From positions 1-64,000 of the forward strand of contig JABJBS010000100.1 in the NCBI GenBank assembly GCA_018668695.1: a stretch of DNA of 64,000 nt. The letters run 5' to 3'. The DNA comes from Deltaproteobacteria bacterium. Lineage in GTDB: Bacteria; Myxococcota; XYA12-FULL-58-9; JABJBS01. Below the pieces are notes generated by a model, which was given only the letters and a program-made list of their open reading frames with translations, was not told where the DNA came from and did not search any database. Shown piece by piece: positions 1-64,000 of this stretch. A program made the translations under genes and the position numbers. Numbering within the stretch: position 1 is the first letter of the stretch; each line of letters starts with the position of its first letter.

Positions 1-61
1 AACGTCGCCCATCCTATCAATACGTTTTTAAATGTCATTTCCCTAATTTGGCACATGTGAT

Positions 62-979
62 ATGCATTTTTGCATGGACTGGAAAAGCCTGAATTTCGAT
101 TGGAATCGTGCCCGCGCCTTTCTCGTAACCGCGGAAGAAGGCTCATTTTCGGCGGCGGCAAGAGCTTTGGCCTCGACCCAACCTACTATTGGACGCCAGG
201 TCTCAGCTTTAGAGGAAGAACTCGGGGTCACCTTATTCGAGCGTATCGGTACCGGGCTGAAGTTAACCACAAGTGGTTTAGAGCTCTTGGAGCATGTGCG
301 CGCCATGGGCACCGCCGCAAGTAAAACGTCATTCGCTGCGACCGGACAATCTGAATCCATCGAGGGAAATGTTTGCATCACCGCCAGCGAAGCCGTGGCC
401 CATTACATACTGCCTCCTATTTTGAGCCGCCTACGCCTCGACCATCCTGGGATTACCTTAGAGCTGGTGGTTTCCAACGAAGTTCGAGATCTGCACCACC
501 GAGAAGCCGATATTGCGCTTCGCAATTTCGAACCTACTCAACCAGATTTGATTGCCAAGAAAGTTCGAAACAGCACCGCTCACTTTTACGCGGCTCCCAG
601 CTACATCGAGCGCATGGGTCCACTGAAGTCCAAAGAAGATCTTAGCCGCACCCATCTTTTTGCTTTTGAAAACAGTGCTCGAATGGTGAAGCAATATAAA
701 AGTTTTATCGGGGTCGACGTCGCTCAAGAACAGTTCGTGGTTGAAACCAACAATCACCTCGTCATGTGGGAAATGTGTAAGCAAGGCGTTGGAGTCTGCT
801 TGATGATGGACGACGTGGGCAGCCAAGAATCTAAAGTGGTCAAGGTCTTTCCCGATTTCCCCTCGATTCCAGTTCCTATATGGATGGTGTGTCACCGAGA
901 ACTGCAAACCAGTCGGCGCCTGCGGCTGGTATTTGATTACTTAGCGCAAGCATTGGCTTGTCGGGAACGTGAACAATGA
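62..979 (+). CDS. LysR family transcriptional regulator
   Basis: A DNA-binding regulator of about 305 residues, the usual LysR length. The N-terminal winged helix-turn-helix spans about residues 14-75 and includes the typical run GSFSAAARAL followed by QPTIGRQVSALEEELG. The rest is the periplasmic-binding-like effector domain. No strong ribosome binding site precedes the ATG at 62, and an in-frame ATG at 74 is also possible. An inverted repeat ATGCA-TTTT-TGCAT (62-75) lies over both candidate starts. The stop overlaps the start of the next gene by 4 bp, so the two are probably co-translated. The effector and target genes cannot be read from the sequence. Confidence 0.9.
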   Translation: MHFCMDWKSLNFDWNRARAFLVTAEEGSFSAAARALASTQPTIGRQVSALEEELGVTLFERIGTGLKLTTSGLELLEHVRAMGTAASKTSFAATGQSESIEGNVCITASEAVAHYILPPILSRLRLDHPGITLELVVSNEVRDLHHREADIALRNFEPTQPDLIAKKVRNSTAHFYAAPSYIERMGPLKSKEDLSRTHLFAFENSARMVKQYKSFIGVDVAQEQFVVETNNHLVMWEMCKQGVGVCLMMDDVGSQESKVVKVFPDFPSIPVPIWMVCHRELQTSRRLRLVFDYLAQALACREREQ

Positions 980-1476
980 TGTTAAACCTCTTTTATCTCA
1001 CGCTGATGTTATCGATTCTATTGTGTACCTTGGTGGCAGGCTTGGTGTTTGGCTTTGCGGCAGTGGTCATGCCGGGTATTGCCAAACTTTCAGACCGAGA
1101 ATTTCTTTTGTCCTTCAAACATATGGACGGGATCATCCAAAACAATCAACCGGCATTTATGGTGGTCTGGGTTGGCTCTATCTTTTCAGTCATCGCTACA
1201 CTTATTTTAGGAACGCTGAACCTAAGTGGCGGGCAGCTTTATCTGCTCTTGGTTGCATCGGCTCTGTATTTACTTGCAGTTCAATTGCCTACGGTTCGCT
1301 TTAACATTCCTCTTAACAATGCATTGCAAGCGCTGGATCTTAACGCTTTGGGCGAATCAGAATTAGCGCAGGCACGAGCCGACTTTGAAGCACCCTGGAA
1401 CCGCTGGAATAGGTTAAGAACCTTAAACGCTATTTTCTCTGTATCTGGATTGCTGATTCTGCTGCTTCAACTCTAA
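976..1476 (+). CDS. DUF1772 (anthrone-oxygenase-like) membrane protein
   Basis: A 166-residue integral membrane protein with about four hydrophobic segments (roughly residues 5-35, 58-80, 85-105, 147-165). The C-terminal motif FEAPWNRWNRLRT before the last helix is characteristic of DUF1772 proteins, some of which are annotated as anthrone oxygenase-like. Its start overlaps the LysR stop (ATGATG), so expression is coupled to the regulator. Function is not established for most bacterial members; the regulator may control it or act on an unlinked target. Confidence 0.75.
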   Translation: MMLNLFYLTLMLSILLCTLVAGLVFGFAAVVMPGIAKLSDREFLLSFKHMDGIIQNNQPAFMVVWVGSIFSVIATLILGTLNLSGGQLYLLLVASALYLLAVQLPTVRFNIPLNNALQALDLNALGESELAQARADFEAPWNRWNRLRTLNAIFSVSGLLILLLQL

Positions 1477-1492
1477 TCGTTTTTTGCGGGGC

Positions 1493-2614
1493 TCACTGCT
1501 GAGCAAACGCATCTGCCACCAACTTTGTAAATTGACCGGTAAAGCCCATACCCGCGGTATCGCCGTGTCGAACAATGACTAAGTCAAGCTCGGGAATGGC
1601 CATGATGACTTTCTGATCTTTGCCTATGGCACTGAGCACGGAAAGAGTTCCCATTGCTTCCGTGTCCACTTCTTGCAGCCAGTAAAGAAAGCCATAATCG
1701 GATTTGCTCTCCAAATATGCAGAGGTTGCTTTCTCAAAGTATTCCTCACTCACCAGTCGTTCATTGTTCCAAACGCCTCGGCGCAGATTAAAGAGTCCAA
1801 ACCTGGCCATGTCTCGGGTATTGCTTTCGATGCGCCGGTAGTTGGTCACCTCTTCACTCACCACAATTTTCACCCACTCCGCGCTATCCATCCCCAAAGG
1901 ACCAAAGAGTTTTCTCCATGCGTAATCTTCCAGATTTTCACCGGTCGCTTTTTCGATCATGGTGAACATCATGAGGTACGCCGGTGTGTTGTACTCCCAA
2001 ACCGTGCCGGGCGTATTCTCCAAGGCCAGACCATCGGCAAGTCCATCAAACTGGTCGGTGGTTTCGCTATCAAGATCGGGCGGCGTGGTGCTGAGTCCAG
2101 TGGTCATGGTTAAGAAGTGCTCAAGCGTAATGGCAGCTTTGGGGGTATCCACCCACTGCGGTGCAAAATCTGAAATGGGCTGCTCAAGGCCCTCGAAACT
2201 ACCCTCATCTAAGCCCATGCCTGTCAGGATTGATGTCATGCTCTTGGTGGCAGAGTAAATCGCCATGGTTGTATCTTGGTCCCAGCCCTGCCAGTAACGC
2301 TCTGCAACAATTCGGCCCTTATAGAGAATGACCAATCCGCCGCTGTTGGACGACTCGGCAAACTCAATGGCTTCATTCAATTTATCCAACTGAGCACCGG
2401 CCTCTTCCGGTGTAACCGTCTCCCACGTTTCGGTACTGGGCCAATAGGTTTCCGAACCCGGGTCTGGGGCTGTCTGGTCTTCTGGGTCATCGGGGAGCGC
2501 GGTGTCCGTAACGTCAGGCGTTGGGGTATCAACATCACCGGAAGTTTTGCCACCACTGCAGGCCAGAAGCATAAAGGGCAGCAAAATTAAAACGAACTGT
2601 AAACGTCGCGGCAT
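1493..2614 (-). CDS. Beta-lactamase family serine hydrolase, lipoprotein
   Basis: A class C beta-lactamase/penicillin-binding-protein-like serine hydrolase of 373 residues. The ATG at 2614 is preferred over one at 2653 because an AGGA lies 9 nt upstream and it places the signal peptide at the N-terminus. The lipobox LLAC puts the lipidated Cys at residue 19. A Pro/Asp/Thr-rich linker follows (about 25-60). The SxxK nucleophile motif is SATK (Ser121), and the tyrosine motif is probably EYNTPAY (Tyr208). The C-terminal VRHGDT region may correspond to the KTG-like box. Likely an esterase or D-aminopeptidase-like enzyme anchored in the envelope; the substrate is unknown. It converges on the DUF1772 gene with a 16-bp gap. 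Confidence 0.85.
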   Translation of the reverse strand: MPRRLQFVLILLPFMLLACSGGKTSGDVDTPTPDVTDTALPDDPEDQTAPDPGSETYWPSTETWETVTPEEAGAQLDKLNEAIEFAESSNSGGLVILYKGRIVAERYWQGWDQDTTMAIYSATKSMTSILTGMGLDEGSFEGLEQPISDFAPQWVDTPKAAITLEHFLTMTTGLSTTPPDLDSETTDQFDGLADGLALENTPGTVWEYNTPAYLMMFTMIEKATGENLEDYAWRKLFGPLGMDSAEWVKIVVSEEVTNYRRIESNTRDMARFGLFNLRRGVWNNERLVSEEYFEKATSAYLESKSDYGFLYWLQEVDTEAMGTLSVLSAIGKDQKVIMAIPELDLVIVRHGDTAGMGFTGQFTKLVADAFAQQ

Positions 2615-2791
2615 ACTGATTATCCTGAACAAATGGGGTTTCGTGGAGAACATGGGAAGTATAGGCCTGGAATAACCTCTTAGTAAACAACTCGAAAGAT
2701 CCCCGTTTTATCTTGTGCGCTTACCAAAGAGACTTTAAAGAGTTGCTCGGTGAATCATTCCCACCGCTGCTTTAAGAAATCAGGTGAAACC

Positions 2792-3916
2792 ATGCATATC
2801 GATTCTCATTTTGACTCAGGCAATATCGAAGTCGTCGAAATCCTAGACAACAATGTCGCCAATCTGCGCATTAAAAAAGATGCCGGCGATGAACACATGC
2901 AGTGGTTTCACTTTCGAGTCGATGGCGCCCAAGATGAGGCGTGTAAGCTTCGTATCCTCAATGCCGGTGAAGCCAGTTACCCCAAAGCCTGGGAAGGCTA
3001 CCGGGTTTGCACCAGCACAGACCGGCAAGCTTGGACCCGCGTGGATACCGCATTTGAAGACGGCGTCTTAACCATCGACCATCACCCAGAAGGCCAAATG
3101 CAGTGGTATGCCTACTTTGCGCCTCACAGCCATGAGCAACATCTCGACCTTCTGGCGCAGTGTCAGCTATCAGAGTTCGCTACGGTAGACCGGCTGGGCG
3201 CCACTGTAGATGGCCGCGACCTGCATCGTCTGGTTGTTGGAGATGGCCCTTTGAAATTCTGGGTGATTGCCCGGCAACATCCTGGCGAAAGCATGGCATC
3301 GTGGTGGATGGAAGGATTCTTAGACCGCCTCCTGCATCCCGATGACGCCATTTCAAGACAGATGCGCAGCATGGCAACATTTCACATTGTCCCCCATATG
3401 AATCCCGACGGTGCGATTCGAGGACACTTAAGATGCAACGCTGTCGGTGCCAATCTCAACCGCGAATGGGCCGAGCCCACCCTTGAACGTAGCCCAGAGG
3501 TTTATCACACCCTGGCTGCCATGGACGCATCTGGTGTGGACTTTTGCTTGGATGTTCACGGCGATGAAGAGCTGCCCTACAACTTTCTCAGCGGCTCAGA
3601 TGGCATCCCCGGTTACGAGACCAGCCCCTTGCCGGCGCTCTGCGAAATCTTTGCGGCGGCCTATGAGCAGGCCAATCCCGATTTGCAACGTGAGTTTGGA
3701 TATTCTGTGGCGGCGCCCGGTAAAGCCAACCTCACCATGTGCACCAATGCCGTAGCCCACCGTTTTCAGTGCGCGGCTTACACCCTTGAGATGCCATTTA
3801 AAGACAACGCCAATGCCCCAGATCCCATTTTCGGATGGAGCCCAGAGCGCTCAGCTAGGCTTGGAGCCAGTAGTTTGGATGCGTTGTGCCGATTGGCTGA
3901 GGCTTTAAAGAGCTAA
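2792..3916 (+). CDS. M14 family zinc carboxypeptidase (cytosolic-carboxypeptidase-like)
   Basis: A 374-residue zinc peptidase of the M14 family, resembling the cytosolic carboxypeptidase-like branch with an N-terminal beta-sandwich (about 1-125) before the catalytic domain. Zinc ligands are visible as H163 and E166 in RQHPGES and H256 in LDVHGDEE; the catalytic Glu is E333 in YTLEMPFKD. NPDGAIRGHLRCNAVGANLN (204-223) is the conserved substrate-binding stretch. There is no signal peptide, so it should be cytoplasmic. The start at 2792 is chosen because AGGTGA at 2782-2787 sits at the right distance; an ATG at 2750 lacks this. The substrate is not deducible. Confidence 0.88.
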   Translation: MHIDSHFDSGNIEVVEILDNNVANLRIKKDAGDEHMQWFHFRVDGAQDEACKLRILNAGEASYPKAWEGYRVCTSTDRQAWTRVDTAFEDGVLTIDHHPEGQMQWYAYFAPHSHEQHLDLLAQCQLSEFATVDRLGATVDGRDLHRLVVGDGPLKFWVIARQHPGESMASWWMEGFLDRLLHPDDAISRQMRSMATFHIVPHMNPDGAIRGHLRCNAVGANLNREWAEPTLERSPEVYHTLAAMDASGVDFCLDVHGDEELPYNFLSGSDGIPGYETSPLPALCEIFAAAYEQANPDLQREFGYSVAAPGKANLTMCTNAVAHRFQCAAYTLEMPFKDNANAPDPIFGWSPERSARLGASSLDALCRLAEALKS

Positions 3917-3940
3917 GACTGCCAAGTGTAGAAAAGAGTT

Positions 3941-4372
3941 CTACGTCACCACCGCCCACACCGTGCTACCAAATAGATAAAAGACAATCAGGTAGGAAGG
4001 TATTGTGGCCAAGACAATCTTCTTGCCCACCTTGTTATCCAGCTTAGCTCCAAGCAGCATCGGATAAAGCGCGCGAAACACCACATAGGCCGCGCCGAGT
4101 ACCGTTGCGACGGAAACTGAAACCGCAGCAGCGTGAAGCCAAAGCGCAAAGAGAAAAGGCACCATTTGCTCTTGGGTGTTTATCACTGCCCGGTCCATGG
4201 CCAACATGTGCGGGTCCTTACCAAAGTAGCGGTCAAACGTTTCGTTGCGGCCCGCATATTCTGCCCGAAGTCGATACTTGGTTTGTATCTGGCGAAAGAG
4301 TAAAGCGTACCAAAGTATGAAGTACGCTACAGTCACAAGAATAGGCCCGGTAAAATCAGCTAAGTTAGACAT
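3941..4372 (-). CDS. MAPEG-like membrane protein
   Basis: A 143-residue membrane protein with four hydrophobic segments (about residues 5-25, 65-88, 92-110, 120-143). Its size, topology and the central stretch RAVINTQEQMVPF, with a conserved Asn/Glu in the second helix region, resemble the MAPEG family (glutathione- and eicosanoid-metabolising membrane proteins). A GTG at 4378 in the same frame is an alternative start. It is convergent with the carboxypeptidase gene. Family assignment is from overall pattern, and catalytic activity is unproven. Confidence 0.65.
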   Translation of the reverse strand: MSNLADFTGPILVTVAYFILWYALLFRQIQTKYRLRAEYAGRNETFDRYFGKDPHMLAMDRAVINTQEQMVPFLFALWLHAAAVSVSVATVLGAAYVVFRALYPMLLGAKLDNKVGKKIVLATIPSYLIVFYLFGSTVWAVVT

Positions 4373-4529
4373 AAGCACATCTAATCATACAAGTGGCCCC
4401 AAGGCTCCATTCCTCTCGCGCACAAAGTCTCAACGCTATGCCATGGATTTCGGCTGTGATACGCATGACCCATTGGGACTGATATTGAAATAAAATCCAA
4501 TCCCGAGACAATTCCACAAGGTTAGAATC

Positions 4530-5003
4530 ATGACTAAAATCAAAAGTTCCAAAGGGTCGGCGCAAGACCGAATGATGGCTGAGGTTGTCGATGGAGCCAG
4601 CGATGCAGACTCCTTGGATTTCTCAGCAAAGGCCATTCTAGCCCGTGGCTGCGATCCGCAAATGGCACTGCGTGCAGCCAAGGTTATGCCGCCCCTACTT
4701 GGCGATGTTGAATTTGTCTCCTGCACCAACGATGACGACTTTGTGGAGAAGCTCCAAGAAAGAGCCTGGTCTGTGGTTTTCTTTGCCCCAGGTGCCTGCC
4801 GTTACAACGCGGCGAAAATGCCAATTCCTGGCGGCCGTGCACACACTATGGGTTGGGGTTTGGAAGAGTATCGAGCCTTGGTTCGAGAATACCAAGGCGA
4901 CCAGATTTGCATTGTAGAGACCACGGATGAACGAGAGATCATCCCACGACTGAAGCAAGCGCTGATTCAATCCGGGGACAAAGCTGATTCAGATAAAGAC
5001 TGA
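4530..5003 (+). CDS. Conserved-looking hypothetical protein
   Basis: A 157-residue soluble protein not recognised as a known family. AAGGTTAGAATC precedes the ATG, a fair ribosome binding site. It is mixed alpha/beta in appearance, with a beta-rich core (WSVVFFAPGACRYNAAKMP) and a Gly/His stretch (PGGRAHTMGWGLEEYR), and a charged tail. There is no signal peptide or membrane segment. It is the last gene before the GC-rich copper island. Codon use matches the chromosomal genes, not the island. Confidence 0.6.
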   Translation: MTKIKSSKGSAQDRMMAEVVDGASDADSLDFSAKAILARGCDPQMALRAAKVMPPLLGDVEFVSCTNDDDFVEKLQERAWSVVFFAPGACRYNAAKMPIPGGRAHTMGWGLEEYRALVREYQGDQICIVETTDEREIIPRLKQALIQSGDKADSDKD

Positions 5004-5029
5004 AGGGAAATCCGCTCTTAAGGACTGAG

Positions 5030-5051
5030 GGTGGACTTACACGTTGAACCG
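5030..5051 (+). repeat. Left imperfect direct repeat of the ychF 3' end
   Basis: This stretch matches 13611-13631 with one gap and two mismatches, including the identical 11-mer ACGTTGAACCG. Read on the minus strand it ends with Arg-Phe-Asn-Val-stop, the same C-terminus as YchF. It lies at the left edge of the GC-rich block, in direct orientation with the ychF copy 8580 bp away. It looks like an attachment-site duplication or the displaced end of ychF. No integrase is present to confirm the mechanism. Confidence 0.5.
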
Positions 5052-5168
5052 TAATGTGACGCGTTTCGTAAGCGCCTGCAATCACGCCACTTGCTGAACC
5101 CTGTGCCCGCAGGTGTCCCCGTTTTTCTCGGATGTTTAGCGGTATCAGTGTTCAGAAAGCAGTGACAG

Positions 5169-5717
5169 CTACGGGCTCCACTCGCTGGAAGATCCACAAC
5201 GAAGCATCCTGCCTCCCATGTACGGATTCTCCAGCCTCTCGCCGGTTTGCACCCACTTCTGATAGCCCTGGGCCATCGGGCACTGGAAGACGTATCGCCC
5301 GCGGGCGAGTGTGCTTTGTTCGGAGAGCAATGAGACGACGGCTCGGCTCAGGTCCCCGAAGGTTCGGCGCTGGTCATCTGCGCTACCACCGACCTTGAGC
5401 CTCGCCGCCGCCGTGACCATCTCGTCAAGACGACTCGCGATGCTCGAAGGCGCCCCTGCCTTCGCCGCGCTCGCGCTGCGTTCGAGGCGGGTCGCGATGG
5501 CTGCGACCTCGCCCAGACGGTCCCCAGCAAGGGCGGCTCTGAGCGCCTCATAGTCGCCGAGCGCCGTGTCAACCCGGGCGGAAACTTCCGCGCTCAGATC
5601 CGCCGTGGCGATGGCCGTTGAAGTGGGCTGCGCCTCAGTCGGCGCTTCTTTGCACCCGATGGCAGGCGCCCCCGCTGCGGTGACCAAGAACAGGATCAAA
5701 AAAGTCTTCTTCATCAT
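5169..5717 (-). CDS. DUF3347 lipoprotein of copper efflux operon
   Basis: A 182-residue exported protein. A signal peptide ends at AIGC, so Cys22 is the likely lipidation site. The rest is a helical DUF3347-type domain whose C-terminus carries a Cys/Met cluster: QCPMA (C146, M148) and NPYMGGRMLRCG (M167, M171, C174). This module is known mainly from CusB-type adaptors, and a second copy lies in the adaptor encoded at 8868-10625. It is the last gene of the operon, with its start overlapping the cusA stop by 4 bp. Likely a periplasmic metal-binding accessory or chaperone for Cu(I)/Ag(I), by inference from motif and context. Confidence 0.8.
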   Translation of the reverse strand: MMKKTFLILFLVTAAGAPAIGCKEAPTEAQPTSTAIATADLSAEVSARVDTALGDYEALRAALAGDRLGEVAAIATRLERSASAAKAGAPSSIASRLDEMVTAAARLKVGGSADDQRRTFGDLSRAVVSLLSEQSTLARGRYVFQCPMAQGYQKWVQTGERLENPYMGGRMLRCGSSSEWSP

Positions 5718-8700
5718 TGGATCTCTCCTTCCCCTATGCGGGGCGTTGTGTGGTCGAGCTTGCGGCTCTTCCAGATGGCGAAAATCGCCGGGTAAACAGT
5801 GAGTTCAAGAAAGAATGAGCTCACCAGCCCCCCCACCATGGGGGCGGCAATGCGCTGCATCACGTCGGCGCCCGCCCCCGTACTCCACAAGAGCGGGGTC
5901 AGGCCGATCATGGTGGTCATCACCGTCATCAGCTTGGGACGAACACGACCCGCCGCGCCCTCCACGATGGCGTCCGTCAGGTCCGCCATGGAGTTCAGGC
6001 GACCCTGCTCACGTGCACGGTCTTCCGCCAGGCGCAGATAAAGCAGCATGATCACCCCTGTCTCGGCGTCGAGGCCAGCCAGGGCGATGATGCCCACCCA
6101 TACCGCGACGCTCAGATGAAAGCCGAGCCAATAGAGCAGCCAGAAAGCCCCAATCAGCGAGAACGGCACCGCCAAAAGCACAATGGCGGTCTCCGTCACC
6201 GACCGGGTGTTCAAGTAGAGCAAGAGAAACACCAGCAGCAGCGTGAGCGGCAACACCACCCGGAGCCGTTCTTCCGCTCGCTCCAGATAGCGAAATTGGC
6301 CCGTCCACTGGATCCGCACGCCGGTAGGCAGCCCAACCTCGGCGGCGACGGCTGCGCGCGCCCTGGCCACATAGTCACTGATGGCCTGGCTGCCGGGATC
6401 CACGAAGACAAAGCCCGTAAGCTGTCCGTCTTCACTGCGGATCATGGGCGGACCGTTCACGAAGCGGACAGAAGCGACCTCGGTCAGCGGCACTGGAACG
6501 CCAGCGGGCGTGTCCACGAGGATGCGGTCGAACTGACTCGGGTCGTCGCGAAACTCACGCGCGTAGCGGACGTTGACGGAGAAGCGCCGGCGCCCCTCCA
6601 CCGTCTCGGTGACGTCCGAGCCGCCAATCGCCGTCTGCACCGCGGCTTGTATGTGATCAACCCGAAGCCCGTACCGAGCCGCCTCCTCGCGTTTGATTTC
6701 GAAGTCGATGTAGAAGCCGCCGGTGGCGCGCTCTGCGAACACGCTACGCGTCCCGGGAACATTCGTCAGCACGCGCTCGATGGCCACCGCCGCGCGCTCG
6801 ATAGTGGCCAGATCATCGCCAAAGACTTGAACAGCGAGCGGGCTGCGGATCCCCGTGGCCAGCATCTCCGTGCGCGTCTGGATGGGCATCCACCAGATGT
6901 TGGGCATCCCGGGGTATTGCAACTTGCCATCCAGCTCGGCGACCAGATCGTCCCAAGTCAGCCCTTCACGCCACTGATCGCGAGGCTTGAGCACAATCGT
7001 CGTCTCGGCCATGCCCAAGGGGGCCGGATCCGTGGCGGTGTCGGCTCTGCCCATCTTCCCGAGCACACTTACCACCTCCGGGATCTCCATCAGCTGGCGG
7101 TCCATGGCCTGCACCACGTTGCCCGCCTCGGTCATCGACATGCCTGGCGGCGCGGACGGCATGTAGAGGATGCTCCCTTCGTTCAAGGGCGGCATGAACT
7201 CCGACTGCAGGCGCAGCGCGGCGGGCACGGTCAGCATCATGGCGATGACGGTGGCGGCCACCACCCCCCAGCGGTGGCGGACCACAAAACGGACCACCGG
7301 TACATAAAGCCACTTCAGGAGTCGGCTCAAGGGGTGGGCGTCCTCGCGTCGGACCCGGCCGCGGATCAAGATCGCCGCCAGGGCCGGCGTGAGCGTCACC
7401 GCCAAGACCGCTGCGAAGCCCATGGAGTAGGTCTTGGTGTAGGCCAAGGGCTTAAAAAGCCGGCCTTCGGTGGCCTGCAGCGTAAACACCGGCAGGAACG
7501 ACACCGTGATGACCAGCAAGGAAAAGAAGATCGACGGACCCACCTCCTGCATGGCGCGGATCACCACCGACAGCCTGTCCGGATCGTCCTCGTGCTCCTC
7601 CAGGCGCTTGTGGATGTTCTCCACGAGGATGATCGAGGCGTCGACCATGGCGCCGATGGCCACCGCGATGCCGCCCAGGGACATGATGTTCGCCGTCAGC
7701 CCTTGCTGGAGCATGGGGATAAAGGCCAAGAGCACCGCCACCGGCAAGGTGAGGATGGGCACCAGCGCGCTGCGCACGCTGAGCAAAAAGAGGAAGATGA
7801 TCAGGCTGACCACCACCATCTCTTCGACCAGGGTGTGGGTCAGCGTGTCGATGGACGCCTCGATCAGCTCCGAGCGGTCGTAGGCCACCTCGGCGCGCAC
7901 CCCCTGGGGCAAACCCGCACGGACCGCCTCCAGGCGCTCCTTGACCCGCTCAATGACCGTGAGCGCGTTCTCTCCCTGCCGCATCACGACGATGCCACCC
8001 ACCGTCTCCCCCTCGCCGTTCCACTCGGCGAGCCCACGGCGTGGCCCCGAGCCCAGGGAAACCTCCGCCACGTCGCGCACCAGCAAGGGCGTACCGCTCG
8101 CGGAAACCCAAAGCGGGATGGTCTCGATGTCCGTGATACTGCCCAGGTAGCCGCGGCCGCGGATCATGTGTTCGTGTCCGGCGATCTCCAGGGTGCGGCC
8201 ACCGCTATCCCGATTGGACTGCTGGATGGCCGACTGCACCTGTGCCAGCGTCACCCCATGCGCCATCATGCGGTTCGGGTCGAGCTGCACCTGGTACTGC
8301 TTGTCGTAGCCGCCGACGGCCGCAACCTCGGCGACTCCGGGCACGCTCTCGAGCGCGTAGCGAATGTTCCAATCTTGTAGAGCTCGCAGATCGGCCAGAT
8401 CGTGGTGGCCGGTCTCGTCGACCAGCACGTACATAAACACCCAACCCACGCCGGTGGCGTCCGGACCGAGGGTTGGCCGGGCATCAGCAGGCAGGTCGTT
8501 TTGAACCGTGCTCAGGTACTCGAGGACGCGGCTGCGGGCCCAGTACAGGTCGGTGCCGTCCTCGAAGATGACGTTGACAAAGGACAGACCGAAGAAGGAC
8601 TGCCCCCGCACATAAGAGACACCGGGCGCGCTCATCAAGGCCGACGAGACCGGGTAGGTGACCTGGTCCTCCACAAGGTCTGGGCTGCGGCCCGGCCAAT

Positions 8701-8884
8701 CCGTGAGGACGATGACTTGGGTGTCCGAGAGGTCGGGGATGGCGTCCAGTGGTGCTGCGCGTAGGGACATGAACCCCCACAGGCCCATGGCCGCCACAAT
8801 GAGCACAGTGAGCAGCGGGTTGCGGGCGCTGACCTCGATAAGCCGAGCGATCAGCCCGGGGCGCGCCTTACTGGGCTTCATCAT
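5714..8884 (-). CDS. cusA: CusA-type Cu(I)/Ag(I) efflux RND transporter
   Basis: An inner-membrane RND pump of 1056 residues, full length for the heavy-metal efflux branch. The N-terminal helix (about 15-40) is followed by the periplasmic porter domain with PLDAIPDLSDTQVIV. The proton-relay Asp is D415 in GAMVDASIILVENIHK. Three methionines expected for Cus-type metal transfer are at M575, M625 and M674, with spacing identical to the E. coli CusA triad (573, 623, 672). The surrounding DTATDPAPLGM and RTEMLATGI are also Cus-like. This points to monovalent copper/silver and away from Czc-type divalent export. It overlaps the adaptor gene by 17 bp and the DUF3347 gene by 4 bp. Confidence 0.95.
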   Translation of the reverse strand: MMKPSKARPGLIARLIEVSARNPLLTVLIVAAMGLWGFMSLRAAPLDAIPDLSDTQVIVLTDWPGRSPDLVEDQVTYPVSSALMSAPGVSYVRGQSFFGLSFVNVIFEDGTDLYWARSRVLEYLSTVQNDLPADARPTLGPDATGVGWVFMYVLVDETGHHDLADLRALQDWNIRYALESVPGVAEVAAVGGYDKQYQVQLDPNRMMAHGVTLAQVQSAIQQSNRDSGGRTLEIAGHEHMIRGRGYLGSITDIETIPLWVSASGTPLLVRDVAEVSLGSGPRRGLAEWNGEGETVGGIVVMRQGENALTVIERVKERLEAVRAGLPQGVRAEVAYDRSELIEASIDTLTHTLVEEMVVVSLIIFLFLLSVRSALVPILTLPVAVLLAFIPMLQQGLTANIMSLGGIAVAIGAMVDASIILVENIHKRLEEHEDDPDRLSVVIRAMQEVGPSIFFSLLVITVSFLPVFTLQATEGRLFKPLAYTKTYSMGFAAVLAVTLTPALAAILIRGRVRREDAHPLSRLLKWLYVPVVRFVVRHRWGVVAATVIAMMLTVPAALRLQSEFMPPLNEGSILYMPSAPPGMSMTEAGNVVQAMDRQLMEIPEVVSVLGKMGRADTATDPAPLGMAETTIVLKPRDQWREGLTWDDLVAELDGKLQYPGMPNIWWMPIQTRTEMLATGIRSPLAVQVFGDDLATIERAAVAIERVLTNVPGTRSVFAERATGGFYIDFEIKREEAARYGLRVDHIQAAVQTAIGGSDVTETVEGRRRFSVNVRYAREFRDDPSQFDRILVDTPAGVPVPLTEVASVRFVNGPPMIRSEDGQLTGFVFVDPGSQAISDYVARARAAVAAEVGLPTGVRIQWTGQFRYLERAEERLRVVLPLTLLLVFLLLYLNTRSVTETAIVLLAVPFSLIGAFWLLYWLGFHLSVAVWVGIIALAGLDAETGVIMLLYLRLAEDRAREQGRLNSMADLTDAIVEGAAGRVRPKLMTVMTTMIGLTPLLWSTGAGADVMQRIAAPMVGGLVSSFFLELTVYPAIFAIWKSRKLDHTTPRIGEGEIQ

Positions 8885-10625
8885 TGGCTTCCCAGTAGTC
8901 GGTGGCCGAGCGGATGCGGCTCTCGGCGGCGAGCAGGAACACGCCCGAACTCACCACGATGTCGCCCTCGGTCAGGCCGCTTTCGATGCTGATCCAGTCC
9001 GCGGTGCGCGCACCGACTGTGACCTCTACGGGACGCAGACGCCCCTCCCCACGATCCACGAACACCAGGCGTCGTCGGCCGGTGTAGACCACCGCATCGG
9101 TGGGCACGGCGAGGTGTTCACCGAGGTCAACGTCGAAACTCAGGTTGGCGATCATGCCCGGGCGCAGGCGGCCTTCAGGGTTGTCGAGTTGCACCCGAAC
9201 ACGCGCGGTCCGAGTCTGAGCTGAGACCGTCGGGTAGATGTAGTCCACCACGCCGCCGATCGGCTCTCCGGTCGCGCCCGACACGTTCACAACAACGCGT
9301 TGACCGACAGTGACATGGGGGAGGTCTTGCTCAAAGACGTCCGCAAGCACCCAGACCCTGCTTGGGTCGGCGATGCGGTAGAGCAGCGCCCCGGCCGACA
9401 CATGCGCCCCTTCGTTGACCCTCTTGTCGATCACGACGCCGGTGATGGGGCTCTGAATGCCGATTCGCTGCCGCGGCTCCTGGCGCCTCTGCATGTCTCG
9501 AATCGCCCAGCTCGACATGCCCCAGAGACGCAGTCGCTCGCGAGCCGCCGTCGCCAATCGGCCCCCTGGCGGCACTGCCAACAGCTCCCGCTGGGTCGCC
9601 AGCAGGTCTGGGCTGTAGAACCTGAGCAGGGTCGCGTCGCGCTCAACCGGGTCGCCCGCACGGGTGACACGCAGATCTTCGACCCAGCCATCCACTCGCG
9701 CCGTCACGTCATGGACCTGGCTCTCATCCCAGGCCACTTCGCCCACCGCTCGAATGGGTCGGGCCAGGGCTCGGCGAGCCACGGCCGTGGTGCGAACGCC
9801 GATGCGCTGTCGACGCACTGAGTCCACCAGGACATCCCCGGTACGCAGGTCCTCGTGGGTAACCGGTGTGAGGTCCATGTTGCAGATGGGACAGGTGCTG
9901 GGTGTCTGCTGACGTACAGACGGATGCATGGGGCAGGTGTAATGCGCTACCTCGTCGGCCCCTGCCGGCGGGGCGGTCGGTCCCATCTCCGTCTCCCAAT
10001 CACTCGCCGAACCGCAAGCGAGCATCTGCTGGCCCATATATGGATTCTCGATCGTCTGGTGAGCTTGAAACCACTTGGGGAAATCTTCGGCCATCGGACA
10101 GGAAAAGGCGTGCCAGCCCTCTTGCAATCTCGGATCGGCTTCGGCGAGACCAAAGAACGCCTGCGATAGCGCCGCGTAGGATCTGCGGGCGGAGGTTGCC
10201 GAATCGGCGCTCTCGAGGTCTTCCGCGCTGGACGCTGCGGCACGCAGTGCGGCGCGGACAGGCTCGGGCAACATGACACCGTCGAGGGGCGCCAAGCCAG
10301 CTCGGACACGTGTCACCGCGGCGGGAATCACGTCAACCCGATCTTGAGACAGGGCGATGCGGATCTCCTCGGTCGCAGCGAACCCCCCGCGCAGCGTCGT
10401 CAGCTGCTCCTCAGAGAAAGGGTGTGAAACCACGCGCTGTGGGGCGGACTCATCCGCTGCGCTGTGTTCGCGGTGCGCGTGATGATGGTGGGATGGGGGT
10501 GTTGCAACCTCTTCTGACTCGATGAAGAACCACTGCAGCAATGGTCCCCGGTAGACCACCAGCACGGTCAGCAACAGGGCAAAGAGCCCGAACCAGCCCA
10601 AGCGCCGGATGCGAATGCCGCTCAT
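8868..10625 (-). CDS. cusB: CusB-like adaptor with His-rich, DUF3347 and metal-binding (HMBD) domains
   Basis: A periplasmic membrane-fusion protein of 585 residues, longer than a plain CusB because of N-terminal metal-binding additions. In order: an N-terminal membrane anchor (about 8-30), a His-rich stretch HHHHAHREH (46-54), a DUF3347 domain (about 70-210) ending in NPYMGQQMLACG (C176, M178, M197, M201, C204), and a heavy-metal-binding module YTCPMHPS...TCPICNMDL (C231, H234, C245, C248). The usual barrel-sandwich, hairpin and beta-barrel adaptor region follows from about 260. It links the CusA pump to the outer-membrane factor. The start overlaps the preceding gene's stop by 4 bp. Confidence 0.93.
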   Translation of the reverse strand: MSGIRIRRLGWFGLFALLLTVLVVYRGPLLQWFFIESEEVATPPSHHHHAHREHSAADESAPQRVVSHPFSEEQLTTLRGGFAATEEIRIALSQDRVDVIPAAVTRVRAGLAPLDGVMLPEPVRAALRAAASSAEDLESADSATSARRSYAALSQAFFGLAEADPRLQEGWHAFSCPMAEDFPKWFQAHQTIENPYMGQQMLACGSASDWETEMGPTAPPAGADEVAHYTCPMHPSVRQQTPSTCPICNMDLTPVTHEDLRTGDVLVDSVRRQRIGVRTTAVARRALARPIRAVGEVAWDESQVHDVTARVDGWVEDLRVTRAGDPVERDATLLRFYSPDLLATQRELLAVPPGGRLATAARERLRLWGMSSWAIRDMQRRQEPRQRIGIQSPITGVVIDKRVNEGAHVSAGALLYRIADPSRVWVLADVFEQDLPHVTVGQRVVVNVSGATGEPIGGVVDYIYPTVSAQTRTARVRVQLDNPEGRLRPGMIANLSFDVDLGEHLAVPTDAVVYTGRRRLVFVDRGEGRLRPVEVTVGARTADWISIESGLTEGDIVVSSGVFLLAAESRIRSATDYWEANDEAQ

Positions 10626-12001
10626 CGCACACCTCCTTCAGCCGGTTGGCCCGAGGCTGTCCCCGCCGCCCTGTTGAGCGCGGCTCGCCCGCGCCAGGTG
10701 TCGGCCAGTGCCTCCGAGTAGGCTTGTTCGAAGCGCCGCAGCTGCCGCTGGGCGCTCATGATGTCGGAGAAGCTGTTTCGTCCGCTCGTGTAGCCTGCCT
10801 CGGCAGTCTCAATATGGCGCCGAGCGGCCGGCAGTACTAGGTCGCGGTAGACGGCGACCTGGGCCAGCGCCTCGTCGAAGCGCACTAATGCTTGGCGTAC
10901 CTCGACATCCACGGCGGACCGGCGCTCGGCCTGCAGTGACCTGGAACGCGCGAGCGCGGCGGTCGCTGCGTTCACACCGCCACGACGAGCGCCGAGCTGA
11001 AGCGGGATATTGAGTGAGAACCCCAGCATGAACTGGTGCTCGAACTGCGGCCACATCGAGTTGTAGGCGACCCCAAACGAGAAATCTGGGTAGTAGGCGC
11101 GCTGAGCCAGCGCCATGCTGCTCGCTCGAGCATCGACAATCCGCGCCGCGGTGTGAAGTTCGGGGCGGTGCTGCTGAGCGTATCGCTGCCACTGCTCAGC
11201 GCTCCTGGATGGTGCGACGGCAGGTTCGAGGGTTGCGGGCGCGGCGGGCAGCCGACTTTCGGCCGGGCGATGCAACAGACCGTTGATCTGCGCGACAATG
11301 ATTTGTTCGCGGGCCGCCAGCGTGAGCCGCTCGCGCTCGAGCAACGCCAGCTCCACGTCGGCCTGGATGGGATCCTGTTGTCCACCACGGCCCGCCGCGT
11401 ACTGGGCCACTGCGCCCTGCCGAAGTCGGGTCACGAGCTCCCGATGGGCTCGATTGATCTCCAGTGCTCGGCCCACCGCAAAGTAGTCGTCAAAGAGGAT
11501 CGACGCCGTGGTACGAAGGTGGAGTCGGACCCGCTCCAGGTCCGCGCTTCGAGCCTCGGCTTCGGCGAGCGCGATGGCGCCCCGAAGCGCCTGCTTCCCA
11601 GGCCACTCGAGGCGCTGGCTTACGCGCACGACCTGTCCGTAGCCGTGCTCCGAGCCAATCGTGCCCGGTGCTGTTTCGTAGCTCAGCCTAGGGTCGGAAA
11701 AAGCCGTCACTTGGGGATAACGGGCCAGCGCTTCGCCCCACGCCTGCCGTGCGGTTTCCACCGTGGGGTTGCGGGTGAGCACTTGCTGGATGAGCTGCTC
11801 TCTGGACAGCGCGTCGACAGCGGGAAACGGGGCCGCAGCTGAATCGGGCACATCGGTGGGTGCGCTACGGGTCCATGCCAGGCTCGATGCGCTGTGTTGT
11901 GTTCGCTGGGTGGCCGCGACGCAGCCGCCAAGAATGGGCAGCAAGGCCGCCACGAGAAGGCGCCGCTGCCACGCAGCACGCCTCGATAGTTTTGTGTTCA
12001 T
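10622..12001 (-). CDS. cusC: CusC/TolC-like outer-membrane efflux lipoprotein
   Basis: An outer-membrane factor of 459 residues that forms the exit duct of the tripartite pump. The signal peptide ends in the lipobox LGGC (Cys27). Two outer-membrane efflux protein repeats follow, rich in long Ala/Arg/Glu helices, with family motifs such as ALRGAIALAEAEARS and LARSRSLQAERRSAVDVEVR. It sits between the Cys-rich leader gene and the adaptor in the same orientation. Its base composition is GC-rich like the rest of the island. Confidence 0.92.
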   Translation of the reverse strand: MNTKLSRRAAWQRRLLVAALLPILGGCVAATQRTQHSASSLAWTRSAPTDVPDSAAAPFPAVDALSREQLIQQVLTRNPTVETARQAWGEALARYPQVTAFSDPRLSYETAPGTIGSEHGYGQVVRVSQRLEWPGKQALRGAIALAEAEARSADLERVRLHLRTTASILFDDYFAVGRALEINRAHRELVTRLRQGAVAQYAAGRGGQQDPIQADVELALLERERLTLAAREQIIVAQINGLLHRPAESRLPAAPATLEPAVAPSRSAEQWQRYAQQHRPELHTAARIVDARASSMALAQRAYYPDFSFGVAYNSMWPQFEHQFMLGFSLNIPLQLGARRGGVNAATAALARSRSLQAERRSAVDVEVRQALVRFDEALAQVAVYRDLVLPAARRHIETAEAGYTSGRNSFSDIMSAQRQLRRFEQAYSEALADTWRGRAALNRAAGTASGQPAEGGVR

Positions 12002-12111
12002 ACTCCTACTCCTGCACGTCGGTTCGAGATCGAGGCGGACCGGTCAGCCCGTCCTCAGCGAGGCGCTGGACACACCAGTGCCCGGACCTCAAAGGTCGAA
12101 GCGGTGCAGGA

Positions 12112-12528
12112 TCAAATCAGGTAGGAGCAGTGCTTGATGAAGATAGGCGGCCCCGGATCGGGCGGGGGTCCGCGGGAGCCATGAGGCAAGGCGAGGCGTG
12201 TGGGCGCACGAACCCGCGTGCGCTCACTCGGCGCGAAGGGCAAGGCGACAAACTGCGGTGTCTCGAACTGAGGCGCCTGCACTTCGACCCGCGTGGGCGG
12301 GACCTGCTGCTTGGCGCTGACGACTTCACAGCAGGATGCGGCCCTCAGAGAGGGCACCTCAAGAGCGTCTTGCCCGACCTCGTGCTGGCAACAGCACTTT
12401 GGCCCCACCTCGCCGGTCATCGTGCAGAAAAATAGCAGCTGTCCCAGGCCACTGGCCGGAACAGCCACGAGCAGGGCCATCATCAGGGCCATGGCTCGCA
12501 CAACAAGTTTTAGATTTCGAAGCGCCAT
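12112..12528 (-). CDS. Cys-rich exported small protein, first gene of copper operon
   Basis: A 138-residue protein with a hydrophobic N-terminal signal or anchor (about 8-33) and a Cys-rich middle: C35 in FFCTM, C45-C47, C66-C67, and C134 near the C-terminus. The C-terminal half is Pro-rich. Not recognised as a named family. It is the first gene downstream of the CsoR-overlapped promoter, with only about 15 nt of leader, so copper should induce it first. Inference: a periplasmic or membrane Cu(I) buffer or chaperone. An alternative is a short structural leader protein without metal binding. Confidence 0.6.
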   Translation of the reverse strand: MALRNLKLVVRAMALMMALLVAVPASGLGQLLFFCTMTGEVGPKCCCQHEVGQDALEVPSLRAASCCEVVSAKQQVPPTRVEVQAPQFETPQFVALPFAPSERTRVRAPTRLALPHGSRGPPPDPGPPIFIKHCSYLI

Positions 12529-12530
12529 TG

Positions 12531-12559
12531 TTGATACCTATACCCCCATAGGGTATATT
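12531..12559 (+). promoter_or_regulatory. Putative csoR promoter (sigma-70 type)
   Basis: TTGATA at 12531-12536, a 17-bp spacer, and TATATT at 12554-12559, pointing right towards csoR. The CsoR-type operator (12539-12557) fills the spacer and overlaps the -10 box, which predicts autoregulation. The expected 5' leader to the csoR start is about 85 nt. Confidence 0.55.
12539..12557. promoter_or_regulatory. CsoR-type copper operator
   Basis: A perfect inverted repeat TATACCC-N5-GGGTATA. It fits the known CsoR pattern of AT flanks around C/G tracts. It lies between csoR and the divergent efflux operon and overlaps the -10 boxes of both predicted promoters. Confidence 0.8.
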
Positions 12560-12578
12560 CTTCAGGCGATGATGTCAA
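12550..12578 (-). promoter_or_regulatory. Putative promoter of the cus operon
   Basis: On the minus strand, TTGACA (plus 12573-12578) is separated by 17 bp from TACCCT (plus 12550-12555). The CsoR operator covers the -10. Transcription would begin near 12543, giving a leader of only about 15 nt to the Cys-rich gene. Confidence 0.6.
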
Positions 12579-12650
12579 CCGTCTTCAACGCGGTTCATGT
12601 GCAGGCAACAATGGCCCATTAGAGCGGGCGTGAGGAACGAGGAGTGATCG

Positions 12651-12941
12651 ATGCTGACCGGTGACGACAAAACGAAGATGGTCGCGCGCCTCAAGCGCAT
12701 CGAGGGTCAGGTGGCTGGCATCAAGCGCATGGTGGAGTCCGAGACCTATTGCGTCGACGTGCTCCACCAGTTTTCTGCAGTCCAGGGCGCGCTGGCCAAA
12801 GCGGCCCAGGGAATCCTCAGCGCACACCTCGAATCCTGCGTCACCTCTGCCCTCCTGGAGGGAGATGACCAGGAGCGGCAGGCCAAGCTGCAAGAGCTCG
12901 TCGACGTTTTCGGTCGTTTCGGGCGTGTGATGGGCAAGTAG
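12651..12941 (+). CDS. csoR: CsoR-family copper-sensing repressor
   Basis: A 96-residue all-helical metal-sensing repressor. The family stretch RLKRIEGQVAGIKRM lies at residues 13-27. The Cu(I)-binding triad is C34, H59 and C63, with the same spacing as the C-H-C site of characterised CsoR (25 then 4 residues), which favours a copper sensor over RcnR (Ni/Co) or FrmR (formaldehyde). A ribosome binding site AGGAG (12640-12644) supports the ATG at 12651. Apo-CsoR should bind the palindrome at 12539-12557 and release it on Cu(I) binding, switching on the divergent efflux operon and its own gene. Confidence 0.93.
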   Translation: MLTGDDKTKMVARLKRIEGQVAGIKRMVESETYCVDVLHQFSAVQGALAKAAQGILSAHLESCVTSALLEGDDQERQAKLQELVDVFGRFGRVMGK

Positions 12942-13059
12942 GCTGGCAGCGGGTGCCCTCGGTAGTCGAAGGGCTGTCGGTCATCTGGCTAGAACATAGC
13001 GAAGCATTTTGCACATAAGCCGTCGTTGAATCGACAGTGGCTGTGACTTTCAGCAGCAG

Positions 13060-13218
13060 ATGGAGAAGCGGGCACCCTTCAATCCCGATGCCCCTTTGAT
13101 TCGCCACGGCCTCATCAAGTGGGATTCGTGCTCGCAGCCAGATGGTCCCGAGATCCTCTCGAGTAGCTTCACCATCAGCGCCCAGGCGTTTGCAGTCCTG
13201 GTTGGCGAGGACAGCTGA
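13060..13218 (+). pseudogene. Possible remnant of an AAA-ATPase-like gene
   Basis: A short open frame (52 codons from an ATG, preceded in frame by a stop) whose translation looks protein-like: it includes NPDAPLIRHGLIKW and FTISAQAFAVLVGED. These resemble the region before the ATPase core in some large AAA proteins (an xPDAPLxRxGL element, then an RVxxxxxxxLxGxD-like element). No Walker motifs follow. The frame stops and is followed by an oppositely oriented frame. Likely a broken fragment at the island edge; recognition is from memory and weak. Confidence 0.3.
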
Positions 13219-13219
13219 C

Positions 13220-13426
13220 CTACGCCTTGGGAATCGCTCTCATCGCCCAAACAGAGTCTGCTTTGTAGCGAGTTTCTACCGCTCGCAGCCACTCGATGAT
13301 CTCATCCAGACGATCCAGCGCATCGTGGATTCGGTGCGCTCGTTCTTCTGCGGGTGCGTTCAGAGCCAATCGCAGGTGAGCGATGACCCTCTCGGTGGAT
13401 TCAACCAGCTCGCCGGGTTCGTACAT
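13220..13426 (-). CDS. Small hypothetical helical protein
   Basis: A possible 68-residue protein of Arg/Glu/Ala-rich amphipathic helices (EERAHRIHDALDRLDEIIEW). An in-frame TTG at 13438 would extend it by four residues. No good ribosome binding site is seen, and no family is recognised. The helix-like periodicity is the only support. It lies between csoR and ychF in the GC-rich block. Confidence 0.35.
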   Translation of the reverse strand: MYEPGELVESTERVIAHLRLALNAPAEERAHRIHDALDRLDEIIEWLRAVETRYKADSVWAMRAIPKA

Positions 13427-13509
13427 CTCAGCCTGCAACCAGGAGGGGCTGATTGAAGGACTACCGGAGCAGGGTTTTCATACGTGTATTTCGGAGTTGT
13501 CTCCGAAGC

Positions 13510-13547
13510 TGTCCCCGTAACTGGACATGTCGGGACAAAACCGGACA
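13510..13547. repeat. GGACA repeats at 10-bp spacing with one inverted copy
   Basis: GGACA occurs at 13523, 13533 and 13543, exactly one helical turn apart, with the inverted form TGTCC at 13510-13514. A similar TGTCCCCGT is present at the other end of the island (near 5113). This could be a protein-binding array or the end of a lost insertion element; no transposase is present. Confidence 0.4.
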
Positions 13548-13610
13548 CGTCACGTCTGCCCAGAGAACACCTAAGTCCCCGTAAAACCTTGATTCAGGGC
13601 TCTGGGGGCA

Positions 13611-13631
13611 GGTGGTTTATACGTTGAACCG
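13611..13631 (+). repeat. Right copy of the direct repeat, at the ychF 3' end
   Basis: Contains the last codons and stop of ychF (minus strand) plus a few bases beyond. It matches 5030-5051 over nearly its whole length, including ACGTTGAACCG. It marks the right border of the GC-rich island. Confidence 0.5.
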
Positions 13632-14711
13632 AAAGTGCATCACATCGCCATCCTTAACGATGTACTCTTTGCCTTCCATGCGCATCTTACCAGCAGCCTT
13701 CACTTCAGATTCGCTGCCAAGCTCAACCAGGTCAGCACACTGAGTGACTTCGGCTTTGATAAAGCCGCGCTGAAAATCAGTGTGAATCACACCAGCTGCT
13801 TCCGGTGCAGTAGAGCCTACTTTGACAGTCCAAGCTCGGCTCTCTTTCGGACCAGCTGTTAGGTAAGTAATCAGATGAAGCAGGCTGTAGCCTTCGCGAA
13901 TCACTTTATGAAGGCCTGGCTCGGAAAGACCCAACGACTCCAAATAGTCTGTTTGCTCTTCATCTTCGAGCTGTGAGATTTCCGCTTCGATGGCCGCACT
14001 GATGCAAATAACAGGTGCCGGCGCCACGGCCGCTTTTAGCTTTTGTACATATTCGTTACCGCTTGCATCCGCTGCATCGTCTTCAGAAACGTTGGCGATG
14101 TACATCATGGCCTTGTCGGTGAGCATGTGCATGTCGCTGATGCGGGCGGTTTCTTCTTCGGTAAGTCCCAGAGTATGGACGGGCTTACCCTGATTCAAAT
14201 GGGCTTCGACCTTTTCTAGAACAGCCATGTCGGCCTTAGCATCTTTGTCGCCGCTTCGGGCAAGCTTGGATGTGCGGCTCATGCGCTTTTCGATGCTGGC
14301 GTAGTCTGCGAGGCAAAGCTCTGTTTCAATCACTTCTACATCCCGTAGAGGATCAACACTGCCGTCTACGTGAACCACGTTTTCATCTTCAAAGCAGCGC
14401 ACCACATGGGCAATCGCATTACACTCACGGATGTTGGCGAGAAACTTATTACCAAGGCCCTCGCCTTCAGACGCGCCCTTAACGAGACCTGCGATGTCCA
14501 CAAACTCGAGGCTGGTAGGAATGATTTTCTGAGAACCGTAAACACCGGCCAATTGGTCGAGGCGCTTATCTGGTACCGGTACCACACCAACATTGGGTTC
14601 AATCGTGCAAAAGGGAAAGTTGGCACTCTCTGCACCCGCGGCTGAAAGCGCGTTGAAAAGAGTTGATTTACCGACGTTGGGAAGACCCACGATTCCAATA
14701 TTGATGGCCAT
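13617..14711 (-). CDS. ychF: YchF/OLA1 ribosome-associated ATPase
   Basis: A 364-residue TRAFAC-class P-loop protein of the Obg/YchF family, full length. G1 is GLPNVGKST (8-16), G3 is [10 protein letters not shown], and the coiled-coil insertion lies at about 120-200. The C-terminal TGS domain (about 280-364) ends in [10 protein letters not shown], as is typical. YchF/OLA1 proteins hydrolyse ATP in preference to GTP, bind ribosomes and take part in stress responses. The copper island begins immediately after its stop codon, so the gene itself is intact. Confidence 0.96.
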
Positions 14712-14819
14712 GCCAGACTCCTAAAAAAACGTATGCGACGCCCAATACACGGCGGATGCCGCGGTGACAAGCACAGAATCAGGGGAGTTCGTTGATTTTG
14801 TTGATGGATTTAGGCTTTT

Positions 14820-16409
14820 TTAGAGCCTTGGGTGGGCTTCCAAGAGCTGGCGCACTCGGCGCGCTAAGTCCACGGGACGGTATGGTTTTTGGATAAAAGT
14901 TGCCCAGCCATAGCCGGCAAAACGCTGCGATGCTTCCGCCTCGCTGTAGCCAGAAGAGATCACCACACCTAAGTCTGGCACTCTGGCTCGAAGCTCTTGG
15001 AGAGTTTCTTCACCGCTCATCCCAGGCATCGTCATATCCAAAAGCACAGCCGAAATGCTCTCGCCTTTTTCAGCCATAATCTCCAAAGCCTCGCTGCCTT
15101 CGCGGGCAGTTAGGATATCAAAGCCGTAGTACGCGAGAGTTTCGCAGGCCACTTGGCGAACACTTTCCTGGTCGTCCACCACCAAAATGGTACCGGTACC
15201 ACGCCAGTCCACCAGCGATGCCACGCCTTCTGCGTCGGGAACAATCGCTTCATCACGGGCAGGAAAATAAACCTTAAACGATGTGCCCTTGTCTTTACTC
15301 GAATCGATCATCACCGCGCCGTGGTAGCTCTCCACAATGCCGCGCACCGCCGCCAACCCAAGGCCTCGGCCTTTAGTGCGAGTGGTAAATGATGAGTCGA
15401 ATATCTTCGCCATGGCAGCATCATCAATACCGCGGCCCGTATCGGCCACTTCAATACAGACATAGCGGCCAGCGGCTAAACCAGAGCCGACACAAGCTTG
15501 ATTGAGCTGCTCCGAGCGAAGTACCTCGGCCTTTACACATACCCGCACCTGCCCAGAATCGCCTTCGTGAGATTCCGAGCCATTGGTCACAAGATTGATT
15601 AATACCTGCTGCATATCCGATGGGTCGCCGTAGATACCCGGTACATCAGGCGCAAGTTCGTACTCCATATGAACCTGCCGAGCCTTACACACTTCGAGTA
15701 GATGCCGCACGCCATCCACAACCTTGGTGAGATTAACCACCCGCTGCGTCGCTTTGCGTTTGCCAGAATACAAAAGAAGCTGTTCCGTGAGTTTGGAGGC
15801 TTTCATCGCCGCCGATTCAATATGCCGAACCGACTCTGAAGCTGGGTGTGAGGCGTCCATTTCCATCAGAGCAAGCCCTGCGTTACCCAAAACACCGACC
15901 AAAAGATTGTTAAAGTCGTGAGCAATGCCGCCAGCTAAAACGCCCAGCGTCTCAAGCTTTTGAGCATATTTAATTTGCCCATCCATACGCCGCTTCTCGC
16001 CAGTTTCTTCGTTGCCCGTATCCAGGTCTTGAGTGGTCATGAGTACAAAAGCATCATCACCATTTTTAAGCAGAGTTCCCCAAATGCGAACCGGCACGAG
16101 GCGGTTGTCGGCCGTGAGCATGCGCGTATGCTTTAGAAGCCCTGACTTACCATTTACGATGTCGGCTAGCATATCTTCTGCGCGAATACGCTGGGCAGTC
16201 TTGAACATTGCTAACCAATTGGTGTCGAGAATACTTTCGGGAGTATGTCCTAAAAGTTTTGTGAGTTCTGAGTTCGCAGCCGATATTTCACCGCTGGCAC
16301 TAACGAGCACCAAACCATCACGGCTTGTTTCAAAACATGCCGCTAAAAGAGACATGCTCAAACCAGTATCACTGAGTTTTTTTAGACCTGCGTTCTCAAT
16401 ATGCGTCAT
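14820..16409 (-). CDS. Hybrid sensor histidine kinase (PAS-HisKA-HATPase-REC)
   Basis: A 529-residue soluble hybrid kinase. A PAS-like sensory domain (about 19-130) is followed by a dimerisation domain with the phospho-His H164 in GGIAHDFNNLL. The ATPase domain (about 255-385) carries DTGRGID and the G2 box GRGLGLAAVRGIV. A C-terminal receiver (about 405-525) has D412/D413 and phospho-acceptor D458 in LLDMTMPGMSG. No membrane segments, so it senses a cytoplasmic cue. No DNA-binding partner is adjacent; the signal probably passes to an unlinked phosphotransfer protein or regulator. Confidence 0.92.
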   Translation of the reverse strand: MTHIENAGLKKLSDTGLSMSLLAACFETSRDGLVLVSASGEISAANSELTKLLGHTPESILDTNWLAMFKTAQRIRAEDMLADIVNGKSGLLKHTRMLTADNRLVPVRIWGTLLKNGDDAFVLMTTQDLDTGNEETGEKRRMDGQIKYAQKLETLGVLAGGIAHDFNNLLVGVLGNAGLALMEMDASHPASESVRHIESAAMKASKLTEQLLLYSGKRKATQRVVNLTKVVDGVRHLLEVCKARQVHMEYELAPDVPGIYGDPSDMQQVLINLVTNGSESHEGDSGQVRVCVKAEVLRSEQLNQACVGSGLAAGRYVCIEVADTGRGIDDAAMAKIFDSSFTTRTKGRGLGLAAVRGIVESYHGAVMIDSSKDKGTSFKVYFPARDEAIVPDAEGVASLVDWRGTGTILVVDDQESVRQVACETLAYYGFDILTAREGSEALEIMAEKGESISAVLLDMTMPGMSGEETLQELRARVPDLGVVISSGYSEAEASQRFAGYGWATFIQKPYRPVDLARRVRQLLEAHPRL

Positions 16410-16528
16410 ATCAATACCGGCTTAATCAATAAGCCTTCTCCTCACAGTAGCCCCAAGCTTTTAGTCTATGTGAGCCTTGAGATATCCACCGTCTCGAGAT
16501 TTTGCAACCGTTCGTAAACACTAGATTT

Positions 16529-16545
16529 CTAACGCGAGGCGTTAG
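16529..16545. promoter_or_regulatory. Perfect inverted repeat upstream of the hybrid kinase
   Basis: CTAACGC-GAG-GCGTTAG, with 7-bp arms, lies about 120 bp upstream of the kinase start and past the end of the next gene. There is no T-run on either side, so an operator or RNA hairpin is more likely than an intrinsic terminator. Confidence 0.35.
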
Positions 16546-16612
16546 CCGCACACAACAATCAGCAAGGGTAATATAAGCTCTGAAAAAGAGGGTGGGTATT
16601 AGCTTCTAGCCT

Positions 16613-17866
16613 CTACTTAAAGAGGCGAGCCATGCCATAGCCGACGCCCACACTCCATGCGGTCATCGAGGCGATCGTATCATTTTCTTCATGCCAGCCT
16701 CGGTAAAGCCGGGCCCAGCCATACAAGTCACGGTAAAGTCTGCCGGAAAACTCGAGCATGGCTGCTGTCTGGCCATTCCATGCCACGATATCCTTTGCTT
16801 CCTGAATATGCCTTTGCGTGAGCATACCAGCCACGCCCCACTGCGGGCTTTCGTAATGCCCCATCAAGGCATACTTTGCTTCGCCGTCGAGCCGCACATC
16901 AACCGATGCCGACACCAACATGCGTTCCATGCGAAAATCTGATTGCAGGCGAACATGCTCCGAGCTTGGTGTATTCCAAGTACCCTTGGCACCTCGGTCC
17001 TCACCCGGCAAGCCGACCCGCTCTGCTTCATAAGCCATATCGAAATAGCCTGGTACATAACCATCACCGGCTAAAACAGCTTCCGCGCGCACGGTTAACG
17101 CCATCGAACGCTGGCTGTCTCTGCCCCATTCCGTAAGCAGACCAAAGTGACCGCCAAACTTATCGCCCGCTAAAGCCACGCCATTGGCATAGAGCTCAAA
17201 GCCTAACGACTTGTTGCGCCAAACCACTGCCGAAAGGCCCAAGTTAAGGCCGCCAATCACAGCCTCATGATCTCCAAGCGGGGTTCCCACATCGAGCATG
17301 CCGCCCAACGACATCCGGTAACGTTTTTCTTTATCCCAACCGAAATAACTCAAAGGAGCAGCTTCTACGTGTCCACCCATCACTTGCGGCTTCACCACAC
17401 TGTTGACCATCCACTCCGAGTTGACCCCAAAAGCTGAATAGCGAATACGCGCGCCTGTTCGAGGTGTCATGGGATCCATGCGACCGGTGTACTGATCGAC
17501 CAAGCTTCCGTGACCAAAGCGCTCACCGCGCAGGCCGCCCACGTAAATCTCTGCGTCACCGTAGCGATTGCGCAAACTCATATACTCAATCAAAGCGGCC
17601 CATGTTTCAGGATCTTCTACATCGTTAAGAAGCTTCACCTCAGGTCCCATGGCTACCCAGAGCGGTAATGCCAGAACGAGATCAATTTGGTCGCGATGAA
17701 GTGTAAAGCGAGGTTGGGTCCATAAAGCCGCCGTTTCCCCAAGCTGGCCAGCACCTGCCTCCGCCGAGAGACTCCATTGGCGAGTGGTGTCATTACGAAC
17801 ATGCTCGATGTGCGGCGCACCAATCTGGCACATCAACACAAGAGCCAATGTAGAAATTCCCATCAT
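16613..17866 (-). CDS. Hypothetical outer-membrane beta-barrel-like protein
   Basis: A 417-residue protein with an N-terminal signal peptide (about residues 1-17) and a body of alternating short strands rich in Gly, Tyr, Trp and Arg (for example GYGMARLFK at the C-terminus). This pattern resembles an outer-membrane barrel. It is not recognised as a named family. It lies alone on the minus strand between two signalling proteins, with no strong operon link. A porin-like or surface protein is the best guess. Confidence 0.6.
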   Translation of the reverse strand: MMGISTLALVLMCQIGAPHIEHVRNDTTRQWSLSAEAGAGQLGETAALWTQPRFTLHRDQIDLVLALPLWVAMGPEVKLLNDVEDPETWAALIEYMSLRNRYGDAEIYVGGLRGERFGHGSLVDQYTGRMDPMTPRTGARIRYSAFGVNSEWMVNSVVKPQVMGGHVEAAPLSYFGWDKEKRYRMSLGGMLDVGTPLGDHEAVIGGLNLGLSAVVWRNKSLGFELYANGVALAGDKFGGHFGLLTEWGRDSQRSMALTVRAEAVLAGDGYVPGYFDMAYEAERVGLPGEDRGAKGTWNTPSSEHVRLQSDFRMERMLVSASVDVRLDGEAKYALMGHYESPQWGVAGMLTQRHIQEAKDIVAWNGQTAAMLEFSGRLYRDLYGWARLYRGWHEENDTIASMTAWSVGVGYGMARLFK

Positions 17867-17930
17867 ACCAACCGTATGGAACGGCTAGACGCAAGACGCA
17901 AAAAATCGGCCAACAATTAAAGAGGAGGTA

Positions 17931-19082
17931 TTAGTTTTTAGCGGAGTTTAAATCCGTAGGGATAGGCACTGCCAAAGGCGCAGTGGCCTTGGTTTCCCAG
18001 ACCTTATCTGGGAATTGGGCGCGAATTTTGACCCATTGTGTGGAATCGATTTCATCAAAAGCTGCCACCACCTGTGCGTCGAAAAGAGTCCCTGAGCCTC
18101 GGTGAATCTCAGCTACAACTTCTGGTAAGGGCCAAGCCTTTCGCCAAGGACGCGGCGAGAGCAAAGTTTCTACCGTGTCGGCCACCGCAAAAATTCGCGC
18201 GCCCAAACTGATTTCATGCCCAGAGAGCCCTTGTGGGTAACCACTTCCGTCCCATCGTTCGTGATGTTCTAAAACGAGTTGGCGAGGCCCTTCCAAGCCT
18301 TGCATCCCTTTTAAAAGCTCAGCACCCACCTCAACATGACGCCTGACAATTCTCCATTGCGCGTGGTCTAGGGGGCCAGCTTTGAGCAATATCGCATCGG
18401 GGATGCCTAGGTTACCGATATCATGCAGTAAAGCGCCGGTAGAGATATGAGCAAGTTCACTGCCATCTACGCCCATGGTTTTCGCCAAGAGGCAGGCGTA
18501 ACCTTGAACCCGTAAACAGTGCTCGCGGGTTTCGTGACCTTTGAGGGCGACCACGTTGAGCAAGAGTTCGGAGACATCTTGTTCTGTTTGCTCACGAAAT
18601 TTTTCGAGAGCCGCCTTTTGCTCACGCATCATGCGCGTAGCTTGAATCATGCCCTCTTCTATTGAACGTTGGCCACATCGCTCCCAATAAGCTTCCACGG
18701 AGCGGCGCATCAAAGAATTGAGTTCATCGATTTTCCAAGGCTTGCAAATCACGTGGCGGATCGAGTGTTCGTTCACAGCTTTAAGTGCGAGATCTAAATC
18801 ACACTGGCCGGTGACCAGTACGCAAATGGCATTGGGCTGAGCCCGGGATAAGTCATCTATCAACGTTAAGCCGTCGGGGCCGCCTGGCAAACCGTAATCC
18901 ACGGCAATCACGGCATAGTCATGCTGCAGGATAGCTGCTTCCGCTTCAGCCAGAGAACTCACCGTATCGACCTGGAACCCGAAGGTCTCCAGAGTGCGCT
19001 TGAAAACCTTCCTCACGCTCTCTTCGTCGTCTACAAACAAAATGTGCTCTTTTACATCCACTCTTAATTTCCTCGAAACCAA
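17931..19082 (-). CDS. Response regulator with HD-GYP c-di-GMP phosphodiesterase domain
   Basis: A 383-residue RpfG-type protein. The N-terminal receiver (about 12-130) has D18/D19 and phospho-acceptor D62. A coiled-coil-like linker (about 140-175) leads to an HD-GYP domain (about 178-345). The metal-binding HD is H220-D221 in LLHDIGN and the signature HHERWDGSGYP is complete (273-283), so c-di-GMP hydrolysis is expected. The stretch DTVETLLSPRPWRKA replaces the commoner DVFDALTSxRPYRKA. A cognate kinase is not adjacent; the hybrid kinase upstream is a candidate. Confidence 0.92.
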   Translation of the reverse strand: MVSRKLRVDVKEHILFVDDEESVRKVFKRTLETFGFQVDTVSSLAEAEAAILQHDYAVIAVDYGLPGGPDGLTLIDDLSRAQPNAICVLVTGQCDLDLALKAVNEHSIRHVICKPWKIDELNSLMRRSVEAYWERCGQRSIEEGMIQATRMMREQKAALEKFREQTEQDVSELLLNVVALKGHETREHCLRVQGYACLLAKTMGVDGSELAHISTGALLHDIGNLGIPDAILLKAGPLDHAQWRIVRRHVEVGAELLKGMQGLEGPRQLVLEHHERWDGSGYPQGLSGHEISLGARIFAVADTVETLLSPRPWRKAWPLPEVVAEIHRGSGTLFDAQVVAAFDEIDSTQWVKIRAQFPDKVWETKATAPLAVPIPTDLNSAKN

Positions 19083-19121
19083 ACTTAATACTAAACCAAA
19101 ACCGGATTTATTCCCATAGCT

Positions 19122-19952
19122 CTAAACAGGCCTGCGGTGCTCTAAACACGGTAAACCCCGCCTGACGCGCTTGAGTTCTTCCGGGTCTAGCTGAGCCATC
19201 ACAAAACCTTCTTTTTCAGGCATCAATGCCGCGATGGTTCCCCAGGGATCTGCGATGAGCGATTTACCCCAGGATGCACGCCCCTTACTGTGATGCCCAA
19301 ATTGATTGGGTGCAATGACAAAACACTGATTTTCAATGGCCCTGGCCCGTAGCAAAACCTCCCAGTGGTCTTTGCCGGTCTGCAGTGTGAAGGCTGCGGG
19401 AACGGTGAGTATCAAAGCCCCCTCATCGACCAAAGCTTGATAGAGATGAGCAAACCGCAAGTCGTAGCAAACGCTTAAGCCAATTTTCCAGCCTTCAAAG
19501 TCCGCCACAACCGTCTTTTCCCCTGCGGCCACAGCGCTCGACTCTTTAAAACTGACCTCCCCGGGAATATCGATATCGAAAAGGTGGATCTTGCGGTAAC
19601 TGGCCAAAGTCTCGCCAGAGGTCCCAATCAGCACTGAAGTGTTATAAACGTGCTGCGCATCTGGGCCTTGCTCTGGAATGCTGCCGGCCAAAACCCCTAC
19701 ACGGTGCTTTTGTGCAAGCTCTCGTAATGGTTCAAGAAAAGCACCATCCTCAACGGTTTGTGCGTGCGGGAGTTTATCATTTTCGCGCCCCAAGAACCCA
19801 TAATTCTCGGGCAACATGATCAAGCGCGCACCTGCATCCGCCGCTTGTTCAACATACATGCACGCCCGTTTTAAGTTAGCTTCCCAATCCGTGTTGGACG
19901 TCATTTGTACGGCAGCAGCCCAAATAGGCTCGAGATCTTGAAGTACTTGCAT
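19122..19952 (-). CDS. Nit-type carbon-nitrogen hydrolase
   Basis: A 276-residue nitrilase-superfamily amidase. The catalytic triad is E49 (LPENYGF), K121 (YRKIHLFD) and C162 (LSVCYDLRF). The sequence is closest in feel to the Nit1/Nit2 branch (omega-amidase or deaminated glutathione amidase), which would make it a metabolite-repair enzyme. The ATG at 19952 is preferred over 20024 because AAGGAA lies about 7 nt upstream and the family begins here. It is divergent from the phosphodiesterase gene at 20088. Confidence 0.88.
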   Translation of the reverse strand: MQVLQDLEPIWAAAVQMTSNTDWEANLKRACMYVEQAADAGARLIMLPENYGFLGRENDKLPHAQTVEDGAFLEPLRELAQKHRVGVLAGSIPEQGPDAQHVYNTSVLIGTSGETLASYRKIHLFDIDIPGEVSFKESSAVAAGEKTVVADFEGWKIGLSVCYDLRFAHLYQALVDEGALILTVPAAFTLQTGKDHWEVLLRARAIENQCFVIAPNQFGHHSKGRASWGKSLIADPWGTIAALMPEKEGFVMAQLDPEELKRVRRGLPCLEHRRPV

Positions 19953-20087
19953 GTTTGCATTCCTTTTGCGAAGCAACTTTTTGCACGCCAAAGAAGGTAA
20001 AGGAAATAAATAATCCCCCTTCACGCTTCAACAACGTCAGAGGTGTGTGCCATAAAACTAAGAACGACCAAATGTTATTGGAAAAAT

Positions 20088-21473
20088 ATGTATAAAGTCA
20101 TCGCAGCAGGTTTTATTAGTATCGCGTTAGCCCTCGGAGTAACCGTTGGGAACGCAGACACCCGCCCCACCGTCAGCAAAAAAATGGTCATCATTGGCGT
20201 AGACGGCATGACCTTCAATGTCATTGATCCACTCGTCGCTGAAGGTAAGCTGCCCACTTTCGCAAAGCTTATGCGCGAAGGCTCTCGCCTCAATCTCATC
20301 AGTGAAAAGCCTATGCGCTCACCCGCGCTTTGGACCACAGTTGCCACTGGGCACAATCGCAGCGTTCACCGCATCTTCGACTTCGTCACAGGCTCCTGGT
20401 TTTGGCCCAAGAAAGAGCGCAAGCAAAAGCAGCGGCTGGTCACATCCGATATGCGAGCAGCTCCCGCTATCTGGAACATGACATCCGCAGCTCAAAAGAA
20501 AAATCTCGTCGTAGGTTGGCTCAACACATGGCCAGCCGAAAAAATCGAGGGCGTCATGGTGGCTCCCTACGTAGCTCTTGGTCAGCGTAAGCAAACTTCC
20601 ATCAAAGGTAAGATTTACGACAACGCAAAAGACCAAACCCACCCAAGCGACCTATTCCCGGAAATTAAGCATCTCGTACGCTCCGCAGATAGCATCACCA
20701 AAGACGAGCTGGAACGCGTCGTGATTGCCCCGCCCAAAAGCTCAAAGCTCTACAAACAGGTGCCTAAGCTTGAGCGGTACCTCTACACAGCGCGCTGGTC
20801 CATCGCCAGTACACTAACAAACACCGCAATCGTTGAAGATCAGCTGCGTAAAAACCCCGATACCAATCTCGTGATGACCTACTTCGATGGCTCAGACACG
20901 CTGGCCCACCGCTTTTGGCTCCTGCGTCAGTCCGAAGAAGAGATTCGAACCCGGCTTCGTAACCAAAACTTCGATCCAGACATTGCTGCGGAAATGAAAG
21001 AAAGATTTGGGCGAATCGTCGACTCTTACTACGAAGTGCTAGACGAAATGCTCGCCCGCATCATTGATGCAGCGGGTCCAGGCGCCACCATCATGGTGGT
21101 CAGCGATCATGGCTGGCAGAACCTTAACCGCGATAAGGTCATCCACTCGGGCGTTCCATTCGATGGCAAACACAGCCTAGAAGGCGCAATGCTTGTTCAC
21201 GGGCCCCATATCAAGCCGGGAGTCTTTTCAGACCGCACGCTTTACGACATCACGCCAACCGCTCTTTATTTAATGGGCGTTGGCATTCCTGGCGACCTGC
21301 CTGGTGATATCGCGCTGGATCTGATCAGCGAGCCCTTCAAGCGCACTTTTCCGCCGATGGTTCTTGCCAAAGGCCAGAAAGCGGTTCCGATGCCAAGCAA
21401 CAACCTCCAGCCCGATACTCATTTTCACGAAACTGAAATCGAGCGTCTTAAATCGCTTGGCTACGTTCAGTAA
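20088..21473 (+). CDS. Exported type I phosphodiesterase/nucleotide pyrophosphatase family protein (copy 1)
   Basis: A 461-residue alkaline-phosphatase-superfamily hydrolase with a signal peptide (cleavage near residue 23). Metal and catalytic positions fit the family: D39 in IIGVDGM, a Ser nucleophile candidate in RSPALWTTVATGH, the DxxxH pair in YFDGSDTLAHRFW, DH in VVSDHGW, and a late His in GKHSLEG. The start at 20088 is chosen for GGAAA just upstream and for the signal peptide; an ATG-like start at 20043 adds an unlikely tail. A paralogue faces it at 21478-22836. Substrate unknown. Confidence 0.85.
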   Translation: MYKVIAAGFISIALALGVTVGNADTRPTVSKKMVIIGVDGMTFNVIDPLVAEGKLPTFAKLMREGSRLNLISEKPMRSPALWTTVATGHNRSVHRIFDFVTGSWFWPKKERKQKQRLVTSDMRAAPAIWNMTSAAQKKNLVVGWLNTWPAEKIEGVMVAPYVALGQRKQTSIKGKIYDNAKDQTHPSDLFPEIKHLVRSADSITKDELERVVIAPPKSSKLYKQVPKLERYLYTARWSIASTLTNTAIVEDQLRKNPDTNLVMTYFDGSDTLAHRFWLLRQSEEEIRTRLRNQNFDPDIAAEMKERFGRIVDSYYEVLDEMLARIIDAAGPGATIMVVSDHGWQNLNRDKVIHSGVPFDGKHSLEGAMLVHGPHIKPGVFSDRTLYDITPTALYLMGVGIPGDLPGDIALDLISEPFKRTFPPMVLAKGQKAVPMPSNNLQPDTHFHETEIERLKSLGYVQ

Positions 21474-21477
21474 TTCA

Positions 21478-22836
21478 TTATTCAAAATCTGAGCGGCGAG
21501 TCGAGCCTTTAGGAGGGTAACCCTTTTGGTAGGGAATCTCATGCTGGGGTTTGCGCTCATAGCTGCCGATCAACTCTAGAGCGCGCTTACTTGAAGCGCC
21601 GATGATACCGCCAACCACTTTGCCTGGCATATCACTGGCCACTGGCAGCCCGAGGTGGTGCAGTATCGATGGCGTGATGTCCAGAATAGAAACTTTCTTA
21701 AGCAGGTTCCCCGCGGGGATCCCAGGGCCCATCGCCAAGATGATCCCATCATCTAGATGATTGCCACTGTAAGGCTCGTCGCGCATGCGATGGGGTTCCG
21801 GAGCATCTCCAAACCCATGGTCACTTATCAAAAGCACCAGCGTGTCTGGACCCGCAACTTCAGCTAAGATTCGGCCAATCCGGGCATCCACATCCCGGTA
21901 ACAAGCCTCTACGACCTTACCAAAACGCTTTGATAATTCCGCTGCATGGGAAGCATCCAGCTTATGGCCCTTGAGCCGTGCACGAATTCTTTCTTCGCCC
22001 ATTTGAAAAATCCAAAATCGATGAAGCATAGAATCTGTGCATTGGAAATAAGTGAAGAGGACGTCTGGTTGAGCCTTCGCAGCGATGCTCCGGGTAATGT
22101 TTTCAACCGAACGGGCTCTCGCCAGACTCCATTTCAGTCCGTAAACATAACGTCTCAAATAAGGCAGTTTGTACAAAGCACTCGACTCAGGCGGCATGCT
22201 GGCAAAAGGGGTCATGTCTTCGGCACTTAAATCCGAGGCCTCTACGATAAGCTTGCGCACCGAGGATTCGTAAGACTTAGGCATCACCATATTCGGTGCG
22301 TCTCTGTAAAAACTGCCTTTGATGGTCGTTTGTCGCTTGTCTCCCTTAAGCTCGATAGGTGAAACCAAAACCGTTGACGCTACATCTTCCGCCGGCCACG
22401 TTGCCATCCAACCCACGCTGGCGGTCGAGATATTTTTCTCAGAAAGAATATTCCAAAGCGCTTTTGAACGGCGGTCTTTTGTGGTGACACGGATTTTCTC
22501 CTTCGAGCGAAACGGAGGAGGGTTAAAGTAAGTGTTGGACAGGTGATCCCAAATGCCGTGCTGGCCCGGATATTTTCCCGTCACGGCAGTGGTCCAAACC
22601 TGCGGGGTGCGCAATGGCCAAATAGACGCCAGATCTCCGCGCGCCCCCTCTTCCAACATGCGCTTCATATTCGGAGTCACTCCGGCTTTAGCGTATGGCT
22701 CCAATAAATTTAAAGAGACTCCGTCGACGCCGATCACAACGACCTTGGCCGGCTTTGCTTGTGCAGCGGAACCCAGCGCGCCAAAGAGCACAGAGCTAAT
22801 CATCGCAAAGGTCCAAGCCCAATGGTGCATTCTCAA
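21478..22836 (-). CDS. Exported type I phosphodiesterase/nucleotide pyrophosphatase family protein (copy 2)
   Basis: A 452-residue paralogue of the protein at 20088-21473, in opposite orientation with only 4 bp between the stops. It has a signal peptide (AAQA, about residue 27) and the same motif order: VIGVDGVS, RTPQVWTTAVTGKYPGQHGI, YFQCTDSMLHRFW, LISDHGFG, and GNHLDDG. The nucleophile candidate is Thr here and Ser in copy 1. The start overlaps the stop of the adenosyltransferase gene by 4 bp, so it may be co-transcribed from that gene. Substrate unknown. Confidence 0.85.
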   Translation of the reverse strand: MRMHHWAWTFAMISSVLFGALGSAAQAKPAKVVVIGVDGVSLNLLEPYAKAGVTPNMKRMLEEGARGDLASIWPLRTPQVWTTAVTGKYPGQHGIWDHLSNTYFNPPPFRSKEKIRVTTKDRRSKALWNILSEKNISTASVGWMATWPAEDVASTVLVSPIELKGDKRQTTIKGSFYRDAPNMVMPKSYESSVRKLIVEASDLSAEDMTPFASMPPESSALYKLPYLRRYVYGLKWSLARARSVENITRSIAAKAQPDVLFTYFQCTDSMLHRFWIFQMGEERIRARLKGHKLDASHAAELSKRFGKVVEACYRDVDARIGRILAEVAGPDTLVLLISDHGFGDAPEPHRMRDEPYSGNHLDDGIILAMGPGIPAGNLLKKVSILDITPSILHHLGLPVASDMPGKVVGGIIGASSKRALELIGSYERKPQHEIPYQKGYPPKGSTRRSDFE

Positions 22837-23387
22837 CCTCGTCCTCGAGCCGTCCAGGCAACGTCGGGTTCACCCGCTCGTAGACAAGCAACACGTGCCA
22901 GAACAAACAAAGCATCGGAAAGACGATTTAAAAACACCAAAGGTTCATCCGCGACTTCTTCACCAGCATGAACAACCATCACTGCATGCCGCTCGGCTCG
23001 TCGACACACCGTTCGTGCCAAATGCAATGAAGCGGCGAATTGGGTTCCGCCCGGCAAAATAAACGACTTCAGAGGTGGTAATTCTTCCTCGAGTTTATCG
23101 ATCACCTTCTCAACCCGAGTAATATCGTCCTGACAAATTCCCGATGAGCGCTGCTTACCGCCGCTCGGGGTGGCCAGTTCCGCACCCAATTCAAACAAGA
23201 CCGACTGACTAAAAGCTAAAAACTCATCCAGTTCGGGATCGTTGCCTATGCTGCGAGCCTGCCCGATAACGGCGTTGAGTTCATCTACGTCTCCATAGGC
23301 CTCAACACGGACGTGGTCCTTGGTTACACGGCTTCCGCCCACCAACCCAGTTTCACCAGCATCACCGGTTTTCGTATAGATACGCAT
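22833..23387 (-). CDS. pduO: ATP:cob(I)alamin adenosyltransferase, PduO type
   Basis: A 184-residue enzyme that transfers the adenosyl group of ATP to cob(I)alamin to form adenosylcobalamin. The N-terminal ATP-binding motif TKTGDAGETGLVGGSRVTKD is at residues 5-24, followed by VEAYGDVDELNAVIG. The C-terminal active-site run includes FILPGGT and RTVCRRAER. Length is normal for the family. It overlaps the downstream phosphodiesterase gene by 4 bp and no cobalamin biosynthesis genes are nearby, consistent with salvage or cofactor activation. Confidence 0.95.
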   Translation of the reverse strand: MRIYTKTGDAGETGLVGGSRVTKDHVRVEAYGDVDELNAVIGQARSIGNDPELDEFLAFSQSVLFELGAELATPSGGKQRSSGICQDDITRVEKVIDKLEEELPPLKSFILPGGTQFAASLHLARTVCRRAERHAVMVVHAGEEVADEPLVFLNRLSDALFVLARVACLRAGEPDVAWTARGRG

Positions 23388-23594
23388 CTTTGCTCCCTAT
23401 TTTTGGATTTGCACTCCATATCGAAAGTTGGTGACTAGACCTAGAAAGACAAGCCACAAAAGAGCTGAGTAGGTGCTCAATTGAACAAATTTGCCGATTT
23501 CCCCGAATTCAACTCTCTCTTGGAGGCCCGAGGGGTTGAAAAAGCCAGTAAATACAGCTTGTCGAATCAAATTTTGCAAGGTAGAGAGGCCGGC

Positions 23595-24488
23595 ATGCGA
23601 ACCCGAGGTCTAGAAGCAAAAGTCCTAAGGCTGATGAATCAAGCCAACCGCGACTTTAATATGATAACAGAAGGCGACCGAATCATGGTGGCCCTCTCCG
23701 GTGGGAAAGATTCCTATGGGCTCATGTGGGGACTCACCCAGATGCGCGCCCGGGCCCCTTTCCGCTTTGATTTGGTGGCATTCCACCTCGATCAAGGTCA
23801 GCCCGGTTACGATGGCAGCCCCATGCGGCGCCATATGGAAAAGCTCGAAGCCGAATTCGGGATTCCGTGGGAAATCGAAACACAAGAGACTTACACCCGC
23901 GTAGTTGATATTACGGAAGCTGGTAAAAGCTATTGCTCGCTGTGCTCGCGCTTTCGTCGAGCTATCCTCTACAAAGCCGCCACACGGCATGGCTGTAACA
24001 AAGTTGCTCTGGGTCACCACCGCGATGACTTAATCGAAACGCTTATGCTCAACCTCTTTTTCGCAGGCTCCATCAAAGCCATGCCACCGCGTCTGCTCAA
24101 CGATGCCGGTACCCACGAGGTTATGCGCCCGCTGGCTTATGTTCCTGAATCCCACATGGAAGAGCTTTCCATCGCACATGGTTTCGAAATCATGCCATGT
24201 ACGCTTTGCGGCTCTCAGGAATCTCAGCGAAAAGAAGTGAAAAAGCTTTTGGCGGAACTCTCGGTGAAAAACCCTCACCTCAAGGGCAACCTCCTTAACG
24301 CACTGCGTAACGTCCAGCCTTCCCAGCTGGCCGACTCCGACCTTCATCCATTCTATGGAGAGGTTAATGGGCCCGACGATCTTAAGCCGATGGCTGAGGT
24401 AGATCTCCACCCACAGGACGCTGATGAGGCTGCCTGCGCTCCGGCAAGCCCTTCGGTTCATAGTTCCCCTCTTTTATCTATTCTCTGA
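23595..24488 (+). CDS. ttcA: tRNA 2-thiocytidine(32) synthetase TtcA
   Basis: A 297-residue PP-loop ATPase that thiolates C32 of certain tRNAs using an Fe-S cluster. The PP-loop SGGKDS is at residues 35-40; the two CxxC cysteines lie in CSLCSRFRR, with a further CxxC in PCTLCGSQE, which includes the third cluster ligand. The ATG at 23595 is preferred: GAGAGG sits at 23584-23589 and the family starts here. A TTG at 23481 would add 38 residues unlike the family. The C-terminal tail after about residue 265 is variable. It is divergent from the adenosyltransferase. Confidence 0.92.
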   Translation: MRTRGLEAKVLRLMNQANRDFNMITEGDRIMVALSGGKDSYGLMWGLTQMRARAPFRFDLVAFHLDQGQPGYDGSPMRRHMEKLEAEFGIPWEIETQETYTRVVDITEAGKSYCSLCSRFRRAILYKAATRHGCNKVALGHHRDDLIETLMLNLFFAGSIKAMPPRLLNDAGTHEVMRPLAYVPESHMEELSIAHGFEIMPCTLCGSQESQRKEVKKLLAELSVKNPHLKGNLLNALRNVQPSQLADSDLHPFYGEVNGPDDLKPMAEVDLHPQDADEAACAPASPSVHSSPLLSIL

Positions 24489-24602
24489 CCAGTTGATTCA
24501 ATCGGTAAAGATCTGGACTCGGCACCCTATACCGACGTAGTTTAGAGATAATGGGGAACCTAATGTCCTCCAGGACTCTTTAGTTTCGCGGAGTTTTTCC
24601 GA

Positions 24603-25868
24603 ATGGCCAGCATTCTAGTCGTAGACGACGACCGAAACATTTTGGATACCTTTGTCGACCTCTTCAACGAGCACGGCTACACGGTGGAAACTTGTCGAGA
24701 CGGTAAACAAGCTCTTGAGCACCTGCGCTCGGGTGCCTTTGACCTGCTCTTACTCGACGTACTCATTCCCAACATCAATGGCTTTCTCCTCGTTGAACAA
24801 ATGAACGAAGATGAATCGCTCAAGAAAATTCCAGTCATTGTTTTCAGTGGAATCTACCGCAGCATCAACCATCGACAAGACCTTGTTCATTATGAACAAG
24901 TCATCGAGTATCTCGATAAGCCACTGCAAACCGAACGGGTTGTTGAACTCGCCACGAAAATTCTTGGCAAAGAAGAAAAGATTGACGACTCTGCTTTAGA
25001 TGGCGGCAATGGCGGAACGTTTATCGACGGCATTTTAACTTCCAGCTCTTTCAACATTGCAGATGTTGAGCTCCCCGTAGATACCGATACGGAACACGAA
25101 GCGGACGAAGTTGAACAACAAGCCAGAACCGACTTTCGAAGACGCAACCGTGACCTCGCACTTCAAGGCTCTCTTGAGAACCACTCCATCGCAGAGGTAC
25201 TCGGCAAGCTTTGGAATGAGCGTGCAAGCGGAGCTCTGCTATTGCGAAGCGGAAAAGTTAAGAAGATTGTTTACGTAAAGGATGGCACTGCCTGCGGCGT
25301 GAAATCCAACCTTGTTGGGGAATGCCTCGGACAATTACTTGTTCAAGAACGTATGATCAGTCGAGAAGACCTCCAGCAGTCTATCACGAAAATGAAAGAA
25401 ACTGGAGCCAAGCAAGGTCAAATTCTGGTTGAGATGGGCAGCATCACCGAGAGCAATCTTTCTTACGCTCTAGGCCTCCAGCTTGAAACTAAAATCTTTG
25501 AGCCGTTTACCTGGGAAACCGGAGAGTACCGGTTCAATCCATCTGTGGAACTTCCCGAGCCCACCATCACCATTGATTTTCAAGAAGGTGCTCTGATTGT
25601 GGAAGGTATTCACCGAGCTTTCGATGAGAAAAGACTTCGGTTCTTCATGTCTCGGTTTATGGAATCCCGTTTCGATTATCCAAACGCCGAGCGCAAAGAT
25701 CTCACACACCTGCAGCTTCCTGAAAGCCTAAGCCAGAAGCTTAAAGAGTCAGACTTTCCTGCATCGCCTCGTGAGCTTACAGATGAAATCGAAGGTGACG
25801 TTGCTTCATTACTCGGCGTTATTTACGCGATGATTTCACTGCGCATTCTCAAGCCGCTTCCCAATTAA
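24603..25868 (+). CDS. Response regulator with DUF4388 (PATAN-like) output
   Basis: A 421-residue protein with an N-terminal receiver (about 1-125; phospho-acceptor D52 in LLLLDVLIPN) and a C-terminal DUF4388-type region (about 180-290), beginning DLALQGSLENHSIAEVLGKLW. A GspE/MshE N-terminal-like helical element with the run VGECLGQLLVQERMISREDL follows. There is no DNA-binding or enzymatic domain, so it should act by protein contact. Such architectures are common in Myxococcota-type genomes, often with motility or polarity roles. It overlaps the convergent sensor kinase by 33 bp at the 3' end. Confidence 0.85.
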   Translation: MASILVVDDDRNILDTFVDLFNEHGYTVETCRDGKQALEHLRSGAFDLLLLDVLIPNINGFLLVEQMNEDESLKKIPVIVFSGIYRSINHRQDLVHYEQVIEYLDKPLQTERVVELATKILGKEEKIDDSALDGGNGGTFIDGILTSSSFNIADVELPVDTDTEHEADEVEQQARTDFRRRNRDLALQGSLENHSIAEVLGKLWNERASGALLLRSGKVKKIVYVKDGTACGVKSNLVGECLGQLLVQERMISREDLQQSITKMKETGAKQGQILVEMGSITESNLSYALGLQLETKIFEPFTWETGEYRFNPSVELPEPTITIDFQEGALIVEGIHRAFDEKRLRFFMSRFMESRFDYPNAERKDLTHLQLPESLSQKLKESDFPASPRELTDEIEGDVASLLGVIYAMISLRILKPLPN

Positions 25869-27242
25869 AGAAAGCACAAACCGGGCTCCTTGCCAGGTAC
25901 TGTCTTCAACCCAAATCTTACCGTCCACTCGGGTAACGATGTTCTCGCATACCGATAAACCAAGGCCAGTGCCTTCACCCGGTTGCCCCGTGGTGAAAAA
26001 CGGTTGGAAGATTTCTTCGCGCTGTTCTGGTGTGACTCCCGGACCTGAGTCATCAAGGTAAACCTCGACATGCTCACCGACTACCTTCCAGCTAATCTGT
26101 AACTTACCCTCGCCCTGCATCGCTTTACAGCCGTTGAGACAAAGGTTCAGTAAAACCTGGACCAGCTTGTCTGTGCCAATCAGAAGTTCTACTGGCTCCG
26201 AATCTTCACAGACTTTAAATTCTACTTTTCGCCATCGTGACTGCGATGCCAAAAGACGCTTCACATGGTCCACCGCATCCATCAAATCTGAACGCGTGCT
26301 CTCACTGACTTCGTCACGGCTAAAATCAAGTAAATCACGAATGGTTCGGTTCATTCGCTCTAACTCACGGCCCATACTTTCCAGGGCTCGTTCTTGCTGT
26401 GAGGCCTCTAAATCACCGGCGCTCATCATCTCTACGTAGCCACTCACAACCGCCAAGGGATTGCCCACTTCATGCGCCACACCTGCAGCCAATTGGCCGA
26501 CCACTGCCAAACGCTCCGCTCGCACCAATTGACCTTGAGTTTGTGTGAGATCATCGAGGCGATGACTCAACTCCTTGGCGTCGTCGGCCATCTTTTGATT
26601 CATAGAGATAATGCCGCGGCTCAAAAATCCGAAATCACCTGGTTGGACTTCTCCAAATTGAGACAGTCCAGTAGCATCAGCCTCCCCCACCAGCTCTTTA
26701 AGTCGCTCGACCGGCCCTATCACCAAGCGCCGATAAAAAAGCATCGTCAAAGCCACGAGAGCCAGCGCAAGCACCAAGAACCAAAGCAAAGCTGTGGCCA
26801 GAGAGTTATAAAGTTTGTCATACATCTTGTGAGCTGGGACCGAGGCCACAAGAGCTAACCATCGCTCACCGTGAAGCGAGACAACTGCGTGCTGGTATCC
26901 TGCCAGGCTGTGCGGAGTCTCTAAGCTCAACACCGCTACAAAAGTCTCACGGCCTGATGAATGATTGCCACCGTGGGAAGCTATCAAAGTAAAATCTAAA
27001 CCATCTTCACCGGTATGCTCGCTGATACTCGCTTCCCAGTTTGACTCCGGAGCCCTGGTTAAGGCGCGCGCCTTTTGCTCGGCATCGAGCGTTAAACTCA
27101 AGAACTGCTCTTGGCGAATCGCATCCGATTGCCAGATGAAAAAAATCACAGCCGCCAATGTTCCCGCCACAACGGTCGCACCCAACACCCCAACAATGAG
27201 TCTTGCCCACAAGCCCTTCAAGTGCCCAGCCCCAAAACCCAT
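25836..27242 (-). CDS. Membrane sensor histidine kinase (HAMP-like, HisKA, HATPase)
   Basis: A 468-residue kinase with two membrane helices (about 11-37 and 147-169) bracketing a periplasmic sensor of about 110 residues. A HAMP-like linker (about 170-225) leads to the dimerisation domain with H257 in GVAHEVGNPL and an ATPase domain with DDSGPGV and GEGTGLGLSVCENIV. Its start overlaps the end of pilD by 25 bp, so it is co-transcribed downstream of the prepilin peptidase. The cognate regulator is not certain; the convergent REC-DUF4388 protein is a candidate. Confidence 0.92.
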   Translation of the reverse strand: MGFGAGHLKGLWARLIVGVLGATVVAGTLAAVIFFIWQSDAIRQEQFLSLTLDAEQKARALTRAPESNWEASISEHTGEDGLDFTLIASHGGNHSSGRETFVAVLSLETPHSLAGYQHAVVSLHGERWLALVASVPAHKMYDKLYNSLATALLWFLVLALALVALTMLFYRRLVIGPVERLKELVGEADATGLSQFGEVQPGDFGFLSRGIISMNQKMADDAKELSHRLDDLTQTQGQLVRAERLAVVGQLAAGVAHEVGNPLAVVSGYVEMMSAGDLEASQQERALESMGRELERMNRTIRDLLDFSRDEVSESTRSDLMDAVDHVKRLLASQSRWRKVEFKVCEDSEPVELLIGTDKLVQVLLNLCLNGCKAMQGEGKLQISWKVVGEHVEVYLDDSGPGVTPEQREEIFQPFFTTGQPGEGTGLGLSVCENIVTRVDGKIWVEDSTWQGARFVLSLIGKRLENAQ

Positions 27243-28072
27243 TGCCCAAGTTTAATCGGTAACGCCTCAAAAACATCCGGAAGAAGAACCACTTGAAATG
27301 CGCCCATGACGAGAAATGGTCCGAAAGGCACTGCCCGTGGGGGCGGCTCCCAATCATCATCGAAAGCAATATCATCCGCTTGGCTCGCTTCACTTTGGTG
27401 ACCACCGCTCATGGCGACCAAACCACCAATCACTGCCCCTTGGAGTGCCGCGAGAAACAAGGCGTGCAAACCGCTGATGGGTCCCAGTGCCAATCCGATC
27501 AACAAGAGCAACTTAACGTCGCCAAAACCCAGACCTTCTTTTTTGAGCAGCAGCTTGAATACGAGTCCGACCGAAAAAATGAGTAAGGCTGGGATAACAC
27601 CCATCGCCGCTTCAATCGGCATCAAGCCGCCCGGTAAAAACGAGCCACCCGCCACTAAAACCATAGCCGGCCACGTGATCACATCTGGGATCCACCAATG
27701 ATCGATATCGAGAAATACAATCGCCAATAAGGCGGCAGAGAGCGGCCACCAGATGAGAAATTCGAAGCTCAATCCAAACCGAAACCAAAACGCTCCCGAC
27801 AGTGCCATCATCAAAGTCTCAACGAGTGGGTAACGCCAAGCAATCGGGGCCTTGCAGCCGCTGCATTTAGCCCCGAGAGCCAAAAAGCTCACAATGGGGA
27901 TGTTCTCGTACCAGGTCAGCTGATGCTTGCAGAGCGGGCAGTGCGAGCGCGGATGAGACACACTCATGGCACGCGGCAGTCTCGCGACGACCACGTTAAG
28001 GAAGGAACCCACGCAGGCTCCCACAAAAAGTACGTATATAATGAGCCACGGCCCGAGTAACTCTTCCATCAT
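27218..28072 (-). CDS. pilD: Prepilin peptidase/N-methyltransferase PilD
   Basis: A 284-residue polytopic inner-membrane aspartyl protease that removes the type IV pilin leader and N-methylates the new Phe1. The cytoplasmic methyltransferase-region zinc cysteines are C45, C48, C70 and C73. The catalytic aspartates lie in LDIDHWWIPD (about D122/D124) and GFGD (D185). It is divergent from its substrate gene pilA, across a 332-bp regulatory region, and overlaps a sensor kinase downstream. Confidence 0.95.
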   Translation of the reverse strand: MMEELLGPWLIIYVLFVGACVGSFLNVVVARLPRAMSVSHPRSHCPLCKHQLTWYENIPIVSFLALGAKCSGCKAPIAWRYPLVETLMMALSGAFWFRFGLSFEFLIWWPLSAALLAIVFLDIDHWWIPDVITWPAMVLVAGGSFLPGGLMPIEAAMGVIPALLIFSVGLVFKLLLKKEGLGFGDVKLLLLIGLALGPISGLHALFLAALQGAVIGGLVAMSGGHQSEASQADDIAFDDDWEPPPRAVPFGPFLVMGAFQVVLLPDVFEALPIKLGQWVLGLGT

Positions 28073-28177
28073 ACCTACTCTATATCGCTAGGCTCAGTTC
28101 GTTTGAACCTTTGAAAGACGCAATTTCACTCGCGCCCCCATTATAATGCCCTCTGGAGCCCATTAAAGTCCCAGAAA

Positions 28178-28225
28178 GCGACAAAACACGTCACTGTTTT
28201 AGTGCGAGGTGACAAATATTGTCAC
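28178..28225. promoter_or_regulatory. Tandem palindromes, putative PilR enhancer sites
   Basis: Two related 17-bp sites, GCGACAAAACACGTCAC (28178-28194) and GTGACAAATATTGTCAC (28209-28225). They share GYGAC-N7-GTCAC; the second is perfect over 7-bp arms. They begin 31 bp apart, three helical turns, about 65-110 bp upstream of the sigma-54 promoter of pilA, the normal enhancer position. TGTC half-sites are known in PilR binding sites of Pseudomonas. Confidence 0.65.
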
Positions 28226-28287
28226 TTTCAAAAGGTTACCTATTGGTTAAATCCCTATTATCACACGACTCTTAAAATTGAGAGAAC

Positions 28288-28303
28288 TGGCACTTTGTTT
28301 GCA
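28288..28303 (+). promoter_or_regulatory. Sigma-54 promoter of pilA
   Basis: TGGCAC-N5-TTGCA, a close match to the -24/-12 consensus, with GG at 28289-28290 and GC at 28301-28302 correctly spaced. Transcription should start near 28314, giving a leader of about 90 nt before the pilA start. Matches the known dependence of pilA on PilR and RpoN. Confidence 0.85.
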
Positions 28304-28404
28304 GAATGTTTGGGTAACAACCGCCCTTGTGCTAATTTTTCACAAGGATAACCGGCGCTCGCGGGAGTGCCAGAGCCCTAGTATTGGGGAGGGAGAAACG
28401 TAAA

Positions 28405-28887
28405 ATGAAACGAATTCTATCTAAGGGTTTTACTCTTATCGAACTCATGATTGTTGTTGCCATTATTGGTATTCTTGCGGCCATCGCAATTCCAAACTTT
28501 TCTAAGTTTCAAGCACGCGCTAAGCAGTCAGAAGCTAAAGCGAACTTGAAAGCGGTATACACTGCTAAGCAAACAAACTTCGGTTCCGAAGATACATTTG
28601 TTTGTTCAAACAGCTGTTTCTGCGATTGGTCAACCGGTCAAGAGCCACGCTACTCTTACTTCTGCAACGATGCATCAACATCGGTACAGGGTTTGACTGC
28701 AACAGGTGCAACTCAAGTTGACGGTAAGGATTCACGTTGTACGTCTCCGACGGATACACCGACGGGTAACGATACATCATTTACCATTACTGCAAGTGGT
28801 AACATCGATAGCGATGCAACTTGCGACAACTGGAAAATTGATGACGGCGGCGACATGGAGCACATGAGTAACGATATTCAGCTCTAA
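28405..28887 (+). CDS. pilA: Type IV pilin PilA
   Basis: A 160-residue prepilin. A short basic leader (MKRILSKG) is cleaved after Gly8, giving mature Phe1 with the essential Glu5 and the hydrophobic alpha1 spine ELMIVVAIIGILAAIAIP. The C-terminal globular domain is Thr/Ser-rich and contains at least six Cys (CSNSCFC, FCND, RCTS, TCDNW), suggesting several disulfides. The ATG at 28405 is preferred over 28384 because GGAGGGAGAA lies just upstream and it gives a standard leader. A strong terminator follows at 28910-28942. It is the major pilus subunit by context. Confidence 0.95.
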   Translation: MKRILSKGFTLIELMIVVAIIGILAAIAIPNFSKFQARAKQSEAKANLKAVYTAKQTNFGSEDTFVCSNSCFCDWSTGQEPRYSYFCNDASTSVQGLTATGATQVDGKDSRCTSPTDTPTGNDTSFTITASGNIDSDATCDNWKIDDGGDMEHMSNDIQL

Positions 28888-28909
28888 GTCTGCGTTCAGT
28901 TAGTATATG

Positions 28910-28942
28910 AAAAGGGCTCGCCTATGGCGGGTCCTTTTTTTT
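28910..28942 (+). terminator. Intrinsic terminator of pilA
   Basis: A 12-bp hairpin (AAAGGGCTCGCC / GGCGGGTCCTTT, two G-U pairs) with a TAT loop, followed by eight T residues. It separates pilA from the downstream oligosaccharyltransferase-like gene, so that gene probably has its own promoter or is read at a lower level. Confidence 0.85.
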
Positions 28943-29022
28943 GCCATCTCCCCTCGAACACAGCCTCGATCAAAACCTGAATTCAACCTGCACATTACTT
29001 TAAATCAACTCTATTTCAGTTC

Positions 29023-30858
29023 ATGATGCCAGCTATGTCTAAACGTGCCATTTGCCTCACTGCATTGATAATGGGTTGCTCCCTCTATGTGGATGGGGCA
29101 ACGACGCATTTTTCAGCCGCGGTGCTTCGTGCACTCTTTGCCTACCTTTGCATTTGCGCATGGCCTCAAAGAAAAGTTCCCCTTCAAAGCCTCGCCATAA
29201 TCCCAGTAGGAACTGCGTTGATTGCCATGCTTTGGGGTCTCACCGTTGCAGACAATCTCGGCTTAGGTATTCAAGCCACAGTTACGGGAACCATTATTTG
29301 TGGGCTCTTTCTCGCCCTGACTCACAGCGAACAAAATACCTCTTCGACCCTTTTGAAAACGATATGTTTTGTGGCCGTGATTCATGCAGCCTACGCGCTC
29401 ACCCTCTGGGCCGCAGAACCACTGGCTCGGGCAAGTGGTGCCTTTAGCAACCCCAACAACCTCGCCGCATGGCTTGCTCCATGCGCACTTATTCTCCTCT
29501 ACTTTTTTATTCAGCAACCAAAGTCCAAACTCCCTTTATTGGGCACCGTGATCTGCGCGGCCGCCGTCTTTGCTTCCCAAAGCCGTTCTGCCGTGCTTGC
29601 CTTACTCATCGGTGCAGCATGCTTTGTCGCTGTCTCTGGCCGCTTTAAAAAATATCTAAGTGCTCTGGTTGTTATCGCAACCTGCGGTGCCGCAGCTCTC
29701 CTCTATAATCGTATTACAGGCAGCGCAGACCCACTCTCTTTTAGTCGTCTCTCGATTTGGCAAAGCAGTTTGGAAGTTGCATTTGCACGCCCCGAAGGCG
29801 TTGGTATTGCCGGTTTCGCGCAAGCCATGCGCATGCACGGTGTTGCACTCGATGGTCTTGTTCACTACCCACGCTTTGCCCAACAAGCCCACAATGCGAT
29901 TTTACACGGCTGGATTGAAGCAGGATTTTTAGGTTTGGTTGCCATTGCCGCCGCACTCGCTACGCCTTTTCTAGCTCTGCTGCGAATCGAAACATCATGG
30001 TCCCAGCGACTTCCCCACCTCGGAACCTTCTTTGCTTTTCTGATACCCGCGATGTTTTCAACCACACTTCATGTGGTCATTATTATAGCCACCGCCGCTG
30101 TTTGGACTGCTTATATTTTCAGACTATCTCATGAACCCGGCCCCTTTGAGGAGGAGCAAAGCTGGGCTCATGTTCACGCCAGTATAGGAGCTTTAGGTGT
30201 CGTTCTTATTGGTTTTCTGGTTCCCGGTATTCTCAACCGGCACTATCAAGACGAGGCGCAACTTCTTAGCCGAGCCAACAATCTTCCACGAGCAGAATCT
30301 GTGGCTCAACAAGCCGTTGACGCTGCCCCTTTCAGTGTTGGGGCACAACTCTTACTCGAAAGCCTTAAATTCAGACGGGGCGAAGGACCACTCGTTATCA
30401 CGGAGCGGCTGCTTGAACTCGGTGACCGTTACCCGCGCGACCACCGCCCCGTTGAACGCGCGACCTCGCTGCTTGCACATGCTGCCAATCAAACAAAGGA
30501 CAAAGACCTTTGGGCTAAAGCTGCGGCAGTGGGTATGGCTGGTTTAGAACGAAACCCGCACGACTGTCTAACCAGAGTTCCTTTGGCGCGCGCGGTCTAC
30601 CGAAGCGGCCAAGCCCAACGCGCTATTGGTTTTCTTAGAGAGACCCTCGAGATGGAACCACATTGCGCCAGTGCTCACGCAAACCTCGCCCTCATGCTTC
30701 GTATCACCGGCCAAAATGACGATGCTCGTGTCCACGCGAAAAGAGCGATTGCTGCGGACCGTTTGAGCCTGAGCCATGTGGCTCGTGAGAAGAAAATATT
30801 GTCGCTCGCACCTGCTACAAAGGGACGTATGGAAACTTTGCTCAACGGCGAACCATGA
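29023..30858 (+). CDS. O-antigen ligase/Wzy or pilin O-oligosaccharyltransferase-like membrane protein with TPR tail
   Basis: A 611-residue protein. About ten or more membrane helices fill residues 1-390, and a large loop around residues 210-300 contains SRLSIWQSSLEVA and HNAILHGWIEAGFLGL. The latter is the Wzy_C signature region (x-H-N-x-x-L-x-x-W-x-E-x-G) shared by O-antigen ligases, polymerases and PglL/TfpO pilin glycosyltransferases. The C-terminal 200 residues are TPR-like. Its place right after pilA favours pilin glycosylation, as with TfpO in some Pseudomonas, but O-antigen ligation is not excluded. Its 3' end overlaps the next gene by 4 bp. An ATG at 29035 is an alternative start. 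Confidence 0.8.
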   Translation: MMPAMSKRAICLTALIMGCSLYVDGATTHFSAAVLRALFAYLCICAWPQRKVPLQSLAIIPVGTALIAMLWGLTVADNLGLGIQATVTGTIICGLFLALTHSEQNTSSTLLKTICFVAVIHAAYALTLWAAEPLARASGAFSNPNNLAAWLAPCALILLYFFIQQPKSKLPLLGTVICAAAVFASQSRSAVLALLIGAACFVAVSGRFKKYLSALVVIATCGAAALLYNRITGSADPLSFSRLSIWQSSLEVAFARPEGVGIAGFAQAMRMHGVALDGLVHYPRFAQQAHNAILHGWIEAGFLGLVAIAAALATPFLALLRIETSWSQRLPHLGTFFAFLIPAMFSTTLHVVIIIATAAVWTAYIFRLSHEPGPFEEEQSWAHVHASIGALGVVLIGFLVPGILNRHYQDEAQLLSRANNLPRAESVAQQAVDAAPFSVGAQLLLESLKFRRGEGPLVITERLLELGDRYPRDHRPVERATSLLAHAANQTKDKDLWAKAAAVGMAGLERNPHDCLTRVPLARAVYRSGQAQRAIGFLRETLEMEPHCASAHANLALMLRITGQNDDARVHAKRAIAADRLSLSHVAREKKILSLAPATKGRMETLLNGEP

Positions 30859-31718
30859 AAAGATTTCTACCATGGCTTATTTTTTTAGGGATTATTCTTA
30901 GCCAAGCACACATGCGCCTTGATGCCACGAGTCGAAAAGATACAACCTTCGATAAAGAAGTTCTCCCCGCCCATGCTGCCATCAAATTGATCAGTCTCGG
31001 TTACGAACAAGTGGTCGCAGATTACTATTGGCTTCGAGCGATTAGCCATTTCGGGGACCGGCGGATGCACGCATACGAGTATCCAAACCTGCTGGGCTTT
31101 ATGGAATTGGTCATTGGCCTCGACCCAAAATTCAGCGCGGCGTACTTCTTCGCAGGTTCTGTACTCAATACCAGCGGCGACAACCTCAAACACGCGATGC
31201 GTATCCTAGAAACGGGCCGACTGGAGCGACCCGACAACTGGCGAATCGCCTACATGCTCGGCTTTAACTATTATATGTATTACCAAGATTTTGAGATGGC
31301 AGCTAAGCTCTACGCTGAGGCTGCCAAGCACGAAGAGGCCCCTCCGGTACTTGGTAAGCTTGCAGTGAAACTGGCAGCCGAATCTCATAAACCAGACATC
31401 GGTATCGCGATGATTGATACCATTCTCGACGACATTCAAGATGAGAAGCTCCGTGAACTCTACATTGAACGCAGAAACCTTTTGGTACTCGAGCAGGAAC
31501 TCTTATCCTTTCAGCGCATCATCGACCAATACACCCGTTCATTCAATAAAGCCCCAACCACTCTCCAAGATTTAGTCAGCACAGGAATGCTCAGGCAGTT
31601 GCCGAAGAGTGATCCAGTAGGCGGTGATTACTACATTTCAGAGACAGGCCAAGCAGCGACCACCAGCGAAGCGCGCCGAATCAGGCTAAGCCAACAAGCC
31701 AAGGAGAAATTGCAGTGA
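30855..31718 (+). CDS. Membrane-anchored TPR-like protein, possible PilG equivalent
   Basis: A 287-residue protein with a single N-terminal membrane anchor (about residues 4-18) and helical repeats with TPR character (for example PNLLGFMELVIGLDPKFSAA and FEMAAKLYAEAAKHEEAP). It overlaps both neighbours by 4 bp, so it belongs to one translational unit with the upstream glycan enzyme and the downstream ABC exporter. In Myxococcus a pilG gene precedes the ABC pair pilH-pilI; position suggests an equivalent, but no sequence hallmark of PilG is visible. The C-terminal part includes DPVGGDYYISETGQ. Confidence 0.6.
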   Translation: MKRFLPWLIFLGIILSQAHMRLDATSRKDTTFDKEVLPAHAAIKLISLGYEQVVADYYWLRAISHFGDRRMHAYEYPNLLGFMELVIGLDPKFSAAYFFAGSVLNTSGDNLKHAMRILETGRLERPDNWRIAYMLGFNYYMYYQDFEMAAKLYAEAAKHEEAPPVLGKLAVKLAAESHKPDIGIAMIDTILDDIQDEKLRELYIERRNLLVLEQELLSFQRIIDQYTRSFNKAPTTLQDLVSTGMLRQLPKSDPVGGDYYISETGQAATTSEARRIRLSQQAKEKLQ

Positions 31719-32656
31719 AAGCTCTGAATATTGATGGGCTCACATTCGACGTGAAGCCTCATTTTTGGACGCCCACCCTCGAAATCCTTCGCGGCGTCTG
31801 CCTCCATGTCGAGCAAGGCGAAATTTTCGGATTTTTGGGCCCAAATGGTGCAGGAAAAACGACCACCATCAAGGCCATACTGGGCCTACTTCAACCCAAA
31901 GCGGGACGAGTGGAAGTACTGGGAGGTACCATGCAAGATCCCAGTATCCGGCAAAGAGTTGGCTTTATGCCCGAGCGTGCATTCTTCCCACCCCACCTCA
32001 CAGCACTGGAATGGGTCATGCACCATGCAAGGCTCGCCGGACTGAGCCGAGCAGAGACTAAAACGCGGGCGTTGGCTGCCCTCAACCGAGTGCAGCTTTC
32101 TGAATCGATGAATCGCAAAATCGGAACTTATTCAAAAGGGATGGTGCAACGCGCCGGCCTCGCTCAAGCGTTGGTCGCAGACCCCGATCTCATTATTCTT
32201 GATGAGCCGATGAGTGGTCTCGATCCCCTGGGCCGTCACCTCGTTCGGACTATCTTAGAGGATCTTCGCTCCCGCGGTAAAACCGTTTTCTTCTCCACTC
32301 ACATTCTTCCGGATGTTGAACAAATCTGTGACCGCGTGGCGATTCTTCAAGCTGGCTCTATTAAAAAGTCGGGGCCGCTGCATACCTTACTGGGTCAAAC
32401 CATCGAGAAGGTCGAGATACACACCAGTATCTGTAACCCAGATTGCCAGGAAGATTTACGCCAGATTGGCGTCTTGTTGATGGAGCGTGGTGGCACTCAC
32501 AAACTCACGCTGCCGAGCCCGGACGAAACCAACCGGGTCATCGATACACTCCGGAAACATCAAGTTGATATCATTGAGCTCGATGCCCATCGCGCCTCTC
32601 TTGAAGAACTCTTTCTTGCGAAAGTCAGCAACAATAACCAGGAGGCCACCCAATGA
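31715..32656 (+). CDS. ABC transporter ATPase (PilH-like)
   Basis: A 313-residue nucleotide-binding subunit. Walker A is LGPNGAGKTT (41-50), the signature is TYSKGMVQRAGLAQAL (138-153; YSKGM in place of LSGGQ, common in NatA-type exporters), and Walker B is LIILDEPMSGLD (159-170). The C-terminal 90 residues are a regulatory extension. It overlaps the TPR gene by 4 bp and the permease gene by 4 bp. By context with pilA and the TPR protein it may correspond to PilH of Myxococcus, required for pilus assembly; the substrate is unknown. Confidence 0.9.
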   Translation: MKALNIDGLTFDVKPHFWTPTLEILRGVCLHVEQGEIFGFLGPNGAGKTTTIKAILGLLQPKAGRVEVLGGTMQDPSIRQRVGFMPERAFFPPHLTALEWVMHHARLAGLSRAETKTRALAALNRVQLSESMNRKIGTYSKGMVQRAGLAQALVADPDLIILDEPMSGLDPLGRHLVRTILEDLRSRGKTVFFSTHILPDVEQICDRVAILQAGSIKKSGPLHTLLGQTIEKVEIHTSICNPDCQEDLRQIGVLLMERGGTHKLTLPSPDETNRVIDTLRKHQVDIIELDAHRASLEELFLAKVSNNNQEATQ

Positions 32657-33441
32657 GTCGTCCATGGCAAGGCACTACCACCGTTGCGGCGATGACCTTT
32701 CAAGAAGCCGTTCGTAATAAGTTGTTGTTGGTAACGCTGGTATTTGCAGCAATTCTTACCGCACTCAGCATTTCCGCTGGCTCGGTCTCTCTTGGTCATC
32801 GGGGACGCCTCATCATAGATGTGGGGCTTGCGGCGGCCAGTATGCTTGGAACCATTATCGCCATTGCTCTCACGGTGATTTCATTTGGTTCAGAAGTAAA
32901 AAACAAAACAGCCTACACGCTTCTCACTCGCCCCATCTCCAGGTGGGCCTACCTTCTCGGTAAATATTTAGGCATCGTAGCGACAATGGAAGTTGTGGTG
33001 ATGCTGATGCTCGGCGCCACCGCGCTCACCCTCTCAGTTTATGGTGAAGAGATACCGTTGGCGTTTTGGGCCAGTGCTTGGCTCACCCTGGTAGAGATGT
33101 CCTTGGTCGTTGCTGTGGCTTTATTCTTCAGCACGGTCGGCGTACCTGTCCTGGCGGCCACCTACACCTCAGGTCTTATCCTAGCCGGCAATCTGGCCGG
33201 AGATATTCTGAACCTTGCGCAAAAATCGGAAGCGGGAGGTGATGCGCTAAGCTCCCAAATCTTACATGCTGTCTACTACATCATTCCCGACTTGGCCGAT
33301 TTATCCCTACGGCCTGAAGCCTCGAACGCACTCAACATTCCCAAGAACTTTCTGGAGCTTGGTACCCTCTACGGCCTGTCTTATGCGGCCATTGCGCTGG
33401 TCGCCTCCATGTGGGTTTTCTCAAGGAAGAAGCATGTCTGA
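32653..33441 (+). CDS. ABC-2 type permease (PilI-like)
   Basis: A 262-residue membrane subunit with about six helices. The stretch KNKTAYTLLTRPISRWAYLLGKYLG is typical of ABC-2 permeases. It partners the ATPase encoded just upstream. Its stop overlaps the start of the sugar-transferase gene by 8 bp, continuing the tight operon. PilI-like by position; substrate not known. Confidence 0.88.
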   Translation: MSRPWQGTTTVAAMTFQEAVRNKLLLVTLVFAAILTALSISAGSVSLGHRGRLIIDVGLAAASMLGTIIAIALTVISFGSEVKNKTAYTLLTRPISRWAYLLGKYLGIVATMEVVVMLMLGATALTLSVYGEEIPLAFWASAWLTLVEMSLVVAVALFFSTVGVPVLAATYTSGLILAGNLAGDILNLAQKSEAGGDALSSQILHAVYYIIPDLADLSLRPEASNALNIPKNFLELGTLYGLSYAAIALVASMWVFSRKKHV

Positions 33442-34453
33442 TTTCTTTGAGCTTACTCTTGGGGCTGTTTTTATTTTAAGCCTGGGGCTCGTGCTTTACC
33501 TCACACCACTGGTGCGCAAGGCCGCAATTTCGTTTGGCGTTTTAGACAGCCCGGACGGCAAGCTTAAACGACATAAAGAACCCACTCCCTACCTAGGCGG
33601 CGTTGCGGTTTATCTCGCTTTTTTAATCAGCCTTGGAATGGTCTTCGACTTCGATAAAGAATTACTCGGCATGCTCCTCGGCGGCACCATCGTCACCATG
33701 CTCGGTCTCTTCGACGACTTGCGCGTGTTAACACCGGGCTTAAAAATCATGGGGCAACTCTTAGCAATTTGGGTACTCTTTAAAAGCGGCGCCACCATCC
33801 AAATTGCATCCTTACCTGCCTGGGCCACATTGCTACTTACTGTCATTTGGGTCGTGGTGGTTACCAACGCGGTAAATATTCTCGACGTCTCCGACGGCGT
33901 TGCTTCGGGAACAGCTGCTATTGCCGCTTTAAGCCTTACCGTTATCGCACTTTTAAATGGACGCCCCTTAATCGCCTCAGCCGCACTTGCACTGGCGGGA
34001 AGCTGCGCTGGTTTTGCTTGGTTTAACAAAGCGCCGGCTCGAATTTACCTAGGTGATACGGGAAGTATGTTTATCGGCTTCATGCTAGCAAGTCTCACGA
34101 TGATTGGAGACTACGCTGCCAACAACAGCCTAGCACTGCTCGCTCCCTTGTTTATCCTATTTGTGCCGCTTTTCGAGGTTGCCATTTGCTCTCTTGCTAG
34201 GATTTCGAAAGGGAAATCCCCGCTCCAAGGAAGCCCAGACCACCAAGCCATCCGACTTAAGAATCGCAACATCAGTGCAGCGAAAGCCGCACAAATCATT
34301 TGGGGATTTCAATGGGTTGGCGGCAGTATCGGGATCGGTCTTGTGGTGGTCGGGCCTGAATCAGCCTGGATGATTTTAAGCGCAGGGTGTATGTTCTTCG
34401 TAGGGTTACTCATATGGTTTTTCATTTATGCAAAGGCACCTTCCTGGGAATAG
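33434..34453 (+). CDS. Polyprenyl-phosphate sugar-1-phosphate transferase (WecA/MraY family)
   Basis: A 339-residue polytopic glycosyltransferase that loads a sugar-1-phosphate onto undecaprenyl phosphate. Family hallmarks are FDDLRVLTP (about 92-100), NILDVSDGVASG (about 150-161), IYLGDTGSMFIGF and the cytoplasmic SPDHQAIRLKNRN loop. AAGGAAG at 33423-33430 supports the ATG at 33434; a frame opening further upstream runs inside the permease gene and is not the start. It is the last gene of the pilA-proximal glycan/exporter run, and could supply the lipid-linked glycan to the oligosaccharyltransferase-like protein. Confidence 0.9.
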   Translation: MSDFFELTLGAVFILSLGLVLYLTPLVRKAAISFGVLDSPDGKLKRHKEPTPYLGGVAVYLAFLISLGMVFDFDKELLGMLLGGTIVTMLGLFDDLRVLTPGLKIMGQLLAIWVLFKSGATIQIASLPAWATLLLTVIWVVVVTNAVNILDVSDGVASGTAAIAALSLTVIALLNGRPLIASAALALAGSCAGFAWFNKAPARIYLGDTGSMFIGFMLASLTMIGDYAANNSLALLAPLFILFVPLFEVAICSLARISKGKSPLQGSPDHQAIRLKNRNISAAKAAQIIWGFQWVGGSIGIGLVVVGPESAWMILSAGCMFFVGLLIWFFIYAKAPSWE

Positions 34454-35733
34454 GCTTATTCCTCTTCGGATGCGCCAGCCCTTCAGGGACGTCCTCGTCA
34501 AAACCGGACGATAGCGTTGAGACATCACCGGCCGAGTCCGAAGAAACTGTAGAATCGCTTCCACCAATACCAAGCATCGAAGCAATCACTTCTCAGGTTA
34601 ATACTGAGTGTACCGAAAATGGGTGCATCCAGCAGGTGACCTACATCGGTGCGTATGACCGAGAAACGGTCGACGAGTGGGCAGCCTATGGCTCCAATAT
34701 CCAAAACGGCTACAGTGTATGGCTGGTTCAATTTGCAACACATGGAACACAAGCACGGGCAACCATCACCTTGCCACTCGATGTTCAATACCCAGAAAAT
34801 GGCTTCCATGTAATTTTAAACAATCCACTCACAGTAGGTGTGGCCAGTCGGTGTGCTCCGGGCGCCGGTTCGGTTGGCGCAGGATTGGCAGCTCAATTTG
34901 GTTCACAAGGCCTCGTGGGTGTAGCCATTGATTACCCCGGGCTTGGCAGTGCAGGAACCCATCCTTACCTCGTTGCCGAAAGCGAAGCCAAAGCCGCACT
35001 GGATGGGGCCCGTGCAACTCTTAACTTCCTAGAATACGCACAAGTGCCGCATTCCAAAAAATTAGCGCTCACCGGCCTAAGTCAGGGCGGTCATGCCACA
35101 TTGAGTGCGGCCTCGTTGCATCGTACCTACGCGCCAGAGCTAGACATCAAAGCCTTTGCTGCCGCGGCTCCTTCCAATATGTTTCTTGAGTTTTGGACAC
35201 CCTACATCAATACAGATGGAACACATCTTACATTCTACGCCCTGATTGCACTCGCGTGGAGTCACTATTACGACTATTCCACCGCCGGAGTTTTCAACGA
35301 GGCACGTCGCTCGCAAATCGAAGAAGCAATCTTGTCGCTATGCCTGATTGAAGATGAGGGTGTGGAAACCTTATGGGACAGACTGGGTACCTCTGCGGAA
35401 GAGATTTTCACCGAACAATTTCGAGACGCATTCAGCAGTGGTGACTTCACAAACTTCCCTGCTTTCGAACTCGGCTTTGCAGCCAACCGCTTGGTGCCCT
35501 TCGAACAAACTGCGCCAATTAAGATCTATCAAGGGATCTGGGATTATACTGTCCCGCCCGAATCTACGCAGATTCTCATTGCAAGCCTACGAGAAGGTGG
35601 GATGGATATTCAATATGAAGAAATTCCGCTGGCAAACCACCTGAACACCGCCTTTGGCTTTATTGTAACCTATCAACTTGCCGGATCTTCCAGTCTTCAC
35701 TGGTTACGTGGCCAGCTCAATGCAGAGAACTAA
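34414..35733 (+). CDS. Lipoprotein alpha/beta hydrolase (secretory-lipase-like)
   Basis: A 439-residue exported hydrolase. The signal peptide ends in the lipobox LFGC (about Cys18), followed by a Ser/Glu/Pro-rich linker. The nucleophile elbow is GLSQGGH, and the catalytic His is probably in PLANHLNTAFGF near the C-terminus. The region VGVAIDYPGLGSAGTHPYL resembles secretory lipase-type esterases. The start at 34414 lies inside the preceding gene (40-bp overlap); no strong ribosome binding site is seen, and an ATG at 34387 is an alternative. Substrate unknown. Confidence 0.82.
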   Translation: MVFHLCKGTFLGIGLFLFGCASPSGTSSSKPDDSVETSPAESEETVESLPPIPSIEAITSQVNTECTENGCIQQVTYIGAYDRETVDEWAAYGSNIQNGYSVWLVQFATHGTQARATITLPLDVQYPENGFHVILNNPLTVGVASRCAPGAGSVGAGLAAQFGSQGLVGVAIDYPGLGSAGTHPYLVAESEAKAALDGARATLNFLEYAQVPHSKKLALTGLSQGGHATLSAASLHRTYAPELDIKAFAAAAPSNMFLEFWTPYINTDGTHLTFYALIALAWSHYYDYSTAGVFNEARRSQIEEAILSLCLIEDEGVETLWDRLGTSAEEIFTEQFRDAFSSGDFTNFPAFELGFAANRLVPFEQTAPIKIYQGIWDYTVPPESTQILIASLREGGMDIQYEEIPLANHLNTAFGFIVTYQLAGSSSLHWLRGQLNAEN

Positions 35734-35890
35734 AGTACTAAAGATTGGTATCAACGCTGGGTTAAAGGTAGGGTCTGTCTCATTAAACCAAGACAGGTGC
35801 TCCTATTGTCACCGGAAGTTCTCCTTTTCCACCTTCCAAGAAGTGTAGAGATCGATAACGTGTCTTTTTAGACGTGCTCAAAGGGCAACC

Positions 35891-37186
35891 ATGACTCAAG
35901 CAGCAAGCTTACAACCGAACACCAAGCAACCCGAGGTTACCCGGTGGCGTATTAAAGTGTTTACCGCCACTTGGCTTTCCTACGCGGGCTTTTATTTCTG
36001 CCGAAAAGGGTTTGGAATCGTAAAACCGGAGCTCAAAGGAAACTTTGGCTTCACCGATATGGATCTTGCCAATATCTGGGCGGCCTACTTAATGGCCTAT
36101 ATGTTGGGGCAGTTTTTATCTGCTCGGCTTGGGCAAAAATTCGCGTGCCGTCTCCTGATTCTCGTGGGCATGGCCATATCTCTCGCTGCCAATATCGGGA
36201 TTGGCTTTGTCATCGATGCCGGAACCGCCGCCTACTATCCTCTCATGAGCTTCATGGTCATCAACGGCTTCGCACAGGCAACCGGTTGGCCAGGTAATAT
36301 CGGCGTTCTTGCCAAATGGAGCGTTCATTCCGAGCGTGGTAGACTCATGGCTTGGTGGGGCACCTGCTACCAAATTGGTAGCATTCTGGCCAAACACTTC
36401 GCAGCATTCATGTTGGCCCTCTTTGGAATCAGCTGGTCGTTCTGGGGTGCCAGTGTCATCTTGATGGGAATCTGGATTGTTTTTTACTTCTGGGGCAAAG
36501 AAAACCCCATGGAGGTTGGCCTTCCAGACTTTGTCGAAGAAGTGGATACCAGCGACTCAAGCGAAACGAAAAGCCGAGTGCTGCCATGGAGTGAAGCGAT
36601 CAACATCGTCTTTGCCATGGGCCTCTTGTACTTTTGCTTCAAGTTTCTTCGCTACGCGCTCGATAGTTGGGCACCGATGCTTCTGGGCGAATCCTTTCCA
36701 GATCTCGACACTGCCACCGCCGGCCACCTTTCCACCATCTTTGATTGGGTTGGGTTTTTAGGCGTAATCGTCAGCGGCTATGCTTCGGATAAGCTTTTCA
36801 AGAGTCATCGAACACCCGTCATTTTCATCATGAGTGTGGGTACATTTTTTGCGACACTCTCGCTCTACTTGGTGGGCGGAACGCAGCTCTGGCTCTTTGT
36901 TCTACTCTTAGGACTCATCGGCTTCATGATGATGGGACCAGACTCATTGCTTTCGGGCACCGCTGCTATGGATGTTAGCAGTAAAGAGAAAGCCGTTGTC
37001 GCCAGCGGTATCATCAACGGACTTGGGTCGATTGGGCCTGTGATCCAAGAACTGGTCATTGGTTACCTCAAGACAAACCATGGCCAAAATTCAGTCTTTT
37101 TACTTCTTGCGGTGATCGCCGGAACAAGTGTGCTCGGCTGCGGATTTCTTTGGGGCTACTGCAAGCGCCAAAACCTTGCTCTTTAA
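35891..37186 (+). CDS. MFS transporter, organophosphate:phosphate antiporter (OPA) type
   Basis: A 431-residue polytopic protein with about 12 helices. The N-terminal YAGFYFCRKGFGIVKPEL fits the GlpT/UhpT/SLC37 group, and GYASDKLFKSHR after helix 7 matches the usual MFS loop. Likely imports a phosphorylated metabolite in exchange for phosphate; glycerol-3-phosphate is the commonest substrate but cannot be confirmed. It is convergent with the LysR gene, overlapping by 4 bp at the stops. Confidence 0.85.
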   Translation: MTQAASLQPNTKQPEVTRWRIKVFTATWLSYAGFYFCRKGFGIVKPELKGNFGFTDMDLANIWAAYLMAYMLGQFLSARLGQKFACRLLILVGMAISLAANIGIGFVIDAGTAAYYPLMSFMVINGFAQATGWPGNIGVLAKWSVHSERGRLMAWWGTCYQIGSILAKHFAAFMLALFGISWSFWGASVILMGIWIVFYFWGKENPMEVGLPDFVEEVDTSDSSETKSRVLPWSEAINIVFAMGLLYFCFKFLRYALDSWAPMLLGESFPDLDTATAGHLSTIFDWVGFLGVIVSGYASDKLFKSHRTPVIFIMSVGTFFATLSLYLVGGTQLWLFVLLLGLIGFMMMGPDSLLSGTAAMDVSSKEKAVVASGIINGLGSIGPVIQELVIGYLKTNHGQNSVFLLLAVIAGTSVLGCGFLWGYCKRQNLAL

Positions 37187-38085
37187 GTCAGCGGTAACTC
37201 AGCCAGCTTACGCGCCATTCTTTCAAACAGACTTCTCTTTGGATCATCGCCTCTAAAGACGAGTCGAAAATAATCATTCACGGGCGTGACCGCCGGCATG
37301 ATGATCTGAAGACGTCCTGCATCGATATCCTCTTGCACAAAATACTTGGGCAACACAGCAACGCCGTCTCCTTGAACAACCAAGGAACGTATCGCAGCGA
37401 TGGTTCCAACACGGCGAATGAAACCAAATCTCATGCTGTCCATACCCCCCGGAGCATCGCGCCAGTAGCGAAAAAGCGGCAAGGATTCATTGATATCAAT
37501 CAGTGTATGGTTGGCGGCTTCACCCGGTTGTTCCAAAAGATTTTCTTCTAAGAGTTCCGTACTCCCAACGAAAACGTATTCTTCAACATGAAGCTGAAAG
37601 GCATCCAGACGAGGATCCATCATTCGGCTTGATGTAATGGCGCAATCAATTTCCAAAGAAGCACTGTGAGCCAAAAGATCTAGACCGGAACCAAAATACA
37701 GATGAATCGTTAAATGGGGCAGCTCCTCCTTGAGTACAGCCAACGCCGGGACCACCCAGCTCAAACCAAGCTCATGACGGGTTCCCAAGACAATTTCCGT
37801 AGGAGGCGGCTCAAGCTCGCCGCGGCCAGCCCGCACACACTCCTGGGCTGCCTCGAGAGCATGCTGAGCATGGGGAAGAAGAGCCAAACCATGCTCTGTG
37901 AGCGTCACGCTGCGTGTTGTACGGTGGAAAAGCTGGTGCCCCATCAACTCTTCAAGCTGGCGAATGCGTTGGCCCAGCGCCGCCGGAGTGAGGGCTACAG
38001 CCTTCGCAGCTGAGCGGAAGTTTAGAAACCGGGCTGCTTCAACGAAACAACGCAGGGAATCTAGAGATGGTGTTGGATATGCCAT
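37183..38085 (-). CDS. LysR family transcriptional regulator
   Basis: A 300-residue regulator of usual length. The N-terminal helix-turn-helix (about 8-67) contains RFLNFRSAAKAVALTPAALG, followed by RQLEELMGHQLFHRTTRSVTLTEHG. The effector domain fills the rest. It is divergent from the dioxygenase-like gene (119 bp apart), the classical arrangement for a LysR regulator and its target; no specific T-N11-A box was fixed with confidence. Confidence 0.92.
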   Translation of the reverse strand: MAYPTPSLDSLRCFVEAARFLNFRSAAKAVALTPAALGQRIRQLEELMGHQLFHRTTRSVTLTEHGLALLPHAQHALEAAQECVRAGRGELEPPPTEIVLGTRHELGLSWVVPALAVLKEELPHLTIHLYFGSGLDLLAHSASLEIDCAITSSRMMDPRLDAFQLHVEEYVFVGSTELLEENLLEQPGEAANHTLIDINESLPLFRYWRDAPGGMDSMRFGFIRRVGTIAAIRSLVVQGDGVAVLPKYFVQEDIDAGRLQIIMPAVTPVNDYFRLVFRGDDPKRSLFERMARKLAELPLT

Positions 38086-38204
38086 TATGTTTATATATAA
38101 TTGACGAACAATCGAGTAAACAGAATATTCCTATTTGAAATGATTAAATCGGTCACACTAAAGGTCTTAGTCATTGCCGCTACTCATTGCTCAAGGAGAA
38201 CATC

Positions 38205-39026
38205 ATGTCGACGAAACCTTCCCCAACTAGGCGACAGTTTATTCAAAAGGCGACCGCCATCACTCTGGGAACAGTCCTCGTGCAAAGCTGCGGAGAATCC
38301 AACCCTGTCATCACCGAACCAAGCCCGAGTGAAAGCGACCCTACAAACCCCGGAACGCCTGACCCTACATCTCCAGATGCTACAGATCCCACTGCGCCGG
38401 ACGCGGCCGATGCATCTGACCCCACATCGCCAGATGCATCAGATCCCACTGCGCCAGAGCCCACCGATGCGGCCGATGCAACAGATCCCAGCACAGACGC
38501 CACTGCGCCAGAAGACATCTGCGAGCTAACATCCTCCGATATTGAGGGTCCCTTTTACCGCGACAACCCTCCATACCGGGCCGAACTGGTCGGCGAAGAT
38601 GAGCCTGGCCGACCTCTGGTGATTTCAGGAACAGTCTTTGCCGCTGATTGCCTCACACCTTTGGTCGGCGCTGTGGTCGACGTTTGGCATGCCGATGATG
38701 CCGGTGACTACGATAACTCAAGTGATGCATTCCGAATGCGTGGCCAAATGACAACCAACGAAGATGGGTACTACGAATTTACCACCATCCGGCCCGGTCG
38801 CTATCCCAATGCTGGTACCTACCGCCCCGAGCATATTCACTTCAAAGTGACTTACCAAGCTGGTGCCTCCGATACGGCAAGCCTTACCACTCAGCTCTAC
38901 TTTGAAAACGACCCGTTTCTAGAGGACGATCCATGGGCAGTCCCAGAGCGAACCATTCCCCTTTCAAATCAAAGTGAAAATGAGTTCGTAGGTAAGTTCG
39001 ATGTGGTTTTACCGGTTACGGCCTGA
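38205..39026 (+). CDS. Tat-exported intradiol-dioxygenase-like lipoprotein
   Basis: A 273-residue protein. The N-terminus has a twin-arginine motif TRRQFIQKA and a lipobox VQSC, so it should be folded before export and then lipidated. An Asp/Pro/Thr/Ala-rich low-complexity linker (about residues 40-105) leads to an intradiol ring-cleavage dioxygenase-like domain. Candidate Fe(III) ligands are Tyr in HADDAGDYDNSS, Tyr in PGRYPNAGTY, and the two His of RPEHIHFKV. AAGGAG (38193-38198) supports the ATG at 38205. Probably oxidises an aromatic catechol outside the cytoplasm; substrate unknown. Confidence 0.88.
   Translation: MSTKPSPTRRQFIQKATAITLGTVLVQSCGESNPVITEPSPSESDPTNPGTPDPTSPDATDPTAPDAADASDPTSPDASDPTAPEPTDAADATDPSTDATAPEDICELTSSDIEGPFYRDNPPYRAELVGEDEPGRPLVISGTVFAADCLTPLVGAVVDVWHADDAGDYDNSSDAFRMRGQMTTNEDGYYEFTTIRPGRYPNAGTYRPEHIHFKVTYQAGASDTASLTTQLYFENDPFLEDDPWAVPERTIPLSNQSENEFVGKFDVVLPVTA
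38330..38512 (+). repeat. Low-complexity repeat encoding an Asp/Pro/Thr/Ala linker
   Basis: Degenerate repeats of the type GATCCCACTGCGCCAGA and related units encode D-P-T-(S/A)-P-D/E-A. They form the flexible tether between the lipid anchor and the dioxygenase-like domain. Such repeats are prone to length change between strains. Confidence 0.7.
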
Positions 39027-39076
39027 GGGCTCAGAGAGGCCGACTTGGGGCCAAAAGGGTTTCTGAAATCTTCAAA

Positions 39077-40471
39077 TTAATCAGACTCATCGTTCTCAGA
39101 GTCCTCGCCCATATTCAACTTTTGCAAACGGTAGCGAAAGCTTCGAAACGATAGCCCCAAAAGTTCAGCGGCTCGCTTTTTCACGCCACCGGTTCGGCGC
39201 ATCGCTTCCATGATGAAGCTAAGTTCAATCTGCTGCAGACGCCCTTCGAGATTCACACCTTCTTCCATGAACTCTAGAGGATCTCCCGACGGATCAGAGG
39301 CTTTTTGTAATATTTTCTCTGGCAGATCTTCGCGCTGAATAAACTCTTCAGCCGCCAAAGCCACCGCCCGTTCAATGCTATTTTCCAGCTCACGCACGTT
39401 ACCCGGAAATGGGTAACAACAAAGCGTAGCCATAGCGTCGGGCGCTATTCCACTGATTTGCTTCTCTGCATCGGTAGCATACTTGGCAACAAATCCACGG
39501 GCGAGCATCGGGATATCTTCTGCTCGCTCTCGTAAAGGGGCAACCCTTAGGCGTACAACATTGAGCCTGTAAAATAAGTCTTCGCGAAACGCTCCCTCAC
39601 CGACCATTTCCTCGAGGTCACGGTTGGTTGAAGCTATCAACCGGATGTCCACGTCTCGCTCTTTATCGTCTCCCACGCGCCGAACCCGTCGTTCCTGTAA
39701 CACACGAAGTAATTTCACCTGCATGGACAATGGCAGTTCACCAATTTCATCCAGTAGAAGCGTGCCTCCATTGGCCGCCTCAAAAAGTCCATCGCGAGCT
39801 TTAGAAGCCCCCGTGTAGGCACCGGCCACGTGGCCAAAGAGCTCTGCCTCGATCAAAGATTCAGGAATCGCTCCGCAGTTGATGGCAATAAAAGGTCCAG
39901 TCTTACGAGTACTGGCGTCATGAACTGCTCTTGAGACAAGCTCCTTGCCCGTGCCACTTTCACCTTCAATCAAGACATTGGATTTTGTAGGAGCAATCTT
40001 CGCAATCATCTTAATCAATGCACGGGTGGCACTGCTTTGGCCTAGAATTCTATCGGTCGTTATTCGCTGGTTAAGCTCAAGAGAGAGTTCTCGGTTCTCA
40101 CGAACCAGCTGTACTTTCTCCAAAGCCTTCGTACTCAGAGCCGAGAGTTCATCCACTTTGACCGGTTTAATTTGATAATCGTAAGCCCCAAGTCGCATCG
40201 CTTCGACCGCGGTCTCAGTCGTTGCAAACGCGGTGAGCATAATTGTTTGGGCATCAACTTGGCTTTCTTTGACAGCCTTGAGAACATCGAGCCCCGAGCC
40301 GTCCGGCAATTTCAAATCTGTAATCACGAGATCGAATTGGGCATCACGGCAACATTGTTGAGCTTGAGCGTAGGTGGCCGCAAGCTCCACTTCGTGGCCT
40401 TCGCCTTCCATGAGAATTTGCAGAAACTCTCTCATGGAGAGTTCATCGTCTACTATGAGTAATTTCGCCAC
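39077..40471 (-). CDS. pilR: Sigma-54-dependent response regulator PilR
   Basis: A 464-residue NtrC-family activator. The receiver (1-120) has phospho-acceptor D52; the AAA+ domain (about 140-380) has Walker A GESGTGKE (170-177), the sigma-54 loop as GAYTGA (217-222; Tyr for the commoner Phe), and Walker B LLLDEIGEL. The C-terminal Fis-type helix-turn-helix is KKRAAELLGLSFRSFRYRL. It sits directly after pilS in the pil cluster and should act on the sigma-54 promoter upstream of pilA at 28288-28303, about 11 kb away. Confidence 0.95.
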   Translation of the reverse strand: MAKLLIVDDELSMREFLQILMEGEGHEVELAATYAQAQQCCRDAQFDLVITDLKLPDGSGLDVLKAVKESQVDAQTIMLTAFATTETAVEAMRLGAYDYQIKPVKVDELSALSTKALEKVQLVRENRELSLELNQRITTDRILGQSSATRALIKMIAKIAPTKSNVLIEGESGTGKELVSRAVHDASTRKTGPFIAINCGAIPESLIEAELFGHVAGAYTGASKARDGLFEAANGGTLLLDEIGELPLSMQVKLLRVLQERRVRRVGDDKERDVDIRLIASTNRDLEEMVGEGAFREDLFYRLNVVRLRVAPLRERAEDIPMLARGFVAKYATDAEKQISGIAPDAMATLCCYPFPGNVRELENSIERAVALAAEEFIQREDLPEKILQKASDPSGDPLEFMEEGVNLEGRLQQIELSFIMEAMRRTGGVKKRAAELLGLSFRSFRYRLQKLNMGEDSENDESD

Positions 40472-40529
40472 ATGGACATCGTAGCTCTTGGTGTTTAACC
40501 ACTCAAGCTAAGCGCAGAAAACAAAGATT

Positions 40530-42227
40530 TTAATCTCGGCTTATTTTTCTAGCCTCTTCGCGAACGGGCAAGCGCCCTAACCGTGTCATTTGTCCGCCGG
40601 CATCTCCCGGCAAATCATCACGAGCAGATAAGACCACTTCCATTCGCGTCCCCTCATCGGGCTTCGAGTAAACCTCGATTCGGCCGCCGTGCGAGCTGAC
40701 AATCCTGTGGCATATGCTCAAACCTAAACCCGTACCGCCTTGCTTCGTCGTTTTGAAGGGTTCAAATATTTCATCTCTTAGCTCTGCAGGAATACCGGGT
40801 CCCTCATCCACGATGGCAATAACCACCATACCCTCACGTTCCTGAACAATCATTTTCACAGGTTTGCCGTCTGGTGATGCTTCCACTGCATTGCGAAGTA
40901 AATTCCACAGAACCCGGCGTACCTGCCCTTGGTCAAAGCGTACAAACAATCGGTCGGGTAGCTCCAGCTTGAGGCTGTGACGTTCCCAAGCCGGATCGTG
41001 GGATACAGCTTCCGCCACCTCTCGGCATAGCCCTGGGACATCGACCATCGTTTGAACCGGAGGCGTCGGTCTCGCAAAAATAAGAAACTCTTCAACGAGC
41101 CGGTTCAGGTGTTCCACTTCACGCAAAACGATATTGCTAAGCCGTAATTGCTTGTCGTCGCCCTCTTCGAAATAGCGCGTTAAAAGCTCAACCGAACCCG
41201 ACATAGAAGCCAATGGGTTTCTCAACTCATGGGCCATCGCGGCCGCCAATTCCCCAATGGATGCAAGCCGCTGTTTAATGCGTAAATCTTCTTCCAGAAT
41301 TCGAATCTCCGTACGGTCCTCCAAGACCAAGAGAGTGAGTTCTTCGTGCTCATCATCTTCGCTCTCATCATCGGGTTGTACCGGACATCGACTAAGCGCA
41401 AGAGAGACTTTTCGCTCTGCTATTTCAACTTCAACTTCACCAAAACTCTCATGGCGCGTTAAGAATCCGCGTAAGGAAAGAGGAACAACACTGCCGACCA
41501 GCTGATACATGGGCATCGCCAAAATATTCGAAGCTGCTTTATTGGCGGTTCGAATTTCCATCAATTCGTTGACTGCAATAATCCCCAGTGGAAGCGACTC
41601 TACCACCGCGCTGTGTAAATCACGCGCTCGAGCAAGGTTTTGTTGAGCGGTACTTGCCAGTAATCTGGCTCTTTCCAAAAGCTCCGCCAGGTAGCCCGAC
41701 AAAAGTCCCACCAGATAAAAAGCGCCCATATGCACCCCAACCTGGAATGCAAAATCTCTTACGGGTGGAATAGGCGTTAAGCCCGCTGTGGCAACACCGT
41801 AAAGCTGGAGCACCAACTGAGCGCCATAGATCACGCTGCATGCCGAGGCTAAGGCAATGGCTGCGCGCTGCCCCCCAATGATAGAACCATCGAGAATCGC
41901 GAGTAGGTACAAAAACGAAAATGGGCTGGCGATACCGCCGGTACCCTGAACGAACATCAAGGCAAAAAGCACCGTTCCAAAAAGGTACAACCGGCTCAGC
42001 ACAACAGGCTTCGTCCCTTTTTTGAGCAAAATGCCGACAACCAGAACCATGAGGTAGGTTCCGATGATCACCGCATAAAGCAATAAAGACGTACGGCGCT
42101 GAGGCCATTCAAAGTAATCTGCAAGGAAATTAAGGGTAAGAAGAACGGTGGCAATCACCGCCCTGAAGACGAGAAGCCAAGGTAAGCGTCGCTGTAAAGC
42201 AGCCTCTCGCTGAACCAACCCCATCAT
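40530..42227 (-). CDS. pilS: Sensor histidine kinase PilS
   Basis: A 565-residue kinase with about six N-terminal membrane helices (residues 15-180), the PilS hallmark. A cytoplasmic PAS-like region (about 200-310) and a short acidic insertion (DDESEDDEHEE, 286-296) come before the dimerisation domain with H333 in MAHELRNPLA. The ATPase domain has DEGPGIPAE and GGTGLGLSICHRIV. It lies between pilC and pilR, and in other bacteria senses pilin levels in the inner membrane. Confidence 0.94.
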   Translation of the reverse strand: MMGLVQREAALQRRLPWLLVFRAVIATVLLTLNFLADYFEWPQRRTSLLLYAVIIGTYLMVLVVGILLKKGTKPVVLSRLYLFGTVLFALMFVQGTGGIASPFSFLYLLAILDGSIIGGQRAAIALASACSVIYGAQLVLQLYGVATAGLTPIPPVRDFAFQVGVHMGAFYLVGLLSGYLAELLERARLLASTAQQNLARARDLHSAVVESLPLGIIAVNELMEIRTANKAASNILAMPMYQLVGSVVPLSLRGFLTRHESFGEVEVEIAERKVSLALSRCPVQPDDESEDDEHEELTLLVLEDRTEIRILEEDLRIKQRLASIGELAAAMAHELRNPLASMSGSVELLTRYFEEGDDKQLRLSNIVLREVEHLNRLVEEFLIFARPTPPVQTMVDVPGLCREVAEAVSHDPAWERHSLKLELPDRLFVRFDQGQVRRVLWNLLRNAVEASPDGKPVKMIVQEREGMVVIAIVDEGPGIPAELRDEIFEPFKTTKQGGTGLGLSICHRIVSSHGGRIEVYSKPDEGTRMEVVLSARDDLPGDAGGQMTRLGRLPVREEARKISRD

Positions 42228-42239
42228 CGATACCTGAGG

Positions 42240-43448
42240 TTAAGAACCAATTGAACCGGCCATGGAGAAAACAGGCAGGTACATCGAAATAACAAGTCCA
42301 CCGAGTAAGACCGCAAGAAATGCCATGATGGCAGGTTCTAGGAGACTCATCATCGTACCGATCGCGTCATCGACTTCATCATCGTAGAAATCTGCAATTT
42401 TATTAAGCATTGTATCCATCGCACCGGTCGATTCACCAACTGCAATCATTTGCACAACCATCGTGGGAAAGACTTTCATCTCGCCCAATGATTGCGCCAT
42501 AGCCTTACCCTCACTGATTCGAGCACGAACCGTTTGCAGTCCGCTCTCAATCACAACATTTCCGGCGGTACCGGCTACAATATCAAGTGCTTCTAAAATG
42601 GGTACACCCGACGCAAGCATCGTTCCCATCGTTCGCGTAAATTTAGCGACCGAGACTTTCTTAACAAGAGGCCCGAAAATAGGTGCCTGCAGGGCAAACT
42701 CATCAAAGAGTCGCCGTCCCTGTTTGCTCTTAATAAAAGAATAGGCTGCCGCAGAACCACCAATGAGGGTACCAAAAATCAAGAATGTATTATCACGGGT
42801 CCACTCACTCATATCGACAACTACTTGAGTCATGCCCGGCAATGCCTGCCCGAAATCCTCGAACATGTTTTGGAAAACCGGGATAACATAGATCAAGAGA
42901 ACCAGTGTCACCAGAAGCGACACGCCCAGGACCAATGAGGGATAGATCATTGCCCCTTTGACTTGCTTTACAAGCTTCGCATTTTTTTCAATGTACTCTG
43001 CAAGTCGGTTCAAAATCGTATCGAGAATACCACCGGTCTCACCGGCTTCAACCAAGTTCACGAAGAGGCGGTTGAATACCTTGGGGTGTTTGCGCAATGC
43101 ATCGGCCAGTGTCGAACCGGATTCAACCGATTGCTTTACCGCGATGACGATTTTCTTGAAGTCTGGGTTCTCCATCTGAGTGCCCAAAATATCTAGACAT
43201 TGAACCATCGGGAGTCCGGCATCAATCATGGTGGCGAACTGACGCGTAAAAACCATCAGGTCTTTGGGTTCAACACCTGTGGCACCTGGCATCCTGATAA
43301 TGATTTCGGTCGGTTTTTTGCGAACCTTCACAACTTGAAGCTGTTGCGCACGCAACCGCTGTGTAACCAGGGCTGAGGAATCGGCTTCCATTTCGCCGGA
43401 ACGGGTTTCCCCGACTCTCGTTTTGGCTTCCCAGATGAAAACTGCCAT
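42240..43448 (-). CDS. pilC: Type IV pilus inner-membrane platform protein PilC
   Basis: A 402-residue GspF-family protein with two T2SSF domains (about 70-190 and 270-395), each ending in hydrophobic helices. Typical runs include FTRQFATMIDAGLPMVQCL and FTRTMGTMLASGVPILEAL. It forms the platform on which the PilB and PilT motors act. It lies between pilT and pilS; a 12-bp gap separates it from pilS. Confidence 0.96.
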   Translation of the reverse strand: MAVFIWEAKTRVGETRSGEMEADSSALVTQRLRAQQLQVVKVRKKPTEIIIRMPGATGVEPKDLMVFTRQFATMIDAGLPMVQCLDILGTQMENPDFKKIVIAVKQSVESGSTLADALRKHPKVFNRLFVNLVEAGETGGILDTILNRLAEYIEKNAKLVKQVKGAMIYPSLVLGVSLLVTLVLLIYVIPVFQNMFEDFGQALPGMTQVVVDMSEWTRDNTFLIFGTLIGGSAAAYSFIKSKQGRRLFDEFALQAPIFGPLVKKVSVAKFTRTMGTMLASGVPILEALDIVAGTAGNVVIESGLQTVRARISEGKAMAQSLGEMKVFPTMVVQMIAVGESTGAMDTMLNKIADFYDDEVDDAIGTMMSLLEPAIMAFLAVLLGGLVISMYLPVFSMAGSIGS

Positions 43449-43518
43449 GTTTCCCCTTTTCCGCGGGCATTCTTAAAACTGTGTTACCCGAGGATCCAAT
43501 CTTTTATCAACCAACGTC

Positions 43519-44607
43519 TTACCGCAGCATCCGTTCCAGTTCCTCGAAGTTGGGACTGCGCGATAACGCGTCCTCCGCGAGAACTGTTTTGTTTTGAATC
43601 AAATCGTAAAGACATTGATTCATCGTCTGTGTTCCATATTTTGCCCCACCCACTTGAATGTGTGAATAAATTTGATGAATTTTCTCTTCACGGATGAGAT
43701 TTCGCACCGCAGCATTGGTCACCATGACCTCTGTTGCCAGGACTCGACCTCCGCCAATCTTGGGCAAAAGTTGCTGACTCATCACGCCTTGTAGGACAAA
43801 TGAGAGCTGCGCTCGCACATGAAGGCGTTGATATGTGGGGAATACATTAATAATTCGATTGATAGTCTGCACCGATGAATTGGTGTGCAGGGTCGCGAAA
43901 ACCAAGTGCCCTGTTTCACTGAGCGTCAAAGCTGCCTCAATGGTTTCCAGGTCGCGCATCTCCCCGATGAGAATAATATCGGGATCTTGGCGCAGAACAT
44001 ACTTGAGCGCTTCCTTAAAGCCTGCCGTATCGTGCCCAACTTCGCGCTGGTTGATGAGGCACATCTTATGCGGATGCAAATACTCTATGGGGTCTTCAAT
44101 CGTGATGATGTGACCACGCCGCTCAGTATTGAGCATGTGAATCACCGAAGCCAGAGTCGTGGATTTTCCGGAGCCCGTGGGCCCAGTAACGAGTACCAAA
44201 CCTGATGAGCGCCTGCCCAACTGTCGCATCGAGTCAGGGATACCCAGCTCTTTCATGGTTGGGACTTCAAACGGAATTTTACGAATGGCGGCAGCAACGG
44301 CTCCTCTTTGCATGAAGAAGTTGGCTCTAAATCTCGCCATGTTCTTCAAACCAAAAGAAAAATCGAGTTCTTTTTCCTCTTCGAATTTCTCACGTTGCTC
44401 TTCAGAAAGAACCGAAAAACACAGGCGCTGGGTGTCACCAGGCCGAAGAGCTTCTGTTTTTAATGGAGTCAACGCCCCATCAATACGCAGCTGAGGTGGC
44501 GAGCCTGTGGTGATATGAAGGTCACTGGCTTCATAATCCATCATAGCTCTTAAAAGAGCGTGCAGGTTCAAACCATTGCTTGAACTATCCGTAAGTTCCT
44601 CGCCCAT
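43519..44607 (-). CDS. pilT: Type IV pilus retraction ATPase PilT
   Basis: A 362-residue hexameric ATPase that powers pilus retraction. Walker A is GPTGSGKSTT; the Asp box contains ITIEDPIE, Walker B is DIILIGEMRD and the His box is HLVFATLHTNSS. The PilT C-terminal motif region is present. The ATG at 44607 is preferred over 44646 because AAGGGG lies just upstream; it then starts 7 bp after the pilB stop. The N-terminus DYEASDLHITTGSPP is typical. Confidence 0.96.
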   Translation of the reverse strand: MGEELTDSSSNGLNLHALLRAMMDYEASDLHITTGSPPQLRIDGALTPLKTEALRPGDTQRLCFSVLSEEQREKFEEEKELDFSFGLKNMARFRANFFMQRGAVAAAIRKIPFEVPTMKELGIPDSMRQLGRRSSGLVLVTGPTGSGKSTTLASVIHMLNTERRGHIITIEDPIEYLHPHKMCLINQREVGHDTAGFKEALKYVLRQDPDIILIGEMRDLETIEAALTLSETGHLVFATLHTNSSVQTINRIINVFPTYQRLHVRAQLSFVLQGVMSQQLLPKIGGGRVLATEVMVTNAAVRNLIREEKIHQIYSHIQVGGAKYGTQTMNQCLYDLIQNKTVLAEDALSRSPNFEELERMLR

Positions 44608-44614
44608 AAACCCC

Positions 44615-46312
44615 TTAATCGGCAGCCGACACGCGCGCGACTTCATCCGCCGTCGTCATGCCTTCAAGCATTTTCCGAACGGCTGACTGTCGTAAGGTAC
44701 GCATGCCCATACGAACGGCTTCGGATTTTAGTTCCGCCGTCGAAGCTCCATTCAGAAGCATCTCTTTGAGTTCGTCGTGCATGGTCATCACTTCGTAAAC
44801 AGCAACCCGTCCTTTGTAACCAGTTTCTGAGCACGTGTGACAACCTTCTCCCCGTTGAATTTTCGCGCCTTCAATTTGGGCGGGGCTCATTTGCAAATCG
44901 ACCAGCGTTTGCGGATTAACGGTTACCTCGACCTTGCAGTCACTGCAGATCTTTCGGCAGAGTCGTTGAGCCACAACCGCATTCAAACTGGCGGTAATCA
45001 AAAACGGCTCAACACCCATATTTAATAATCGAGAAACAGTAGATGGCGCATCATTGGTGTGAAGCGTTGATAAAACCAAGTGACCCGTAAGCGCCGCTTT
45101 AATCGCGATCTCAGCCGTCTCAAAGTCTCGAATCTCACCAACCATGATGATGTCTGGATCTTGTCGCAGAAAGGAACGCAGCGCTGACGCAAAGTTCAAG
45201 CCGATATCATCGTGCATCTGCACCTGATTGATCCCGTTTAAGTTAAATTCCACGGGATCTTCTGCAGTCGAGATGTTTTCAGTTGTTTGGTTAAGCTCTG
45301 AAAGGGCCGAATACAAAGTCGTCGTTTTACCGCTTCCCGTCGGCCCCGTGACCAAAACCATTCCGTAAGGCTGGTGAATACCGTGCAGAAAAGAATCCAG
45401 CGAATCTTGCTCAAAACCAAGCTTAGTCATATCCAGCTGCAGATTGCTCTTGTCTAGGAGTCGTAAAACAACCTTTTCGCCAAAAAGCGTCGGTAGCACG
45501 GAAACCCGAAAGTCCATCTCGCGGCCCTTACCAAGCTTGAGCTTGATACGACCATCTTGAGGTAAACGTCGTTCGGCGATGTCCAGCGAACTCATAATTT
45601 TAAGTCTCGAAATAACCGCATCACGTAGCTTCGGTGGCGGACTCATCACCTCATAAAGCGCACCATCAATGCGGTAACGCACACGAAATGTTTTCTCGTA
45701 AGATTCAACGTGAATATCAGAAACGCCCTTTTTGATAGCATCAATGAGAATCAAGTTAACGAGTTTTACGACCGGTGCATCTTCAGCACTCCGTTCTAAA
45801 TCGCTAACATCAATTGAATTTTCATCAACATCGAATTCGATTTCTTCTTCATCAAATTCTCGCATCACCGCGTCAAGCGACATCGCGACGTTGCCAAGGT
45901 AATACCGCTCAATGGCACGTGCTACTTGGCTTTCGTTGGCAACCACAACCTCTACGTTGTAGCCGCTCAAGAATTTGATATCGTCGATTGCGAAAATATT
46001 GGATGGATCTGCCATCGCTACAACCAGCGAAGGACCTGCCTTATGCACCGGAACGACTTGGTGCTTAATCGCCACATCTTGGGGCAAAAGCTTGATCACA
46101 TCAGGATCAATTTCAAAGTCGTCAAGATTGATCGAAGGTACATGATACTGACGCGAGAGAAACTCTAGAAGTTTACCCTCCTCAAGCATTCCCAGTTTGA
46201 CCAGCGAGGCTCCGAGGCGAACTCCAGAGCGACGTGTTTCAGACTGCGCTTCTTGCAGTTGTTCAACGCTGATCATGCTTTCGCGAACCAGCAGTTCTCC
46301 TAAACCCGCCAT
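44615..46312 (-). CDS. pilB: Type IV pilus extension ATPase PilB
   Basis: A 565-residue GspE/PilB ATPase that powers pilin assembly. The N-terminal MshE-type domain begins LGELLVRESMISVEQLQEAQ. The catalytic domain has Walker A GPTGSGKTTT, STAEDPVE, Walker B DIIMVGEIRD and HLVLSTLHTNDAPS. A four-Cys zinc motif is seen in CRKICSDC and CHTCSETGY. The ATG at 46312 has GGAGGAG about 12 nt upstream; ATGs at 46330 and 46354 are less likely. It is the first gene of the pilB-T-C-S-R run. Confidence 0.96.
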   Translation of the reverse strand: MAGLGELLVRESMISVEQLQEAQSETRRSGVRLGASLVKLGMLEEGKLLEFLSRQYHVPSINLDDFEIDPDVIKLLPQDVAIKHQVVPVHKAGPSLVVAMADPSNIFAIDDIKFLSGYNVEVVVANESQVARAIERYYLGNVAMSLDAVMREFDEEEIEFDVDENSIDVSDLERSAEDAPVVKLVNLILIDAIKKGVSDIHVESYEKTFRVRYRIDGALYEVMSPPPKLRDAVISRLKIMSSLDIAERRLPQDGRIKLKLGKGREMDFRVSVLPTLFGEKVVLRLLDKSNLQLDMTKLGFEQDSLDSFLHGIHQPYGMVLVTGPTGSGKTTTLYSALSELNQTTENISTAEDPVEFNLNGINQVQMHDDIGLNFASALRSFLRQDPDIIMVGEIRDFETAEIAIKAALTGHLVLSTLHTNDAPSTVSRLLNMGVEPFLITASLNAVVAQRLCRKICSDCKVEVTVNPQTLVDLQMSPAQIEGAKIQRGEGCHTCSETGYKGRVAVYEVMTMHDELKEMLLNGASTAELKSEAVRMGMRTLRQSAVRKMLEGMTTADEVARVSAAD

Positions 46313-46489
46313 AGTATAGGGCTCCTCCATCCCTGAACATCTTTGCCTAAACATCTAAAGCGGACAGACCCCACCCGGGGAATGCCAGCTCGGCCCAAAC
46401 AGTGTACCCCGTAAGACCACCATCGTCCAAAGATGTGCAAATATTCAAAAAAACGATGACGCAGCAGGTCATTAAAGTGGCAAGGTAGG

Positions 46490-46523
46490 CAAAAAAAAAG
46501 GGGCTTGATAACCAAGCCCCTCT
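46490..46523 (-). terminator. Intrinsic terminator of rho
   Basis: Perfect 9-bp stem AGGGGCTTG/CAAGCCCCT (46499-46507 and 46513-46521) with a 5-nt loop. Read on the minus strand it is followed by nine T. It insulates rho from the pil operon downstream. Confidence 0.92.
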
Positions 46524-46554
46524 TTAGAATCTAACAATCTAGACAAACTAGAAA

Positions 46555-47853
46555 TTATGAACTCATGGAGTCCAAAAATTCTTGGTTGGTCTTCGTGCCC
46601 TTCATCTTGGAAAGTAAGAATTCCATAGAATCGATGACGTTGAGTGGGTGAAGCAGCTGACGCAGAATCCAAACGCGGTTCAAAACGTCGGCGCCCAAAA
46701 GCATTTCTTCTTTTCGAGTTGCTGAACGGTTGATGTCCATACAAGGGAAGATACGCTTTTCCATGAGCTTACGATCAAGGTGAAGTTCGCAGTTACCTGT
46801 TCCTTTGAATTCCTCAAAGATAACTTCATCCATACGAGAACCTGTATCCACAAGTGCAGTACCGATGATGGTCAGTGAACCACCTTCTTCAACGTTACGT
46901 GCAGCACCGAAGAAACGCTTTGGCTTGTGCAGAGCGTTTGAATCAACACCACCAGAAAGAATCTTACCTGATGGAGGAACAACAGTGTTGTATGCGCGAG
47001 CAAGACGGGTCACGGAGTCGAGAAGAATGACAACATCCTTACCGTGCTCAACAAGACGCTTGGCCTTCTCGATAACCATCTCAGCAACCTGAACGTGACG
47101 CTGTGCTGGCTCATCAAATGTAGAGCTTACAACTTCACCTTTTACAGAACGCTGCATATCGGTAACTTCTTCAGGACGTTCGTCAATCAAAAGAACGATC
47201 AACATCGATTCTGGGTGGTTATGAGCAATGGCGTGAGCCACGTTCTGCAAGAAAACTGTTTTACCTGCACGTGGAGGTGAAACGATAAGTGCGCGCTGGC
47301 CTTTACCGATTGGTACCAAAAGGTCCAAAATTCGCGTGGACATCTCGCCACCGGGGTGCTCCATGACGAAGCGTTCGGTTGGATAAAGCGGCGTTAGGTT
47401 GTCGAAAAAGATACGCTGACGAGCCTTCTCAGGTACTTCATGGTTCACCGACTCAACCTGAAGCAATGCATAATATCGCTCAGAATCTTTAGGTGGACGA
47501 ATAAGTCCAGCAACAGTGTCACCAGTCTTCAAGTTCAAACGGCGAATTTGCGAAGGTGATACGTAAATATCATCTGGACCTGGCAGATAGTTATAATCAG
47601 GTGCACGAAGAAATCCAAAACCATCAGGCAATGTTTCAAGAACGCCTTCAGAGTAGACTTTGCCGCCCTTTTCAGTCTGCGCCTGTAGAATTGCAAACAT
47701 CAATTCCTGCTTACGCATTCCTGCCAGCCCATCAATATCCAGCTTGGCTGCATACTTAGCCAGCTGCTGAGGCTTCATTTTCTTTAATTCATTAAGATTG
47801 ATGACTTCATCATCACTTTTCACTGACTTTGCTTTTGCTTCTGCTTTTGCCAT
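46555..47853 (-). CDS. rho: Transcription termination factor Rho
   Basis: A 432-residue hexameric RNA helicase. An N-terminal charged segment precedes the Rho N domain (about 20-60), and the RNA-binding cold-shock-like domain has [21 protein letters not shown]. Walker A is [11 protein letters not shown], and the Walker B-type region is [16 protein letters not shown]. Length is close to the E. coli protein. The 233 bp upstream carry no other gene and may hold its autoregulatory leader; no clear promoter was fixed. Confidence 0.97.
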
Positions 47854-48086
47854 GGAATGTTTCTCTGATGCCGCGTGATGATTGCCTCAAAAGCGGCGAT
47901 GGGTTGGGTGCTCTAAGCACTTTGTTTCTGTGTGGGTTTGGCTGAAGAGAACGGGTGTCTCCTCAGGCCTTCTTTAAACCTCGATTATAGGTAAATGACT
48001 CAGACGGAAGTGAACCCGCCAAGTTGCGAGAGCTTAGTCGCACCCCGAGGGGTCGCTGGTCAAGCAAAAAATGACAGGAAGTCTTT

Positions 48087-48857
48087 CTAGCTCTTCGGTT
48101 TGCTACGTCGTCGCACATAATATTTTTTATCGATGAAGAATTCGTCCGCCAAGACAGGAGCCACCGCCGTCGCGGCCGAATCGACCCGCCATTCACGATC
48201 CGCCAAGACTTCGGCGGCTCGGCGCTGAATACGTGGCCCGGCTGAGTCATCAGCCAAAAGTATTCCCATTTTAGCGGCATAGACTTGCTGAACCTCCGAT
48301 TTCAGGGTTCCTGCGTCGGCAATCTTCTCAAGAAGATCCATCACAGCCCAGCGGATATCGTCGGAATGATCCTCGACGAAAGGCGCAAGACCGGCAATAA
48401 CGCCTTCATTTTCGAGATAGTCGGCCAATTGCCAAACGATCTGCAGTTTCGCTTCAATCGCCCGGTAAGCATCTGGGCCGTGACCATGAAGCACGGTCAA
48501 AAAGAAATCTGCCGATTTCTCAGGACCTTGAATCCGATGATAAGCACGTAACGCATAGGTCAGCTGTTTGCCGGTTCGGATGTAAAGCTCCAAGGGCTCA
48601 ATCGCGAGCTTACCCATGTCAACCATCTGATTTTCAAGCCATTTTTTCTCATCCTCATCGGCGATACCGCCGTTGGAATTGAACGCAAATCGCTTTAAAA
48701 CCGCCTGTAATGCAGCGGGTTGCTCATCGTCGAGCAAGCGGCACATCTCGCGCTTTCGCACATCTGGTTGGCAGTATGGGTTACACACCAACTTCGTTAT
48801 TTTTTCGATCTTTTTCTCAGATAGAGGCCCACCGCCGAATAAATTCTTCAAAACCAT
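48087..48857 (-). CDS. HEAT-repeat-like hypothetical protein
   Basis: A 256-residue soluble, all-helical protein with HEAT-like repeats (for example YALRAYHRIQGPEKSADF and GLAPFVEDHSDDIRWAVMDL), probably a protein-protein scaffold. AAGGAGCAGACC directly before the ATG at 48857 makes this start better than 48890. No catalytic motif is visible. It lies between rho and coaBC, divergent from coaBC, and no function can be given. Confidence 0.75.
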   Translation of the reverse strand: MVLKNLFGGGPLSEKKIEKITKLVCNPYCQPDVRKREMCRLLDDEQPAALQAVLKRFAFNSNGGIADEDEKKWLENQMVDMGKLAIEPLELYIRTGKQLTYALRAYHRIQGPEKSADFFLTVLHGHGPDAYRAIEAKLQIVWQLADYLENEGVIAGLAPFVEDHSDDIRWAVMDLLEKIADAGTLKSEVQQVYAAKMGILLADDSAGPRIQRRAAEVLADREWRVDSAATAVAPVLADEFFIDKKYYVRRRSKPKS

Positions 48858-49004
48858 GGTCTGCTCCTTATGGCGCTGCAGATAGCACACTATTTATGAG
48901 ATGCACCCTCAAAGAACTCAGGATTCGCGATTTTTAGGAGGAATTTCAAAAAATCCAATAAGATCACGATAGAAGACAGTCTCAGCATCCGATATAGGAG
49001 TACC

Positions 49005-50228
49005 ATGCTGAACGGAAAGACCATCGGCCTCTGCGTTACTGGAAGTATCGCCGCCTATAAGGCCATCTATCTCTTGAGACTTCTCACAGAAGCTGGTGCA
49101 GATGTGCGCCCCGTTCTTACCCGCGGAGCCACGAGATTTGTGGGCGCCATGAGTTTTTCGGCCCTCAGTGGACACCGCGCCATCGAGGATATGTGGTCGG
49201 CCGCCGAAGGTGGAGAAATCGGTCACGTGGAGTTATCACACGATATCGATGCCTTAATTATCGCACCCGCCACCGCCGACACCCTTGCACGACTTGCTCA
49301 AGGCCGAGCCAACGATCCGGTCTGTGCAGTAGCACTTTCAACCCAAGCGCCCATCCTCATTTGCCCAGCCATGGAAGACGGCATGTGGAACCATCCCGCC
49401 ACACAGGCCAATGTGGCCGTCCTTCGAGAGCGCGGGGTACAATTTATGTCGCCCACTCAAGGTGCACTCGCCTCGGGTCGCAGTGGCGGTGGACGTATGG
49501 CTGAGCCAGCTCAAATCGCCGAGAAAGCTGCTGCGCTTTTGGGCCCTGGAGATCTCGTTGGCATGAGTGTGCTGGTCACGGCGGGACCAACCCGAGAACA
49601 TATCGATCCTGCGCGGTTTTTATCGAACCCCTCAACCGGTCGTATGGGTATCGCGATTGCCCAAGCCGCAAGAGACCGTGGGGCTCAGGTCACACTCGTC
49701 CTTGGACCGACGGCGCTCGAAGCACCCAGTGGTATGAACGTCATCAAGATAACATCGACTCAAGATATGCTCGACGCCTGCGAGAAAGCATTTGAACAAA
49801 GCGATGTTTGGATCATGGCGGCAGCACCCGCGGATTACCGCCCCGCTGAGCAACATGAGCATAAAATTAAAAAAACCAAGAGCGAACTTGGTCAACTGCA
49901 GCTTGAAAAAACTCCCGATATCCTTGGCGCCCTTGAGGCCATGCGCAGCGAACAATTCATTGTAGGCTTCGCCGCTGAAACCCGAGATGTCTTGGGTTAT
50001 GCCCGCGAAAAACTAAACCGCAAAAATCTCGATATGATTGTTGCCAATGATATCAGTGGAAAAAATACTGGTTTTGCAAGCCCCACCAATGCGGTCACTA
50101 TCTTGGCCCGTGATGGCAGTGAGCAAGCCATCGAACTGGCACCAAAACGAGAAATAGCCGAAGCCATTCTTAACCGCATCCAAACCCTGCGAATGCGAGC
50201 CTTGGCACCTCAGCCGTCGGTACACTAG
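49005..50228 (+). CDS. coaBC: Bifunctional phosphopantothenoylcysteine decarboxylase/synthase CoaBC
   Basis: A 407-residue coenzyme A biosynthesis enzyme. The N-terminal flavin-dependent decarboxylase (about 1-185) has the catalytic His74 (IGHVELS) and APATADTLARLA. The C-terminal synthase has TAGPTREHIDPARFLSNPST and the Lys-rich HKIKKTKS. Two positions conserved in E. coli Dfp differ here: Asn125 of PxMNxxMW is Glu124 (PAMEDGMW) and Cys158 of the ACGxxGxGRM flap is Ser157 (LASGRSGGGRM). The one-residue offset holds at all three positions. Actinobacterial enzymes also vary at the Asn site, so activity may be retained. Confidence 0.93.
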   Translation: MLNGKTIGLCVTGSIAAYKAIYLLRLLTEAGADVRPVLTRGATRFVGAMSFSALSGHRAIEDMWSAAEGGEIGHVELSHDIDALIIAPATADTLARLAQGRANDPVCAVALSTQAPILICPAMEDGMWNHPATQANVAVLRERGVQFMSPTQGALASGRSGGGRMAEPAQIAEKAAALLGPGDLVGMSVLVTAGPTREHIDPARFLSNPSTGRMGIAIAQAARDRGAQVTLVLGPTALEAPSGMNVIKITSTQDMLDACEKAFEQSDVWIMAAAPADYRPAEQHEHKIKKTKSELGQLQLEKTPDILGALEAMRSEQFIVGFAAETRDVLGYAREKLNRKNLDMIVANDISGKNTGFASPTNAVTILARDGSEQAIELAPKREIAEAILNRIQTLRMRALAPQPSVH

Positions 50229-50242
50229 GAGTTGGACAGAGC

Positions 50243-53200
50243 GTGAAGCGCGACATCATCATATCCCTGTGTATTCTCACAGGACTCCTAACCGGGATTA
50301 TCTTTGCAATCGATACGCCCAGAGTGCGGCAATCACTGCTTACTCAAATCCAGGAAGAAGTGCAGGCGTCCACAGGGTACCCCATCAGTATTGGTGATTT
50401 GCGTATTTCGCTCTTTGCACCGGGCGTCGAAATTAAGGATGTCACTGCTTTTCGACCAAACGAACGTGGACCCTGGGTCACCATCCACCGGGCCAAAATA
50501 AGCATTCGGCCTCAATGGAAACCCGGAGCAGGCTTGCTGACGACCAGCTTGGAAGTGGATGGGCTAAAAGGTGACATTCTTGAGTCCGATATCGCGGCTT
50601 TTCAAAATAGAAAACCGGCTGGGCAAGAAACCGTGCCCGAAGACTCTGAAAACTCAGCCCCCCCGAGCATCGACGAAATTTGGATCGTCAACACCACTTT
50701 TCGATACGCCACAAAAGAGTATTCAATCTCGGCACAGAACTTAGAATTGAGAGCTACACCTAGAGCATGGCAGGGGCATAACGCCTCCATTCATATCCCC
50801 TCGCTTCACTACACCGATGCCACTCAAGACATTGGCCTTGAAGCCAAAGGACAAGCGCAAATCACCGGAGCGCTCTTTTCACCCGATTCCATTAATATTG
50901 ACGCCGTCAAGATATTCCTCCCCGGACTCCACCTTGAGCCCAGCGGTGAACTCGAATTCAGCAACAATATCAATCTTCAAATGAAAATTGGCGGCTCGGC
51001 TATCCTTGAAAGATTACGGCAAAAGATTCCATCTCTCCCCGAAATGGAAGGTCTGGTTCGAGTGGATGGCTCCATTCAAGGAGACCTCAACAACCTCAAA
51101 TTCAACCTCACAGTGGGGGGCAAAAATGTGAGTGTCCTCGACTACTACCTAGGCACACTGGTGGCGCAGGCAAGCTTTGACAACGACAAGCTCACCATCG
51201 AGGAACTCAAAATTGACCGGCCCGACCTCGGTGTGATCAAGGCGCAAGGTGATGTGCTCTTGAAACCGAGTCTGCCCATGGACATAACTCTTAATCTCGA
51301 TGGCGTCGGTATGGGTTCTTTGATTGAGATTCTAGGTCAGCCTTCGGTCTGGGTTGATGGTGAAATCAATGGCACCTTGGGTGTTCAAGGAACGGCCAAC
51401 CCTTTTGAGGCAAACCTACTAAGTGACCTCAGTGTGGGTAATTTTAAAAGCCTTCAAGGACATTATCAAAACCCAAGATCTGAGGTTTCACTTTTATTGC
51501 CTGACGGTAAGGTTCGCGGCAAAGCTTACACCACCGCAGACAAAATAGATTTGCGGGGCTTGGTTATCTCCCAAGGCAGGTCAGCACTCACCACCAACGG
51601 CACACTTCATTATGACCCATCCAAAGGAATGGAGCTGCGTGCGGTCAGCCAAACATTTAACCTTGCCGAAATCAGTCCCATTGTCGGTCTACCTTACCGA
51701 GGGCGTGGCCCATTAACTGCCACCGTGGAAGGACCTTACGATGACTTGGTGATCTCAGGAACCACCGAGTTTAAGGGGTTTGGAATTGACACCTTCCAAC
51801 TGGGGCAAACTCAGGCAACGATTATTTTCGCCGATAATGCTTTGCAATTGCCCAGGATCGATATCCAACGTCAGCCAGGCACCATTCAGGGCACAGCTCG
51901 AATTGAGTTTAACGATATCCCCACTTTTGATGGCGCATTTGAAGTGAAGCGAGTCTTAGCAGCGCCACTCTTAAATTCAATTCAGGCCATTCCCGAGCAT
52001 GCCGACCGCTTTGAGGGCTCTCTCGATGGTCACATTACCATTTCCGGAGAGCTCGCCCAGCCCAAGGTTCGCGCACAGATTAAATCAGACACAATGTTTG
52101 TTGATGAAGCAAACTTTGGGGAAACGCTCGTCAACATCACCATGATGCCTGAAGACCCATGGCTCACGATTGAAAGCAGGCACCTTCCAGAAGATGGCAA
52201 CCTTGAAGTTCAAATCGCTCTGAACAACGACAGCCCGACTTTATTCAATTTTGAAGCAGAGCAAATCGAAATGGAGCTGATTACCCCCTTTCTTGGTGAC
52301 CTTGAATCAACGGGAAGCGTTTCTGGACAAGGGAAATTCAACGGCGAGCTGAACGAACTCAACGGCGAGGCTGCTCTCCAAATTAAAGATTTCTCAGTCT
52401 ATGGATTCAACCTGGGCCAAACCGATTTACAGTTCCGCGCAGCCAACGGCCAATCCAAGGTCTCCGGTAGTTGCGTAGCGGGCGCGGCCAATGTCTCAGC
52501 CAACATCACGCTTGGTGAAAAGATGCCATACACCGCCACGATGCAGCTGAATGAAGTTAATATTTCTCGTATTCATACATTGCCCGAAAGTGTCGACCTT
52601 TGGTTAACAGGCTCCTTGTTTTCCCAGGGTGACCTCCTCAACCCAGAAGCGATCATTGCGGACAGTGTTTTTGATGAAGCGCGGCTCGTCTGGAACGATA
52701 TAGAATTCAACCAAGTCAGACCCGTCAGAATGAATTACGCCAATGAGGTTCTCGAGTTCTCCGATGCCGCGTTCGCGATTCCCGAGCTAACCATTCGCCT
52801 AGCAGGCCGTATGCCGCTGGAGGATGAGCTTAGCCTAAGGGTCAACTTAAATGGTGACCTGAGTATGGTCCCACGCCTTTGGAACGAGGTGGAATCTGGT
52901 CAGGGTAGCATCAACGCAAGTGTCCTGATGGAAGGAACATTTGAGACTCCCATTTATGCTGGGCATGCCTCCATTAAGTCGGGCTCTCTCAGACTCGCAA
53001 GCATCCAGGAAGAAATTGAAGATATCCAAGCGAGGCTCGATATCAGTGGGCGTACCGTCCAAATATCAGAAGGCAACGCGCGTATCGGCAATGGCACCGT
53101 CCGCTTGGGCGGAGGCATCATCCTGATTCAAGATGCCCCGAGCCAAACCAACCTGCAAGCCACTTTCTCGTCCGTGCGGTTAAGGCCCAATGAAGATCTT

Positions 53201-54187
53201 GATCTCACCGCATCGGGAACCCTGAACCTAATGGGCCGAGTTGGCAGCCTCGAGCTGGTTGGTGATGTTGAGCTTTTAAACCTTCATTACACTTCCAATA
53301 TCGAACTGGACGATATGCTTCGCAAAAAGGCAAAGCCGCTTCCATTACCCGGCTTGAGCCCCGGAGAAGCGTGGAGCCTGCGGGTGAATGTTCGCGGGGA
53401 GAATAACCTTCTTTTCACCAATAACTTCGTAGAATCAGAACTCACTGCCAACTTGCGGGTTACCGGAACCACAAAACACATGGGACTCGTGGGTACTGTC
53501 ACTCCGATCTGGGGGCGAGCAACCTATGCCGGCAACACCTATAAAATAGAGCGGGGCATCATCGACTTTGTTGAAGAGTACAGTATCAGCCCACGGTTCG
53601 AGGTTCGCGCATCTACCGAGTCCTCGACCGAAGCTTGTAATATGCAACTCTCCGTCAACATCACTGGCGATGACTCGGGCTACACCGTTCAAGCCGAAGG
53701 CCAGGACGACAGCGGCGCCCCAGTAACCTCACAGCAGGCACTGGTTTGTGCTCAATTTGGATTACGACTCGATAATGACAACAACAGCCAAAGCAATAGT
53801 AACGGCTCCAACGGTTCTATCATTACTGAAGAAAATGCGACGGGTGTACTCTCCGGCGCGGTCGACGCCATTTGGAAAGTAACAGGTATGGACGAGCGCG
53901 TTCGCCGAATTCTGCCGGTTGTCGATCAGTTCACACTCACGAGCGGTTATTCTAAGACCAGTAAAAAAACCGAGCCCAGAATTCTTGTTACCAAGGATTT
54001 AGGTAAAAACTGGGAGCTGAAATATAACGGCCCACTCTATGAAAAAGACGAGCAACATATTATTGCGTTGCAATATCGACTAAGTTCCCGCATCACCCTA
54101 GAAAGCACTTGGGTAAGCTTCAGTGAAGCCATCCCATCGCTTGGAGATATGGGCCTGGACCTAAGGCTGGATTGGCAGTTTGAATAA
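50243..54187 (+). CDS. tamB: TamB family inner-membrane/periplasmic protein
   Basis: A 1314-residue AsmA/TamB-like protein. A single N-terminal anchor (about 5-22) precedes a very long periplasmic run of beta-rich, repeat-like sequence (for example EVDGLKGDILESD). The C-terminal DUF490/TamB domain (about 950-1314) contains GLVGTVTPIWGRATYAGNTY and TSGYSKTSKKTEPR. Such proteins bridge the periplasm and help move phospholipids or assemble barrels. The stop overlaps the start of the BamA/TamA-like gene by 1 bp, so the two form a Tam-like unit. Confidence 0.92.
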   Translation: MKRDIIISLCILTGLLTGIIFAIDTPRVRQSLLTQIQEEVQASTGYPISIGDLRISLFAPGVEIKDVTAFRPNERGPWVTIHRAKISIRPQWKPGAGLLTTSLEVDGLKGDILESDIAAFQNRKPAGQETVPEDSENSAPPSIDEIWIVNTTFRYATKEYSISAQNLELRATPRAWQGHNASIHIPSLHYTDATQDIGLEAKGQAQITGALFSPDSINIDAVKIFLPGLHLEPSGELEFSNNINLQMKIGGSAILERLRQKIPSLPEMEGLVRVDGSIQGDLNNLKFNLTVGGKNVSVLDYYLGTLVAQASFDNDKLTIEELKIDRPDLGVIKAQGDVLLKPSLPMDITLNLDGVGMGSLIEILGQPSVWVDGEINGTLGVQGTANPFEANLLSDLSVGNFKSLQGHYQNPRSEVSLLLPDGKVRGKAYTTADKIDLRGLVISQGRSALTTNGTLHYDPSKGMELRAVSQTFNLAEISPIVGLPYRGRGPLTATVEGPYDDLVISGTTEFKGFGIDTFQLGQTQATIIFADNALQLPRIDIQRQPGTIQGTARIEFNDIPTFDGAFEVKRVLAAPLLNSIQAIPEHADRFEGSLDGHITISGELAQPKVRAQIKSDTMFVDEANFGETLVNITMMPEDPWLTIESRHLPEDGNLEVQIALNNDSPTLFNFEAEQIEMELITPFLGDLESTGSVSGQGKFNGELNELNGEAALQIKDFSVYGFNLGQTDLQFRAANGQSKVSGSCVAGAANVSANITLGEKMPYTATMQLNEVNISRIHTLPESVDLWLTGSLFSQGDLLNPEAIIADSVFDEARLVWNDIEFNQVRPVRMNYANEVLEFSDAAFAIPELTIRLAGRMPLEDELSLRVNLNGDLSMVPRLWNEVESGQGSINASVLMEGTFETPIYAGHASIKSGSLRLASIQEEIEDIQARLDISGRTVQISEGNARIGNGTVRLGGGIILIQDAPSQTNLQATFSSVRLRPNEDLDLTASGTLNLMGRVGSLELVGDVELLNLHYTSNIELDDMLRKKAKPLPLPGLSPGEAWSLRVNVRGENNLLFTNNFVESELTANLRVTGTTKHMGLVGTVTPIWGRATYAGNTYKIERGIIDFVEEYSISPRFEVRASTESSTEACNMQLSVNITGDDSGYTVQAEGQDDSGAPVTSQQALVCAQFGLRLDNDNNSQSNSNGSNGSIITEENATGVLSGAVDAIWKVTGMDERVRRILPVVDQFTLTSGYSKTSKKTEPRILVTKDLGKNWELKYNGPLYEKDEQHIIALQYRLSSRITLESTWVSFSEAIPSLGDMGLDLRLDWQFE

Positions 54188-57100
54188 TGGGACCTCTTAT
54201 TGCCTGCATCATCACCGTACTGGTGGGAACGGCAACTCCAGATAAGCTCTCACCATACCGTGGGCAGCCCGTGGTCGCGATCAACATCGAAGCACCCGAG
54301 TCCGAAAATCCCGAAGAACTAAAGAAACTGATATCCATCGAGCCCGGCTTCCTGCTTGGTACCATCGATCTGCATACCTCCATCAAGCGACTCTACAGCC
54401 TCGGCCGGTTCTCCAACGTGATTGTTCATGCAAAGCGTCTTGCCGGTTCTGTTGAACTTACTTTTGAGCTCAAACCCATTCTGCACCTTGGAGATCTTGA
54501 GATTGAAGGTTTGTCTTACGAGGACGAGCTACGACTGCGACTCGCACTTGGCTTGTCGAACCACCTCGAAATAGACAGCCGTACGGAAGCCGAAATCGCC
54601 AAACAGACCCAAAGCTTTCTTGAGCAAACGGGATTTCAAAACGCCAAAGTCGAACTCACACGGACTCTCGCTGATACCCCCGCAACCATCGATCTCCTGA
54701 TGGAAATCGACCCAGGCGAGCCCATAGTCTTAAGTGAAGTTCGTATCATTGGCGATCCGAGATTAAGAGAGCAGCACTTGCGTGCCATGCTATCGCTGCG
54801 ACCTGGCGACCCGCTTGATCAAATCAAACTCACTGAAGACCTACGACAACTCCAAAAAAATTACGTCAAACGTGATTTTCGGACATGCAGAATCAAGAAG
54901 CCACAAATCGAAATAACGGAAGATGGCGCTGTTGTTACCGTTGAAATTCAAGCAGGACCCCGTATCTCAGTAGAGTTCACTGGAAACATGCTTTTAGGTG
55001 ACGATGAGCTTTTGCGTTTATGGCCCGATAATGGAGGACGGCTTCGAATCGGTGACCTTGGAATCTTCAAACGCCGAATCATCGGCAAGTATCGGCGGTT
55101 TGGTTTCTTTAATATTAAGGTTGAAGCCGAAGGCTTTCTCGACGAGACGACTGATATCATCCGGTATCTTTTTAGAATTACTGAGGGCGAGCCGGTCGAA
55201 ATTCAATCACTCAATTTCGAAGGTGCTTCTGCCTTTACCCAAGACGAACTCAAGCAACATATTCGCTCAGTCGTCCAATCAGCTCTTGGAACCGATGGAA
55301 TCATTCAGCCGCTCTATGCAGAAGACGGTCACATTATTTCTCGCGGCGGAGAACTTAAAACCAAACCTGGGGCACCTCCGAAAATCAAACGCACCCAAAT
55401 CATCGCACAACACAAACGCTGGATCCCCGAACTCTTTGACCAAGCCTTCAGAGATATTCAAGCTGCCTACCAAGACCGCGGCTACTTAGACGCTCAAATC
55501 GGTCCAGCTAAACCTACTATCGTCGACTCTCACGCCACCATTGTTGTTCCCATTGTGGAAGGTGAACAAACTTTTATCGATACGATGTCGTTTAAAAACA
55601 ACGTGAATATTCCATCGGCTCAACTCTTGGATGTTGTTTACGCAGCCACGAAGATGACGCCCGGTGCACCGCTCTCGTCGAGCGCAGTTGAAAACGCACG
55701 CATTGCCTTACTCCGGATGTACCGTGACGAGGGCTATATCTATTGCCGCGTTTTCACCGAAATAAATGAAAGCCCCAAAGCACTTCGCTACGATGTACGT
55801 TTTCGTTTCGAAGAAAGTGTTCAAGTCCGCATCGGCGAAGTCCTGGTTCGCGGTAACCGCTATACCCGAGAATCTTTTATTCGTGACCGCATTTCACTCA
55901 CTCCCGGCGATATCTATAGCCTCGATACCGCCATCCAAGACCAACGACAAATTGCCAATCTAGGCGTCTTTTCGAACGTCCGGCTTCGCTTACTCGACGA
56001 AGACAATCCCACCGAACAAAAAGATTTGGTCGCAGAAGTCAAAGAGCAGAACCGTCACCGACTTCAAATAGGTGGAGGCCTCTCCACAGAAGATGGTCCC
56101 CGTCTGCGATTTATTTACTCCCACCTCAATCTCTTTGGGGTCGGCGCCTCAATGACAACCTCGCTCAAAGTGAATCGGCAAATCTTTTTCGGGCTTTATG
56201 GTGATAAGGGACAAAACCTTAAAACGCTTTACGATAGCTACAATGCAACAGAGCAATTGACGAAGGCCCTAGAGCGCGAGCTTCGGCTCAGCCTGCGTTC
56301 ACCGCGCTTTACTCAATGGGCCTGGTCACCCATGCTTCGTGTAGATTTCGTTAATGAGCGAGACAACCAGATTGCTTATTTTCTAGAAACGTTCGCAGCC
56401 ATTTTTGGAGTCGAAGTGAATCCCGCTCCATGGCTCAAAGTTGCGCTTGAGCCGCAGGTAAGTATCACAGATCTAGAATGTATCGGCGAGACGGACTGCA
56501 ACACCCAGCTCGAGGGCGATAACAATTACCAACAAGGGCTGCGGCAGGGACTGAAAATTGGACCTCTCATTACCGTGGATTTTCGAGACAAGCCCATCAA
56601 TCCAACCAAAGGCTGGATTGCATTTTTTGATGCACGCTATGCAACCGGTCGCTCACGTACCTCAAGCGCCGACTCCGGTGAAGAGTGGCAAAGCTACGCA
56701 TTTACAAAAGTCGAAGGCCGCATGTCCGGCTATATCCCGCTCGGCAAACACGTCTTGGCGCTCTCAGGATCGGGCGGCTATATCAAAGTACATGATAGTT
56801 ATAGCCCCAACGAAAACTCCAATGACGCACCCATCGATGAACGCTTTTTCCTCGGCGGTCGAAATTCACTTCGCGGTTACTTAGAAAACTCGATTTCTCC
56901 AGCAGATTGCGATGACTTTTGCCAAGGCGGGCAGTTTTTTGCGTTGGCGAAATCCGAGCTCCGCATCAAGTTATCGCAAAATATCGCACTGGATTTGTTC
57001 TTTGAAACCGGTAACCTGTGGTCCCAGTCCATCGATCCCAAGGATATCTTGTTGAGAATCGGAACAGGGGTGGGCCTAAGCTACGCAACTCCCGTGGGTC

Positions 57101-57222
57101 CCTTGACCTTCAGCGTTGGCTTTAACCCCTACCCTGCCAAGCCCATTTTAGACCAAGCAACCGGCCGCGAGATTTACTCAGAGCGTTTTGTTGAGTGGCA
57201 CCTTGCGGTTGGGCAATTTTAG
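54187..57222 (+). CDS. BamA/TamA family outer-membrane protein with about seven POTRA repeats
   Basis: A 1011-residue Omp85-family protein. A short N-terminal signal-like segment (residues 1-15) is followed by about seven POTRA-like repeats (roughly 20-95, 96-170, 175-255, 260-335, 340-475 with an insertion, 476-560, 561-640). A C-terminal 16-strand-type barrel (about 645-1011) contains the family motif FFLGGRNSLRGYLEN and ends GQF. It is longer than BamA (five POTRA) or TamA (three). Translational coupling to tamB suggests it is the TamA partner; a BamA role is also possible if no other copy exists. Confidence 0.9.
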   Translation: MGPLIACIITVLVGTATPDKLSPYRGQPVVAINIEAPESENPEELKKLISIEPGFLLGTIDLHTSIKRLYSLGRFSNVIVHAKRLAGSVELTFELKPILHLGDLEIEGLSYEDELRLRLALGLSNHLEIDSRTEAEIAKQTQSFLEQTGFQNAKVELTRTLADTPATIDLLMEIDPGEPIVLSEVRIIGDPRLREQHLRAMLSLRPGDPLDQIKLTEDLRQLQKNYVKRDFRTCRIKKPQIEITEDGAVVTVEIQAGPRISVEFTGNMLLGDDELLRLWPDNGGRLRIGDLGIFKRRIIGKYRRFGFFNIKVEAEGFLDETTDIIRYLFRITEGEPVEIQSLNFEGASAFTQDELKQHIRSVVQSALGTDGIIQPLYAEDGHIISRGGELKTKPGAPPKIKRTQIIAQHKRWIPELFDQAFRDIQAAYQDRGYLDAQIGPAKPTIVDSHATIVVPIVEGEQTFIDTMSFKNNVNIPSAQLLDVVYAATKMTPGAPLSSSAVENARIALLRMYRDEGYIYCRVFTEINESPKALRYDVRFRFEESVQVRIGEVLVRGNRYTRESFIRDRISLTPGDIYSLDTAIQDQRQIANLGVFSNVRLRLLDEDNPTEQKDLVAEVKEQNRHRLQIGGGLSTEDGPRLRFIYSHLNLFGVGASMTTSLKVNRQIFFGLYGDKGQNLKTLYDSYNATEQLTKALERELRLSLRSPRFTQWAWSPMLRVDFVNERDNQIAYFLETFAAIFGVEVNPAPWLKVALEPQVSITDLECIGETDCNTQLEGDNNYQQGLRQGLKIGPLITVDFRDKPINPTKGWIAFFDARYATGRSRTSSADSGEEWQSYAFTKVEGRMSGYIPLGKHVLALSGSGGYIKVHDSYSPNENSNDAPIDERFFLGGRNSLRGYLENSISPADCDDFCQGGQFFALAKSELRIKLSQNIALDLFFETGNLWSQSIDPKDILLRIGTGVGLSYATPVGPLTFSVGFNPYPAKPILDQATGREIYSERFVEWHLAVGQF

Positions 57223-57324
57223 CATGGTCAAGGCGCTGTACTGACTGGGCAAGTTCGAGTAACCTGACGCTTGGATTGTAAACGGAGCTTGAAACCCCAA
57301 GTTGAAGTAAGTGGCATCTAGGAA

Positions 57325-58809
57325 ATGAACGAATCAAATATCAGCGTTTTGTTTGCAGACATCAAAGGCTACACCACCATCTCAAAAAGTGTGTCGGCCA
57401 CCAATCTCGAAGGCCTGCTGGATAATTACATTAAAACAATGTCGTCCATTATCGAGCACTTTAACGGGCGCATCGACAAGATTATGGGTGACGGAATCAT
57501 CGCCCTTTTCGAACCTCAGGACCAAGAGACGGCAGCCCATACCTACAATGCGGCGCTCGCAACCCTCGAAATGCAAAATGCAGTCACCAACCTTCGCGAC
57601 GACTGGCAACAGATGGGCGCTGGAATCGATCTGATCGTCCGCATTGGTCTGGCCACCGGAGATGTGGTCATTGGAGAGGTTAAAGCCGGAAAACACGAAG
57701 AATATACTGCGCTGGGAGATGCCGTAAATCTCGCATCCCGGCTTCAGGAACGAGCAACGCCTGGAACCGTTTTGGCGTGTCAGCAAACCCAAGCGGTTAT
57801 TGGGGCCAAGTTTCCCTGCCGGGTGAAGCCGAGTCTCGAAATCAAAGGCTACGACGACGTCTACGACGCCTATGAAATTACCGGCGCCCCCAACGAGGGA
57901 AACGAACAAACCGTACCAACAGCGGCAGCAAGCGCCTCTGATGATGATCTCAGACGGTCACAGCGCCAACCCTTAAGCATTGATATTACGTTTATCGGTG
58001 CAAAGGGGCTGCAAACCCATCCGAGTATCAATATCAGCGAAGGCGGCGTCTTCATTCAGACCCGTGAGCCCGAACCCATTGGAGCCCAGCTACGTATCGC
58101 AGCGAAAATTCCAACAGATCGCGGAACATTGCCTATGGTCTTAACCGGCCAGGTGGTTCGCCATGGCAGCCCTGCTGAAAACCCAGGCATGGGCGTAAAG
58201 TTTCTCGCCATTCAGGCCGAAACCGAAGACACCATTAATTATTTCGCCAACAGCGTTTACCACCTCTCGGATGCCTCGAGAGCACAAATCGTTGTTCGTG
58301 ACGGTCCTGCCTACAAACTGGTTCTCGATACACCACAACAGTTCCCCGAAGCGCACGGCCGAGCACTCACGGTTCACATCGAACGCATCAGCTCGGGCGA
58401 TATTTACTACTTCGAAAAGCGCCTGCTTCACGAGTTTGATAGAACCCGCCGTTATCAACACGAGTTTTCGTGTGTTGCCGTACGTATCGTGAACCTCGAC
58501 AAGCTCGTTGAACTTGAAACCCTCGAAGAAACCCTGATTGAAATCGCAGACCTCTTAAGCGCCTCGGTTCGAACCACCGATGAAGTGTTTTACTTCAAAG
58601 ACGGGCTTTTCTTTATTTTGGCTCCCGAAACTATGGCCAACCGAGTTTCAACACTCACACGAAGGATCGTCGAAGCAGTTCACACAATGTTTCTTCGCAA
58701 TCAGATTTTGGCACAGCTCTCAGTTTCTGCCGGCGCGTTCTCATTCGACGGCCACAACGCAGATCGACCTCAAGACATCCTCAAAAAGGCCTTAAGTCAC
58801 TGTGATTAA
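57325..58809 (+). CDS. Adenylate/guanylate cyclase-PilZ-degenerate GGDEF fusion
   Basis: A 494-residue soluble signalling protein with three parts. The class III cyclase domain (1-185) has metal ligands D12 (FADIKGYT) and D56 (IMGDGIIA), Lys52, and N135/R139 in GDAVNLASRL; the usual base-specifying Asp before the Tyr is Glu126. A PilZ-like domain (about 208-320) has R210xxxR214 and N236-x-S-x-x-G. The C-terminal region (about 365-494) resembles a GGDEF fold but has YFKDGLFFILAP where the active-site loop should be. Inference: c-di-GMP binding may gate cAMP or cGMP synthesis. Confidence 0.85.
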   Translation: MNESNISVLFADIKGYTTISKSVSATNLEGLLDNYIKTMSSIIEHFNGRIDKIMGDGIIALFEPQDQETAAHTYNAALATLEMQNAVTNLRDDWQQMGAGIDLIVRIGLATGDVVIGEVKAGKHEEYTALGDAVNLASRLQERATPGTVLACQQTQAVIGAKFPCRVKPSLEIKGYDDVYDAYEITGAPNEGNEQTVPTAAASASDDDLRRSQRQPLSIDITFIGAKGLQTHPSINISEGGVFIQTREPEPIGAQLRIAAKIPTDRGTLPMVLTGQVVRHGSPAENPGMGVKFLAIQAETEDTINYFANSVYHLSDASRAQIVVRDGPAYKLVLDTPQQFPEAHGRALTVHIERISSGDIYYFEKRLLHEFDRTRRYQHEFSCVAVRIVNLDKLVELETLEETLIEIADLLSASVRTTDEVFYFKDGLFFILAPETMANRVSTLTRRIVEAVHTMFLRNQILAQLSVSAGAFSFDGHNADRPQDILKKALSHCD

Positions 58810-58971
58810 TGAGTTTTTAAATAAACCCAAAAAAAGTCCTCTTTTTCACATCTCCACCTTGACGTTTCCAAAGATCGAACCATCTTTTAATTAGGCCCAA
58901 AAGCAGTTCTATTTAGTGGTCGAATAGACCCAAATTAGGTACTGATTCAGGGAATAAGAGAAGGTTATCAA

Positions 58972-59400
58972 ATGTTACGTCTTACACAGCTTAGCAATCA
59001 TGCCATCGCCCTTTTGGGGCAGTTGGCTGAAAACCGTGCTGAATGTCGGTGCAGTGCTCGTGACTTGGCAGATAAATTGAACCTGCCGATGACCACCACA
59101 GCGAAGATTCTTAAGAGCCTCACCCGTGAGGGACTCTTAATTTCCCATCGGGGAACGCTGGGTGGTTACGAACTGGCTAAAACACCAACGGAAATCACGA
59201 TTGCTGAAATTGTGGCTGCCCTAGAAGGCCCGATTCAGACTTGTCGAAAATCGGGTGTCGCCGGCGAATTTGTTCACCAGGCAATCGTCAGAGCCTTAGA
59301 GCAAATTTCACTCTATGAGATGGCAGCGCAGTTTTCACAGCAAGAAGTTAGAAACGAAGAGTCCCCAGAAGTTCTTGAGGAGGATAATACAAATGGCTAA
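58972..59400 (+). CDS. Rrf2 family transcriptional regulator
   Basis: A 142-residue winged-helix regulator. The helix-turn-helix is SARDLADKLNLPMTTTAKILKSL, and the wing is ISHRGTLGGYELAK. Iron-sulfur Rrf2 members usually carry three Cys in a cluster loop (near residues 90-105); here only C91 is present there, and C25 and C27 sit in the N-terminal part, so cluster binding is doubtful. Its end overlaps the rpoH start by 8 bp, so it likely regulates or is co-expressed with the heat-shock sigma factor. The upstream region has three WTARRCCCAA-like repeats. Confidence 0.85.
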   Translation: MLRLTQLSNHAIALLGQLAENRAECRCSARDLADKLNLPMTTTAKILKSLTREGLLISHRGTLGGYELAKTPTEITIAEIVAALEGPIQTCRKSGVAGEFVHQAIVRALEQISLYEMAAQFSQQEVRNEESPEVLEEDNTNG

Positions 59401-60262
59401 TTCAACAGCACTTACAATCAGCGAAAACAACATCGACAGCTACATGGCTGAGGTGAGTCGTCACCCCTTGCTGAGCCGAGACGAAGAGATGAGCTTAGCG
59501 TATGCGTTCCGCGATGACGGAGATGTATCTGCTGCCCACCGAATGGTCGTCGGAAACCTCCGATTTGTTGTGAAAATCGCTCACGAATACCGCCATTACG
59601 GCCTCAAGAAACTCGACTTGATTCAAGAGGGCAATATGGGCCTCATGATGGCTGTGAAAAAGTTTGATCCAGACCGTGGATATCGACTGATTTCTTATGC
59701 CGTCTGGTGGATTCGAGCACAAATCCAGAGCTTTATTCAGCGGTCGTGGTCCATGGTCAAAGTGGGCATGACAGGCTCTCGGCGAAAGCTTTTCTTCAAG
59801 CTGCGCTCGGAACGCGCACTTCTGGAAAAGAATGCCTTGCCAGGTGAAAAGCCGACCAACGCCGACATCGCCAAGCATCTCGGAGTCTCCGAAGCGGATG
59901 TAGATGCCATGGAAGTGGTGATGGCTGGACGAGATTTCTCGCTGGATACAACACTCACCGACGAGAGCGGAACTTCACACCTCGACCTACTGGCCGACGA
60001 GAATGCTTCGCAGGAAGAGTATGTTGCTCAACTCGAGGAACACCAAGTCGTACGTGAAAAGCTTGCTGAAGTTGCTGCCGACTCAAACGAGAAAGAGCAG
60101 TACATCATTGAGCACCGCCTACTCGACGAAGAACCCATGAGTCTCCAAGAAATTGGAACCCATTTTGGGGTCTCTAGAGAGCGCATCCGTCAGCTTGAAA
60201 GCCGCGTGATGGGCAAACTTAAGCTCTCCCTTGAAGGCCTCCGCCCGAGCCCTCAAGCCTAG
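59393..60262 (+). CDS. rpoH: RNA polymerase heat-shock sigma factor RpoH
   Basis: A 289-residue group 2/3 sigma-70 protein. Region 1.2 is IDSYMAEVSRHPLLSRDEE, and region 2 includes YGLKKLDLIQEGNMGLM and YAVWWIRAQIQSFI. The RpoH box appears as RRKLFFKLR, which marks the heat-shock group over RpoD. Region 4 is SLQEIGTHFGVSRERIRQLE. GAGGAGGATAATACAA before the ATG at 59393 fixes the start; a frame opening at 59315 lies inside the Rrf2 gene. The stop is followed by a 335-bp non-coding stretch. Confidence 0.92.
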   Translation: MANSTALTISENNIDSYMAEVSRHPLLSRDEEMSLAYAFRDDGDVSAAHRMVVGNLRFVVKIAHEYRHYGLKKLDLIQEGNMGLMMAVKKFDPDRGYRLISYAVWWIRAQIQSFIQRSWSMVKVGMTGSRRKLFFKLRSERALLEKNALPGEKPTNADIAKHLGVSEADVDAMEVVMAGRDFSLDTTLTDESGTSHLDLLADENASQEEYVAQLEEHQVVREKLAEVAADSNEKEQYIIEHRLLDEEPMSLQEIGTHFGVSRERIRQLESRVMGKLKLSLEGLRPSPQA

Positions 60263-60301
60263 TGCTTTAAAAGCTTTTCAAGCTTCATCCCCAAGAGTTG
60301 C

Positions 60302-60331
60302 TTGACGCGCCGAAAGCTCCTCCTTTATAAG
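60302..60331 (+). promoter_or_regulatory. Putative sigma-70 promoter of pyrG
   Basis: TTGACG at 60302-60307, an 18-bp spacer, and TATAAG at 60326-60331. It lies 266 bp upstream of pyrG and would give a leader of about 260 nt. Confidence 0.45.
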
Positions 60332-60370
60332 CAGTCAAGCGAATGCAAACCGAAGCTCTCATCTCAGCTC

Positions 60371-60470
60371 GGCTTGCGAAGACTCACTATCGCAAGCCGC
60401 TTCACATGCTGGCACAACTGCCCCCACTCACTTTCAAAATCCCTAGAAATTTCAACAAGATAACTTGTTC
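60371..60470 (+). other. Two hairpins in the pyrG leader
   Basis: CGGCTTGCG (60370-60378) can pair with CGCAAGCCG (60391-60399), a 9-bp stem with a 12-nt loop. AACAAG-ATAA-CTTGTT lies at 60454-60469. Neither is followed by a T-run. No known riboswitch was recognised. The remaining 335-bp gap between rpoH and pyrG shows no gene. Confidence 0.4.
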
Positions 60471-60569
60471 GATCACCTATTTTTCAGAAAGACACTGTGA
60501 TGACTATCCCTACCCGGATTGTTGGGGGTATAGCCGCGCGGTACGTCGCACAAGTAATAGTCAATTTAG

Positions 60570-62225
<1,656 letters not shown>

Positions 62226-62231
62226 CGCCAG

Positions 62232-62765
62232 ATGATTAACAAACCAGCTCCAAGCGTCGGTGTTTTAAACACCATCGAGGCCATCGTCTTTGACTGCGAT
62301 GGTGTACTAACCGACCGCGGTCTCTTCTACGATGAAAACGGTGGTCGTATTCTTCGCTTTGATGCACGAGACGGTTTTGGCATAGCACTATGGTGCCGCT
62401 CCGGTCTCAAGGGCTCGATTATGTCGGGACGCCCCATCGACATTGCTTCGAAGCGTTTTACTGAACTCGGTATGACTGAACTCTCTGGACGCTGTCATGA
62501 CAAGCGCGCCGGTCTAACCAAGCTCTGCGAAACCTGGAGTATAGAGCCAGCCAAGGTCGCTTTTGTTGGAGACGATCTACCTGATTTGGCCGCCTACTCA
62601 GTGGCTGGCCTTAAAATCGCGGTCAAAGACGCTGCCATTGAAGTTCAGCAGGCCGCCGACTGGATTCTCCACGCGCCCGGTGGGCAAGGAGCTGCCCGAG
62701 AGGTTTGCGAAACACTTCTCAAGGCCCGGGGCACTTGGCAAACGTGGCTTAAGAAGCACAGCTGA
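62232..62765 (+). CDS. kdsC: KdsC-like HAD phosphatase (KDO 8-phosphate phosphatase)
   Basis: A 177-residue HAD-superfamily phosphatase of the small C0 type. Motif I is VFDCDGVLTD (nucleophile D21, acid D23), motif II is the Ser of MSGRP, motif III includes the Lys of HDKRAGL, and motif IV is FVGDDLPDLAA. This set fits KdsC/YrbI, which releases phosphate from KDO 8-phosphate for lipid A inner core. It lies between pyrG and an acyltransferase in an LPS-type operon. Confidence 0.88.
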   Translation: MINKPAPSVGVLNTIEAIVFDCDGVLTDRGLFYDENGGRILRFDARDGFGIALWCRSGLKGSIMSGRPIDIASKRFTELGMTELSGRCHDKRAGLTKLCETWSIEPAKVAFVGDDLPDLAAYSVAGLKIAVKDAAIEVQQAADWILHAPGGQGAAREVCETLLKARGTWQTWLKKHS

Positions 62766-62776
62766 AGCAAATCTGA

Positions 62777-63721
62777 ATGGACCAAGACGACCCCCTGAAT
62801 GCACCGCTCCCCGAGCGTTGGTCTACCAAACAAAGAGTTAAGAACACCTTGATTCTAAAGGTCGTTAAAAAATCCTTCCAAGTTCTAAGCAGTATTCATC
62901 TTGAGAAGTTGATGGTCATCGTCCCCGGTCTGGCCCGCATTGGTTACTGGGCTGCATCTCGCGACCGCGACCGCGCGATTGTTCAGCTACAACAAGGGTT
63001 GAATATCTCCTACGCCGAGGCCCGGCTTCTCACAAAAAAGATGTTTCAACACCTTGGCAAAGTGGCCATGGAATGGATTCACAAGGAAACTCTCCTAAGT
63101 GAGCACCCCGATCTGCAGCTCAGTGACAAGCACCGGAAGCTTTTCGAAGAAGCCCTTGAGGAAAACAATGGCCTCATCGCGGTCACAGGACATATCGGCA
63201 ACTGGGAACTTCTGGCACAAATGGTTGCCAGAGCAAACTTTCCAGTGGTCAGTGTTGCAAGGCCCACCTATGACCCACGTCTCACCCGGTGGGTTGATGG
63301 CATGCGCTCCAGTCAAGGTATGAAAGTTCTCTGGCGCGGCAGCAGCAGCAGTCCCCGAGAGATTTTACGGGTGTTTCGAGACAATCAAATACTGGGCCTA
63401 CTCATCGACCAAGATACCAAAGTGCAGTCCACATTTGTTCCATTCTTCGGAAAACCAGCAGCCACTCCAACTGCCGCCGCCAGCCTTGCACTGCGGAAAA
63501 AGACGCCGATCCTCATCGGCTGGCTTCACCGAACGCGGCACGGGTTCAAACCTCACTTTGAGCGCTACCACTACGAAACCACCGACGATACACCTGCAGA
63601 TGTCCACCAAATCACCGCCGACATCACCGCGCGGCTTGAATTCGCCATCCGCGAGTACCCTGAACAATGGGTCTGGTTGCACAAACGTTGGAAAACCCGC
63701 GAAAAACCATTAAATGAATAA
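62777..63721 (+). CDS. Lipid A acyltransferase, LpxL/HtrB family
   Basis: A 314-residue inner-membrane acyltransferase. The HxxxxE catalytic motif is GHIGNWELL, and the family run DQDTKVQSTFVPFFGKPAATP is present. It transfers an acyl chain, probably laurate or myristate, to the KDO-lipid IVA intermediate. An N-terminal hydrophobic segment (about 40-60) acts as anchor. It sits directly after kdsC and before lptA. Confidence 0.9.
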   Translation: MDQDDPLNAPLPERWSTKQRVKNTLILKVVKKSFQVLSSIHLEKLMVIVPGLARIGYWAASRDRDRAIVQLQQGLNISYAEARLLTKKMFQHLGKVAMEWIHKETLLSEHPDLQLSDKHRKLFEEALEENNGLIAVTGHIGNWELLAQMVARANFPVVSVARPTYDPRLTRWVDGMRSSQGMKVLWRGSSSSPREILRVFRDNQILGLLIDQDTKVQSTFVPFFGKPAATPTAAASLALRKKTPILIGWLHRTRHGFKPHFERYHYETTDDTPADVHQITADITARLEFAIREYPEQWVWLHKRWKTREKPLNE

Positions 63722-63756
63722 TAAAGCAGTTCGTCTTAAGTCTGAATAGGAAAACC

Positions 63757-64000
63757 ATGATTGGCTCACTTGTACTTCTCATCACCATCGCGTCAAGCCA
63801 ACCGACGCCCATATCGTTTCGATGTGACAGCATGGAAGTGACCCAAAACCCGGCTCGCAGTAAATGCCAGGGCAATGCCATCGCTAAGCAGCAAGATATT
63901 CTTATTTGCTGTAAAGCTTTCGTCACCAAAGCAGACCAAGACTGGCAGTGGAAAAGTCTGCATTGCGTAGGGGATGTGCGCGCCCAACGAGGGACCGAGC
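63757..64000 (+). CDS. lptA: LptA-like LPS transport protein, cut by window edge
   Basis: The first 81 codons of a gene running past position 64000. A signal peptide (cleavage near residue 15) is followed by an OstA/LptA-type beta-strand repeat start: FRCDSMEVTQNPARSKCQGN, then AIAKQQDILICCKAF. It contains five Cys, more than usual for LptA. AGG-AAAACC precedes the ATG at 63757. Its place after an LPS acyltransferase supports LptA; an LptC-linked protein is the alternative. Confidence 0.7.
   Translation, partial: MIGSLVLLITIASSQPTPISFRCDSMEVTQNPARSKCQGNAIAKQQDILICCKAFVTKADQDWQWKSLHCVGDVRAQRGTE

Follow-up and report, generated by a model that had tools for sequence, protein, structure and literature searches.

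Here, we describe a protein, encoded in the 64,000-nucleotide stretch of DNA analysed (the window), in which a nucleotide cyclase, a PilZ domain and a degenerate GGDEF domain are joined, and which we read from its sequence as a putative cytosolic, homodimeric class IIIb adenylyl cyclase with catalysis controlled by c-di-GMP (probability roughly 0.55). In the proposed mechanism, c-di-GMP would bind, through RRSQR and NISEGG, the PilZ domain that immediately follows the catalytic domain, and this binding would shift the two catalytic domains of the dimer relative to each other, so that cAMP synthesis from ATP would go up or down. The dead C-terminal GGDEF domain would make no c-di-GMP; its part would lie in dimerisation or docking, and its RTTD may be a second c-di-GMP site. 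We infer the cyclase activity, the binding of c-di-GMP, the coupling and its sign, and the role of the GGDEF-like domain. The preliminary description had suggested that cyclic-nucleotide and c-di-GMP signalling meet in this polypeptide; the domain content, the PilZ motifs and the cyclase residues agree with that suggestion, and its binding and coupling steps stand as predictions.

Pfam finds the domains in the order Guanylate_cyc, PilZ, GGDEF, with no further recognised sensor (Table 1). All three matches lie over the curated cut-offs and so are not chance matches, which bears out the three-domain order first proposed. The ORF is uninterrupted and occupies exactly the interval given, with 102 bases between the end of the upstream Omp85-family gene and its ATG; this gene end and the in-frame TAG two codons 5' argue that no N-terminal sensor or membrane part is hidden. 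No CHASE2 half was found in the protein (Pfam; the in-frame stop again lying just upstream), and no transmembrane-like stretch is present in the 494 residues (highest 19-residue hydropathy 1.47). Since the PilZ and dead GGDEF domains, which in other proteins both serve as c-di-GMP receptors, are the sole other recognised modules and there is no membrane or CHASE2 part, c-di-GMP is the likeliest input. The predicted model of the protein has a pTM of 0.45 and gives no relative placing of the domains. Rfam returned nothing in the 64,000-nucleotide window at gathering scores, and a promoter and terminator scan found 2 and 2, against 1.8 and 2.6 expected.

Table 1. Positions of the cyclase ORF and its features in the window, and of related gene pairs at other loci
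Feature	Position	Strand	Remarks
Whole ORF	57325..58809	+	494 aa, ATG; in-frame TAG two codons upstream
Class IIIb nucleotide cyclase catalytic domain, aa 4-177	57334..57855	+	Pfam PF00211 Guanylate_cyc
D12, first metal Asp	57358..57360	+	Alignment with CyaB, CyaC, Cya2
K52, base-specifying Lys	57478..57480	+	Lys in CyaB and CyaC, Glu in guanylyl cyclase Cya2
D56, second metal Asp	57490..57492	+	Alignment with solved cyclases
E126, Glu probably meant in the preliminary description	57700..57702	+	Aligns with Asp in CyaB and CyaC
T128, base-specifying Thr of class IIIb	57706..57708	+	Thr in CyaB and CyaC
N135 and R139, transition-state residues	57727..57741	+	Alignment; nearly invariant among 22 rows
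PilZ domain, aa 209-305	57949..58239	+	Pfam PF07238; TIGR02266 below cut-off
RRSQR (210-214), RxxxR-type PilZ motif	57952..57966	+	Read from sequence
NISEGG (236-241), (D/N)xSxxG-type PilZ motif	58030..58047	+	Read from sequence
Linker, aa 306-361	58240..58407	+	pLDDT under 50 in nearly whole linker
Degenerate GGDEF domain, aa 362-489	58408..58791	+	Pfam PF00990
RTTD (R416-D419), I-site-like RxxD	58570..58581	+	Spacing as in SgmT
KDGLF, remnant of GGDEF signature	58597..58611	+	Alignments and sequence
TPR gene and CHASE2-cyclase, L215	478-3840 and 3853-6219		TPR under cut-off; transglutaminase-like under cut-off
TPR gene and CHASE2-cyclase, L040	4411-2729 and 2713-356		TPR under cut-off; no transglutaminase-like match
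TPR gene and CHASE2-cyclase, L041	6978-5275 and 5249-3042		TPR over cut-off; transglutaminase-like under cut-off
CHASE2-cyclase pair, L114	1-2154 and 2061-4055		Seen only by GDC(D/E)D motif

The PilZ domain is matched by Pfam with E 6.8e-13 (49.3 bits, cut-off 22.5) and by TIGR02266 with 52 bits, below the curated cut-off of 68.7. Since no PDB chain matched the PilZ stretch (phmmer, E<=1), its identity rests on the Pfam profile, the sub-cut-off TIGR02266 match and the motifs; pLDDT in the PilZ blocks of the predicted model is about 50-77. RxxxR and (D/N)xSxxG are the c-di-GMP motifs of PilZ domains; the same genome has 39 other PilZ stretches, and 32 of them keep both motifs too. By phmmer, the closest PilZ relatives in the compared set are short PilZ proteins from other phylum members (51-60 bits; L043-L045, L047-L049), followed by a stretch on contig C27 of the same genome (39 bits); the PilZ regions of three cyclase relatives score lower, with 30-31 bits for the paralog on contig C325 and 17 and 16 bits for the proteins of genomes G002 and G043. 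Nine loci were taken for this comparison; no motif-bearing ORF was obtained from L046 or L051, and L050 had no hit at E<=1. Because the nearest PilZ domains are those of short phylum PilZ proteins and not those of the cyclase-PilZ relatives, PilZ may have been joined to this cyclase by an independent fusion. In L043, L044, L045 and L048 the short PilZ proteins are encoded by a pair of adjacent ORFs, and some of the short PilZ proteins have a hydrophobic C-terminus. Some of the short PilZ genes in this set are followed by what reads, from its sequence, as an FtsJ-like methyltransferase gene. A different PilZ arrangement is seen on contig C177 of the same genome (L214 397-1557, minus strand), where an N-terminal PilZ is joined to a histidine-kinase-type ATPase domain and the adjoining gene encodes a GGDEF domain whose GGEEF signature is intact.

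The GGDEF domain is likewise recognised by Pfam (E 6.3e-10, 39.5 bits, cut-off 23.8), and the predicted model is poor in this part, with blocks of pLDDT 42-56. KDGLF stands in place of the GG(D/E)EF signature, and the first metal Asp reads Asn when the domain is aligned to DosC by phmmer or Arg when it is aligned by MAFFT, so diguanylate cyclase activity is not expected. An active diguanylate cyclase was accordingly rejected, and the GGDEF-like fold lacking its active site, as initially described, is confirmed in both alignments. Nine residues separate R416 of the RTTD from K425, the same spacing as from R763 to G772 in SgmT. The RTTD was considered as strong evidence of c-di-GMP binding and this case was weakened by the paralogs, since RxxD, counted at the aligned column and not as the first RxxD anywhere in the row, occurs in 17 of 22 GGDEF paralogs of the genome, including 7 of the 10 without the signature (the 22 being 24 GGDEF matches minus that of the window protein and minus C208, which overlaps a cyclase match). 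RTTD therefore permits c-di-GMP binding and argues for it only weakly. A further version of the proposal, in which c-di-GMP would be converted into cAMP output within one soluble protein through two stacked sites, PilZ and the I-site of the dead GGDEF, as a dose-reading relay linking the two principal second messengers of bacteria, opposite in direction to the cAMP-controlled c-di-GMP enzymes, is doubtful.

In the M. xanthus protein SgmT, according to the portions of the report consulted here, a C-terminal inactive GGDEF binds c-di-GMP through the Arg of its RxxD, and c-di-GMP changed neither autophosphorylation nor phosphotransfer, the GGDEF instead placing the protein (PMC3509222). As the kinase activity of SgmT is unaltered, c-di-GMP binding need not mean catalytic control, and since the SgmT GGDEF does exactly this, placement of the enzyme by its tail is a serious, if unlikely, rival. 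Under that rival, c-di-GMP on PilZ or the dead GGDEF would sequester the cyclase at a site or partner and make cAMP local while leaving specific activity unchanged. For both SgmT and PopA, the same portions describe such a use of an inactive GGDEF whose I-site is intact (PMC3509222), and the SgmT spacing is present in the window protein; against placement, the position of PilZ directly behind the catalytic domain would suit allosteric control.

Relatives were searched at three levels, with candidates scored per genome and the best 27 (58 genomes), the best 12 (195 genomes) and the best 11 (193 genomes, from a larger group) taken. In the whole-protein search of 58 genomes of relatives, only the window protein covers the whole query among the matches listed; the next-best matches cover the cyclase and PilZ region only, and come from G002 (5-311), C325 of the same genome (5-300) and G043 (5-331). 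With the PilZ-GGDEF stretch, no other match listed from 195 phylum genomes covers both parts; most cover PilZ, and the longest reach from PilZ is 6-164 of 294 (L047). Of 193 phylum genomes, 3 gave essentially full-length matches to a four-stretch cyclase-PilZ profile (the present genome with two, G002 and G043 with one each), the remaining matches listed ending at or before position 227 of 315. An ortholog with the same three-part order was not found among the matches listed from the 58, 195 and 193 genomes, and the conservation of the arrangement is consequently unusable as evidence. Beyond the phylum, this order was covered by two pattern scans and a plasmid search: a scan of genome contigs with the single protein gave 28 pattern matches, none of them a relative by tblastn, the second scan found 118 relatives, of which 80 were kept, and none of 606 plasmid records covered 80% of the query by tblastn. 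Among the profile matches of the same genome, the window protein and C325 are the only cases of a cyclase and a PilZ domain sharing a reading frame, as judged from match places and frame lengths.

The C325, G002 and G043 proteins all carry CHASE2 and cyclase domains and give no GGDEF match by Pfam, and PilZ is recognised in C325 and G043 and not in G002 (E<=0.01). The G002 protein (L040 356-2713, minus strand) ends in a PilZ-like tail that has lost both c-di-GMP motifs and still aligns with the PilZ domains of its relatives, which indicates that c-di-GMP binding is not a necessary property of such cyclase tails. A gene with a TPR match directly precedes a CHASE2-cyclase gene in four phylum genomes, as a conserved two-gene unit (Table 1). 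A tree was built from 98 cyclase domains, after removal of one near-duplicate from the 99 rows extracted; in it, the window protein groups with C325, G002, G043 and the phylum cyclases L012, L013 and L015, which have no PilZ motif, in a clade of 7 with 100/95 support; the row of the window protein has a long branch (1.66), and the inner forks of the clade are weak. From these sequences, the window protein may derive from a CHASE2-type cyclase whose membrane half was lost and whose c-di-GMP tail was either acquired or retained in remodelled form. We read the survival of its catalytic residues along a branch of 1.66 changes per column as a hint that catalysis has stayed under selection.

These relatives also bear on the alternative that the enzyme is a constitutive adenylyl cyclase whose PilZ and GGDEF-like tail is structural and non-binding, serving dimerisation or protein contacts only. 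The G002 relative keeps its cyclase though its PilZ-like tail lost both motifs, the GGDEF signature is lost in the window protein, and this protein is a single-genome, long-branch case; with both PilZ ligand motifs intact in the window protein, however, we consider this alternative improbable.

For the cyclase domain (Pfam E 2.7e-20, 73.2 bits, cut-off 21.9), the closest PDB chain by sequence is CyaB of P. aeruginosa (3r5g, E 1.2e-26). The predicted model is confident across residues 1-190 (block pLDDT 82-97), and fold comparison, limited to about these residues, gave Z 28.4 and rmsd 1.6 over 191 aligned residues against CyaB and Z 26.9 against CyaC (1wc1). All six catalytic residues, D12, K52, D56, T128, N135 and R139, are intact; their roles as named in Table 1 are those of the corresponding residues in class III cyclases. 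Lys and Thr are the base-specifying pair of class IIIb cyclases. The preliminary description had placed a Glu where the base-specifying Asp usually lies and had held the choice of substrate open; alignments with CyaB (3r5g) and CyaC (1wc0) instead put the base-specifying position at T128, the residue after Tyr127, whereas E126 is the residue before it. E126 was rejected as a substrate determinant, as it aligns with Asp in CyaB and CyaC and E or D is common at this position (DYT in 24 and EYT, an ordinary form, in 19 of 97 cyclase motifs, which come from loci found by cyclase searches with related queries and are not a random sample). The argument for an open choice fails, since K52 and T128 are the pair found in the adenylyl cyclases CyaB and CyaC, and ATP is therefore the expected substrate: by its sequence, the protein is a class IIIb cyclase and is predicted to be an adenylyl cyclase. 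That the substrate is GTP, or that the enzyme is non-specific, would be compatible with any reading of the tail but is very unlikely, for although Thr at the base position is in principle less selective than Asp, Lys52 is retained where the guanylyl cyclase Cya2 has Glu, with Gly at its Thr128 position, and CyaB and CyaC, adenylyl cyclases by their PDB titles, share Lys and Thr.

At 5.87 Mb in 424 contigs and 98.6% completeness, the host genome has 40 cyclase, 24 GGDEF and 40 PilZ matches to the profiles (E<=0.001); the counts take in fragments as well as one PilZ match that falls below the cut-off. The GGDEF and PilZ numbers favour the proposed c-di-GMP control. In the window, TamB- and Omp85-family genes lie upstream of the cyclase gene, and genes for Rrf2, a sigma-70-family factor, CTP synthase, a HAD hydrolase and a lipid A acyltransferase lie downstream. 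The gene had been described as near motility genes, which holds loosely: type IV pilus-type genes (pilB/T/C/S/R-like Pfam matches) are present at 39077-46354, but on the other strand and 11-18 kb away, with rho and coaBC-like genes in between. A motility operon around the cyclase gene was rejected, its neighbours being envelope, regulatory and CTP-synthase genes. The pilus-type cluster comprises a T2SSE with MshEN, a second T2SSE, a T2SSF, a PilS-like kinase and a sigma-54 response regulator, and it is the PilB-like ATPase that carries the MshEN; the literature source consulted lists domains of this type as binding c-di-GMP. Elsewhere in the window, a response regulator with an HD_5 domain (17931-19082) is possibly of the HD-GYP type and a c-di-GMP phosphodiesterase, and two type I phosphodiesterase / nucleotide pyrophosphatase genes face each other at 20043-22836. 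As listed, the Rrf2 and sigma-70-family ORFs (58972-60262) overlap by 86 bases, and the true start of the sigma-70-family gene is probably further downstream than listed.

No described cyclase-PilZ-GGDEF protein was found among the matches listed from the open-licence literature. A review puts the number of Pfam architectures containing PilZ at 221; the catalytic partners that it lists in that passage are GGDEF, EAL and Peptidase_S8, a nucleotide cyclase not being mentioned there, and cyclase-PilZ may be among the 221. Like CyaB (3r5g) and CyaC (1wc0), the window cyclase has the catalytic domain, the metal Asp pair, the Lys/Thr pair and the Asn/Arg pair; unlike them, its catalytic domain is N-terminal with the accessory domains after it, as a tail of PilZ and dead GGDEF. 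The CHASE2-cyclase-PilZ proteins (C325 = L039, G043 = L041 and the eroded G002 = L040) similarly have the cyclase and then the PilZ region, whereas the window protein has no CHASE2 or membrane half and no upstream TPR-type gene, and has an added GGDEF-like tail. Its GGDEF resembles those of SgmT and PopA in the degenerate A-site preceded by RxxD, with the nine-residue spacing in SgmT, but SgmT is a histidine kinase and the window protein a cyclase for which c-di-GMP binding is a prediction. In Dictyostelium, c-di-GMP raises cAMP through adenylate cyclase A (PMC10399225), a eukaryotic pathway in which no c-di-GMP domain in that cyclase is apparent from the portion of text consulted. Bd1971 of Bdellovibrio is described as a cAMP-sensing EAL phosphodiesterase, its turnover of c-di-GMP being under cAMP control, and the title of one reference names a cAMP-dependent diguanylate cyclase. 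In these two proteins cAMP and c-di-GMP meet in one polypeptide, as proposed for the window protein. The diguanylate cyclase is reportedly from Leptospira. The window protein is small and predicted to be soluble and has no other recognised input, which makes the idea testable with one purified protein. Bd1971 and the cAMP-dependent diguanylate cyclase run from cAMP to c-di-GMP turnover; the window protein would run the opposite way, from c-di-GMP to cAMP, and if this is true, a cyclase under the direct control of c-di-GMP within one chain would be the counterpart to Bd1971.
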